Assembly: GCF_013391955.1 (NCBI RefSeq) | Contig: NZ_JABUOH010000023.1 | Coordinates: 1-41,363, forward strand | Direction of reading: 5' to 3' | Length of the DNA: 41,363 nucleotides | Source of the DNA: Candidatus Phytoplasma pruni | Lineage (GTDB): Bacteria > Bacillota_I > Bacilli_A > Acholeplasmatales > Acholeplasmataceae | Shown here: one piece after another, positions 1-41,363 of the stretch | How positions within the stretch are numbered: the first letter of the stretch is position 1 | Layout of the letters: each line of letters starts with the position of its first letter | Translations under genes and position numbers: made by a program | The notes under the pieces: generated by a model | What the model was told of the DNA's origin: nothing | Database searches by the model: none | The model's input: only the letters and a program-made list of their open reading frames with translations

Positions 1-48
1 TTTTTTTATTGTGTATTTAAAAAATATTAATTTTTTTTAAAAAAATTA

Positions 49-573
49 TTATTTAATTTCGTAAGCTGTTTTAACTTCGTCAACTGCTGTTTTGTATTGA
101 TCTTTTGAAACTGCTCTTAAAGCTGTGTTCATTTTGTCAACTGCTGCTTGGTCGTTGCCTTTTTCATCTACAGCTGGTTTTAAAGCATCTACTAATAATT
201 TAACTGCTGCTTGAGCTCTTTCATAAGCTGCTTTTTTAGTGTCATCTTTAGGTTTGTTTGCGTCTTTAGTTAAATCTTCCATAGTTTTTGCATATGAATT
301 TAACGTTGAAACAACTTTTTTCAATCCTGTAGCTTTTTCTTTAACTTCTGTTTTTCCGTTAGCTGCGTTTACTGGGTTAGTAACTACTTCGTCCCATTTA
401 TCAACTAACTTAGTTTGTAAATTGTTAACTGCTTTAGTTGGTGTAGTTCTCATTAATAAGTAAGCACCAACCCCTACTAAAAGTACTACAACTGCACTAA
501 CAACACCAAGAACTATTTTACCATTCTTAGTTTTTAAATAACTTTGTTTATTTTGCTTATCCATTGCTGCCAT
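49..573 (-). CDS. imp: Imp-like immunodominant membrane protein
   Basis: A 174-residue protein with a short charged cytoplasmic N-terminus, one hydrophobic segment at about residues 21-41 and a long Lys/Ala/Val-rich hydrophilic tail. The tail would lie outside the cell. This single-anchor, C-terminus-out design and size match phytoplasma Imp, an abundant surface antigen. The neighbour upstream in transcription is a dnaD-like gene, which is the conserved location of imp in phytoplasmas (family knowledge). An AAGGAG ribosome site lies 13 bases before the first ATG; a second ATG three codons in (Met4) is also possible. The gene has its own extended -10 promoter in the gap after dnaD, so it can be expressed apart from the recG operon. 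The tail shows no recognisable domain; binding of host proteins is reported for some Imp proteins but is only inferred here. Confidence 0.82.
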   Translation of the reverse strand: MAAMDKQNKQSYLKTKNGKIVLGVVSAVVVLLVGVGAYLLMRTTPTKAVNNLQTKLVDKWDEVVTNPVNAANGKTEVKEKATGLKKVVSTLNSYAKTMEDLTKDANKPKDDTKKAAYERAQAAVKLLVDALKPAVDEKGNDQAAVDKMNTALRAVSKDQYKTAVDEVKTAYEIK

Positions 574-637
574 AATATTTTATTATCTCCTTTTTTTTCA
601 TTATTAAATCTTCAATAAAGATCCAATACCGATTTTA

Positions 638-643
638 ATTATA
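638..643 (-). promoter_or_regulatory. extended -10 promoter of imp
   Basis: On the minus strand the sequence reads ATATGTTATAATTAA, a perfect TATAAT with the upstream TG of an extended -10. There is no good -35 at 17 bases. The same 15-mer occurs at the recG promoter. Transcription should start near position 631, about 60 bases before the imp ATG. Confidence 0.6.
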
Positions 644-676
644 ACATATTTTTTTATATAAAGTTATAATAATACA

Positions 677-1294
677 TTATTTTTTAATCTGTTTAAAAAT
701 TTTATGTAGTATTTGATCCGCTTTATCGTCATTTTCTAGTTTTACATGATTTGTTTGGCTTAAAATTCTTTCGATATAATTGAGAGAATCTTTTTTATTT
801 AAACCCGCTTGAACGATTATTTGGGTAATATTATCGTGGGTATAATTCTGTTCTAAATACCAACTTTTCACGATTTCTAATTCGTTCCCAGTTAAGAGAC
901 GGCCTTTTAAAGTTTCTAAATTTTCAATAGTTTCAGAAATATTGTTTTTTTGTTTTTTTTCAGTACTTTTAGCTTCTTTTTCTTTATATAATTGTTGTAT
1001 TTTAACAAAAGTATTATCTAAATTAAAGATTTCTATAATTTTATTATCTTTTTTATCTTGTAGGATGGAAAAAAAATTTTTTTGTCTTAATCTTTCTAAA
1101 ATAGATTCTAGTTCGTTTTTAGAAAGATTCGCTTTTTTAGCTAAAAAAGAGGACGAAAAGATTTTTTTTTCATAAGAATCAAATAAACAAAGTAAAACAC
1201 TTAATTCTTGTATGTCTAAATGGAGTTTTTTAAATTCACGGATTAAAATTTTTTCTATATTTAAAAAACCTTCTTCGTATAAAATTTTAATCAT
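677..1294 (-). CDS. dnaD: DnaD-like primosome protein
   Basis: A 205-residue protein. The N-terminal half (about residues 15-90) has winged-helix character. The C-terminal part (about 130-185) resembles the DnaD/DnaB_2 domain: a helix containing GRLLTGNELEIV and KSWYL, then a short hydrophobic turn and YIERIL. DnaD-type proteins act in replication initiation and restart by helping to load the replicative helicase. The start overlaps the end of rnc by 8 bases, so translation is probably coupled. The gene is last in the recG-plsX-rnc-dnaD operon and sits next to imp, as is usual in phytoplasmas. Similarity is strongest in the C-terminal domain; the N-terminal assignment is by position and length. 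Confidence 0.75.
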   Translation of the reverse strand: MIKILYEEGFLNIEKILIREFKKLHLDIQELSVLLCLFDSYEKKIFSSSFLAKKANLSKNELESILERLRQKNFFSILQDKKDNKIIEIFNLDNTFVKIQQLYKEKEAKSTEKKQKNNISETIENLETLKGRLLTGNELEIVKSWYLEQNYTHDNITQIIVQAGLNKKDSLNYIERILSQTNHVKLENDDKADQILHKIFKQIKK

Positions 1295-1973
1295 TTTTTA
1301 AAATGCCTCCTTTAGAAACTTTGGTTAAAGCCTTTTTAGCAGCTTGTTGTTCGGCTGCTTTTTTGGTTTTACCATTCCCTTTTCCTAACCATTCTTTGCC
1401 TAAATAGACTTCTGATACAAATTCCTTTTCATGAGCTAAACCTTTTTCAGAAATGATTTTATAAGTGATATTTTGTTTTCTTGTTTGGACTAATTCTTGT
1501 AGTTGAGTTTTAAAATCAATAATATTAATGATTTTATTTAAACAAGGTAAAACAACGTGATAAAAGGTTTTTTGTGCTTGTTCAAACCCTAAATCTAAAT
1601 AAATAGCGCCAAATAAAGCCTCAAAAGCATCCGCCACAATAGAATAATTATGAACGGATCTTTTTTTCTCTCCTTTGCCTAAATAAATATATTTTTTTAA
1701 TTGAATTTCTTCAGCGTAAATCAATAAAGAATCTACACAAACTGCTTGAGCTCTTTTTTTAGTCATAACTCCTTCATCGTCTTTATTTTTTTTATATAAA
1801 TAACTCGCCATGAAGAAATTAATGACCGAATCGCCTAAAAACTCTAATCTTTCGTTATTATTGTGTTTGGCGTTATTCTCATTAGCGTACGAACTATGCG
1901 TTAAAGCGTTAATATATAAAGAAATATTTTTGGGCTTGATATTTAATCGTTTAAATAACTGTTTAATAGACAT
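1287..1973 (-). CDS. rnc: ribonuclease III
   Basis: A 228-residue enzyme that cuts double-stranded RNA during rRNA maturation and mRNA turnover. The family signature around residues 42-50 (ERLEFLGDSV) carries the metal-binding acidic residues. A second acidic cluster, DAFEALFGAIYLD, lies at about 112-124. The C-terminal double-stranded RNA-binding domain covers about 150-220, with the typical GKGNGKTKKAAEQQAAKKAL tail. Length is normal. It lies 19 bases after plsX with no acpP between, unlike the usual Firmicutes order plsX...acpP-rnc. Confidence 0.95.
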   Translation of the reverse strand: MSIKQLFKRLNIKPKNISLYINALTHSSYANENNAKHNNNERLEFLGDSVINFFMASYLYKKNKDDEGVMTKKRAQAVCVDSLLIYAEEIQLKKYIYLGKGEKKRSVHNYSIVADAFEALFGAIYLDLGFEQAQKTFYHVVLPCLNKIINIIDFKTQLQELVQTRKQNITYKIISEKGLAHEKEFVSEVYLGKEWLGKGNGKTKKAAEQQAAKKALTKVSKGGILKND

Positions 1974-1992
1974 AATGTTTCCTTATGTGATC

Positions 1993-3015
1993 TCAATTTT
2001 TTATTTTTTGAGAAAGTTTTGTTAAAAAATCTTTTTCTATTAATTTTTTCGCTTTTAAAATAGCGTTATAAAAAGAATAATAATCGGAGTTTCCTTGAGC
2101 TTTAACAACAATTTTGTTTAAACCTAAAATCATCGCTCCTCCAATTTCTTTGCTATCTAATTTTTTTTTAATGTTTTGAAGCTTTTTTTGAAAAAGTAAT
2201 TTACTAATAATTTTTTTGAACCAATTTTCTGTTAAAACGTTTTTGACGTTTTTCATTAAGATGCCAAAAGCACCTTTATATGTTTTAACGATCATATTGG
2301 AGGTGAAACCGTCACTCAATAAAACATCCGCCTCAGAGTATAAAATATTTTGCGGTTCTTCGTTGCCTTTGAATAAAACATGAGGAGTTTTTTCTAATAA
2401 ATCAAAGGTCTCCATTTCTAAATTTCTCCCTTTGTGCGGTTCTGAACCAATATTTAACATTTTCACAATAGGAGTTTCAATATTGAATAATTCTTGAGCC
2501 ACAATAGAAGCGGCAATAGCGAATAATAATAGATTTTCAGCTTTAATTTCAATATTAGCCCCAGCATCTAATAAAATTCTTGTTCTACCATCTAAAGAAG
2601 GGAAAATGATAGCTAAAGCGATTCTTTTCATAGGTTGAATAGTGCCGATAATTAAATAACTGGCTAAAATTAAAGCTTGTGTAGGGCCAGCAGAAACAAC
2701 GCCGTCTACTTCCTTATTTTTAGCCGCTTGTAAAGCTAAAAACATAGAATGTTGCGAATTATCTCTAATTTCTTCTCTAATGTTTTTAACGCCCATATCT
2801 AAATAATGAGGGGTGTGGATAATGCTTAATCTTTCTTGTAAAGATTCAGGTAATTCAGAAGAAATATGTTTTTTTAAAAATTTTTGAATTTGTGGTTCAT
2901 CGCCATATAAATAAAGATATAAATCTTTTTCTTCGGATAACGCTTTTAAACTACCTTTGATAATAGAATCGGGAGCGAAATCGCCTCCCATAGCGTCGAC
3001 TGCTATTTTAATCAT
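1993..3015 (-). CDS. plsX: phosphate acyltransferase PlsX
   Basis: A 340-residue protein opening with IAVDAMGGDFAP, the PlsX signature, and carrying VLLSDGFTSNM near residue 230. PlsX converts acyl-ACP to acyl-phosphate, the first donor step of membrane phospholipid synthesis, and acts peripherally at the membrane. The start overlaps the recG stop by 4 bases (ATGA type). In Bacillus the equivalent cluster also contains fabD, fabG and acpP; none is here. The acyl donor must therefore come from genes elsewhere or from host fatty acids, which is an inference. Confidence 0.95.
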   Translation of the reverse strand: MIKIAVDAMGGDFAPDSIIKGSLKALSEEKDLYLYLYGDEPQIQKFLKKHISSELPESLQERLSIIHTPHYLDMGVKNIREEIRDNSQHSMFLALQAAKNKEVDGVVSAGPTQALILASYLIIGTIQPMKRIALAIIFPSLDGRTRILLDAGANIEIKAENLLLFAIAASIVAQELFNIETPIVKMLNIGSEPHKGRNLEMETFDLLEKTPHVLFKGNEEPQNILYSEADVLLSDGFTSNMIVKTYKGAFGILMKNVKNVLTENWFKKIISKLLFQKKLQNIKKKLDSKEIGGAMILGLNKIVVKAQGNSDYYSFYNAILKAKKLIEKDFLTKLSQKIKN

Positions 3016-4916
3016 AATAACCTCTTTTTATTTTCTAAATTTTCAAAATCTTTTTGTACTTGAGAAATAATTTTAAAATCTGTTGCTACATTTAAAAAAT
3101 GATATTTTAAATAACCACTTTGTTTTTTACCTACAAAATCACCAGGACCTCTATTTTTTAAATCAAATTCGCTTAATTTAAAACCATTACTTTCTTGTTC
3201 TAAAATATTTAAACGTTGGTTATCTGCTGGATTTTCAGGGACTAAAAAACAATAATTTTGTTTTTCATTCCGCCCTACTCTTCCTCTTAATTGGTGTAAT
3301 TGACTTAAACCAAAATGATCGGCCCCTAAAATAACAATGGTTGTTGCGTTAGGAACATCAATTCCTACTTCAATAATAGTAGTAGCTAACAAAATACCTT
3401 GAGGATTTTTCACAAAATCCGCCATAATTTCTTCTTGTTCTTGGTTATTTTTTTTACCATGTAAAACATAAAGATGTTGAATTTGTTCTTCTTCTAAAAA
3501 AGAAGTTATGGTTTCAATATTGAATTTTTTAGCATTTTGTTTAATAGCCGGAACTACTATATAAGTTTGTTCGTTTTTAGCTTGATTTTCCCTCAATAAA
3601 GGAACCATCTCTTCAAAAGGAAATCTTGCAGTAATAATGCTTTTTTTAGCATAAGGAGGTTCGGTTAATAAAGAAGTTTTTAATAAACCAAAATACATAA
3701 CTGCTAAAGTTTTAGGAATGGGGGTCGCTGTTAAATATAAAACATCTGCTTGAAGATTTTGAAAGGAAGTTTTATCTTTCACATCAGTCCCGAACTTATG
3801 AGTCTCATCAATGATGATCAATCCTAAATCATTAAATGCCGTATTTGCTAACAAATGAGTACCAATAACCATTTGATATTCATTCTTAGCAATAGCTTTT
3901 TGTAAGGTTTTTTTCTTTTTACTTTTAGAAGTGATAAAAATAGTCTTAATTTCAGGAAATAATTTCGTAAAATTTAAATAATGTTGTTTAGCTAAAATTT
4001 CGGTTGGAGCCATCATTAAAACTTGTTTTTTGGCACTAATAACCGCAATAGCGGCTAAAAAAACAGTAATCGTTTTGCCCGAACCAACATCACCTTGAAT
4101 TAACCTTTTAGTGGGATAATTCTGTTTTAAATCACTGTAAATATCTTTGACTATTTGTTTTTGGTTATCAGTTAAAGAAAAAGGAATTTTTTGCATCATT
4201 GTTTTAATATAATGATTATCATAATTTAAAGGTTTTTTAAAAGGAAGTTTCTTTTTTTCTTCAAATAATTTTTGTGCTATATTTAGGGCTTCTTCATGTT
4301 TAAAACGTTTTAAAGTTTTATGCAGTAATTGTTGACTTTTGGGCAAATGAAGATTCATTAAAGCTTCTTTTCTATCAATTAAATTATATGTTTTTAAAAA
4401 AAGAGGACTTAAATTTTCTTTGATTTTTAATTGTGGTTTATTAAAAATACTTTTTAAAAAAGTGGTGATAGAACGATCAGTAATATTTTTAATACCATAA
4501 ACAGGCTTTATTTTATTTTTGTTTTTTAAATCAAAAGAAATTAACGAAGCAGTAATACTTTTATTATATAAATTATATTTACCTTTAATAAAAACATTTT
4601 TATTTATCTTTAAGAAATTGGTTAAATAAAATTTATTAAAAAGAACCACATCCAAAACTACATCATCATGGATTAAGATTTGAAAATGAAGTCTTTTTTT
4701 ATCAGAATCATCTTTAGATACAAGAGGTTCGCTAACAATTTTTCCTATAACATTAATGATTTCTTTATCCATCACTTGGTTAATATTAGATAAAAGGAAG
4801 TTTTGATATTTTTTAGGTTTATAAAAAATCAATTCTTTTAAAGTGTTGATATCATTTTGAACTAATTTAGGGTATAAATTAGATTTTACAAACATTTGGT
4901 TTAAATTAGAATTCAT
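3012..4916 (-). CDS. recG: ATP-dependent DNA helicase RecG
   Basis: A 634-residue helicase that remodels stalled replication forks. A divergent N-terminal wedge/OB region (about 1-210) is followed by the helicase core. Walker A is QGDVGSGKT at about 265. The DEAD-type box is DETHKFG, where most RecG proteins have DEQHRFG. LTATPIPKTL is motif III, and RGRVGR near residue 545 is motif VI. It is somewhat shorter than the usual 670-690 residues, mostly in the N-terminal region. It is the first gene of recG-plsX-rnc-dnaD, with a promoter about 215 bases upstream. Confidence 0.95.
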   Translation of the reverse strand: MNSNLNQMFVKSNLYPKLVQNDINTLKELIFYKPKKYQNFLLSNINQVMDKEIINVIGKIVSEPLVSKDDSDKKRLHFQILIHDDVVLDVVLFNKFYLTNFLKINKNVFIKGKYNLYNKSITASLISFDLKNKNKIKPVYGIKNITDRSITTFLKSIFNKPQLKIKENLSPLFLKTYNLIDRKEALMNLHLPKSQQLLHKTLKRFKHEEALNIAQKLFEEKKKLPFKKPLNYDNHYIKTMMQKIPFSLTDNQKQIVKDIYSDLKQNYPTKRLIQGDVGSGKTITVFLAAIAVISAKKQVLMMAPTEILAKQHYLNFTKLFPEIKTIFITSKSKKKKTLQKAIAKNEYQMVIGTHLLANTAFNDLGLIIIDETHKFGTDVKDKTSFQNLQADVLYLTATPIPKTLAVMYFGLLKTSLLTEPPYAKKSIITARFPFEEMVPLLRENQAKNEQTYIVVPAIKQNAKKFNIETITSFLEEEQIQHLYVLHGKKNNQEQEEIMADFVKNPQGILLATTIIEVGIDVPNATTIVILGADHFGLSQLHQLRGRVGRNEKQNYCFLVPENPADNQRLNILEQESNGFKLSEFDLKNRGPGDFVGKKQSGYLKYHFLNVATDFKIISQVQKDFENLENKKRLL

Positions 4917-5333
4917 TTTGGAAAAACCTCAAATATACCTTTAAATCTGATTTTTATTATGTCTTTGTTGGGTAAAAACAACCAATATGGCGATATCTTT
5001 CTAACTAATCAAGATCAGGTAATTAACACTATTTTAATAACATTAAAAAATTAGTACCACATTATTAAATCTTTTTTATATTGAATAATATTTTAAAAAT
5101 AATATGGATATTATGCTTAAAATATTATTCATCTTCTTAATTATAACATATTTCAAATAATTGCGGTCTAATGGTTTTTTGTTTTTTTAAAAAAAATATT
5201 TTGTTTATTGAAAGAAGTGTAAAATAGAAAAGTTCAATATAGAAGAAGTAAAGATACCATAAATTTATTATCTTTTAATGCGATAATTGTCTGTAAATCG
5301 TTATTAAATTTTTATTTTACCATAATATAGAAA
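4917..5333. other. gene-free spacer upstream of recG
   Basis: This AT-rich stretch lies between recG and the terminator of the DUF2963 gene. It has no ORF with a plausible ribosome site. The only feature I can support is the recG promoter at 5140-5145, which would give an untranslated leader of about 215 bases. I see no riboswitch or T-box motif in that leader. Confidence 0.5.
5140..5145 (-). promoter_or_regulatory. extended -10 promoter of the recG operon
   Basis: The minus strand reads TTTGAAATATGTTATAATTAAG, a perfect TATAAT with an extended TG. It shares the 15-mer ATATGTTATAATTAA with the imp promoter. No convincing -35 is present. Confidence 0.55.
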
Positions 5334-5366
5334 AATAACACCTTAATTTTTCATTAAGGTGTTATT
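5334..5366 (-). terminator. terminator of the first DUF2963 gene
   Basis: A perfect 14-bp inverted repeat (AATAACACCTTAAT / ATTAAGGTGTTATT) with a 5-base loop, followed on the minus strand by TTTTCTAT. It overlaps the stop codon (5354-5356) of the in-frame remnant downstream of 5540. This places the original gene end here rather than at 5540. Confidence 0.85.
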
Positions 5367-5539
5367 ATAAAATCTTTTGAGCGGTTTTCATTGTAAACTG
5401 TTTCTATTGTTAATTCGCCTGTTTCAGGATTATATGTTTTTTTTTTTTTTTTTTGTTGTTGTTCATTTTTGAATTCGCTTTTGATAGGTTTTTTGTCGCC
5501 GTTTAAAGAGGTGATATAATCAATCTTTGCACTACCGTT
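5354..5539 (-). pseudogene. in-frame C-terminal remnant of the DUF2963 gene
   Basis: After the TAA at 5540-5542 the same reading frame stays open for 61 codons, to a TAA at 5354-5356. The remnant starts NGSAKIDYITSLNGDKKPIK, runs through a poly-Lys stretch and ends with a DUF2963-like unit (TYNPETGELTIETVYNENR). The upstream protein ends TTYNVG; joined across the stop, the sequence reads as a normal DUF2963 repeat. The poly-Lys stretch is encoded by an uninterrupted run of 18 A (18 T at 5437-5454 on the plus strand), which should be slippery. The remnant has no ribosome site or start codon of its own. I read it as the lost end of the 332-residue protein. Confidence 0.75.
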
Positions 5540-6538
5540 TTATCCAACGTTATATGTAGTTAAAGTATTATTTTTATAATCTATGATAGAGTCAATTTTC
5601 TTATCCTCTGTATTTTCGCCATCCTTTTTATAAAAAGTTATTTGAGAAGCTCTTTCTTGTGTTGTTTGGTTATCGTATTTTTTTTCAAATAGTTGTTTTT
5701 TAGGGTAAAAAAAAGAATTGTTGAGAAGAATATCGTCTTTATAATTGGACTGAAACCAAATTGTGGAACCGTCAGGATAGAATTTAGTATAAATTTTTTC
5801 ATTTTGTAAAATTTTATATTCTGTAATATTGTCATTCTTTCCATCTTCACGCTTATAAGTTTCTTTTATCTTTTCTTCTTGTTCATTATATTCTTCAATC
5901 GAGCGAATTGTATCGTCTGAGTTATAATAAGTGATAGTTTTTATTTTATTATTTGGATGGTAAAGAACAATTTCAATTAACTTATTTAATTTGTTTAATT
6001 TGCGAATTTTCTTGCAATTATTGTTGTCCGTTTCTGTGATTAATTTATTGCCTTGTTCATCTGTTAGATCATGTTCTTGATTTTGAAGTGTTCCATCGTT
6101 ATCAGTTGTCGGAAAACGACTGTAATTAAATTGTTTTTCCAACGTGTTATTTTCTTTGCGAATTGGCTCCTCATCATTGCCATCTTTTCTTTCGGATGAT
6201 GCATCATCTTGCGCATCTTTTAAAACATGTTCTTTATTGTCAGATGTTCCTTCGTTATGGGATGACGGAAAATGACTGTAATAAACTTTTTTTTCCGAAG
6301 TGTCATCATCTTTTGATATTTTGTCAGACTCTTTTGGTACATTTTTATCATATTGTTCTTGTGATTTGATTGTATTTTCTAGATTGTCATATCTTGTTTT
6401 TTTGTCAGCTAAATTGATTTTTTCTTCTGATTTAAGAGAATTAAAAGCTGACACTCCAAAAAAACTAAAGAACAAAAATATTGTTAAAATTAAAATAAGT
6501 GCTTTATTGTTTTGCAATAATTTATTATTTTTTTTCAT
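5540..6538 (-). CDS. secreted DUF2963 repeat protein, apparently truncated
   Basis: A 332-residue protein. It has a cleavable-looking signal peptide (hydrophobic residues 13-28, probable cut after VSA at 31), then a highly charged low-complexity region. The C-terminal half (about 180-332) consists of Tyr/Asp/Asn-rich strands such as TITYYNSDDTIRSIEEYNE, typical of DUF2963, a domain known mainly from phytoplasmas and of unknown function. The charged region holds an imperfect tandem duplication: residues 82-112 (YYSHFP) and 134-164 (NYSRFP), 52 residues apart, also visible in DNA at 6203-6295 and 6047-6139. The frame continues 61 codons beyond the stop, so this is probably a nonsense-shortened form. 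It has its own promoter. Export suggests a surface or host-interaction role, but no function can be assigned. Confidence 0.72.
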   Translation of the reverse strand: MKKNNKLLQNNKALILILTIFLFFSFFGVSAFNSLKSEEKINLADKKTRYDNLENTIKSQEQYDKNVPKESDKISKDDDTSEKKVYYSHFPSSHNEGTSDNKEHVLKDAQDDASSERKDGNDEEPIRKENNTLEKQFNYSRFPTTDNDGTLQNQEHDLTDEQGNKLITETDNNNCKKIRKLNKLNKLIEIVLYHPNNKIKTITYYNSDDTIRSIEEYNEQEEKIKETYKREDGKNDNITEYKILQNEKIYTKFYPDGSTIWFQSNYKDDILLNNSFFYPKKQLFEKKYDNQTTQERASQITFYKKDGENTEDKKIDSIIDYKNNTLTTYNVG

Positions 6539-6569
6539 TTTTGCTTCTCTTTCTTTTTATATTACTTCC

Positions 6570-6575
6570 ATTATA
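6570..6575 (-). promoter_or_regulatory. -10 promoter of the first DUF2963 gene
   Basis: The minus strand reads GAGTATAATGG, a perfect TATAAT about 32 bases before the ATG; AGAGAAG then acts as the ribosome site. No clear -35 is seen. A TTAAAAGTTTT element lies about 40 bases upstream and also occurs before the second DUF2963 gene. Confidence 0.55.
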
Positions 6576-6707
6576 CTCTTTTTTTTGATTTTTTATAATT
6601 TTTCTACAACAACAAAACTTTTAATAAGTTCCAACGGATTTTTCGAAAAATAGATATAATTTTATCTTAAAACGTACCTCCCATTTTATTGGTTAACGAA
6701 TAGCTAA

Positions 6708-6738
6708 TAAAAAAAAGACCTTATTCAAATAAGGTCTT
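6708..6738 (-). terminator. terminator of the second DUF2963 gene
   Basis: A perfect 11-bp stem (AAGACCTTATT / AATAAGGTCTT). The A-run at 6708-6716 becomes a U-tract on the minus-strand transcript. It sits 20 bases past the stop at 6759. Confidence 0.85.
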
Positions 6739-6758
6739 AAAGTGGAGAAAAACATTCT

Positions 6759-7454
6759 TTAACGATGAATAGTTTCTTCAATTGAACTATCAGAATTATA
6801 GTAAATAGTTCTCGTTAATTTTTCGTTTTCAGGGTCGTATTCTTCCACCCTATTTCTTTGTTTATCTTGGATATTATAGTAAGTTTTTTTGATCATTTTA
6901 CCGTTATTAGGATTAAATTCCGTTTCATAAAAAAGACCGAAGAACCCTTTAAATATTTTGATAGGTGGTTGGTAAGAATTGTTGGGAAGAGTATTTTTAT
7001 CTGAAACATTCATCTTTTCAGGTTTAGTTGGCGGAGGAGTAGTGTCTAAATAGTCTAATTGCCATTGAAAATCTTTTAAAACCATGGAAGTACCTAAATT
7101 GATATTATCCAAAAACCATTCATCATTGATAAAACCTTTTTTATATTCGTATTGATGGGTATTTCCTTCGCTATCGTAAAGGATTAGGTCCTCTCTATAC
7201 AATATGTTTTTGATGTCTCTACCTTTATATTCTCCTGGTTTAATATAACATTGATTTTGCCATTTTTTTAAATCTTCTTTATAATCATCTTCATTTTCAT
7301 ATTTTTGGTTACCCCATTGATGCGTTTTAGAAGTTAATTTTCGGGGCGTCTGATAAAACATCATTAACCCTAAAATAAAACATAAAATCAATATGGAAGA
7401 CACTATAGCGGTTATAATGCATTTTTTATTTTTTACCAATTCTTTGAGTTTCAT
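6759..7454 (-). CDS. membrane-anchored DUF2963 protein
   Basis: A 231-residue protein with an N-terminal membrane segment (about residues 12-33) and a mainly hydrophilic outer part. The last 60 residues carry the DUF2963 pattern: TEFNPNNGKMIKKTYYN, then VEEYDPENEKLTRTIYYNSD. It is a paralogue of the neighbouring gene at 5540-6538 only in this C-terminal module; the middle (about 40-165) is unrelated and not recognised, with a Pro-rich hinge (TTPPPTKPEK) near 138. No clear signal cleavage site follows the hydrophobic segment, so it may stay anchored. It has its own promoter and terminator. Function unknown; a host-facing surface protein is an inference. Confidence 0.7.
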   Translation of the reverse strand: MKLKELVKNKKCIITAIVSSILILCFILGLMMFYQTPRKLTSKTHQWGNQKYENEDDYKEDLKKWQNQCYIKPGEYKGRDIKNILYREDLILYDSEGNTHQYEYKKGFINDEWFLDNINLGTSMVLKDFQWQLDYLDTTPPPTKPEKMNVSDKNTLPNNSYQPPIKIFKGFFGLFYETEFNPNNGKMIKKTYYNIQDKQRNRVEEYDPENEKLTRTIYYNSDSSIEETIHR

Positions 7455-7560
7455 CTTTTCTTGCCTGTTTTTCTTTCTTTAATTGTTATTTATTAAAAGC
7501 ATAATTAATAGATTCTTGATGTATGTTTAAAAATAATTTACTTTTTTATTTTATGTCTCT

Positions 7561-7566
7561 ATTATA
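7561..7566 (-). promoter_or_regulatory. -10 promoter of the second DUF2963 gene
   Basis: The minus strand reads CGTATAATAGAG, a perfect TATAAT about 107 bases before the ATG. TTAAAAGTTTTA lies about 33 bases upstream, resembling the upstream part of the paralogue's promoter. The -35 is weak. Confidence 0.5.
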
Positions 7567-7791
7567 CGTTTTTTTTGCAATAGTTTGAGGACAAAAATAA
7601 AACTTTTAAAAAAACACAAAATTTAAGAACATAAAAAAAATCATAAAATGCAGGCAATAAGGTTGATTTATGCATTTCTCTGTACATAGATTAATGACCT
7701 AATTTCTTTCATTATGACAAGAACAAGATGTATTTATTTTCTCTATGATAAGCTCAACAATCATTTGTTAAGTTAATTCGTTAAAAATAAC

Positions 7792-7821
7792 TTGACAATT
7801 GTATATAAAATAACTTATAAT
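7792..7821 (+). promoter_or_regulatory. consensus sigma-70 type promoter upstream of asnS
   Basis: TTGACA at 7792-7797 and TATAAT at 7816-7821 with an 18-base spacer, among the best promoters in the window. It probably drives asnS and the ABC importer genes, leaving a leader of about 370 bases. Confidence 0.75.
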
Positions 7822-8201
7822 TTAAGTGAATTATATTTATTTGTTTGTAAAAAAGTTTTTAAATTTTTCCTAATTTTTAATGATTATTAAAACTCTTAAA
7901 TAGGTAGTTAATGAAATCTTATTATAATATTAGTTTTTAAAACCTTAAGACCGATAAAATAACGTATTTATCTTATATTTTGCATGAACGAAAACTTTTA
8001 TCTTTTTTTTAGTTTGATTTTCTTTTTTATCTATTTATGCCTTATTTTAATAATTATTGATAAAATGATTCTTTTCCATGGAAACATTATAATTTGATTT
8101 GAATAAAAAAATATGATTTGATGATTTTGTTAAGATTCTGACAAAGAATTAAAAAAATTTTTAAAATATTAATAATTATTTTATTGGTGGGAGCTAAAAA
8201 A

Positions 8202-9596
8202 ATGTGTTCTGTTAAAGATATTTATACCGATTACGCTCTTTATTTAAATAAAAAGATCGCCATTAATGGTTGGCTAAAAAACGGTCGTTTTCAAAAAAAA
8301 TTTGTTTTTATCGATTTAAATGATGGCACTTATGTAGACGATTTACAAATAGTTTTAAAAGAATCTGAAGGAATCGACTTAAACGCGCTTAAAGATTATT
8401 TGACGATAGGAACGGCTGTTAAAGTGGAAGGCGTTTTAGTCGCTACTCCGCAAGCTAAAAAACCTTTTGAATTGTTAGCTTCTCAAGTACATATTTTAGG
8501 CAATAGTTCTTCTGATTATCCTATTCAACCTAAAAAACATTCTAAAGAGTTTTTGCGCACAGTGGCTCATCTCAGATTAAGAACTAATCTTTTTGGGGTA
8601 GTTTTTCGCCTTCGTAACACAGTTTCTATGGCTATTCATCATTTTTTTCAACAAGAAGGCTTTATTAACGTGCATACACCGATCTTAACTGGTAGTGATG
8701 GCGAAGGAGCAGGTCAATTATTTCAAGTGACGACCTTGGATTTAAATAAAATCCCTTTAAATGCTAATAAACAAATTGATTATAAACAAGATTTTTTCGG
8801 ACAACCGGCTTATTTAACTGTAACGGGTCAATTAGAAGCTGAAGCTTTCGCGACCGCTTTTAGTAAAGTTTATACTTTTTCCCCTACTTTTAGAGCGGAA
8901 AATTCTCATACTCAACGTCATATGTCTGAATTTTGGATGGTAGAGCCAGAAATGGCTTTTTATGATTTAGGACAGAATATCAAAATGGCTCAAAAAATGC
9001 TCCAAAGCGTGATTTCTTATTCTTTAGAAAAGAGTCGAAAAGATTTTGAATTTTTAGATCAAAACGTCGAAAACGGTTTAATTCAAAGATTAACCGCTAT
9101 AGCTAATTTGGAAAAATTTCCCCAAATAACGTACGAAGAAGCAATTAATCTTTTATTAAAAAGTGAAGTAAATTTTGAACAAAAACCTTTTTATGGTGGA
9201 GATTTAGCCACAGAACATGAAAAATATTTAACAGATACGGTTTTTAAAGCGCCTGTTTTTGTGATTAATTGGCCTAAAGAAATTAAAGCTTTTTACATGA
9301 AAAATAATCCTGATAATAAAACAGTGGCTGCTATGGATCTTTTAGTCCCTAAAGTAGGCGAATTAATTGGCGGTTCACAAAGAGAAGAAAACTTAGAAGT
9401 TTTACAAGCTAAAATAAAAGCTTTTAATATTTCTCAACAAGACTTAGAATGGTATTTAGATCTACGTCGTTTCGGCACATGCGTTCATTCTGGTTTCGGC
9501 TTAGGTTTTGAAAGACTAATGCTTTATTTAACTGGTTTAGACAATGTTCGAGATGTCATCGCTTTTCCAAGAGTACCGAATAATATTTCTTTTTAA
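8202..9596 (+). CDS. asnS: asparaginyl-tRNA synthetase
   Basis: A class II enzyme of 464 residues that charges tRNA-Asn. The N-terminal OB anticodon-binding domain spans about 10-105. Motif 2 is FRAENSHTQRHMSEFW, with the Glu-Asn of the AsnRS/AspRS group. The C-terminal motif 3 region is GFGLGFERLMLYLTG, and GGSQRE precedes it. The frame is open back to a TTG at 8184. I choose the ATG at 8202 because GGTGGGAG lies 8 bases upstream of it and would fall inside the longer version. It stands 47 bases before the ABC transporter genes with no terminator, so they may share transcripts. Confidence 0.95.
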   Translation: MCSVKDIYTDYALYLNKKIAINGWLKNGRFQKKFVFIDLNDGTYVDDLQIVLKESEGIDLNALKDYLTIGTAVKVEGVLVATPQAKKPFELLASQVHILGNSSSDYPIQPKKHSKEFLRTVAHLRLRTNLFGVVFRLRNTVSMAIHHFFQQEGFINVHTPILTGSDGEGAGQLFQVTTLDLNKIPLNANKQIDYKQDFFGQPAYLTVTGQLEAEAFATAFSKVYTFSPTFRAENSHTQRHMSEFWMVEPEMAFYDLGQNIKMAQKMLQSVISYSLEKSRKDFEFLDQNVENGLIQRLTAIANLEKFPQITYEEAINLLLKSEVNFEQKPFYGGDLATEHEKYLTDTVFKAPVFVINWPKEIKAFYMKNNPDNKTVAAMDLLVPKVGELIGGSQREENLEVLQAKIKAFNISQQDLEWYLDLRRFGTCVHSGFGLGFERLMLYLTGLDNVRDVIAFPRVPNNISF

Positions 9597-9643
9597 CTTT
9601 AATAAAAACAAAATCAAAAAAAGGATACTAATATAAAACGATC

Positions 9644-10738
9644 ATGGGAATTATAATGAAAAATGTTTCCAAAATTTTTACAAATCAACAAACTAAAAAA
9701 CAAACTTATGCAATTAAGGACTTAAATTTAGAAATTAAAAAAGGCGAATTAGTGAGCCTTTTAGGACCTTCTGGTTGTGGTAAATCCACTATTCTTTATA
9801 TGATTGCTGGACTTTTAAAAGTGAACGAAGGGGAAATTTTTTTCGGAGATCAAAATGTGACCCATCTTCCTCCTGAAAAAAGAGGAGTAGGTTTGGTCTT
9901 TCAAAATTATTCCTTATACCCACATATGACAGTGAAACAAAATATTATGTTTCCTTTGCAAAATTTAAAAATGCCTAAAGAAAAAATACAAGAAGAAGTG
10001 GACAGAATAGCAGTTTTAACCTCTGTAGAAGAATATTTAGATAAAAAACCCGGCGAACTTTCTGGTGGCCAACAACAAAGAGTCGCGATCGCTCGTGCTT
10101 TGGTTAAAAACCCTAAAGTGCTTTTATTAGATGAGCCTTTATCCAATTTAGACACTAGATTACGCTTTAAAATGAGAGACGAAATCAGAAGAATACAGAA
10201 AAAGACCAAAATTACTGCTGTTTTTGTTACGCACGATCAAGAAGAAGCGATGTATATGAGTGATAAAATATATGTGATGAATAAAGGTTATATTCAACAA
10301 ACGGATGTTCCTAGAGAAATTTATAACAATCCTGCTAATTTATTTGTAGCCTCTTTCTTAGGCATTCCTCATATTAATATTTTTAACGGTACTATAGATA
10401 ATGGTGAGGTTAAAGTCGGTAATACCGTGCTTTTTAATAAACCAGAATTAAAAGGACAAAAAAAAGAAGTTCATGTAGCTATCAGACCAGAAGGTTATAT
10501 CTTAGATGAAAAAGGTGTTTTTGAAGTTCAAGGAATAGCGATTGAAAGTCTCGGCAGAGAAACCGTTTTATTGGCTAAAAAACCAGAATCTTTGCATAAA
10601 ATTTTTCAAATTATCATTCCTACTTATAAACAAAAAGAATTGAATTTCGCTAATATTAATAAAACCACCGTTCGTTTTAACATTATGGAACATAGATGTT
10701 TTGTTTTTGATAAAAATGATGGTAGTAGGATTTTATAA
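9644..10738 (+). CDS. ugpC: ABC importer ATPase, UgpC/MsmK type
   Basis: A 364-residue cytoplasmic ATPase energising the importer encoded by the next three genes. Walker A is GPSGCGKST at 41-49, the ABC signature LSGGQQQRVAIARAL is at about 139-153, Walker B LLLDEP at about 160-165 is followed by LSNLD, and the switch His is in VTHDQEEA. The extra C-terminal 120 residues form the TOBE/MalK-type regulatory domain (VAIRPEGY), which marks the carbohydrate/glycerol-phosphate importer family. The stop is immediately followed by the ATG of the first permease. AAGGA lies 17 bases before the ATG at 9644, which is far; Met5 (9656) is an alternative start. In phytoplasmas this system is usually called Ugp, but the substrate cannot be fixed from sequence. 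Confidence 0.88.
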   Translation: MGIIMKNVSKIFTNQQTKKQTYAIKDLNLEIKKGELVSLLGPSGCGKSTILYMIAGLLKVNEGEIFFGDQNVTHLPPEKRGVGLVFQNYSLYPHMTVKQNIMFPLQNLKMPKEKIQEEVDRIAVLTSVEEYLDKKPGELSGGQQQRVAIARALVKNPKVLLLDEPLSNLDTRLRFKMRDEIRRIQKKTKITAVFVTHDQEEAMYMSDKIYVMNKGYIQQTDVPREIYNNPANLFVASFLGIPHINIFNGTIDNGEVKVGNTVLFNKPELKGQKKEVHVAIRPEGYILDEKGVFEVQGIAIESLGRETVLLAKKPESLHKIFQIIIPTYKQKELNFANINKTTVRFNIMEHRCFVFDKNDGSRIL

Positions 10739-11668
10739 ATGTTAGAAATCGCAGGTCACAAACAAAATAAACATTGGTTTTATTTAGCTCCTACTTTAAT
10801 CGCTTTAACTCTATTTTCTTTTTATCCTTTAATCAAAAATATCATTATATCTTTTAACGGTAATTACCAAAAATTTAGCGATTCTTTTAGTCCTACGAAA
10901 TTATTAACTTTCGATAATTATGGCAAAGTTCTTAAAGATGTGGAGTTTCATCACTCTCTTAGAAATACTTTAGTTTTGGTTCTTGTCGCGGTTCCTATTT
11001 CTTTAAACTTTGCTTTAGCTATTGCTTTGGCTTTAAATAGTGTTTATAATCGTTATTTAAAAGATCTTTTTAAAACTTTTTTCTTTTTACCATTGTTGGC
11101 TAATACAGTTATTATGGGTATGATTTTTAGTTCCTTTTTTTACCACAATACCGTCCCTTCTATTGAAAAGCCAGAAGGTTTATTTAATAATTTTTTAGGT
11201 CTTTTTGGGGTGGAGCCTAAAAATTGGATTAATATTTCTGCTCCTTATACGAATAAAATGTTTGTTATTATTTTTTATAACGTATGGTACAGACTACCTT
11301 TTAAAATTTTTGTTTTCGTATTGGCTTTACAAGATATTAATAAATCTTATTATGATGCAGCTAAAATTGATGGAGCTTCCAAATGGCGTATTTTCACTAA
11401 AATAGTGTTACCTTTGTTGGCTCCCGTGCTTTTTTATCAATTTATTATTGAATTATTGACGATCATGAAAGAATATGAATCTGTTGTCGGAGTATTCGGT
11501 AAAAACACTGATTATAGAATTCAAACTATTGTGGGTTATATTTATTCTCAAATTAATAGTCCTAATTATGATTCTTATTCTAAAGGTGCAGCAGCGGCTG
11601 TTATATTATTGTTTTTTTCCGTTTTATTTACGACCATTAGTTTTATATTGCAAAAAAGAAAAAAATAA
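10739..11668 (+). CDS. ugpA: ABC importer permease, UgpA/MalF type
   Basis: A 309-residue inner permease with six predicted membrane segments (about 17-32, 78-102, 113-130, 175-195, 215-240 and 275-300). The cytoplasmic EAA loop that docks the ATPase is DAAKIDGASKWRIFTKIVLPLLAP, near residues 203-226. It begins on the base after the ATPase stop, so translation is tightly linked. With the ugpE partner it forms the transmembrane channel. Sugar or glycerol-3-phosphate is the likely cargo by family. Confidence 0.87.
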   Translation: MLEIAGHKQNKHWFYLAPTLIALTLFSFYPLIKNIIISFNGNYQKFSDSFSPTKLLTFDNYGKVLKDVEFHHSLRNTLVLVLVAVPISLNFALAIALALNSVYNRYLKDLFKTFFFLPLLANTVIMGMIFSSFFYHNTVPSIEKPEGLFNNFLGLFGVEPKNWINISAPYTNKMFVIIFYNVWYRLPFKIFVFVLALQDINKSYYDAAKIDGASKWRIFTKIVLPLLAPVLFYQFIIELLTIMKEYESVVGVFGKNTDYRIQTIVGYIYSQINSPNYDSYSKGAAAAVILLFFSVLFTTISFILQKRKK

Positions 11669-11700
11669 ATTATCGAAAGTAGATAGTGAAGAAAGAAAAA

Positions 11701-12615
11701 ATGAGTAAAATAAAATCTTTTTTTAAAAACGCATGGGAAAAGCTACAAAAATTCAAATTGAAGCACAAAATTAATTTTTTTTCCATTATGAAATTTAGTT
11801 TTTTGTTTGCAGTTCTTCTGTTTTTAACCTTCCCCTTTTATGTGATGGTTATCGCATCTTTCAAAGATAAACCCGATATTGACAACAATAACATTTTAAT
11901 GTTGCCTAAAGGTTGGAAATGGGAAAATTATCGAGAAGTTTTTTTAATAAAAAATTTTGACTTTATGAAATATTTTTATAACACTTTATTGATGGTTATT
12001 ATTTCTACCGTTTTAGGAACTTTATTCGCTGTTTTAGCAGCTTTCGCTTTGAGTATTTTGAATTTTCCTTTCAAAAAAACTATTGTCACTCTTTTATTTA
12101 TAGCGATGATGATTGCCAGCGAAACCTTAGTGTTAACCAATTTCCGTACTATGGCTAAATTAGGGATGATTGATACCGGTAAAGGTGCTTCCTTTCCTTT
12201 AGGAGTTACTTTTGCTATGGTATTACCTTATTTAGTTAACGTTGTTCACGTCTTTTTAATTATGCAGGCTTTTCAACGCGTTCCTAAAGAGTTGTATTAT
12301 ACTTCTAAAATAGATGGTACTACCGATTGGGAATACCTTTGGAAAATATTAATTCCTATCACTAAATCTTCGATTATTGTGACTGTTATTTTCAGAACAG
12401 TAGCGGCTTGGAATGCTTATTCTTGGCCAGAATTAATAGGAGGCGAATTGCTGACTAATATGATAAGAAAAACATTTGACGGAGAAAGCGGTATTGATAA
12501 GTTAAACGTACAAATGGCGGCTTCTGTTTTAATTAATTTACCATTATTATTAATTTTTATTTTAGCAAAAAAATACATTATATCTGGGGAAAATAAAAGT
12601 GGCATCAAAGGATAA
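11701..12615 (+). CDS. ugpE: ABC importer permease, UgpE/MalG type
   Basis: About 304 residues with a charged N-terminal tail and six membrane segments. The EAA-loop equivalent near residue 200 is TSKIDGTTDWEYLWKILIPITKS. It pairs with the preceding permease. The frame opens with a GTG at 11686; I prefer the ATG at 11701, which has AAGAAAG 5 bases upstream. The 3' end overlaps the binding-protein gene by 17 bases. Confidence 0.86.
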   Translation: MSKIKSFFKNAWEKLQKFKLKHKINFFSIMKFSFLFAVLLFLTFPFYVMVIASFKDKPDIDNNNILMLPKGWKWENYREVFLIKNFDFMKYFYNTLLMVIISTVLGTLFAVLAAFALSILNFPFKKTIVTLLFIAMMIASETLVLTNFRTMAKLGMIDTGKGASFPLGVTFAMVLPYLVNVVHVFLIMQAFQRVPKELYYTSKIDGTTDWEYLWKILIPITKSSIIVTVIFRTVAAWNAYSWPELIGGELLTNMIRKTFDGESGIDKLNVQMAASVLINLPLLLIFILAKKYIISGENKSGIKG

Positions 12616-14209
12616 TTTTAAAAAAAATAGTTTATTTATTGGTTTATTTTTTTTGTCAATCTTTACATTGATTTATGTTGCCAATTTGTTCGCTTCGCCT
12701 AAGGATAAAGAATTTTATAAAAAAGAATATGATGATTTGAAAGATTTTGTTGGGCAAAACTTTCAAAATGCAGAACAACAACAATCATATTTCAAGAATC
12801 CCGATAAAAAGGTTGAAATTGTTTTTTGGCATAATTTATACCCAGAAGAACAAGAGGTTTTAGATGAAGTTATTAAAAAATTTGAAAAGGTTTATCCGAG
12901 CATTAAAATTAAAGAAGTGAATAAATCAAACTGGGGTAATATCGCTAAAAGCGTAGCTAACGCATTGCCGGTTAATAAACAACCTAATTTAGTTTTTTCT
13001 TATCCGGATCATGTGGAGTTTTTTTCTAGATCTCATAAGGTAGTGCCTTTAGATATTTTTATGCAAGGTGAAGATAAAAAAATTGAAGATCAATTTTACA
13101 AAACTTATTTGAAAAAAAATCCTTTAAAAGAAGCATATGATGGAGGAGAACATTATTATAGTTTCCCTTTTAGCAAAACAACTGAAACACTTTTCTATAA
13201 TAAAGATATGTTTAAAACGCACCGCGATGCTTTAAATAAAGCTCTTGACAATGAAGAAGTTATCGATAAAGACGGTGTTATTTATGCAGGAGATTCATCA
13301 AAAGGCTTAACTTGGGAACAATTAAAAATTATTGCCGAAAAAATGAAAGAATTAGAAAAAAAGACAAACGGCTTTATTCCGATAGTGGTCGATAGTGAAG
13401 CCAATTTATTGATCACTGCTTTTCAACAATCAGGAATCGAATTTCCAAAAAGCCCAGAAGTGGCTAAAGATTTTTTAAAACAACCAGACGTTCAAAAAGT
13501 CATCAAATATTTTAAAAAAGAATTTTACAATAAAGGTTTGATGACAACTTCTAAAATGAACGGTGAACAAAAAGCTTTAGATATGTTTTATCAACAAAAA
13601 AGCAGCATTTTCATTTCTTCCACAAGAATGGTGCATAAAGTTCAAGAAGGTGAAATTAAAAACGTAGGTTTGTCAAAGATTCCTTTGATGAAAAGTGGAA
13701 CATATAGTGGAACATATAAAAACGTGATGCAAGGTGCTAATATCAATATGTTTTATTCTTCTGAAAAAGATGAAATGGTGGCTTCTTGGTTATTTTTAAA
13801 AACCTTAACTTCTAAAGACAACCTTATTGAATTGTTAAACGCCAAAGGCGGTTTAAACATCACAAGAGAAGATATTTTTACAGAAGTTGATAAGAAGATG
13901 AAAGGCGATAAGGATTCTAAAATAAAGGTGAAAGCGGACACTCTTCATTTCGATTCTTTAAAATACGCCTATGAAAATCAAAAAACAGACAATGAAAATA
14001 AAAACACAGACAAAGATGATAATAAAAAAGAAGAAGGCAAAATGTTTTTTGAAACACCTATTTTCCCTAATTCAACTTTTTTAAGAACCGTTTTAACCGA
14101 ATTATTTACTTATGTATTGGCTATTGATCAAAAAATATCAGGCGACCAATTGGATGAAGAAATCAAATCTTTATGCGAACAAGCAGCCAAAAGAATAGCG
14201 ACTAATTAA
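12599..14209 (+). CDS. ugpB: ABC importer substrate-binding protein, UgpB/MalE type
   Basis: A 536-residue extracellular binding protein starting at a GTG with GGGGA 9 bases upstream, inside the end of ugpE. An N-terminal membrane anchor (about 13-32) replaces the lipoprotein signal: there is no Cys. The SBP_bac_1 fold begins near residue 68 (IVFWHNLYPEEQEVLDEVI) and includes FPFSKTTETLFYNKDMFK near 180, a substrate-site region in this family. It is about 100 residues longer than typical family members, with an Asn/Asp/Lys-rich insert near 460-480. The last gene of the importer set; it should capture glycerol-3-phosphate or a sugar, but the ligand is inferred only from family and phytoplasma usage. 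Confidence 0.85.
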   Translation: MASKDNFKKNSLFIGLFFLSIFTLIYVANLFASPKDKEFYKKEYDDLKDFVGQNFQNAEQQQSYFKNPDKKVEIVFWHNLYPEEQEVLDEVIKKFEKVYPSIKIKEVNKSNWGNIAKSVANALPVNKQPNLVFSYPDHVEFFSRSHKVVPLDIFMQGEDKKIEDQFYKTYLKKNPLKEAYDGGEHYYSFPFSKTTETLFYNKDMFKTHRDALNKALDNEEVIDKDGVIYAGDSSKGLTWEQLKIIAEKMKELEKKTNGFIPIVVDSEANLLITAFQQSGIEFPKSPEVAKDFLKQPDVQKVIKYFKKEFYNKGLMTTSKMNGEQKALDMFYQQKSSIFISSTRMVHKVQEGEIKNVGLSKIPLMKSGTYSGTYKNVMQGANINMFYSSEKDEMVASWLFLKTLTSKDNLIELLNAKGGLNITREDIFTEVDKKMKGDKDSKIKVKADTLHFDSLKYAYENQKTDNENKNTDKDDNKKEEGKMFFETPIFPNSTFLRTVLTELFTYVLAIDQKISGDQLDEEIKSLCEQAAKRIATN

Positions 14210-14287
14210 GCTTATATAAAAAAAATTAATCATTAATGATTATTAATTACAAACAAAACAACAAAAAGAGAGGTATTCATAGACATC

Positions 14288-15250
14288 ATGGACTTTATTA
14301 AACAACAAATTATTAATTTTGATACCATTATCATTCACGGACATAAAAGACCGGACGGAGATTGTTACGGTGCTCAACTAGGTCTGAAAGATATTATTCA
14401 AGAAAACTATCCCGATAAAAAGGTTTATGTTGTGGGAGAGGTTAACCCTAAAATGGCTTTTTTAGGAGATATGGATGTTATCACAGATGAAACTTACCAA
14501 GGCGCTTTATCAATCGTGGTTGATTGTGGTAACGCTAATATTATTAGCGATCAAAGATATAAATTAGGTAAAATGGTGATCCGTATAGATCACCATTTAT
14601 TAGTGGAAGAATACGGCGATTACCAATGGGTAGAACCTCAATTCGCTTCTTGCTCTGAAATGATTTATGCTTTTAAAGAATATCACAACTATAAAATAAG
14701 CCTTAAAGGCGCGATGCCGATGTATGTAGGAATGGTAACTGATACCGGTAATTTCCGTTTCGATAGAGTAACCGATAAAACTTTACAAATGGCTTCAGAA
14801 TTATTGCAATTTGAATTTAACGCTTTTGAGATCGATAAAAAAATCAATATGCAAAGCTTACAAATGTTAAAATTAAAAGGTTATATTTGTGAAAATTTTA
14901 TCGCCGAAGATGGTTTAATTTATATTCAAATTTCACAAGAAATCATTAAAAAATTTAACTTTAGCATTAATGAAATTTTTTCTATCGTTAATATTTATAG
15001 TAATGTAACAGATTATCCTGTGTGGGCTTTTATCGTAGAGATGCCTGGGAAAGAATGGAAATTAAGTATCCGTTCTACCGGTCCTAAAATTAGCCATATT
15101 GTAAGTAAATTTGGCGGTGGCGGACATTTAAGAGCTTGTGGTGCTTTTGTGAAATCCCAAGATGATATTGATGAAATCATCAAATCATTAAAACAATCTA
15201 TCAAAGAGTTTAAACAAGAAGAAACCGTTAACATAAGTACGGAAAATTAA
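14288..15250 (+). CDS. nrnA: DHH phosphoesterase, NrnA/pAp phosphatase type
   Basis: A 320-residue soluble enzyme. The N-terminal DHH domain begins GHKRPDGDCYG (about 18-28) with the metal-binding Asp residues. VDCGN and IDHHL, the family's namesake motif, follow near 80-110. The DHHA1 domain closes with FGGGGHLRACGAFV near 273. NrnA-type enzymes degrade 2-5 nucleotide RNAs and dephosphorylate pAp; related proteins hydrolyse cyclic dinucleotides, so exact substrate choice is open. AGAGAGG lies about 14 bases before the ATG. It is followed 27 bases later by mnmE. Confidence 0.88.
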   Translation: MDFIKQQIINFDTIIIHGHKRPDGDCYGAQLGLKDIIQENYPDKKVYVVGEVNPKMAFLGDMDVITDETYQGALSIVVDCGNANIISDQRYKLGKMVIRIDHHLLVEEYGDYQWVEPQFASCSEMIYAFKEYHNYKISLKGAMPMYVGMVTDTGNFRFDRVTDKTLQMASELLQFEFNAFEIDKKINMQSLQMLKLKGYICENFIAEDGLIYIQISQEIIKKFNFSINEIFSIVNIYSNVTDYPVWAFIVEMPGKEWKLSIRSTGPKISHIVSKFGGGGHLRACGAFVKSQDDIDEIIKSLKQSIKEFKQEETVNISTEN

Positions 15251-15277
15251 AGAAATAAAACAAAGAGTGGTGAAGTC

Positions 15278-16648
15278 ATGTACGAAGAAACTATTGCTGC
15301 TATTTCCACCCCTTTAGGAACGGGTGGAATCAGCATTATCAGAATCAGCGGCGCTAAAGCGATCGAAAGTATAGACCAAATTTTTAAAAGCCCTAAAAAA
15401 CATTTTACCTTAAAAGAAGCTCCTTCTCATACCATTCATCATGGCTATATTTTAGACGATAAAAACGCTATTTTAGATGAGGTTTTAGTATCGGTTTTTA
15501 AAAAGCCTCATTCTTTCACTGGTGAGGATGTTATAGAAGTACATGGACATGGCGGCATTTTAATTACTCAACTTTTATTGGAAAGAATTTTATCCTTAAA
15601 CATTAGAATAGCCGAACCGGGCGAGTTTAGTAAAAAAGCCTTTTTAAACGGTAAAATTGATTTAATCCAAGCAGAATCTATTATGGATTTAATTCATGCT
15701 CAAAACGAAAATGCTGTTAAATTGTCGCATCTAGGTTTGCAAAAAAAAACCTCTGAACTGATAGAAAACCTCAGTAAAGGCATTTTAAGCTTAATCGGTA
15801 AAATTGAAGTTAATATTGATTATCCTGAATATGAAGATATTCAAATGATGACTAATGATATTATTTTACCAGAAGTTCATCGTTTAATTAACAGTATGCA
15901 AGATATTTTAGATCATTCTGTCACAACGCGTTTTTTAAAAGAAGGGATTAAGACTTTAATTATCGGTAAACCTAATGTGGGTAAATCTAGTTTATTAAAC
16001 GCTATTTTAGACGAAAAAAGAGCGATTGTTTCAGATATTGCCGGAACTACTAGAGATTTTTTAGATGTACATGTTAATATTAAAGGCGTTTCTTTGAATT
16101 TAATTGATACCGCAGGCATTAGAGAGACTGATGATCCTTTAGAAAAAATGGGCGTTTTACTGTCTAAAAAATTCTTAAAAGAGGCGGAATTGGTTTTATT
16201 ATTATTAGATCAAAGTCGTCCTTTAGATCAAGAAGATAAAGAATTGCTAGAAATGACTAAAAACCATCCACGCATTTTAATCGGTAGTAAAGCTGATTTG
16301 CCTGCTAAAATGGATGCTTCTTTTTTAGAAGAAGAAATGGTTTTAATTTCTAATGTTACTAAAGAGGGAATTAATCACCTCAAAGATAAAATTTTAAAAA
16401 CTTTTCAATTAGACCTGATTGAAGAAAAAAACTTTAATTATTTATCTAATTCAAGACATATCCAACAAATGAAAAAGGCTTTACAAGCTTTAAAAAACGT
16501 TATTATAGATATTGATCAACAAATTCCGATAGATATTCATATTATTTCTTTAAAAGAAGCTTATGAAGCTTTAGGAACTATTGTAGGCAACAATATTAAC
16601 GAAACCTTAATGGATGAATTATTTTCTAATTTTTGTTTAGGAAAATAG
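15278..16648 (+). CDS. mnmE: tRNA modification GTPase MnmE
   Basis: A 456-residue GTPase that, with MnmG, modifies U34 in the wobble position of certain tRNAs. The N-terminal formyl-folate-binding domain opens ETIAAISTPLGTGGISIIRI. The G domain has GKPNVGKSSL (about 229-238), the G2 region AGTTRDF, DTAG (about 276) and GSKAD (about 334). The protein ends in CLGK, the family's conserved C-terminal Cys-x-Gly-Lys. Full length. Confidence 0.96.
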   Translation: MYEETIAAISTPLGTGGISIIRISGAKAIESIDQIFKSPKKHFTLKEAPSHTIHHGYILDDKNAILDEVLVSVFKKPHSFTGEDVIEVHGHGGILITQLLLERILSLNIRIAEPGEFSKKAFLNGKIDLIQAESIMDLIHAQNENAVKLSHLGLQKKTSELIENLSKGILSLIGKIEVNIDYPEYEDIQMMTNDIILPEVHRLINSMQDILDHSVTTRFLKEGIKTLIIGKPNVGKSSLLNAILDEKRAIVSDIAGTTRDFLDVHVNIKGVSLNLIDTAGIRETDDPLEKMGVLLSKKFLKEAELVLLLLDQSRPLDQEDKELLEMTKNHPRILIGSKADLPAKMDASFLEEEMVLISNVTKEGINHLKDKILKTFQLDLIEEKNFNYLSNSRHIQQMKKALQALKNVIIDIDQQIPIDIHIISLKEAYEALGTIVGNNINETLMDELFSNFCLGK

Positions 16649-16670
16649 TTCTTTTAAACAGGTTTTTATG

Positions 16671-16676
16671 TATAAT
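16671..16676 (+). promoter_or_regulatory. possible thrS promoter
   Basis: TATAAT preceded by TTTTTATG, 40 bases before the thrS start in a 67-base gap. There is no convincing -35. It may allow thrS expression apart from mnmE. Confidence 0.4.
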
Positions 16677-16715
16677 TTATAGTATTGAAGAAAAGAAAGG
16701 ACTAGATTTAGCTTT

Positions 16716-18641
16716 ATGATTAAAATACGTTTTAATAATGATGTAATAGAATCTTTTTCCAAAGGAATTACTCCTGTTGAAATCATTCAACAACAAAATT
16801 TAAATTTTTCTACCAAACCAATAGCCGCTTTATTTAACGAAAAAGCGATCGAATTGAACCGTCCTTTAGAAGAAGATGGTACTTTAGAAATCATGACAGA
16901 AAAACATGAAAAAAGTTGGGAAATTTTAAACCATAGTACCGCTCATTTAATGGCTCAAGCGATTAAAAGGCTTTATCCTGAAGCTCTTTTTGTTGTCGGT
17001 CCAACCATTAAAGAAGGTTTTTATTATGATATCGATTTTCAAAATTCAGTTGTTTCGGAGAATGATTTTGCCACAATCGAAAAAATGATGCAAACTATTG
17101 CACAAGAAAAATTGGCTATTGTGAGAAAAGAAGTTAGTTACGAAGAAGCAGAAAAGTTATTTGCGGATAATATTTATAAACAAACCATATTAAAAAATAT
17201 TAAAGACCCTACTTTGAGCATTTATACTCAAGGCGAATTTACTGACCTTTGTCGCGGTATCCACCTGACTAATACTAAATTTATCAAACATTTTAAATTG
17301 TTAAAAACATCTGGTTCCTATTTCCAAGGCAGTGTTAAAAACAAAGCTTTAACAAGAATTTATGGTATTTCTTTCTTTAACAGGCTAGATTTAAAAAATT
17401 ATTTAAATTTATTATTAGAAAGAAAACAAAGAGACCACAAAAACATCAATAAAGAACAGAATTACTTTATGTTATCTCCTGAAGTAGGAGCAGGCTTGCC
17501 TTTTTGGTTACCTAAAGGAGCTACTATACGTCGTATTTTAGAAAGATATATTGTGGATAAAGAATTATCTTATGGTTATCAACACGTTTATACGCCTATT
17601 ATAGCTAATACTAAATTATACGAAGAATCAGGGCATTTAGAACTTTATAAAGATAATATGTTCCCTATTATGGAATTAAAAAAAGAAGAAAAACTGGTTT
17701 TAAGACCGATGAATTGTCCTCATCATATGATGATTTTTAAACAACAATTACGCAGTTATAAAGATTTACCTCTTAAAATCGCTGAATTAGGGATGATGCA
17801 TAGGTACGAACATTCTGGAGCGGTTTCAGGTTTACAAAGGGTAAGAGAAATGACTTTAAATGACGCTCATATCTTTATCACTCAAGAACAAATTAAAACT
17901 GAATTCGTGAAAATTATGCATTTAATTTTTGAAGTTTATAAAGATTTTAATATTACGGATTATTTTTTCAATTTAAGCACTAGAGATCCCGAAAATAAAG
18001 ATAAATATTTTGATGATGATAATATGTGGCATAAATCTGAATCTATCTTAAAAGAAATTTTAAACGGTTTAAACATTAAATATAAAGAACAAAAAGGCGA
18101 TGCTGCTTTTTATGGTCCTAAATTAGATGTTCAAGTTTTAACTGCTTTAGGCAATGAGGAAACTTTATCCACTATTCAATTAGATTTCCTTTTGCCACAA
18201 AGATTTAACTTAACCTATATTGGCGAAGATAGCAAAGAACATACTCCTATCGTGATCCATAGAGCGGTTATTTCCACAGTAGAACGCTTTTTAGCTTATT
18301 TAATTGAACAAAATAAAGGTGTTTTCCCGTTATGGTTAGCTCCTTTACAAGTCGTTTTAATACCTGTTAACGCTCAATTGCATTTAGAACATACGAAAAA
18401 AATACAAGAAATTTTATTGAAACATAATTTAAGAGTAGAAATTAACAATAAAGAAGCTACTTTAGGTTATAAAATTAGAGAATCTCAAAAAGCCAAAATT
18501 CCTTTCCAAATCGTTATTGGTGATCAAGAGTTAACTAGTAATCGTTTGACTTATCGAGAATACGGCGATCATAAACAAAATAACGTTTCTGTGGAAGAAT
18601 TTGTTGCCATGTTAAATGATAAAATTCAGCAAAAAAAATAA
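16716..18641 (+). CDS. thrS: threonyl-tRNA synthetase
   Basis: A complete class II synthetase of 641 residues. An N-terminal TGS domain (1-62) is followed by the editing domain with HSTAH at about 73-77. The catalytic core contains MNCPHH, whose Cys334 is a zinc ligand, and MHRYEHSGAVSGLQRVREM as motif 2. The C-terminal anticodon-binding domain starts near LAPLQVVLIPV. AAAGGA lies about 14 bases before the ATG. A strong terminator follows. No T-box element is present in the short leader. Confidence 0.97.
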   Translation: MIKIRFNNDVIESFSKGITPVEIIQQQNLNFSTKPIAALFNEKAIELNRPLEEDGTLEIMTEKHEKSWEILNHSTAHLMAQAIKRLYPEALFVVGPTIKEGFYYDIDFQNSVVSENDFATIEKMMQTIAQEKLAIVRKEVSYEEAEKLFADNIYKQTILKNIKDPTLSIYTQGEFTDLCRGIHLTNTKFIKHFKLLKTSGSYFQGSVKNKALTRIYGISFFNRLDLKNYLNLLLERKQRDHKNINKEQNYFMLSPEVGAGLPFWLPKGATIRRILERYIVDKELSYGYQHVYTPIIANTKLYEESGHLELYKDNMFPIMELKKEEKLVLRPMNCPHHMMIFKQQLRSYKDLPLKIAELGMMHRYEHSGAVSGLQRVREMTLNDAHIFITQEQIKTEFVKIMHLIFEVYKDFNITDYFFNLSTRDPENKDKYFDDDNMWHKSESILKEILNGLNIKYKEQKGDAAFYGPKLDVQVLTALGNEETLSTIQLDFLLPQRFNLTYIGEDSKEHTPIVIHRAVISTVERFLAYLIEQNKGVFPLWLAPLQVVLIPVNAQLHLEHTKKIQEILLKHNLRVEINNKEATLGYKIRESQKAKIPFQIVIGDQELTSNRLTYREYGDHKQNNVSVEEFVAMLNDKIQQKK

Positions 18642-18660
18642 TTTATTTTGAAAAAGAAAT

Positions 18661-18690
18661 AAAAAAGAGACCTCATATGGTCTCTTTTTT
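18661..18690 (+). terminator. thrS terminator
   Basis: Stem AAAAAAGAGACC / GGTCTCTTTTTT with a 6-base loop, running into Ts, 20 bases after the thrS stop. Confidence 0.9.
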
Positions 18691-18870
18691 TTGTTTCGTA
18701 AATATTGTTGATTTATTAAAAGCTGAGTGAGATTGATTATTTGGACTCCTATTCAATAAAATAAATAAACCCTTTATAAAAAAATAATAATTTCACAAGA
18801 ATAAGGCCCTTTCTTTGCTTTTTATATATTCTAATCTCTTCTTTTTTATGCCAAATGATCTTTTTTTTGA

Positions 18871-18876
18871 TATAAT
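18871..18876 (+). promoter_or_regulatory. promoter of the HAD phosphatase gene
   Basis: TTTGATATAATAATAAG contains a perfect TATAAT. Transcription from it would start near 18883. That excludes the upstream start codons of the open frame and sets the coding start at 18917 or 18926. Confidence 0.55.
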
Positions 18877-18916
18877 AATAAGTAATTGGTATATTTATTT
18901 AAGACAAGAAAAAGAG

Positions 18917-19705
18917 GTGTTAACTATTAAAAAGAGATTATTTTTTTTTGATATCGATGAAACTTTATATAGTAATAAGAAAAAAGCCATTTTACCACAA
19001 ACCAAAAAATTAATTTTAAAATTATCTCAAATGCCTAATACTATTTTAGGAATAGCAACAGGTAGAAATTACCGTAATTTAAACGCTGTTGAAGAATTAT
19101 TACCGTTATTTAAATATTTTGTTCTGATGAACGGTTCTTTAACTATTTCTGATGGTCAAATTATCGACGAATCTCCTATTCCTACAGAACATATTGAAGA
19201 AGTTCATAAAAGAATTCAAAACTATCAAATGATGGCTGCTAGTATAGGAATTAACGATGCCGGTTTATATTTTGACGAAAAAAAAGACGATATGGAATTA
19301 GTCAAAGAATATCAGAAAACTTTAGATTTTGCCATTGATAACCAATTTTACTTAAAAGAAAAAATTTATCTTTTAATCGTGGTTGGAGCGGATAAAGACA
19401 AATTCGCCCCTTTATTTAAAGATCTAGATTATTTCAATATTTGCGTATGGAAAAATCATATTGATTTAACCGTTAAAGGCGTTAATAAATACTACGGAAT
19501 TAAAAAAATTAAAGACAAATATCCTGATCATCAATTAATTTGTATGGGAGACGGTTCTAACGATATTGAAATGTTAGAAGCAGCTGATATCGGTATTGCG
19601 ATGGGAAATAGTTTATATCCTAAAGTAAAAGCAGCAGCTAATATTGTTTCTCCCCATATAGACGATGATAAAATGTATGATTTTTACGAAGAACATATTT
19701 TATAA
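18917..19705 (+). CDS. Cof-type HAD family phosphatase
   Basis: About 262 residues. The catalytic motif FFDIDETLYSNKK near the N-terminus gives the DxDxT nucleophile and general acid. TGRNYRNL and the late motif MGDGSNDIEMLEAADIGIAMGN complete a type IIB (Cof) HAD enzyme, a family acting on sugar phosphates and nucleotide-like small molecules. The frame is open upstream to 18815, but the promoter at 18871 lies inside that extension. The likely starts are GTG at 18917 or, unusually, ATT at 18926, which is 8 bases after AAGAGG. Substrate unknown. A 174-base gap without a terminator precedes the SMC-like pair. Confidence 0.85.
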   Translation: MLTIKKRLFFFDIDETLYSNKKKAILPQTKKLILKLSQMPNTILGIATGRNYRNLNAVEELLPLFKYFVLMNGSLTISDGQIIDESPIPTEHIEEVHKRIQNYQMMAASIGINDAGLYFDEKKDDMELVKEYQKTLDFAIDNQFYLKEKIYLLIVVGADKDKFAPLFKDLDYFNICVWKNHIDLTVKGVNKYYGIKKIKDKYPDHQLICMGDGSNDIEMLEAADIGIAMGNSLYPKVKAAANIVSPHIDDDKMYDFYEEHIL

Positions 19706-19879
19706 GATATCATTATTTTTTAGAAAAAACAATTTTAAACATCTTTTAACTTTATATAAAGCGTTTCCTTCTCTTTTTGATCCAAAAAAGGGATTAAAGA
19801 ATAACCCCATAAAGCTTGAAAAAATGTTTATTTATTGTTTTTTTATTAATAACAAATTTTTTAAATTAAAAGGGTTTTA

Positions 19880-20515
19880 ATGGATAAAAAAACACAAGAA
19901 TTACATATTTTTTCCCCCAAATTTGAACAATTAAAAGAGAAAGAAAAAGATCTTTTTTCGCGTATCGTTAATAAACTATTTCAAGTGAATTATTTAACAC
20001 TGCAAAAAATGGCAGATGCTAATGATTATCGTTTTATTTTATTACACCGTGAGCTTTTTGCTTCTTTTTTCCAATTAGCAGATTTTGAGTTAGAAATTAA
20101 AAAACATGATGAAGTTATTTTTATTCATAATTTACATCATTTTAATAAATTAAAATTAAAAAAAGAAGAAAGTTTGATTTTATTTATCTTTCGTATCTTG
20201 TTTCAACAAAAAAAAGAAACAACACCTTCTAACACTAAAATAGAAGTGTTTTTGCAGGATATTTTCAAGGAATTAAAACATATTGGTTATTCTGAAGTAC
20301 AAAAATTCAACAAAGAAACAGTTAAAAAAACTTTAACGATGTTGCGTCAATATAATATTATTGATTATTCGGACCATAACAATCACTTATCTGATGATTT
20401 AACCATTACCATTTATCCTTCTATTCTTTATTTAATTGATATAGAGATGATTAAACATTATCAAGAACTCTTTCTTTTGAAACAAAGTGAAAACCCAGAT
20501 GAAAAAATTAACTAA
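19880..20515 (+). CDS. DUF4194 protein, JetB/MksE-like accessory subunit
   Basis: A 211-residue protein with the DUF4194 layout. A winged-helix N-terminal half contains DYRFILLHRELFASFFQLADFELEI (about 50-75). A hydrophobic helix follows (LILFIFRILFQQKK, about 100-113). The C-terminal winged helix ends in LTITIYPSILYLIDIEMI (about 174-191). DUF4194 proteins are the MksE/MukE-like subunit (JetB) of SMC-like complexes, including the Wadjet plasmid-defence system. The next gene, overlapping by 17 bases, is the matching ATPase. The usual kleisin (JetA, DUF3375) that should precede it is absent: upstream lies the HAD phosphatase. Assignment is from sequence pattern and pairing. Confidence 0.8.
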   Translation: MDKKTQELHIFSPKFEQLKEKEKDLFSRIVNKLFQVNYLTLQKMADANDYRFILLHRELFASFFQLADFELEIKKHDEVIFIHNLHHFNKLKLKKEESLILFIFRILFQQKKETTPSNTKIEVFLQDIFKELKHIGYSEVQKFNKETVKKTLTMLRQYNIIDYSDHNNHLSDDLTITIYPSILYLIDIEMIKHYQELFLLKQSENPDEKIN

Positions 20516-23500
20516 GATACAATTAGTAAACTGGCATTTATTCTCTTCTCAAACAATTGAAATAACCGGGAATGCTTTAATTTCTGGCGAAAATGGAGCG
20601 GGTAAATCAACTTTATTAGACGCTTTACAATACGTTTTAATTGGTGAGAGAAAAAATGTTAAATTCAATTTAGCGGCTAATGTGAACGCTAAACGTTCTT
20701 TAGAAAGCTATATGAGAGGCAAGATAGGTGCCGAAAATAAGGAGTTTTTAAGGAATGGGGACGTTATTACCCATATTGCGTTAGAATTTGTGGATGAGGA
20801 AACTCAAGAACCCACTATTTTAGGTTGTGTTTTGGAATTGCCTCAAAGAGGAGTTTTAAAAGAAAGATTTTATCTTTATGAAAATATAGCCTTAAAAAGC
20901 GAACTTTTTATTTCTAATCATAAACCGAAAAACCATAAACAATTAGCGGAATATTTACGAGTACAAAAGCCAGATTTTAGTTTTTTTGACACCAAAACGC
21001 AATATAAACAAGCTGTCGGTAAATATTTAAATATTAACGTCACTAAATATTTAGAAATTTTACCCAAAGCTTTAGCGTTTAAACCGCTTAATTTGCAAAA
21101 TTTTGTTTTTGATTTTTTATTAGAAGAAAATCCGATCAATATTTCTAGTTTAAAAAATAGTGTTCGCCAATTGAAAAAAATAGAATCTCAAATAGAATTA
21201 GAAAAAAACAAATTACAGCAATTAATCGTTATTATTGATGCAGAAAAAAAATTTAAATTCTTAGACGAACAAATCAAAATTAACTCTTTAGTAGAGAAAA
21301 AAGTTTTAATAGCGAAAAACCAAAATCATTTAGAAAACATGTTGGTTAAAAAAGAACAAGAGGCTGTGAAAACTAACCATTTATTAGAAGAAAAACAGAA
21401 TATCAATACCTCTATTGACAATTTAAACAATCATTTGTTACAATTACAAAACAACCGTTCTCAAGGTGATTTAAGTCAAATATTTTATTCTTTACAAAAA
21501 GAATTATCCCAAAAACAAACTTTTTGTCAAGATTTGCAAAGTCAAATAGATTTTTTTCAAGAGCGATTGCGAGCTGAACAAAAAATCTTCCAAGAATTGT
21601 ATTGTTTACAACCAGACGCTATTATTCATCAAACAGCCGAAGAAATAGCACGTTTTTTAACTGCCCCAAAACCATTGGATATTTATCCGGAATTGAAAAA
21701 AACCATGTTGGCGATGACGGATTATTTATCCCAAGAAATTCTTAATTTTAATATCGCCCAAAATGATGTGCAAAAAGATATCAAACATTTGCAACAACAA
21801 ATTACTGAAAAAAACTCCACTTTTCAAGCCATGAATAATATCACTAAAATATATAATCCGAACGTTAAAAAACTAGTAACTTTATTAAACGAAAAATTAA
21901 GTCTTTTTTATAAAAAAGAAATCCATATTCATCCTTTTTGTGAATTAATTGATATTAATGATGAATTATGGCGCAATTCTATCGAAGGTTTTTTAGGTAG
22001 TCGAAAATTTAATTTAATCGTGGAAGCGGGTTATTTTGATCAAGCTTTAAAAATATATGAAAAATTTCAAGCTAGCGAAAAGATTTATGACGTTGGTTTG
22101 GTGAATGTTGATAAAATACCGGATGTAGCTGATAATCCTCAGAGTTTAGCGGATAAAATTACTAGTAACCATAAAGATGCTTTAAAATACGCTAAATTAT
22201 TGTTATCCCATATTATCTGTGAAACTGATGTCACTCAATTAAAAAACCATAAAACCGCGATTACTCCTCAAGGGATGATTTATAGTAGTTATACCGCGAA
22301 ACAATTAAATCCGAAAAGTTACCAAATTCCTTATATTGGTAACGAATCTAAAGAAATACGTAAAAAAATACTTTTATCAGAAATTAATACTTTAAAAGAC
22401 CATTTAAACCAAAAACAAAATATTTTTATGAAAAATAAAAGTATTATTGAATTAATGAGAAAAAGTAAAGTCTTTTCTTTAGTGAATAATGATCCATTTA
22501 CCGTCTATAAAAAATTATCTGATAATGAGCAAGAAATAGTTGTTATTAACCAGAAAATAGAACAATTCCGTAGTCAACAAAATGTGGAACAAATAGAAGA
22601 TAATTTAAAAAAGATTAAAAAAGATAAACAAATTCTGAACGAATCATTAGATCTTGTTTTATTAAAAATTGTGGAAAGCAAAAACAAGTATAATAAGTAT
22701 GAAGAGAAAATAATTTTTCTTCAAAAAGAATTAACGGATTTACAAAATGATTTATACGCTATAGAACAAAAAGAAGTAGTGAATTTAGAAAAAGCTTCCG
22801 TTCAGCTGCAAAATTATTTAACTACTTACCAAAACAATTATGAATATATTTTACATCATATACAAGATAACGTCAAAAACATTGAGAAACAAAAACACGC
22901 TCAAAACCTTGATTTAACGAAGTATATGAATTTATACATTGAGACTTATCATCTCACCACTATTGAGGCAAAATTAGAATATTTTGATTATTTCGTACAA
23001 GAATATAATTTAATTAGCTCCAAAAATTTGATTACTTACGAACAAGAAGCCAAAGAATTAAGCACTAAAACCGAAATTATTTTTAAAGAAGAATTCGTGA
23101 ATAAACTCAAAGAAAGTATTGAAAACGCTAAACAACAAATTAAAAAATTAAACGAACTTTTAAAAAATAGACCTTTCGGTGATGATAGTTATCAAATTAT
23201 TACCAAAGCTTCTGATGATCCTGAATATAAAAAATATTATTCCATGATTGTAGAAGATAATTTCACCCAAGAGATTAATTTATTTTCCGAGAATGCTTCC
23301 TCTTATAAAGATATTTTATTAGACGAATTATTTCAAAAAATAATTTATTTTGAAGAAGGATATGAAGCGATCGCTTATGAATTTTTAGATTATCGTAATT
23401 ATTTAACTTATGATATTCAAATTAACGATATTTACGGCAATATATCTTTATTTTCTAAAATTTTTCGTGAAAAATCTGGTGGAGAAACTCAAGTACCTTT

Positions 23501-23771
23501 TTATATTATTATCGGTATTTGTTTTGAACAATTATTAAGTGAAAATACCGTTCATAAAGGTTGTTTAGTTTTATTTGATGAAGCTTTTAATAATATGGAT
23601 GAAAATAGAATTGAATCCATGATGTATTTTTTCAACCAATTAAACATTCAATTTTTAATCGCTATTCCGCCTCAAAGGATTGCTGATATTTCCCCTTATG
23701 TAACGACTAATTTAATTATCGTCAAAGATAATAATCATGTTATGGTAGAAAGTTTTACTAAATTAGCTTAA
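20499..23771 (+). CDS. SMC-like ATPase, JetC/MksB-like (COG4913 type)
   Basis: About 1090 residues. Walker A is GENGAGKST near residue 30. The ABC signature is KSGGETQVPFYI near 991, and Walker B is LVLFDEAFNNMD near 1022. Between them lie two long Lys/Glu/Gln-rich coiled-coil stretches (about 225-350 and 620-900) flanking a globular hinge-like part (about 440-570). The signature region (SGGETQ-P-FY) and the Walker B context (FDEAF-N-MD) are those of JetC/COG4913-type ATPases rather than chromosomal SMC or SbcC. The ATG at 20499 lies inside the end of the DUF4194 gene, so the two are co-translated. An in-frame GTG at 20487 is possible. Such ATPases load on DNA and extrude loops. Neither the kleisin nor the JetD nuclease is nearby. 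Confidence 0.85.
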   Translation: MKKLTKIQLVNWHLFSSQTIEITGNALISGENGAGKSTLLDALQYVLIGERKNVKFNLAANVNAKRSLESYMRGKIGAENKEFLRNGDVITHIALEFVDEETQEPTILGCVLELPQRGVLKERFYLYENIALKSELFISNHKPKNHKQLAEYLRVQKPDFSFFDTKTQYKQAVGKYLNINVTKYLEILPKALAFKPLNLQNFVFDFLLEENPINISSLKNSVRQLKKIESQIELEKNKLQQLIVIIDAEKKFKFLDEQIKINSLVEKKVLIAKNQNHLENMLVKKEQEAVKTNHLLEEKQNINTSIDNLNNHLLQLQNNRSQGDLSQIFYSLQKELSQKQTFCQDLQSQIDFFQERLRAEQKIFQELYCLQPDAIIHQTAEEIARFLTAPKPLDIYPELKKTMLAMTDYLSQEILNFNIAQNDVQKDIKHLQQQITEKNSTFQAMNNITKIYNPNVKKLVTLLNEKLSLFYKKEIHIHPFCELIDINDELWRNSIEGFLGSRKFNLIVEAGYFDQALKIYEKFQASEKIYDVGLVNVDKIPDVADNPQSLADKITSNHKDALKYAKLLLSHIICETDVTQLKNHKTAITPQGMIYSSYTAKQLNPKSYQIPYIGNESKEIRKKILLSEINTLKDHLNQKQNIFMKNKSIIELMRKSKVFSLVNNDPFTVYKKLSDNEQEIVVINQKIEQFRSQQNVEQIEDNLKKIKKDKQILNESLDLVLLKIVESKNKYNKYEEKIIFLQKELTDLQNDLYAIEQKEVVNLEKASVQLQNYLTTYQNNYEYILHHIQDNVKNIEKQKHAQNLDLTKYMNLYIETYHLTTIEAKLEYFDYFVQEYNLISSKNLITYEQEAKELSTKTEIIFKEEFVNKLKESIENAKQQIKKLNELLKNRPFGDDSYQIITKASDDPEYKKYYSMIVEDNFTQEINLFSENASSYKDILLDELFQKIIYFEEGYEAIAYEFLDYRNYLTYDIQINDIYGNISLFSKIFREKSGGETQVPFYIIIGICFEQLLSENTVHKGCLVLFDEAFNNMDENRIESMMYFFNQLNIQFLIAIPPQRIADISPYVTTNLIIVKDNNHVMVESFTKLA

Positions 23772-23818
23772 AAATTTTTTTAAAGAAAATAAATTAATTA
23801 GTAAAGAAGAATCCCCAA

Positions 23819-24634
23819 ATGAAACAAAAATTAAAAAAATCGTCTTTTCAATCATTAATATTTATTGCGTTTGTTATAATAGTCACTTTTGCGAAATGTA
23901 TGTATTTCGATAAATTAGATTTATCAGTAGACAAGCATCATTTTGAACCCACGCGTTTTTGTCAATTAACTTTAGGTTCCTTATTGATGGTTTTTGCTAT
24001 TTATTTTTTCATTTTACCGCAAGAATTAATTATAGGTGGTCTAGAAGCGCTTTGCTTATTTTTAGATAAAGTGTTTTTTTACAAAACAAAGGAGAAAAAA
24101 CAAAACCATTGGTTCAGTAGTAATAACGGTATTTTGTTTTTCCGTATTTTTATTATTTTATTTGGTGCATGTTTTCATCCAACATGGTTTTTTTTATTAA
24201 CGCTTTTTGTGGCTTCCTTGTTTTCTATTTTGTTTAAAATATTAGAATATTGGCGAATAGATAGAGTGTTTTTATTAAATAAATTCCCGGATAAGATTAA
24301 AAATAACATTCTTTACCGTTTATCCTTATCTTCCGTTATTATTGGTGTTTTTATCGGCATAGGGGCTGGTTTAGTGATCGGAAATGAAGCTTCTACAGGT
24401 GGAACTGATTTTGTTTTCAAAGTTTTACATAATTTTATAAAAAAATATGTTACCATCGAATTTCCTATGATTTTGTTAATTATAGATGGTTCTATTTTGG
24501 TCGCTTCTTTCGCTATCGATTATTTTAGAAAAATAGATGTTAAAAAGAATATTGTGATTAAATACGTTTTTTCTATTATTACTTTCACTATTGCTATTAG
24601 TTTGATCACTTTAGTAAGCAATTCGGTTAAATAA
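23819..24634 (+). CDS. YitT family membrane protein
   Basis: A 271-residue membrane protein with about six hydrophobic segments. The family's conserved parts are ILPQELIIGGLEAL (about 61-75) and GIGAGLVIGNEASTGGTDF (about 181-199), as in YitT/DUF161 proteins. The soluble C-terminal DUF2179 domain found in many relatives is missing; the protein ends after the last membrane helix. A charged loop (about 90-105) is longer than usual. Function of the family is not settled; a transport role is an inference. Ribosome site AAAGAAG. A terminator follows. Confidence 0.75.
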   Translation: MKQKLKKSSFQSLIFIAFVIIVTFAKCMYFDKLDLSVDKHHFEPTRFCQLTLGSLLMVFAIYFFILPQELIIGGLEALCLFLDKVFFYKTKEKKQNHWFSSNNGILFFRIFIILFGACFHPTWFFLLTLFVASLFSILFKILEYWRIDRVFLLNKFPDKIKNNILYRLSLSSVIIGVFIGIGAGLVIGNEASTGGTDFVFKVLHNFIKKYVTIEFPMILLIIDGSILVASFAIDYFRKIDVKKNIVIKYVFSIITFTIAISLITLVSNSVK

Positions 24635-24667
24635 AAATTCTTTCTCATAAAGAGGTCCTTTTGTACC

Positions 24668-24691
24668 AACCACTTCTCGAAGTGGTTTTTT
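24668..24691 (+). terminator. terminator after the YitT gene
   Basis: AACCACTTC / GAAGTGGTT stem with a two-base TC centre, followed by TTTTTC. Confidence 0.85.
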
Positions 24692-24767
24692 CTTTATATG
24701 TCTTAAACCTGATAAATAAGCCTTATTTTAGACCAAAAATAAAAAAATGCAGAAAAAAGAAATATAG

Positions 24768-24799
24768 TTGTAATATTTATGGGTTTTTTTTGATACAAT
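24768..24799 (+). promoter_or_regulatory. probable eno promoter
   Basis: TACAAT at 24794-24799 about 100 bases before eno. TTGTAA lies 20 bases further upstream, a wider spacing than ideal. It is the best promoter candidate between the YitT terminator and eno. Confidence 0.4.
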
Positions 24800-24879
24800 T
24801 TTAATGTATTGTTGTATAAAAAATTTTTAAAGAATTCATTTTATTTTGCATGAATTTTATTATTTGAAAAGATTTATAA

Positions 24880-26187
<1,308 letters not shown>

Positions 26188-26243
26188 TCATTTTTACTCA
26201 ATAATGGCTCTTTTTCAGTAACATTATGAAGTAAGAAAGAAAA

Positions 26244-27782
26244 ATGAGGGAATTTATTTTGGAATCATTTGTTGGTCTTATTATATTAGATGGTTTAGGA
26301 ATTTCTCGCCAAAAACAAAATAACGCTGTTTTGTTAGCTCAGACACCTTATTTAGATTCTCTTTTTAAAAGTTATCCCCACAACGCCTTAGTGGCGTCAG
26401 GGGAAGCCGTTGGTTTACCTGAAGGACAAATGGGTAACAGCGAAGTGGGTCATTTAAATTTAGGCGCTGGTAGAATAGTTTACCAATCTTTAACCAAAAT
26501 TAACAAAGCTATTAAAGAAAAAAATTTTTTTCAAAACGAAAGTTTTTTACAAGTCATCAAACATGTGAAAAAACACAATAGTAAACTGCATCTTGTGGGC
26601 ATGATTTCTGATGGTGGTATTCACTCCCATATCAACCACGCTCAAGCGTTATTAGAGATGGCTGAACAAAATAATTTAACCGAAAAAACTTATTTACACG
26701 CTTTTACCGATGGACGCGATACATCGCCTAAATCTGGTTTAAATTATCTTAAACCTCTTTTAGAACAAAAAGTTAAAATTGCTTCTGTAGCGGGTCGATA
26801 TTACGCTATGGATCGTGATAATAACTGGGAACGTATTAATACGGTTTATAATATGTTAGTTTCTCAAAAAGCGCCGATAATAGGGTCAGTAATAGATTAT
26901 ATGGAACAATCTTATCGTGACGATATTACTGATGAATTTATCAAACCGGCTATTGCGGATGTTAATGGTTTAATCGAAGATAACGATGGTGTGATCTTTT
27001 TCAATTTCAGACCTGACCGTATCGTCCGTTTAGCGACCGCTTTATCCAACCCTACTAAAACCGATCTTTTCATCACTCCTGGCAAAACTCCTTTTCAAGG
27101 CGAAAAAACATTAAATAACGTTTTATGTGCAACTATGTCTCCTTATGCTGAAAGTGTGAAAGGTGCGGTAGCTTTTCAAAAAGAAGATTTAACCAATACT
27201 TTTGGCGAAGTGGTAGCTAACCATAATTTAGCACAATTAAGAATAGCGGAAACTGAAAAATATCCTCACGTGACTTTCTTTTTTAACGGTTCTCAGCATG
27301 TTAAATTAAAAGGTTGCGAGGAGATTTTAATCCCTTCTCCTGCGGTGCCGACTTATGATTTAAAGCCTGAAATGAGCGCTTTAGAAATCGCCGCCCAAGC
27401 GAAAGAAGCTATTTTATCTAAACAATATCAAACAATGGTGTTAAATTTTGCTAATCCGGATATGGTCGGTCATACAGGTTCTTTAGAAGCAGCTATTGCA
27501 GCTGTCGAAGCCACCGATAAAGCTTTAAAAACGGTAGTAGAAGCTATTTTATCCGTAGGTGGAAAAGCCGTTGTAGTGGCGGACCACGGAAATGCCGAAC
27601 AAATGGCAGATGAGCAAGGTCGTCCTCATACCGCTCATACTACTAATTTAGTGCCTGTTATTGTCACGGATGAAAATGTTTCTGTGCAAAAAGGTGCTTT
27701 ATGCGATGTAGCTCCGACTTTATTAGCATTATTGAAAATACCTCAACCCAAAGAAATGACGGGAAAATCTTTAATAAAATAA
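26244..27782 (+). CDS. gpmI: cofactor-independent phosphoglycerate mutase
   Basis: A 512-residue Mn-dependent enzyme of the alkaline phosphatase superfamily, interconverting 3- and 2-phosphoglycerate. It has LIILDGLG at the N-terminus, the phosphoserine site GNSEVGHLNLGAGR (Ser66 here), GMISDGGIHSH, FTDGRDTSPKSG and the C-terminal metal site VVADHGNAEQM. The start is uncertain. ATG 26244 has AAGTAAGAAAG upstream. A TTG at 26259 has GAGGG 8 bases before it and would put the active Ser at 61, close to the Bacillus enzyme's Ser62. Confidence 0.96.
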   Translation: MREFILESFVGLIILDGLGISRQKQNNAVLLAQTPYLDSLFKSYPHNALVASGEAVGLPEGQMGNSEVGHLNLGAGRIVYQSLTKINKAIKEKNFFQNESFLQVIKHVKKHNSKLHLVGMISDGGIHSHINHAQALLEMAEQNNLTEKTYLHAFTDGRDTSPKSGLNYLKPLLEQKVKIASVAGRYYAMDRDNNWERINTVYNMLVSQKAPIIGSVIDYMEQSYRDDITDEFIKPAIADVNGLIEDNDGVIFFNFRPDRIVRLATALSNPTKTDLFITPGKTPFQGEKTLNNVLCATMSPYAESVKGAVAFQKEDLTNTFGEVVANHNLAQLRIAETEKYPHVTFFFNGSQHVKLKGCEEILIPSPAVPTYDLKPEMSALEIAAQAKEAILSKQYQTMVLNFANPDMVGHTGSLEAAIAAVEATDKALKTVVEAILSVGGKAVVVADHGNAEQMADEQGRPHTAHTTNLVPVIVTDENVSVQKGALCDVAPTLLALLKIPQPKEMTGKSLIK

Positions 27783-27850
27783 ATTAACCTTTTAATGGTT
27801 AAAAAATATTTTCATCGAACAATAAATTATATTTAAGAAAAGGTAAAACA

Positions 27851-29197
27851 ATGCAAGAGAATAAAACTAAAATTATTTGTACTTTAGGACCTGCATCTTA
27901 TGATGTTAACGTTTTAAAGCAATTGATGCTTTCTGGCATGAATGTAGCGAGATTTAATTTTTCTCACGCTCAATACGATAACAGTAAAAAATTACTGAAA
28001 ACTATTCGTGATTTAAACCAAGAATTAAACACTCATGTGGCTACTTTATTAGATACCAAAGGACCGGAAGTAAGAACTCATGAATTTGACGGAGCAGTCA
28101 CTATTACTAAAGATTCTTTAGTAAGAATAACTACTGAAGAAGTCTTAGGTAACGCCTCTTTATTCTCTGTTACTTATCCTGGTTTTTATGATGAATTAAA
28201 CGTAGGTGATGTGGTTAATGTTGATGATGGTTATTTATCTTTAGAAATCGTTGAAAAAGACGCTCAGAAAAAAGAATTAGTAACCAAAGCCAAAAACACT
28301 CATGTTGTAAAATCACGTCGTGGAGTTAACGTTCCTAACGTTAGTTTAAACATTCCTTTTGTTTCCGAAAAAGACCGTCAAGACGTTATTTTTGCTTCTG
28401 AACAAAATTACGATTATATCGCTGCTTCTTTCGTTAGAAACGCTGAAGACGTGTTAGAATTAAGAAAAATTTTAAAAGAACAAAACAACGATCATATTCG
28501 TATTATCTCTAAAATTGAAAACCAAGAAGGGGTTGACAATTTAGACGAAATTATTGAAGTTTCTGATGGTATTATGGTCGCTAGAGGAGATTTAGGTATC
28601 GAAGTTCCCGGCGAAATGGTTCCTTTATACCAAACAACTATCATTGAAAAATGTTTAGAAGAAGGTAAAACTGTTGTAGTAGCTACGCAAATGCTAGAAT
28701 CTATGCAAAAAAACCCTCGTCCAACTAAAGCCGAAATTTCAGACGTTTATAACGCTGTTAAAGAAGGCACTACTGCCACTATGTTATCCGGCGAATCTGC
28801 TTCAGGAGAATATCCAGTAGAAGCAGTACAATTTATGCATAAAATCAATAAACAAGCTGAAAAAGCGCGTGAAAATGAGTTTTTTGCTCCTCTTTATGAA
28901 CCAGAAAGTTTACAAGAAGATCTTTTATTAAGTGCAGCGGAATTATCAGTGCGTTATCCTATTGCAGCGATTTTGGTGAGCAATTGGGAAGATGCTGAAA
29001 GCATTTCTAAATTCCATCCTTCTGTTCCTGTTTTAGCAACAGTTCAAGACGAAAAAGAAGCTAATTTATTAGCTTTAAGTTACGGTATCACTCCAGTTTT
29101 AAACCAAGCAGAATTAGACCGTAAACTAGATGCTTTAACTGAGGGCGAAGACGGAGAAATCATAGTAGTTACTGAAGGAAAAATAGAAATTAAATAA
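27851..29197 (+). CDS. pyk: pyruvate kinase
   Basis: A 448-residue enzyme making pyruvate and ATP. It has TKIICTLGPAS at the N-terminus, SHAQYDN, LLDTKGPEVRT, ISKIENQEG with the catalytic Lys, GIMVARGDLGIEVP (about 240-253), ATQMLESM, and MLSGESASGEYP in place of the usual GE(T/S)A-GxYP. The C-terminal domain is compact and the extra phosphotransferase-like domain of Bacillus Pyk is absent. Ribosome site AAGG. It is the last gene of the eno-gpmI-pyk group and is followed by a terminator. Confidence 0.97.
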   Translation: MQENKTKIICTLGPASYDVNVLKQLMLSGMNVARFNFSHAQYDNSKKLLKTIRDLNQELNTHVATLLDTKGPEVRTHEFDGAVTITKDSLVRITTEEVLGNASLFSVTYPGFYDELNVGDVVNVDDGYLSLEIVEKDAQKKELVTKAKNTHVVKSRRGVNVPNVSLNIPFVSEKDRQDVIFASEQNYDYIAASFVRNAEDVLELRKILKEQNNDHIRIISKIENQEGVDNLDEIIEVSDGIMVARGDLGIEVPGEMVPLYQTTIIEKCLEEGKTVVVATQMLESMQKNPRPTKAEISDVYNAVKEGTTATMLSGESASGEYPVEAVQFMHKINKQAEKARENEFFAPLYEPESLQEDLLLSAAELSVRYPIAAILVSNWEDAESISKFHPSVPVLATVQDEKEANLLALSYGITPVLNQAELDRKLDALTEGEDGEIIVVTEGKIEIK

Positions 29198-29205
29198 TTT
29201 ATCCT

Positions 29206-29230
29206 TAAAAAGCCCTTAAAAAGGGTTTTT
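29206..29230 (+). terminator. terminator after pyk
   Basis: Inverted repeat AAAAAGCCCTT / AAGGGTTTTT, one base unpaired, running into Ts, just after the pyk stop. Confidence 0.85.
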
Positions 29231-29601
29231 AACTAAAATAATGACTTCTAGGAACTAAATAAGACAAGGGATAAAAAGAGTCCTATCAGTGAAGAAACAA
29301 TAAAATTATCAACAATATTTGACAAAAATTAAAAAATAAGTTAAAATTAAAGATGGTCTTAAATTTCTTAATAAATTTATATTTTTTTCGTTTAAATACA
29401 TTATTATTAAGATTTTCTTCACTAATTTTTACCTTTGTATTTAAACCAAAAAAATTATTTTAACAAATGTTTTTGAAAAAAACTTTTGCTTAAAATAAAA
29501 AAACAAGAAATTTAATTTTTTCAAACAACATGTTATTAATGTGGCTAAATTCGTCTTTACAAAAAATTATTTAAAAAAAATAAAAGGAGTTAATTTTCTA
29601 A
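29231..29601. other. spacer and long leader of the pdh operon
   Basis: About 370 bases without a gene. A good promoter lies at 29319-29347, leaving an untranslated leader of about 248 bases before pdhA. I see no riboswitch consensus, T-box or small ORF with a ribosome site in the leader. Confidence 0.5.
29319..29347 (+). promoter_or_regulatory. promoter of the pdh operon
   Basis: TTGACA (29319-29324), a 17-base spacer and TAAAAT (29342-29347). Confidence 0.7.
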
Positions 29602-30699
29602 ATGACATTAAGTAAATCTTACGATCCTTTGAAAAAACAAAGATTACAAATTTTGGATTCAGAAGGAAATGTAGTTAATCCACAATTAGAACCAAAAATA
29701 CCTGCAGAAAAACTGTTAAAAATGTATAAAACTATGGTTTTAGCAAGAGTTTCTGATATTAAAGCGGTTCAATACCAACGTCAAGGCAGAATGCTTTCTT
29801 ACGTTATTAACAGAGGACATGAAGGCGGTCAAGTCGGTTCAGCAGCAGCTTTAGAAGACCAAGACTGGGTTTCACCTTATTTCCGTGATATTGGGGTTTA
29901 TTTATACCGTGGTATTCCTTTAGAAAATATCTACCTTTATTGGTATGGTAACGAAAAAGGTTCTAAAATGGATCCTTCTAAACGTATTTTACCAGTTAAC
30001 ATTATTATTGGTTCAGGAATCAATATTGGTGCTGGTTTAGCTTTAGCAAGTAAATTGCAAAACAAAAAAGAAGTTACAGTAGCGACTATTGGTGATGGCG
30101 GAACAGCTCATGAAGAATTTTATGCTGGTTTGAATTACGCATCCGTTTATAAAGCTCCTTTAGTAGTATTGATTCAAAACAATCAATACGCTATTTCTAC
30201 TCCAAGAAAAATCGCTTCTAACTCTGAAACTTTAGCACAAAAATCCTATGCTTTCGGTATTCCTGGTATTCAAGTAGATGGTAATGACGTTTTAGCTGTT
30301 TATGCGGCTGTTAAAGAATTTACTGAAGCAGCACGTAACGGCGAAGGAGCTAGTTTAATTGAGATCTTTACTTACCGTATGGGAGCTCATACAACTAACG
30401 ATAACCCTAACTTATACCGTTCTAAAGAAGAAGAGGAAGAATGGAATAAAAAAGATCCTATTGAACGTTTTAAAAAGTATTTGTTGAAAAAAAACGTTTT
30501 AACTGAAGAAATGGTAGAACAAATCAATCAAGAAGCAGAAAAACACGTTTCCGAAGTACATGAAAAAATTACTTCGTACGGCGCTAATGTAGAACCGATT
30601 GAAATTTTTGAACATCTTTACCATGAAATGACACCTCAATTAAAAGAACAACACGCAGAATACGAACAATTTTTAAAATCAAAAGAAGAAGGTAAATAA
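29602..30699 (+). CDS. pdhA: pyruvate dehydrogenase E1 alpha subunit
   Basis: A 365-residue subunit that binds thiamine diphosphate and decarboxylates pyruvate. The cofactor motif runs from GDGGT at about residue 164 to QNNQYAIST near 190. MGAHTTNDNPNLYR near 270 is the conserved loop usually carrying regulatory Ser in other organisms. An AAGGAG site lies 13 bases before the ATG. It pairs with pdhB three bases downstream. Confidence 0.97.
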   Translation: MTLSKSYDPLKKQRLQILDSEGNVVNPQLEPKIPAEKLLKMYKTMVLARVSDIKAVQYQRQGRMLSYVINRGHEGGQVGSAAALEDQDWVSPYFRDIGVYLYRGIPLENIYLYWYGNEKGSKMDPSKRILPVNIIIGSGINIGAGLALASKLQNKKEVTVATIGDGGTAHEEFYAGLNYASVYKAPLVVLIQNNQYAISTPRKIASNSETLAQKSYAFGIPGIQVDGNDVLAVYAAVKEFTEAARNGEGASLIEIFTYRMGAHTTNDNPNLYRSKEEEEEWNKKDPIERFKKYLLKKNVLTEEMVEQINQEAEKHVSEVHEKITSYGANVEPIEIFEHLYHEMTPQLKEQHAEYEQFLKSKEEGK

Positions 30700-30701
30700 A
30701 A

Positions 30702-31679
30702 ATGGCTTTAATGAATTTATTGCAAGCGGTTAATCATACCTTAGATCTCCAATTAGCTAAAAACCCTAAAGTAGTGGTTTTTGGTCAAGATATTGGTAAA
30801 TTAGGAGGAGTTTTCCGTGTTACTGCAGGATTGCAAAAAAAATACGGAGAATCTCGTGTTTTCGATACTCCTATAGCTGAATCTGCTATCGTTGGTAGTG
30901 CGATCGGAATGTCTATGAACGGTTTAATTCCTGTAGCTGAAATTCAATTTGATGGTTTCCTTTATGTGGGATTAGAAGATTTAATCGCTCATGCTGCGAG
31001 AATGAGAAATCGTACTCGTAACAGTTTTTCTTGTCCTATGGTTTTAAAAGTTCCTGTTGGTGGCGGAGTTAAAGCATTAGAACATCACTCAGAGAGTTTA
31101 GAAGTTATTTTAGGTTCTATTCCTGGTTTAAAAGTGGTAGTTCCTTCTAATCCTTACGACGCTAAAGGTCTTTTAATTGCCGCTATTAATAGCCCGGATC
31201 CAGTTGTTTACATGGAACCTAAATATTTATATCGTGCAGGAAAACAAGAAGTTCCTGAAGAAGAATACGAAACAGAAATTGGTAAAGCGAACGTAGTTAA
31301 AGAAGGTACAGATGTAACTGTAATCGCTTGGAGTTCAGCTGTTTCCATCGTTCAATCTGCTTTAGAAAAACTAGAAGCTGATGGCATTTCTGTAGAATTA
31401 GTGGATTTAAGAACTATTAATCCGATTGATAGAGAAACAGTTCTTAATTCTGTGAAAAAAACTGGTAGATTAGTTGTAGTACATGAAGCTACTAAAACTT
31501 ATGGACCAGCTGGTGAATTAATTACTTTAGTAAATGAATATGCTTTTGATCATTTAAAAGCTGCTCCTAGTCGTGTAACAGGTCATGATATCATCATGCC
31601 TTTAGCAAGAGGAGAATATCACCAAGTTTTAAACGCTGATAAAGTAATTTATGGCGTAAAAAAAGCTTTAAAAAAATAA
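30702..31679 (+). CDS. pdhB: pyruvate dehydrogenase E1 beta subunit
   Basis: A 325-residue partner of PdhA, forming the alpha2-beta2 E1. FGQDIGKLGGVFRVTAGL and FDTPIAESAIVGSAIGM near the N-terminus are the conserved active-site regions, with GGGVKALEHHSES near 125 and VVHEATKTYGPAGEL near 255. Starts three bases after the pdhA stop. Full length. Confidence 0.97.
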   Translation: MALMNLLQAVNHTLDLQLAKNPKVVVFGQDIGKLGGVFRVTAGLQKKYGESRVFDTPIAESAIVGSAIGMSMNGLIPVAEIQFDGFLYVGLEDLIAHAARMRNRTRNSFSCPMVLKVPVGGGVKALEHHSESLEVILGSIPGLKVVVPSNPYDAKGLLIAAINSPDPVVYMEPKYLYRAGKQEVPEEEYETEIGKANVVKEGTDVTVIAWSSAVSIVQSALEKLEADGISVELVDLRTINPIDRETVLNSVKKTGRLVVVHEATKTYGPAGELITLVNEYAFDHLKAAPSRVTGHDIIMPLARGEYHQVLNADKVIYGVKKALKK

Positions 31680-31720
31680 TTTAAACAAAAAAATTTAAAA
31701 AAATGAATGAGGGTAATAAT

Positions 31721-31957
31721 ATGTATGAATTAAAATTTGCTGATATAGGCGAAGGAATTAACGAAGGAACTGTTTTAACTTGGAACTGTAAAGTTGGCGA
31801 CAAAGTTAAAGAAGGCGATGTTTTAGTAATCGTTGAAACTGATAAATTACAAGCTGACATAACTGCTCCTAAAACTGGTACTATTACTAAAATTGGTTAC
31901 CAAGAGGGCGAAAATGTTAACGTTGGAGATGTTTTAGCTGTTATTGAAGAAGAATAA
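31721..31957 (+). CDS. stand-alone lipoyl domain of pyruvate dehydrogenase E2
   Basis: A protein of only 78 residues that is one complete lipoyl domain: GEGINEGTVL, then VETDKLQADI with the lipoyl Lys at residue 42, then VNVGDVLAVIEEE and a stop. Lys42 matches the usual position when counted from this ATG, which has GAGGG 7-8 bases upstream. An upstream in-frame ATG at 31703 has no ribosome site. In most bacteria this domain is the N-terminal arm of E2, joined by a flexible linker to the subunit-binding and catalytic domains. Here it ends with its own stop and the catalytic domain follows as a separate gene in another frame. Confidence 0.9.
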   Translation: MYELKFADIGEGINEGTVLTWNCKVGDKVKEGDVLVIVETDKLQADITAPKTGTITKIGYQEGENVNVGDVLAVIEEE

Positions 31958-31983
31958 TTTAAATAAAAAAGGACGTTTTAAAA

Positions 31984-32766
31984 ATGACAAATAATAACGA
32001 CAATGTTTTAAACCCTACAAAAGAAGCTGTAGAAAACAACACAAATACTAACACAGAAGACGTAGAAATTAAAAAAATTTCTCGTTTAAGAAAAACAATT
32101 GCTAAAAAAATGAGCATTTCCAAAACAGTTATTCCTGAAGTAACTTTAATGGATGAAGTAGATATTACTAATTTAGTAGCTTTAAGAACGCAAATGAAAC
32201 CAGTAGCTCAAGAAAAAGGCATTAAATTAACTTATATGGCTTTTATCGCTAAAGCGGTTGTTTTAGCTTTAAAAGAATATCCTGTTTTTAACGCTAGTTT
32301 TGATGATGAAAAAGAAGAATTAATCATTAAAAACTATATTAACTTAGGCATTGCTATTGACACTAAAGATGGCTTAATTGTTCCTAACATTAAAAACGTT
32401 GATAATTTAACTGTTTTAGAGTTAGCGAAAGAAATCCACACTTTATCTGTTAACACAGTGGAAAGAAAACTACAATTACCTCAATTACAAAAAGGTACTT
32501 TTACTTTAAGTAATTTTGGCGCTATTGATATTACTTATGGTACACCAATTATTAATCATCCGGAATTAGCTATTCTTGGTATTGGTAAAATAGTTAAAAA
32601 ACCAATAGTTAAAAACGGCGAAATTGTTGTAGCTGATATGTTACCTCTATCTTTAGCGATCGATCACCGTATTATTGATGGTGCTGACGGCGGAAGATTA
32701 TTGAAAAAAATTAAAGAATTATTAAACGATGTTAAAACTTTAGAAAATGATTTCACTGCTTTATAA
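31984..32766 (+). CDS. pdhC: E2 catalytic domain (dihydrolipoamide acetyltransferase) without lipoyl domain
   Basis: A 260-residue acetyltransferase that moves the acetyl group to coenzyme A. Residues 1-27 are an Asn/Thr-rich linker-like tail. The catalytic domain begins ISRLRKTIAKKM and ends with the active-site motif DHRIIDGADGG, the His at about 228. No peripheral subunit-binding domain is visible between linker and catalytic domain, although that domain normally docks E1 and E3. It has its own ribosome site (AAAAAGGACG) and lies 26 bases after the lipoyl-domain gene in a different frame. Confidence 0.92.
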   Translation: MTNNNDNVLNPTKEAVENNTNTNTEDVEIKKISRLRKTIAKKMSISKTVIPEVTLMDEVDITNLVALRTQMKPVAQEKGIKLTYMAFIAKAVVLALKEYPVFNASFDDEKEELIIKNYINLGIAIDTKDGLIVPNIKNVDNLTVLELAKEIHTLSVNTVERKLQLPQLQKGTFTLSNFGAIDITYGTPIINHPELAILGIGKIVKKPIVKNGEIVVADMLPLSLAIDHRIIDGADGGRLLKKIKELLNDVKTLENDFTAL

Positions 32767-32814
32767 AAAGGAAAATTATTTTTTGACTGAATTATAAAAA
32801 AGAGAAGTAAATTG

Positions 32815-34194
32815 ATGGAAAGATATGATATTTTAATTATTGGCGGAGGACCTGGCGGTTATACCTCCGCTATTAAAGCGTCCCAAATGGGAGCTAAAGT
32901 TGCTTTAGTAGAAGACCATAAATTAGGCGGAATTTGTTTAAATTACGGTTGTATACCAACTAAAGCTTTTTTAAAAAGCGCTAAAATTTTTGACCTTTTA
33001 AAACATTCTAAAGAATACGGTATTGAAACTAGTACGGATGTCGAAGTAAATTGGACTTCTGTATTAGAACGTAAAAACAAAATAGTTAAACAATTAACTA
33101 ACGGTATTTCTTTCTTAATGAAAAAAAATAAAATTGATGTTTATAACGGTTTTGCTGAGGCTTTATCAGCTCATCAAGTTCAAGTAGGTGATAAAGTTTT
33201 AGAAACTAAAAAACTTATTATCGCTACGGGAGCGAGTGCTTTTATTCCTCCGATTAAAGGCGCTAAAGAAGCATACGAAAACAAATACTTATACACTAGT
33301 AAAGAATTAGTTCAATTGGAAAAATTTCCGAAAAAATTAGTTATTATTGGTGGTGGAGTTATTGGTGTAGAGTTTGCGACTATTTTTAATAAATTTGGCG
33401 CTGAAGTAATTATTTTAGAAAGAGCGAACTCTATCTTAAACGTGATGGATAAAGATATTGTTGATGCTTACACGAAAAAATTAAAAAGCAACCAAATTAA
33501 AATTTTAACTGAAGCTGCAGTAGTGGAAATCGATAATAATAAAGTGCATTACACTTATGAAAACGAAACACACGTAGAAGAAGCTGATGTTGTTTTAATG
33601 GCAACTGGAACTAAACCTAATTTAAAAGGGATAGAAAAGTTGAATTTAGAAACTGACAGAGTAGGCGTTATGACAGACGGCTTTTTAAAAACTTCTGTAG
33701 AAGATGTTTATGCTATTGGCGATGTTAACGGTAAATATATGTTAGCTCACGTAGCGAGCCACGAAGGAATTATCGCTGTTACTCATGCTTTAGAAGCTGA
33801 TGCTCATTTAAAACCAATGAATTACGATCGTGTTCCTTCCTGTGTTTACGGTTTCCCTGAAATCGCCACTATTGGTTGGATTGAAGAACAAGTGAAAGCT
33901 AAAGGAATTGAATACAAAGTTTCTAAATTTCCTGTTAAAGCGATCGGTAAAGCTTTAGCTGACGGCGAAACAGATGGTTTTGCCAAATTAATCGTTGATA
34001 AAAAAGATCTTAAAGTTTTAGGAATGCATATTTTCTCTTATAATGCTACTGAATTAATTAGTGAAATTGGTGTAACTATGGAATTAGAAGGAACAGCACA
34101 TGATGTTGTTCACGCTATCCACCCACATCCAACTTTATCTGAATTAACTTTAGAAACTTTTTTAGGCGCGATTGATAAACCAATCCATATGTAA
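32815..34194 (+). CDS. lpd: dihydrolipoamide dehydrogenase (E3)
   Basis: A 459-residue FAD flavoprotein reoxidising the lipoyl group with NAD. It has GGGPGGY (FAD binding) at the N-terminus, the redox disulfide GGICLNYGCIPTKA (Cys41 and Cys46), GGGVIGVEFA for NAD, and HAIHPHPTLSE with the catalytic His near the C-terminus. No N-terminal lipoyl domain is fused to it, unlike E3 of several mycoplasmas. The ATG at 32815, with AGAGAAG upstream, is preferred to the TTG one codon earlier. Confidence 0.97.
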   Translation: MERYDILIIGGGPGGYTSAIKASQMGAKVALVEDHKLGGICLNYGCIPTKAFLKSAKIFDLLKHSKEYGIETSTDVEVNWTSVLERKNKIVKQLTNGISFLMKKNKIDVYNGFAEALSAHQVQVGDKVLETKKLIIATGASAFIPPIKGAKEAYENKYLYTSKELVQLEKFPKKLVIIGGGVIGVEFATIFNKFGAEVIILERANSILNVMDKDIVDAYTKKLKSNQIKILTEAAVVEIDNNKVHYTYENETHVEEADVVLMATGTKPNLKGIEKLNLETDRVGVMTDGFLKTSVEDVYAIGDVNGKYMLAHVASHEGIIAVTHALEADAHLKPMNYDRVPSCVYGFPEIATIGWIEEQVKAKGIEYKVSKFPVKAIGKALADGETDGFAKLIVDKKDLKVLGMHIFSYNATELISEIGVTMELEGTAHDVVHAIHPHPTLSELTLETFLGAIDKPIHM

Positions 34195-34212
34195 AAATAA
34201 TACTTTTTAATG

Positions 34213-34246
34213 AAAAAAATAACCCATTTTTATGAGTTATTTTTTT
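34213..34246 (+). terminator. terminator after lpd
   Basis: Stem AAAAAATAACCCAT / ATGAGTTATTTTTT with one C-A mismatch and a TTTT loop. Confidence 0.75.
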
Positions 34247-34311
34247 CTAATTTTAATGATAAAATTTATCATTGAATAACCAAATATGATGATTAAAAAG
34301 AGAAATAAAAC

Positions 34312-35073
34312 ATGTTAATTGATACTCACGCTCATCTTAATTTAGATGATTATTCTAAAGATTTAAAAGATGTTATAAATAGAGCTATAAAAAACGATGT
34401 TCAATATTTTATCGTCCCTGGTTTAGATCAGAAAACGAACGAAAAAGCCATCGAATTAGCCCTTCAAAACCCTGAAATCAAAGTCGCTGTGGGGATTCAT
34501 CCGTCTTATGTGACTAATGAAGATCCTTTCAGTATTGAAAAATATTTAAAACTCCCTCAAGTGGTGGCTGTGGGTGAAATTGGTATTGATTTATATCATG
34601 AACAAAAAACCTTGCCATTACAACAAAAAACTTTAAAAATTCAAGTTGAATTAGCGATCAAATATGATTTACCCATCATTTTGCACGCTCGTTCTTCTTT
34701 TGAAGAAATATATGACATCTTGTTGCCTTATAAAAACAAAATTAGAGGCGTTTTCCATTCTTTAGTAACCGATTTGGAAGCAGCCCAAAGAGCGATCGAT
34801 TTAGGATTTTACGTAGGTATCGGTGGGATTGTGACATATGAAAAAGCTTCGGAAGTTCATACTTTAGCGAAAGAATTACCTTTAGATAAAATCTTATTAG
34901 AAACTGATTCACCTTTTTTAACCCCTTCTCCGGGAAAAAAATCACATAGAAATGAACCCGCTTTGGTTAAATTAGTAGCTGAAAAAATCGCGAGTTTAAG
35001 AAACATTACTTTAGAAGAAGTAGCCGAACAAACTACTCAAAACGTTAAAAAACTGTTTTTACCTCATCTTTAA
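34312..35073 (+). CDS. tatD: TatD family metal-dependent DNase
   Basis: A 253-residue TIM-barrel hydrolase. DTHAHLN (His6, His8), VAVGEIGIDLY with the metal-bridging Glu, ILHARSSFEE, GVFHSLV and LLETDSPFLTP with the final Asp complete the metal site. Family members act as 3'-5' DNases in DNA quality control. FHSL replaces the more common FHCF, a mild divergence. Ribosome site AAAGAGAAA. Confidence 0.93.
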   Translation: MLIDTHAHLNLDDYSKDLKDVINRAIKNDVQYFIVPGLDQKTNEKAIELALQNPEIKVAVGIHPSYVTNEDPFSIEKYLKLPQVVAVGEIGIDLYHEQKTLPLQQKTLKIQVELAIKYDLPIILHARSSFEEIYDILLPYKNKIRGVFHSLVTDLEAAQRAIDLGFYVGIGGIVTYEKASEVHTLAKELPLDKILLETDSPFLTPSPGKKSHRNEPALVKLVAEKIASLRNITLEEVAEQTTQNVKKLFLPHL

Positions 35074-35123
35074 TTCATTCCCTTAACAACTTGATAATTG
35101 TTAGCAAGAAAGGTTTGTTTGTT

Positions 35124-35738
35124 ATGAAATTTACTAAATCAGAATCTAATCAAATGGTTAATTTAGAACAAAATTCTGAAGCATGGCACAAGCATAGAAG
35201 CAACTATATTAACGCTTCAGAAGTTGCTGCTATTATGGGGTTAAATCCGTTTGAATCTAAACAAGCCCTTTTTAAAAGAAAACTTTTTAAAGAAAAAATC
35301 GAAGATAATAATGCTATGCGTCACGGTAGACGTTTAGAACCAGAAGCGAGAAATTTTTTTAATGAAGTGAACAATATGGAATTCGTTCCTGCTGTCTTTA
35401 CTAAAGATTTTATGTCCGCTTCTTTAGATGGTTGGCATCAAGAATCTAACAGCATTTTAGAAATAAAATGTCCTATTTCTTATAACAGCCCTTCTTGGAG
35501 CAAGTTTTTGTTAAATAACGAAATACCTATGTATTATTACGCTCAAGTGCAAGCTCAACTCTTTTGTTCTGATACAGAAAAAGCGTTTTTCTTAGTGTAT
35601 CAAACGTTTCAGAGCAGCAAGGTTAAGGAAATCCACAGAGACCCTAAATTTATTGAAGAAATGTATCAAAAAGCTCATGTTTTTTATAATCTTTTAAATG
35701 AAGCTAAAGCGACTTTAGATAAGTTACAAGAAAAATGA
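35124..35738 (+). CDS. YqaJ-type (lambda exonuclease-like) nuclease
   Basis: A 204-residue protein of the YqaJ/lambda-exonuclease fold. It shows the usual opening WHKHRSNYINASEVAAIMG (about 18-36), MRHGRRLEPEAR with the conserved Glu, ASLDG with the metal-binding Asp, and LEIKCP, the ExK catalytic signature, followed by a Tyr-rich YYAQVQAQL helix. All key residues are present. These enzymes digest one strand from a DNA end and normally come from phages, paired with a RecT/Bet annealing protein. No recT-like gene is here. I take the ATG at 35124 with AGAAAGG upstream; the frame opens at 35091. The stop is TGA. Confidence 0.88.
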   Translation: MKFTKSESNQMVNLEQNSEAWHKHRSNYINASEVAAIMGLNPFESKQALFKRKLFKEKIEDNNAMRHGRRLEPEARNFFNEVNNMEFVPAVFTKDFMSASLDGWHQESNSILEIKCPISYNSPSWSKFLLNNEIPMYYYAQVQAQLFCSDTEKAFFLVYQTFQSSKVKEIHRDPKFIEEMYQKAHVFYNLLNEAKATLDKLQEK

Positions 35739-35774
35739 TCTGTTTGATTGATTTGTTCTTTAGATAAGAGGAAC

Positions 35775-35807
35775 AAAAAAAGAACCTTTTTTGGAGGTTC
35801 TTTTTTT
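35775..35807 (+). terminator. terminator after the YqaJ-type gene
   Basis: Stem AAAAAAAGAACCT / AGGTTCTTTTTTT around a TTTTTGG loop. Confidence 0.9.
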
Positions 35808-35903
35808 ATGTAATTTAATATATGTCGTAACTTAATATATATTGTAATTGGTTGTTTTAGTGGGTGTTTTGTTATTAGTTAAATAAAGACCTATTTAAGG
35901 GCA

Positions 35904-35932
35904 TAAAAAAAGACCAAACAAATTATTGGTCT
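35904..35932 (-). terminator. terminator of the minus-strand small membrane protein gene
   Basis: AGACCAA / TTGGTCT stem with an 8-base loop. The A7 at 35904-35911 becomes a U-tract on the minus strand. The same AGACCAAACAAA arm also has a distant 12-bp complement at 35982-35993, so a longer hairpin ending at the same U-tract is possible. Confidence 0.65.
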
Positions 35933-35993
35933 TAAATGGAATAGGGTTAAAACGTTTTTAACGCATTAAACTATCAATTGGTTTGTTTGGTCT
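35911..35993. repeat. 12-bp inverted repeat around a near-palindrome
   Basis: AGACCAAACAAA at 35911-35922 is the exact inverse complement of TTTGTTTGGTCT at 35982-35993. Between them lies GTTAAAACGTTTTTAAC, almost palindromic. The region sits between convergent genes. Confidence 0.7.
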
Positions 35994-36032
35994 CAAATTT
36001 ATATAAATCCTAATTATACTTGCTTTTTAAAA

Positions 36033-36380
36033 TTATCTTTGTGAGTTTTTTAAATCTTTAACTAATTTAACGTTATAAATTATTAAACAGATAATATAAG
36101 CGAAAATATTTAATCTATAAAATAATAAATATAATTGAGTGTTTTTTAAACTGAATAAATCTTTATTGTAAGTTATCGGTTGGTACAATAAATTTAAAAA
36201 TTTTTTATTTTCTTGAGAAGTGGGCGTTTTATCTGTTAATGTTTCCACTAAATTTAAAGTTTCATTATACAAGAAAAACACTAAAGCTAAAACTAAAGTC
36301 GTCATCACTATGTTGATAATAGCTGATTTAACTACTTTTTGCATTAAAGTTTCGCTTTTATTTTTTTTATCGTTGCTCAT
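36033..36380 (-). CDS. small two-helix membrane protein
   Basis: A 115-residue protein not recognised as a known family. Two hydrophobic segments (about 18-40 and 82-105) flank a 40-residue loop. The N-terminus is charged and would lie inside. The start at 36380 has a GAGGC ribosome site and a TATAAT about 35 bases upstream (36413-36418). A terminator lies 100 bases past the stop. Confidence 0.6.
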   Translation of the reverse strand: MSNDKKNKSETLMQKVVKSAIINIVMTTLVLALVFFLYNETLNLVETLTDKTPTSQENKKFLNLLYQPITYNKDLFSLKNTQLYLLFYRLNIFAYIICLIIYNVKLVKDLKNSQR

Positions 36381-36728
36381 TTTTTGCCTCTTTCATATTA
36401 AATTTAATAATCATTATAACTTTATTAAATGGCAAAAGTTATATTGACATTATACCATATATTTAATAAAAATCAAATAAAATAATCTCTTTATAGGAGT
36501 TATGCGAATAATATTCTAAAAAACGCTTTTTTGAGGAATAATATGTACGATATGTGTTCGAAAAAAAGAAAAATTGAACGTTAAATGTTCTATTTTATAA
36601 AAGTTATAAAGTTGTTAATTTTTAAACAAAAAATAGAAGAAAGATAACGTTTATTATTTTTAAATTAATTACATATTTATTTTTTTCGTTGAAAAAGATC
36701 ACACAAGAAACGCCTCGCTAATAAAATT
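36381..36728. other. intergenic region without a gene
   Basis: It contains the TATAAT (36413-36418, minus strand) of the small membrane protein gene. From 36470 to 36728 I see only AT-rich sequence with no convincing ORF, terminator or RNA. Confidence 0.5.
36413..36418 (-). promoter_or_regulatory. -10 promoter of the small membrane protein gene
   Basis: TATAAT within AAAGTTATAATGATT on the minus strand; the -35 is poor. Confidence 0.45.
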
Positions 36729-38165
36729 TTATTTCTCAGTTATTAAAGCAAGAATTTCTTTATAATTGGCAGCAGAAAAGTCAGCCACTTCATCTAAAAG
36801 AGTGTAATCTCTTTCATGACTTATAAAAGAAATCATAGGAATTTTAGACTTAGACAAAGTCTCTATTATTTTTCTAGAATTGAATAGCCATAAATTTTCC
36901 AAATTATCTTTCTCTTTTAAAATAACGAAAACATCTACTAATTTTTCTCTATTAAATTTTCTAATAATATTGGCTATTTTATCGACTGCATCATTTTTTT
37001 CAGTTGAAACATAAAAAGTGATCATTTCAGAGGAAGGGAGTTTTTTTTGAATATTGTTTTGCAGTTTTTTAGCCTTAGAATTTTCATCACAAACAATGAA
37101 ACCTATTTTTTGTGGATAGGAAGGGATGGTTTTTTTATTTGGACTTATTTTTAAGTGTTTAGTCCAATCTTTGTTTATTTTAATGAATTCTACCCAATCG
37201 ATCAATTGCGTTTCACTTGATTTGCGCAATATTTTAATTATAGCTATTATGTGATCTGTTTTTTTTATGTTTAATTCTTCTTGAGTAAAATTATCTTTTT
37301 GCAAAAAGCCGTTGAAAACTTGTACACCTTCATCTCGCACAGCTAATATATCAATTAATTTATCGTGCGAAAAAGAAAACAATTGACCCTTCAATAATAC
37401 ATTTTTTTCTTCTATTTCTCCTTTTTCAAAATAATGATTTAAAAAAGTAGGATTGAATAAGTTTTTATATTTATAATTAATATTTTTTTGCTTCAATAAT
37501 ATTTTACCGAAATGACTTTTTTTTAAGTTTTGGATGACTATTTTGTATTGTTTTTGCACTTGATCAATGCGCTCTAATAAATCAACAAACAGCATTTTCA
37601 CTTCTATTAATTTATCTATATGTCTCGTACATAAGTCCACATCATCTTCTTTATCAAAAGTAAAAACCATTAAATAACTTGTATTGATATAATCTTCTAT
37701 TTTTTCAATAATACTTAAGATGTCTTTTTCTTTTTGTTTATGGTTTAAAGCGCTTCCTGTGAATAAGAAGTAATCTCTGTGAACTTGATTGTAATGATCA
37801 CAAGTTTTTTCCAACATTTCAATAAAAATTTTTAATTCCACTATAGGACCGTCTGGATTAATTAAGACCACTTCGTCAAAAAACAATTGTATTTCTTGTA
37901 AATAAAATTCTACTTCTTTAACGGTTTTGGATAATTTTTGTTTTTCGTTTTCATTTAGTAAGTGTTCTAATTCTTTCCAACTTGCCATTTCGTGGGCCAT
38001 TTTGTCGGTTTGTTCTTTTATTGATTGATAGATTCTCTTGTCGATAGTATTACTTTGTTGAAAAGGTTGGAGAACGTCTGTGAATAAAGAATTTAATAAA
38101 TCTCTTGCCTCTTGAGCTCTTTGCAATAAACTCTCTTTTAAAAAAACATCATCATAGTTATTCAT
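36729..38165 (-). CDS. divergent exonuclease VII large-subunit-like protein
   Basis: About 478 residues. The C-terminal third (about 355-478) can be lined up with XseA: KIGFIVCDENSKAKKLQNNI for the usual RIGVVTSPTGAAIRDIL, DVFVILKEKDNLENLWLFN for DVLIVARGGGSIEDLWAFN, and SKIPMISFISHERDYTLLD followed by VADFSAAN for the usual SxIPVISAVGHETDFTIxD-VAD-RA. Before it (about 250-340) is an OB-like stretch (LLKGQLFSFSHDKLIDILAVRDEG). The first 230 residues are helical and coiled-coil-like, with no XseA counterpart at that position. The GGGS of the active region is replaced by EKDN and GHE by SHE, so catalysis is doubtful. The second in-frame ATG (38165) has GGAATG upstream and is preferred to 38192. 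Call rests on motif resemblance only. Confidence 0.6.
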   Translation of the reverse strand: MNNYDDVFLKESLLQRAQEARDLLNSLFTDVLQPFQQSNTIDKRIYQSIKEQTDKMAHEMASWKELEHLLNENEKQKLSKTVKEVEFYLQEIQLFFDEVVLINPDGPIVELKIFIEMLEKTCDHYNQVHRDYFLFTGSALNHKQKEKDILSIIEKIEDYINTSYLMVFTFDKEDDVDLCTRHIDKLIEVKMLFVDLLERIDQVQKQYKIVIQNLKKSHFGKILLKQKNINYKYKNLFNPTFLNHYFEKGEIEEKNVLLKGQLFSFSHDKLIDILAVRDEGVQVFNGFLQKDNFTQEELNIKKTDHIIAIIKILRKSSETQLIDWVEFIKINKDWTKHLKISPNKKTIPSYPQKIGFIVCDENSKAKKLQNNIQKKLPSSEMITFYVSTEKNDAVDKIANIIRKFNREKLVDVFVILKEKDNLENLWLFNSRKIIETLSKSKIPMISFISHERDYTLLDEVADFSAANYKEILALITEK

Positions 38166-38217
38166 ATCATTCCATTCCCTACCCTTATTCATTAATTAAT
38201 AAAAAAACTATATATGT

Positions 38218-38246
38218 ATTCTACATTTATATTTTTAAAAAGTCAA
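38218..38246 (-). promoter_or_regulatory. promoter of the exonuclease VII-like gene
   Basis: On the minus strand TTGACT (38246-38241), 17 bases, TAGAAT (38223-38218). The gene therefore has its own transcript. Confidence 0.65.
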
Positions 38247-38314
38247 ATTTTTCGATAAATTAGTTTCTTTTTCTTGAAATGACTTTCAATAGTTAAAAAA
38301 GCGCACAAATACAT

Positions 38315-38354
38315 AAAAAATATTACCTTATGATACGATTTATCATAAGGTAAT
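38315..38354 (-). terminator. terminator of the amino-acid transporter gene
   Basis: Perfect 14-bp stem ATTACCTTATGATA / TATCATAAGGTAAT, 5-base loop, then ATTTTTTATG on the minus strand. It lies about 145 bases after the stop at 38498. Confidence 0.85.
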
Positions 38355-38497
38355 TATAAGATAGGATAGGAAGATAGTGTGAAAAGCGAGGAAAATTAAG
38401 AAAAAGAAAAATGGAAAGGTAGGTTTTTTTAAAGTTAATTTTGTTTGGAGAATGTGGAAAAGGAAGTTATACTTTCCAATGATTTAGGGATTAATAG

Positions 38498-40081
38498 TTA
38501 TTTATGAGTGCCTAACTTTTTCTCTAATATTTTTAAACCGATATTAGCGAATAAAATTAAAATTAAATAAATAACCCCGGCGATAGTGAAAGTCGCGAAA
38601 GTATTGAAAGTTGCACCTCTAATTTGTTTAGTAACAGCGAACAATTCCATTACCCCAATAACACTTAAAACAGAACCATCTTTTAAATTAATGATAAATT
38701 CGTTCATTATCGGTAGTAAAGATCTTTTGATCGCTTGAGGAAAAATAACATGCCTTAATGTTTGTTTTTCTGTCATCCCTAAAGCTTGAGCGGCTTCTAT
38801 TTGAGCTGGATCAAAGAAATTAACGTTTCTTAAAATGATTTCAGCGATATAAGCGGTAGAATTGAAGGTAATCACGATTAGACCAGCATTTAGAGGAGTT
38901 AACCATTTAAATTCTCCTAAAGCGTGGATACCGTAATAAAAAATCATCGCTTGAATCATCATCGGAATCCCTTTGATAACAAAAATATAAGCAGAGAGCA
39001 ATTGATCAGTTATCAATTGGATATAATATTGAACAGAAGTGACTTTTTTTCTGTCTTGTTTTTTTCCTTTTAGATAAACAATACCTAAAGCGATTCCAAA
39101 CGCCCCTAGAGTACCTACAATAGCTAAAAGAAGGGTTATTTTAATACCTTTCAGATATAAACCAGAGTTTCTTCTTAAGATAGAGAAAATACTACTTTTT
39201 TGCTCAATGGCGCTATTGTTTTTTACTGCTTGTTCCATAAATTGTGTTCTAGTATTTTCATCTATTTTACTTAAAACTTCATTAACTTGTCCTAATAAAG
39301 GATTATTTTGTCTAACCCCAATTCTGGTGTCAATATCCATATTAGCAGCTTGAATTTGTTTATATAATGCTGCATCAACATTATCAATAGTCGTTAATGA
39401 ATCAGAAAATTTATTTAAATAAAGTTGGGCTAAAGGAGATTCAGCTATAAAACCGACAATATTTTTGGTTTTGGTTTTGGTAATTAAATCAGTATAACTG
39501 TCTAAAAATTCTACTGTTCCTTCGCTACCAGCTAATTCTTTTGTTTTTTTTTCATAAATGGTTTCTTTTTGAACCCCTAATGTTTTACCTGTTAAATCAC
39601 TAATATTTTGGATATTTTGAGGATTATCCTTATGAACGATGAAACGTACTGTTGGCTTTAAATAAGGTTCAGTGAAATCTATCATTTTAGCTCTTTCGTC
39701 TGTTTTAGTCATTCCACCTACGATTAAATCAATTTCGCCATTTTGTAAGGCAGGAATTAAACCATCCCATTCTTTTTTAACGATAACTAATTTACGCCCT
39801 AGACTTGTAGCTATCTTGTTCGCCATATAAACGTCATAACCGTCAGCAAAATTTTGTTCATTTTCGTCAGTACCGACAGGATAACTTTCATCCGTTCTGT
39901 CAGCCGGACTTACGCCATAATTAAAAGGAGCGTAATCTACTTCCATACCGATTCTTAAAACATTCTGATTACTATCGCTTGATTTTCTAGTAGAAAAGCG
40001 ATAAATACCATAGCTGATTACAATACTAAAAATTAAAACAACTAACGAAATGATTAAAATTTTCTTTTGCCTTAAACCCAT
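38498..40081 (-). CDS. fused amino-acid binding protein and permease of an ABC importer
   Basis: A 527-residue protein combining two normally separate subunits. A membrane anchor (about 9-28) with no lipobox Cys is followed by a polar-amino-acid binding domain (about 38-265; RIGMEVDYAPFNYG, GYDVYMANKIA, LIVGGMTKTDERAKMIDFTEPY). The permease domain (about 305-520) has several membrane helices and the EAA loop EAAQALGMTEKQTLRHVIFPQA. No ATPase gene adjoins it. The leader carries a lysine riboswitch plus terminator, so lysine is the best guess for the substrate and high lysine should switch the gene off. The family alone would only indicate a polar amino acid. The ribosome site is AGAGGT. A good terminator follows. 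Confidence 0.9.
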   Translation of the reverse strand: MGLRQKKILIISLVVLIFSIVISYGIYRFSTRKSSDSNQNVLRIGMEVDYAPFNYGVSPADRTDESYPVGTDENEQNFADGYDVYMANKIATSLGRKLVIVKKEWDGLIPALQNGEIDLIVGGMTKTDERAKMIDFTEPYLKPTVRFIVHKDNPQNIQNISDLTGKTLGVQKETIYEKKTKELAGSEGTVEFLDSYTDLITKTKTKNIVGFIAESPLAQLYLNKFSDSLTTIDNVDAALYKQIQAANMDIDTRIGVRQNNPLLGQVNEVLSKIDENTRTQFMEQAVKNNSAIEQKSSIFSILRRNSGLYLKGIKITLLLAIVGTLGAFGIALGIVYLKGKKQDRKKVTSVQYYIQLITDQLLSAYIFVIKGIPMMIQAMIFYYGIHALGEFKWLTPLNAGLIVITFNSTAYIAEIILRNVNFFDPAQIEAAQALGMTEKQTLRHVIFPQAIKRSLLPIMNEFIINLKDGSVLSVIGVMELFAVTKQIRGATFNTFATFTIAGVIYLILILFANIGLKILEKKLGTHK

Positions 40082-40097
40082 CTTTCTTACCTCTTTT

Positions 40098-40119
40098 ATT
40101 TAAAAAACATTTTTTAAAT
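40098..40119 (-). repeat. AT-only hairpin before the transporter ribosome site
   Basis: ATTTAAAAAA / TTTTTTAAAT, a 10-bp stem with a CA loop, between the riboswitch terminator and the AGAGGT site. Its role is unclear. Confidence 0.5.
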
Positions 40120-40125
40120 AAAAGA

Positions 40126-40158
40126 AAAACCCTTACTAATTTAAAAAGTAAGGGTTTT
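40126..40158 (-). terminator. riboswitch terminator (expression platform)
   Basis: Stem AAAACCCTTACT / AGTAAGGGTTTT with a 9-base loop, followed by TCTTTTAT on the minus strand. It sits between the lysine aptamer and the transporter start, so it can act as the off-switch. Another hairpin (about 40164-40190, CATAAAACAAAG / CTTTCTTTTATG) lies between it and the aptamer. Confidence 0.85.
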
Positions 40159-40194
40159 GGTTAGCATAAAAGAAAGAGTCTTTGTTTTATGTTT

Positions 40195-40360
40195 TGTCAG
40201 CCCCATTACTTTTTAAAAAAGTAAAGAGTGTTATAGCTCTTATTCTATAACCCCATATAAAACTATTGCCATAGTTTTATATTCGGCGATGATTACCTTT
40301 CTTACACTTCTAAGAATGCCTTCTCCGTGTAATACTAATCTGCATCGCTACCTCTGAATT
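40195..40360 (-). promoter_or_regulatory. lysine riboswitch aptamer (L box)
   Basis: Read on the minus strand from 40360, the L-box landmarks occur in order: TCAGAGGTAGC (P1 and junction), TTAGTAT, GGAGAAGG, AAGAAAGG, ATCGCCGAAT, TGGGGTTATAG with its partner GCTATAACACT (P4-like stem), then GGGGCTGAC. The last pairs with the first as UCAG/CUGA to close P1. The P2-side stem TTACAC/GTGTAA and the P3 stem TATAAAACTAT/ATAGTTTTATA also pair. The same landmarks appear in the Bacillus lysC and Thermotoga lysine riboswitches. Downstream is an intrinsic terminator and then the amino-acid importer, so lysine binding probably terminates transcription. Confidence 0.88.
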
Positions 40361-40532
40361 TAATCTTTTATTTTTTTTAAAATTTTATAATTAGATTATA
40401 ACTTAAATAAAGTGGTTTGTCAATTGTTTTTTTAAAGAAAATAAGAGATTTCTTCAAAACTTGGTTATGAGGCAGGAGATAACTTCTTTAAAGCTTTGTT
40501 ATTTAGGCTCTTTTCTTACTTATTGGATAGTA

Positions 40533-41183
40533 TTATTGTTGTTCCTCAACTAATTTATAATTGATCTCACATTTAATTTTGATTTTGGAGACAGAATCTT
40601 TGAATAATTGTAAGTTTTCATGACCTTCTAATTTATCAGCTTTTAATTTAATTTTATTATAAACGGTTAATTTATTTTGGTTGTTGGGATCTTTTTTCGA
40701 TACTTTTGGTCTTTTTGTATTAGTTATTTCTGTGTCTACTTCTTCTCCTTGGGCGTTTTTCTCTTTATAATAATGTTTGATTTCTAAAGCATCTTTTAAA
40801 ACAGCTTCTACTTTTTGTTTTGTATCATCGTCAAGAGTCTCATTTGGTCTGACTTCTGCTTTAATTTTGCCTTTGACTTTTGCTGGATCAATCACTAAAT
40901 ATAAGTCATTTTCGCTTTTGTTAGTTACTTCCACTTCTTGGACGATAGTTTGGATTTCGGTGTCTAAGGGTGTTTCACTGTCAGGAACTAATTTTTTTTT
41001 AGTTATATCTTTTTGAACTACTGCAACAAAAACTTGAGGAGCAGATATGTCCGCTTCTACGCCTAGATCGGCGCTAGATGTCTTCCATGCTAAAGCGATA
41101 AGGATAACAGTTGGTATTAAAGCAACAACCATCACAATGATCCAGAAACTATTCAACTTTTTATTTTTTTTAATGTTTTTCAT
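40533..41183 (-). CDS. membrane-anchored hypothetical protein
   Basis: A 216-residue protein not recognised. A Lys-rich N-terminus, one membrane segment (about 14-34) and a hydrophilic outer domain rich in Lys, Glu, Val and Thr, with no Cys lipobox. Its beta-rich pattern (QTIVQEVEVTNKSENDLYLV and later IKCEINYKLVEEQQ) suggests an extracellular globular domain. The ribosome site is GAAAGAG. A TATAAT lies about 55 bases upstream (41240-41245, minus strand). It precedes the lysine-riboswitch transporter in the same direction, but the riboswitch gives the next gene its own control, so they need not be linked in function. Confidence 0.65.
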   Translation of the reverse strand: MKNIKKNKKLNSFWIIVMVVALIPTVILIALAWKTSSADLGVEADISAPQVFVAVVQKDITKKKLVPDSETPLDTEIQTIVQEVEVTNKSENDLYLVIDPAKVKGKIKAEVRPNETLDDDTKQKVEAVLKDALEIKHYYKEKNAQGEEVDTEITNTKRPKVSKKDPNNQNKLTVYNKIKLKADKLEGHENLQLFKDSVSKIKIKCEINYKLVEEQQ

Positions 41184-41239
41184 TTTTTTATATATTATCC
41201 ACTCTTTCCAAGATATTTTTTTTAGTTTAAAAAAGCATA

Positions 41240-41245
41240 ATTATA
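41240..41245 (-). promoter_or_regulatory. possible -10 of the anchored hypothetical gene
   Basis: CTTATAATTATG on the minus strand, with a poor -35. Confidence 0.4.
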
Positions 41246-41363
41246 AGATGTTAAAAAAATTATTATTATTGTTTTTAAAGTTTTTTAGTTATTTTCCTCA
41301 TATAATTATTTTATTTTCAATCTATCTTATATTTTACAATATAAAAAAAATAAACAATAAAAA

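Follow-up and report, generated by a model that had tools for sequence, protein, structure and literature searches.

The E2 component of pyruvate dehydrogenase (PDH) in Candidatus Phytoplasma pruni is encoded as two proteins, a free-standing lipoyl protein and a separate catalytic protein, and neither carries the peripheral subunit-binding domain (PSBD). The split is real and not an artefact. It goes back to a single event, in the ancestor of a major clade of phytoplasmas, with loss of the linker and the PSBD. The split PDH likely works with a diffusible lipoyl carrier and probably without a cage, although function, lipoylation and assembly are all inferred.

The window, meaning the whole 41,363-nucleotide stretch of DNA that was analysed, holds the pdh operon on its + strand in the order E1 alpha, E1 beta, lipoyl protein, E2 catalytic protein, E3. 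The first gene, pdhA (29602-30699), encodes an E1 alpha of 365 aa (TIGR03181, 438 bits, cut-off 411), and pdhB (30702-31679) encodes an E1 beta of 325 aa. The lipoyl protein (31721-31957) is 78 aa long and consists of a single lipoyl domain only, as judged from the ORF, the profile match and an AlphaFold model. Its predicted lipoylated residue, Lys42 in ETDKLQAD, is encoded at 31844-31846, and a lysine occupies this position in 18/18 split species. Read from its first ATG, the lipoyl ORF spans 31703-31957 (84 aa) and ends in TAA, and an 84-aa protein starting at 31703 remains possible. Of the two ATGs, that at 31721 is to be preferred as the start: the sequence shows a Shine-Dalgarno-like GAGGG (31709-31713) 7 nt before it, and no ribosome site ahead of 31703. 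A 26-nt intercistronic gap (31958-31983) with AAGGA at 31969-31973 leads to pdhC (31984-32766), which is in a different frame and encodes an E2 catalytic protein of 260 aa without a lipoyl domain or PSBD. Residues 1-26 of this protein (31984-32061) form an Asn/Thr-rich tail in which no PSBD remnant was recognised. The active-site motif DHRIIDG (32662-32682) is followed by a rewritten C-terminal tail of 27 aa (32683-32763, ending LLNDVKTLENDFTAL), compared with 23 aa ending LLNxPTLLLLS in the cage type. The last gene, pdhD (32815-34194), encodes an E3 dihydrolipoyl dehydrogenase of 459 aa without a lipoyl domain (TIGR01350, 528 bits). The first-pass annotation had described a 78-residue lipoyl ORF ending in TAA and, 26 bases later in another frame, a 260-residue E2 ORF; coordinates and description both held. 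Beyond the operon, a TatD-like gene (34312-35073) is followed on its 3' side by an ORF (35091-35738) that resembles a YqaJ/lambda-exonuclease-type nuclease, on a reading of the sequence only.

The 78-aa protein meets the criteria for an E2-type lipoyl domain, namely a PF00364 match, a lysine in the E-T-D-K turn and the lipoyl fold. PF00364 is its sole confident family (86.1 bits, 73/78 residues), and its AlphaFold model (pLDDT 89) has the lipoyl-domain fold, with TM scores to lipoyl domains of up to 0.95. Other identities were considered and rejected. The protein scores below the cut-offs for glycine-cleavage H protein (PF01597, 18.8 bits against 22.2) and for biotin carboxyl carrier protein (TIGR00531, 34.6 bits against 115.2), and its motif is ETDKLQ, not MKM. 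A lipoyl domain fused to E3, as in mycoplasmas, is ruled out by the absence of PF00364 from the 459-aa E3 and by the single PF00364 match in the genome.

The 260-aa protein matches PF00198 only (284.7 bits, residues 26-253), and with DHRIIDG intact it satisfies the PDH E2 acyltransferase-domain criterion, which includes DHxxxDG. There is no lipoyl domain within its chain, the stop codon and intercistronic gap lying between the two ORFs. Over its full length it is 94% identical to the E2 of Ca. Phytoplasma pruni CX and 93% identical to that of milkweed yellows phytoplasma MW1, the nearest named relatives, which places the window near the X-disease group of phytoplasmas. Its AlphaFold model, built from 5 sequences, has a pLDDT of 69 (below 50 for residues 1-24) and is too weak to judge oligomer contacts; the last helix of the model (251-258) is only suggestive.

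The PSBD profile PF02817 finds no match in the lipoyl or E2 protein even at E<=10, and its best score across the whole genome (790,517 bases, 97% complete) is 7.6 bits, against a cut-off of 23.7. The same genome contains one PF00198 match, and profile search found no second lipoyl or E2 gene in it. The claim of the first-pass annotation that the PSBD is missing from both ORFs thus held, with the profile search negative in the proteins and in the genome. It had also named results that would refute it, a PSBD found by profile or a second complete E2 gene, and neither was found.

The split is a property of a deep clade and not of one genome, which goes beyond what had been claimed from the window. 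Taking one genome per GTDB species, we searched 29 Phytoplasma species genomes and found the E2 catalytic domain in 28. E2 is split in 18 of these 28 PDH-bearing species (the window and 17 others), which have a separate ORF for the lipoyl domain (about 74-97 aa) and an E2 frame of 245-272 aa from stop to stop. No PSBD over the cut-off was found in the 18 split genomes. The remaining 10 Phytoplasma species have lipoyl, PSBD and catalytic domains in one frame of 421-463 aa, with PSBD scores of 55-60 bits. Outside Phytoplasma, all 12 Acholeplasmataceae genomes read in detail have the fused lipoyl-PSBD-catalytic E2. The first-pass annotation had proposed comparing other phytoplasmas with Acholeplasma to see whether the split is shared; it is shared among phytoplasmas, and the Acholeplasma relatives examined are fused. 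Many of the split genomes are drafts, 75-94% complete, and a PSBD could have been overlooked in a single one, though scarcely in every one of the 18.

By matching contigs, the split species include Ca. P. pruni, MW1, Ca. P. phoenicium and Ca. P. luffae. We take the phytoplasma genomes G047, G066 and G050 to be probably OY-M, AYWB and Ca. P. australiense. Both the rpoB tree and a tree of E1 alpha, E1 beta and E3 unite the split species in one clade, with support of 100/100, and a single split event accounts for the pattern. The sister of the split clade on both trees is G056, a fused lineage that we take to be probably Ca. P. mali AT. The lipoyl-E2 gap ranges from 18 to 77 nt across the 18 split species, and the relative frames 0, 1 and 2 occur in 7, 4 and 7 of them. 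On the rpoB tree the split clade also holds one species without PDH, G074. Nested as the sister of G073, it retains no E1, E2 or lipoyl domain but has kept a full-length LplA, a lipoate ligase without a recognised substrate.

Both split genes have been retained by purifying selection through deep divergence. Across nine pairs of split species, the lipoyl and E2 genes have dN/dS values of 0.15-0.41, in a range comparable with the 0.27-0.43 of the fused gene in three pairs. None of the 18 split species has lost the lipoyl lysine or the DHRxxDG motif. In 13 of them E2 has a Shine-Dalgarno-like core ahead of it, against 3.5 expected from shuffles, and in 9 such a core lies ahead of the first ATG of the lipoyl ORF, against 3.3 expected. 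Lipoate ligase LplA is present in 29/29 Phytoplasma genomes, thus in all 18 split ones. The first-pass annotation had argued against simple decay, and this holds on the strength of 18 species, one origin, purifying selection, intact motifs and LplA.

Single genomes depart from this picture in detail. In G068, a split species, the lipoyl protein (L057, reverse strand) has no usual start (DIGEGI..) and its first strand is missing, and the LplA match (C11) spans only positions 76-199 of 200. These short proteins may reflect early decay in one species, or the draft assembly. In Ca. P. pruni CX, the LplA frame (C9:16162-16716) has one in-frame TGA, which could be a sequencing error or mark an early pseudogene.

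The C-terminal tail of E2 has changed along with the domain organisation, a point not made in the first-pass annotation. The trimers of typical E2s are linked into 24- or 60-mers by a hydrophobic 3-10 helix at the C-terminus (PMC10581250, PMC10415282). Among the PSBD-bearing E2s of phytoplasmas and relatives, the tail after DHRxIDG is exactly 23 residues in 21/22, and nearly all of these tails end LLLLS, MLLLN or similar. The sole exception is G056, with a tail shortened to 18 residues. The tails of the split E2s have 22-34 residues, 25 in most, and lack the LLLLS-type end in 18/18 species; the Pro is lost in 14/18, and the endings include LEKNIF, LENDFTAL and, in four species, NPSxLIE. The E2 of the window, with its replaced end, accordingly does not have the hydrophobic trimer-trimer tail. 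These changes suggest that the cage may have been given up at or before the split, although the oligomeric state is an inference. That split E2 forms no 60-mer cage, and perhaps only trimers, is a possibility resting on weaker inference from the changed tail. We also compared the new tail with the Phe-containing insertion of actinobacteria. The Corynebacterium glutamicum AceF query combined a printed fragment with a tail that the database confirmed. The split tails, mostly longer and ending ..LExxIF/Y or ..LENDFTAL, gave no convincing alignment with the AceF ending RLETANFEGDLQL, and the idea is kept only as a lead.

Alignment columns of E1 alpha, E1 beta and E3 were compared between PSBD-bearing and split species. 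Around residue 73 of E1 alpha, 18/18 split species have GHEA and 19/20 PSBD-bearing relatives have GQEA. This residue aligns with Q81 of Geobacillus stearothermophilus E1 alpha, where Q81E is reported to be a neutral substitution (PMC2663715); we therefore treat the change from Q to H as a clean clade marker and draw no mechanism from it. The last 14 residues of E1 beta carry a net charge of +3 to +7 in split species, compared with 0 to +1 in PSBD-bearing phytoplasmas. The meaning of this basic tail is uncertain because the tails of PSBD-bearing Acholeplasma are likewise basic (+1 to +5). Clade-specific E1 beta substitutions include E216 to I/V/M and G211 to S. Asp344 and Glu431 are PSBD-contact positions of G. 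stearothermophilus E3. The comparison gave no clear PSBD-contact signal in E3: Asn stands at the Asp344 equivalent in both phytoplasma E3s compared, those of the window and L052, and neither the split nor the PSBD-bearing group is constant at the Glu431 equivalent.

A similar separation has occurred independently in Mycoplasma-type genomes. We scanned 394 genomes across the class and searched for the PSBD in those with short E2 frames. Several of these frames (228-234 aa) were affected by the use of TGA as a Trp codon, and seven loci were re-read with code 4. Four genomes remained without a recognised PSBD after re-reading: G121, G137, G363 and G443. In the first three, an E2 catalytic protein (about 233 aa) is directly followed by a free lipoyl ORF (about 78 aa), an order opposite to that of phytoplasmas, and E1 is located elsewhere. 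In G443, E2 has no PSBD and E3 no lipoyl domain; a free ORF at a distance of about 150 kb is the sole lipoyl gene. These fissions are separate from the phytoplasma event, since relatives in the same genera (G253, G129) keep the PSBD. The G443 E3 (L112 5700-7271) has a cysteine-rich N-terminal extension (MSECKKTCQTSCQSANSCATTSKC..) where its relatives have a lipoyl domain. Two other relatives in the class, G128 and G277, have two tandem PSBDs in E2. At a Mycoplasma-type locus (L109 4902-5144), an 80-aa ORF just 5' of E2 resembles only an inter-domain linker (APAVVGTLKVSNDLLDF), similar to the linkers of fused relatives (ASVVGEVKVSDALLSF). Retention of a linker motif as its own protein could hint at a binding function, which is inferred from sequence.

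How might PDH function with its parts separated? In the mechanism we propose, LplA would lipoylate the free lipoyl protein, which E1 would reductively acetylate. The acetylated protein would diffuse to E2, where its acetyl group would be passed to CoA by an acetyltransferase activity that is itself inferred. E3 would then reoxidise it, giving it a carrier role like that of H protein in glycine cleavage, by analogy. The PSBD is what attaches E1 or E3 to the core (PMC2663715), and in its absence E1 and E3 therefore lack their usual attachment to E2. Excised lipoyl domains are substrates of E1 and free lipoic acid is not (PMC6270654), and actinobacterial OdhA is served by lipoyl groups supplied in trans (PMC10415282). 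Loss of the tether would be cheaper because diffusion distances are short in a very small cell, which is an argument only. The first-pass annotation had inferred a diffusible lipoyl carrier, and this is supported as the best reading and strengthened by the Mycoplasma-type repeat, with the biochemistry inferred. Its weak points are that lipoylation, PDH activity and the lack of assembly through other contacts all rest on inference, without biochemistry. A bolder reading, for which belief and doubt seem to us equally justified, is that PDH is no longer a multienzyme complex here and in some mycoplasmas but consists of free E2 trimers and unattached E1 and E3 linked by diffusible lipoyl protein. 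The cage would have dissolved stepwise, the tail first, a state seen in G056, and then the PSBD and tether.

One rival to our reading is that the complex has been re-docked by new non-covalent contacts, through the E1 beta tail, the E2 N-terminal tail or the acidic lipoyl protein, so that the carrier stays bound. The first-pass annotation had held that E1 and E3 must be recruited in some other way or not at all; loss of the usual PSBD attachment is supported, and we consider re-docking unlikely. In its favour are the basic E1 beta tails, the acidic lipoyl domains (about -5 to -11) and the clade-specific E1 beta changes at E216 and G211. However, the E1 beta tails vary in sequence and length among split species, and basic tails also occur where the PSBD is present, in Acholeplasma. 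The E2 N-terminal tail is unconserved and modelled with low confidence, and the tethered lipoyl domain is equally acidic. The E2 and E1 beta tail changes could also be mere drift. A PSBD that persists in the E2 tail or another protein but is too diverged to recognise is very unlikely. Profiles can miss diverged domains of 35 residues, and marginal matches of 7-13 bits occur in unrelated long ORFs, but the N-terminal tails of the split E2s are short (about 9-35 residues), mostly Asn/Lys/Glu-rich, and too short or simple in most species to hold the domain, whereas the PSBDs of the ten fused phytoplasmas score far above any such match.

It is equally improbable that E2 is a two-piece pseudogene and PDH is on its way out. 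These genomes are reductive, the nested G074 lacks E1, E2 and lipoyl genes, and the lipoyl protein and LplA of G068 are truncated. Nevertheless, both ORFs are open in 18 species over a large divergence with low dN/dS and intact motifs, ribosome sites before E2 exceed expectation, and where PDH genes are lost they vanish together. Finally, nothing beyond the short gap speaks for a frameshift, whether an error of sequencing or assembly or a programmed one yielding a normal fused E2. Sequencing error and a recoding signal are excluded because gaps of such varied length occur in all three relative frames, in 18 independent assemblies, under purifying selection. Moreover, the PSBD is gone from the DNA itself and not merely out of frame.

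The free-carrier arrangement that we favour shares features with several known systems and matches none of them. Among solved structures, the best relative for the catalytic domain is the PDH E2 of G. stearothermophilus, a 60-mer core (1b5s, 3duf; E 6e-67), and the order E1 alpha, E1 beta, E2, E3 is that of the canonical Gram-positive operon. In G. stearothermophilus, lipoyl, PSBD and catalytic domains form one chain and the PSBD holds E1 and E3; in the window there are two chains, no PSBD and a different C-terminal tail. PDH of the Mycoplasma hyopneumoniae type, whose lipoyl domain has been transferred to E3 (Matic 2003, cited in PMC7873978), likewise has a mollicute E2 without its own lipoyl domain, a precedent absent from the first-pass annotation. 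There E2 has generally retained its PSBD, with E3 serving as the tether of the lipoyl domain (L114, L115), unlike the free lipoyl protein and missing PSBD of the phytoplasma split. The AceF/OdhA system of C. glutamicum, a trimer only, also has an E2 C-terminal tail altered from the cage type, and its lipoyl groups act in trans on OdhA. AceF, however, still has its lipoyl domains and PSBD together on a single chain, its Phe-containing insertion differs in sequence, and the split-phytoplasma trimer is only inferred. Glycine-cleavage H protein and LbpA of sulfur oxidisers (PMC6067878) are small, free, single-lipoyl carriers that visit several enzymes, as proposed here, but the lipoyl protein of the window is not a member of either, its sequence being that of an E2-type lipoyl domain. 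No description of a split phytoplasma E2 was found in the open-access literature searched, which leaves most subscription journals uncovered. Phytoplasma genome papers treat PDH as an ordinary complex when they list its genes (PMC10577292, PMC3322544), and it is misleading to annotate phytoplasma pdhC as a normal E2.

Substrate channelling has its textbook example in the swinging arm that is tethered within a giant particle. The split lineage gave up the tether, the docking domain and perhaps the cage, yet its enzymes are under selection. The mycoplasma repeat suggests a general route of simplification for very small cells, in which diffusion distances are short. Since fused and split versions occur in close relatives of one genus, the purpose of the tether is directly testable. 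In a large branch of plant-pathogenic phytoplasmas, the textbook multienzyme PDH may run as separate soluble parts.
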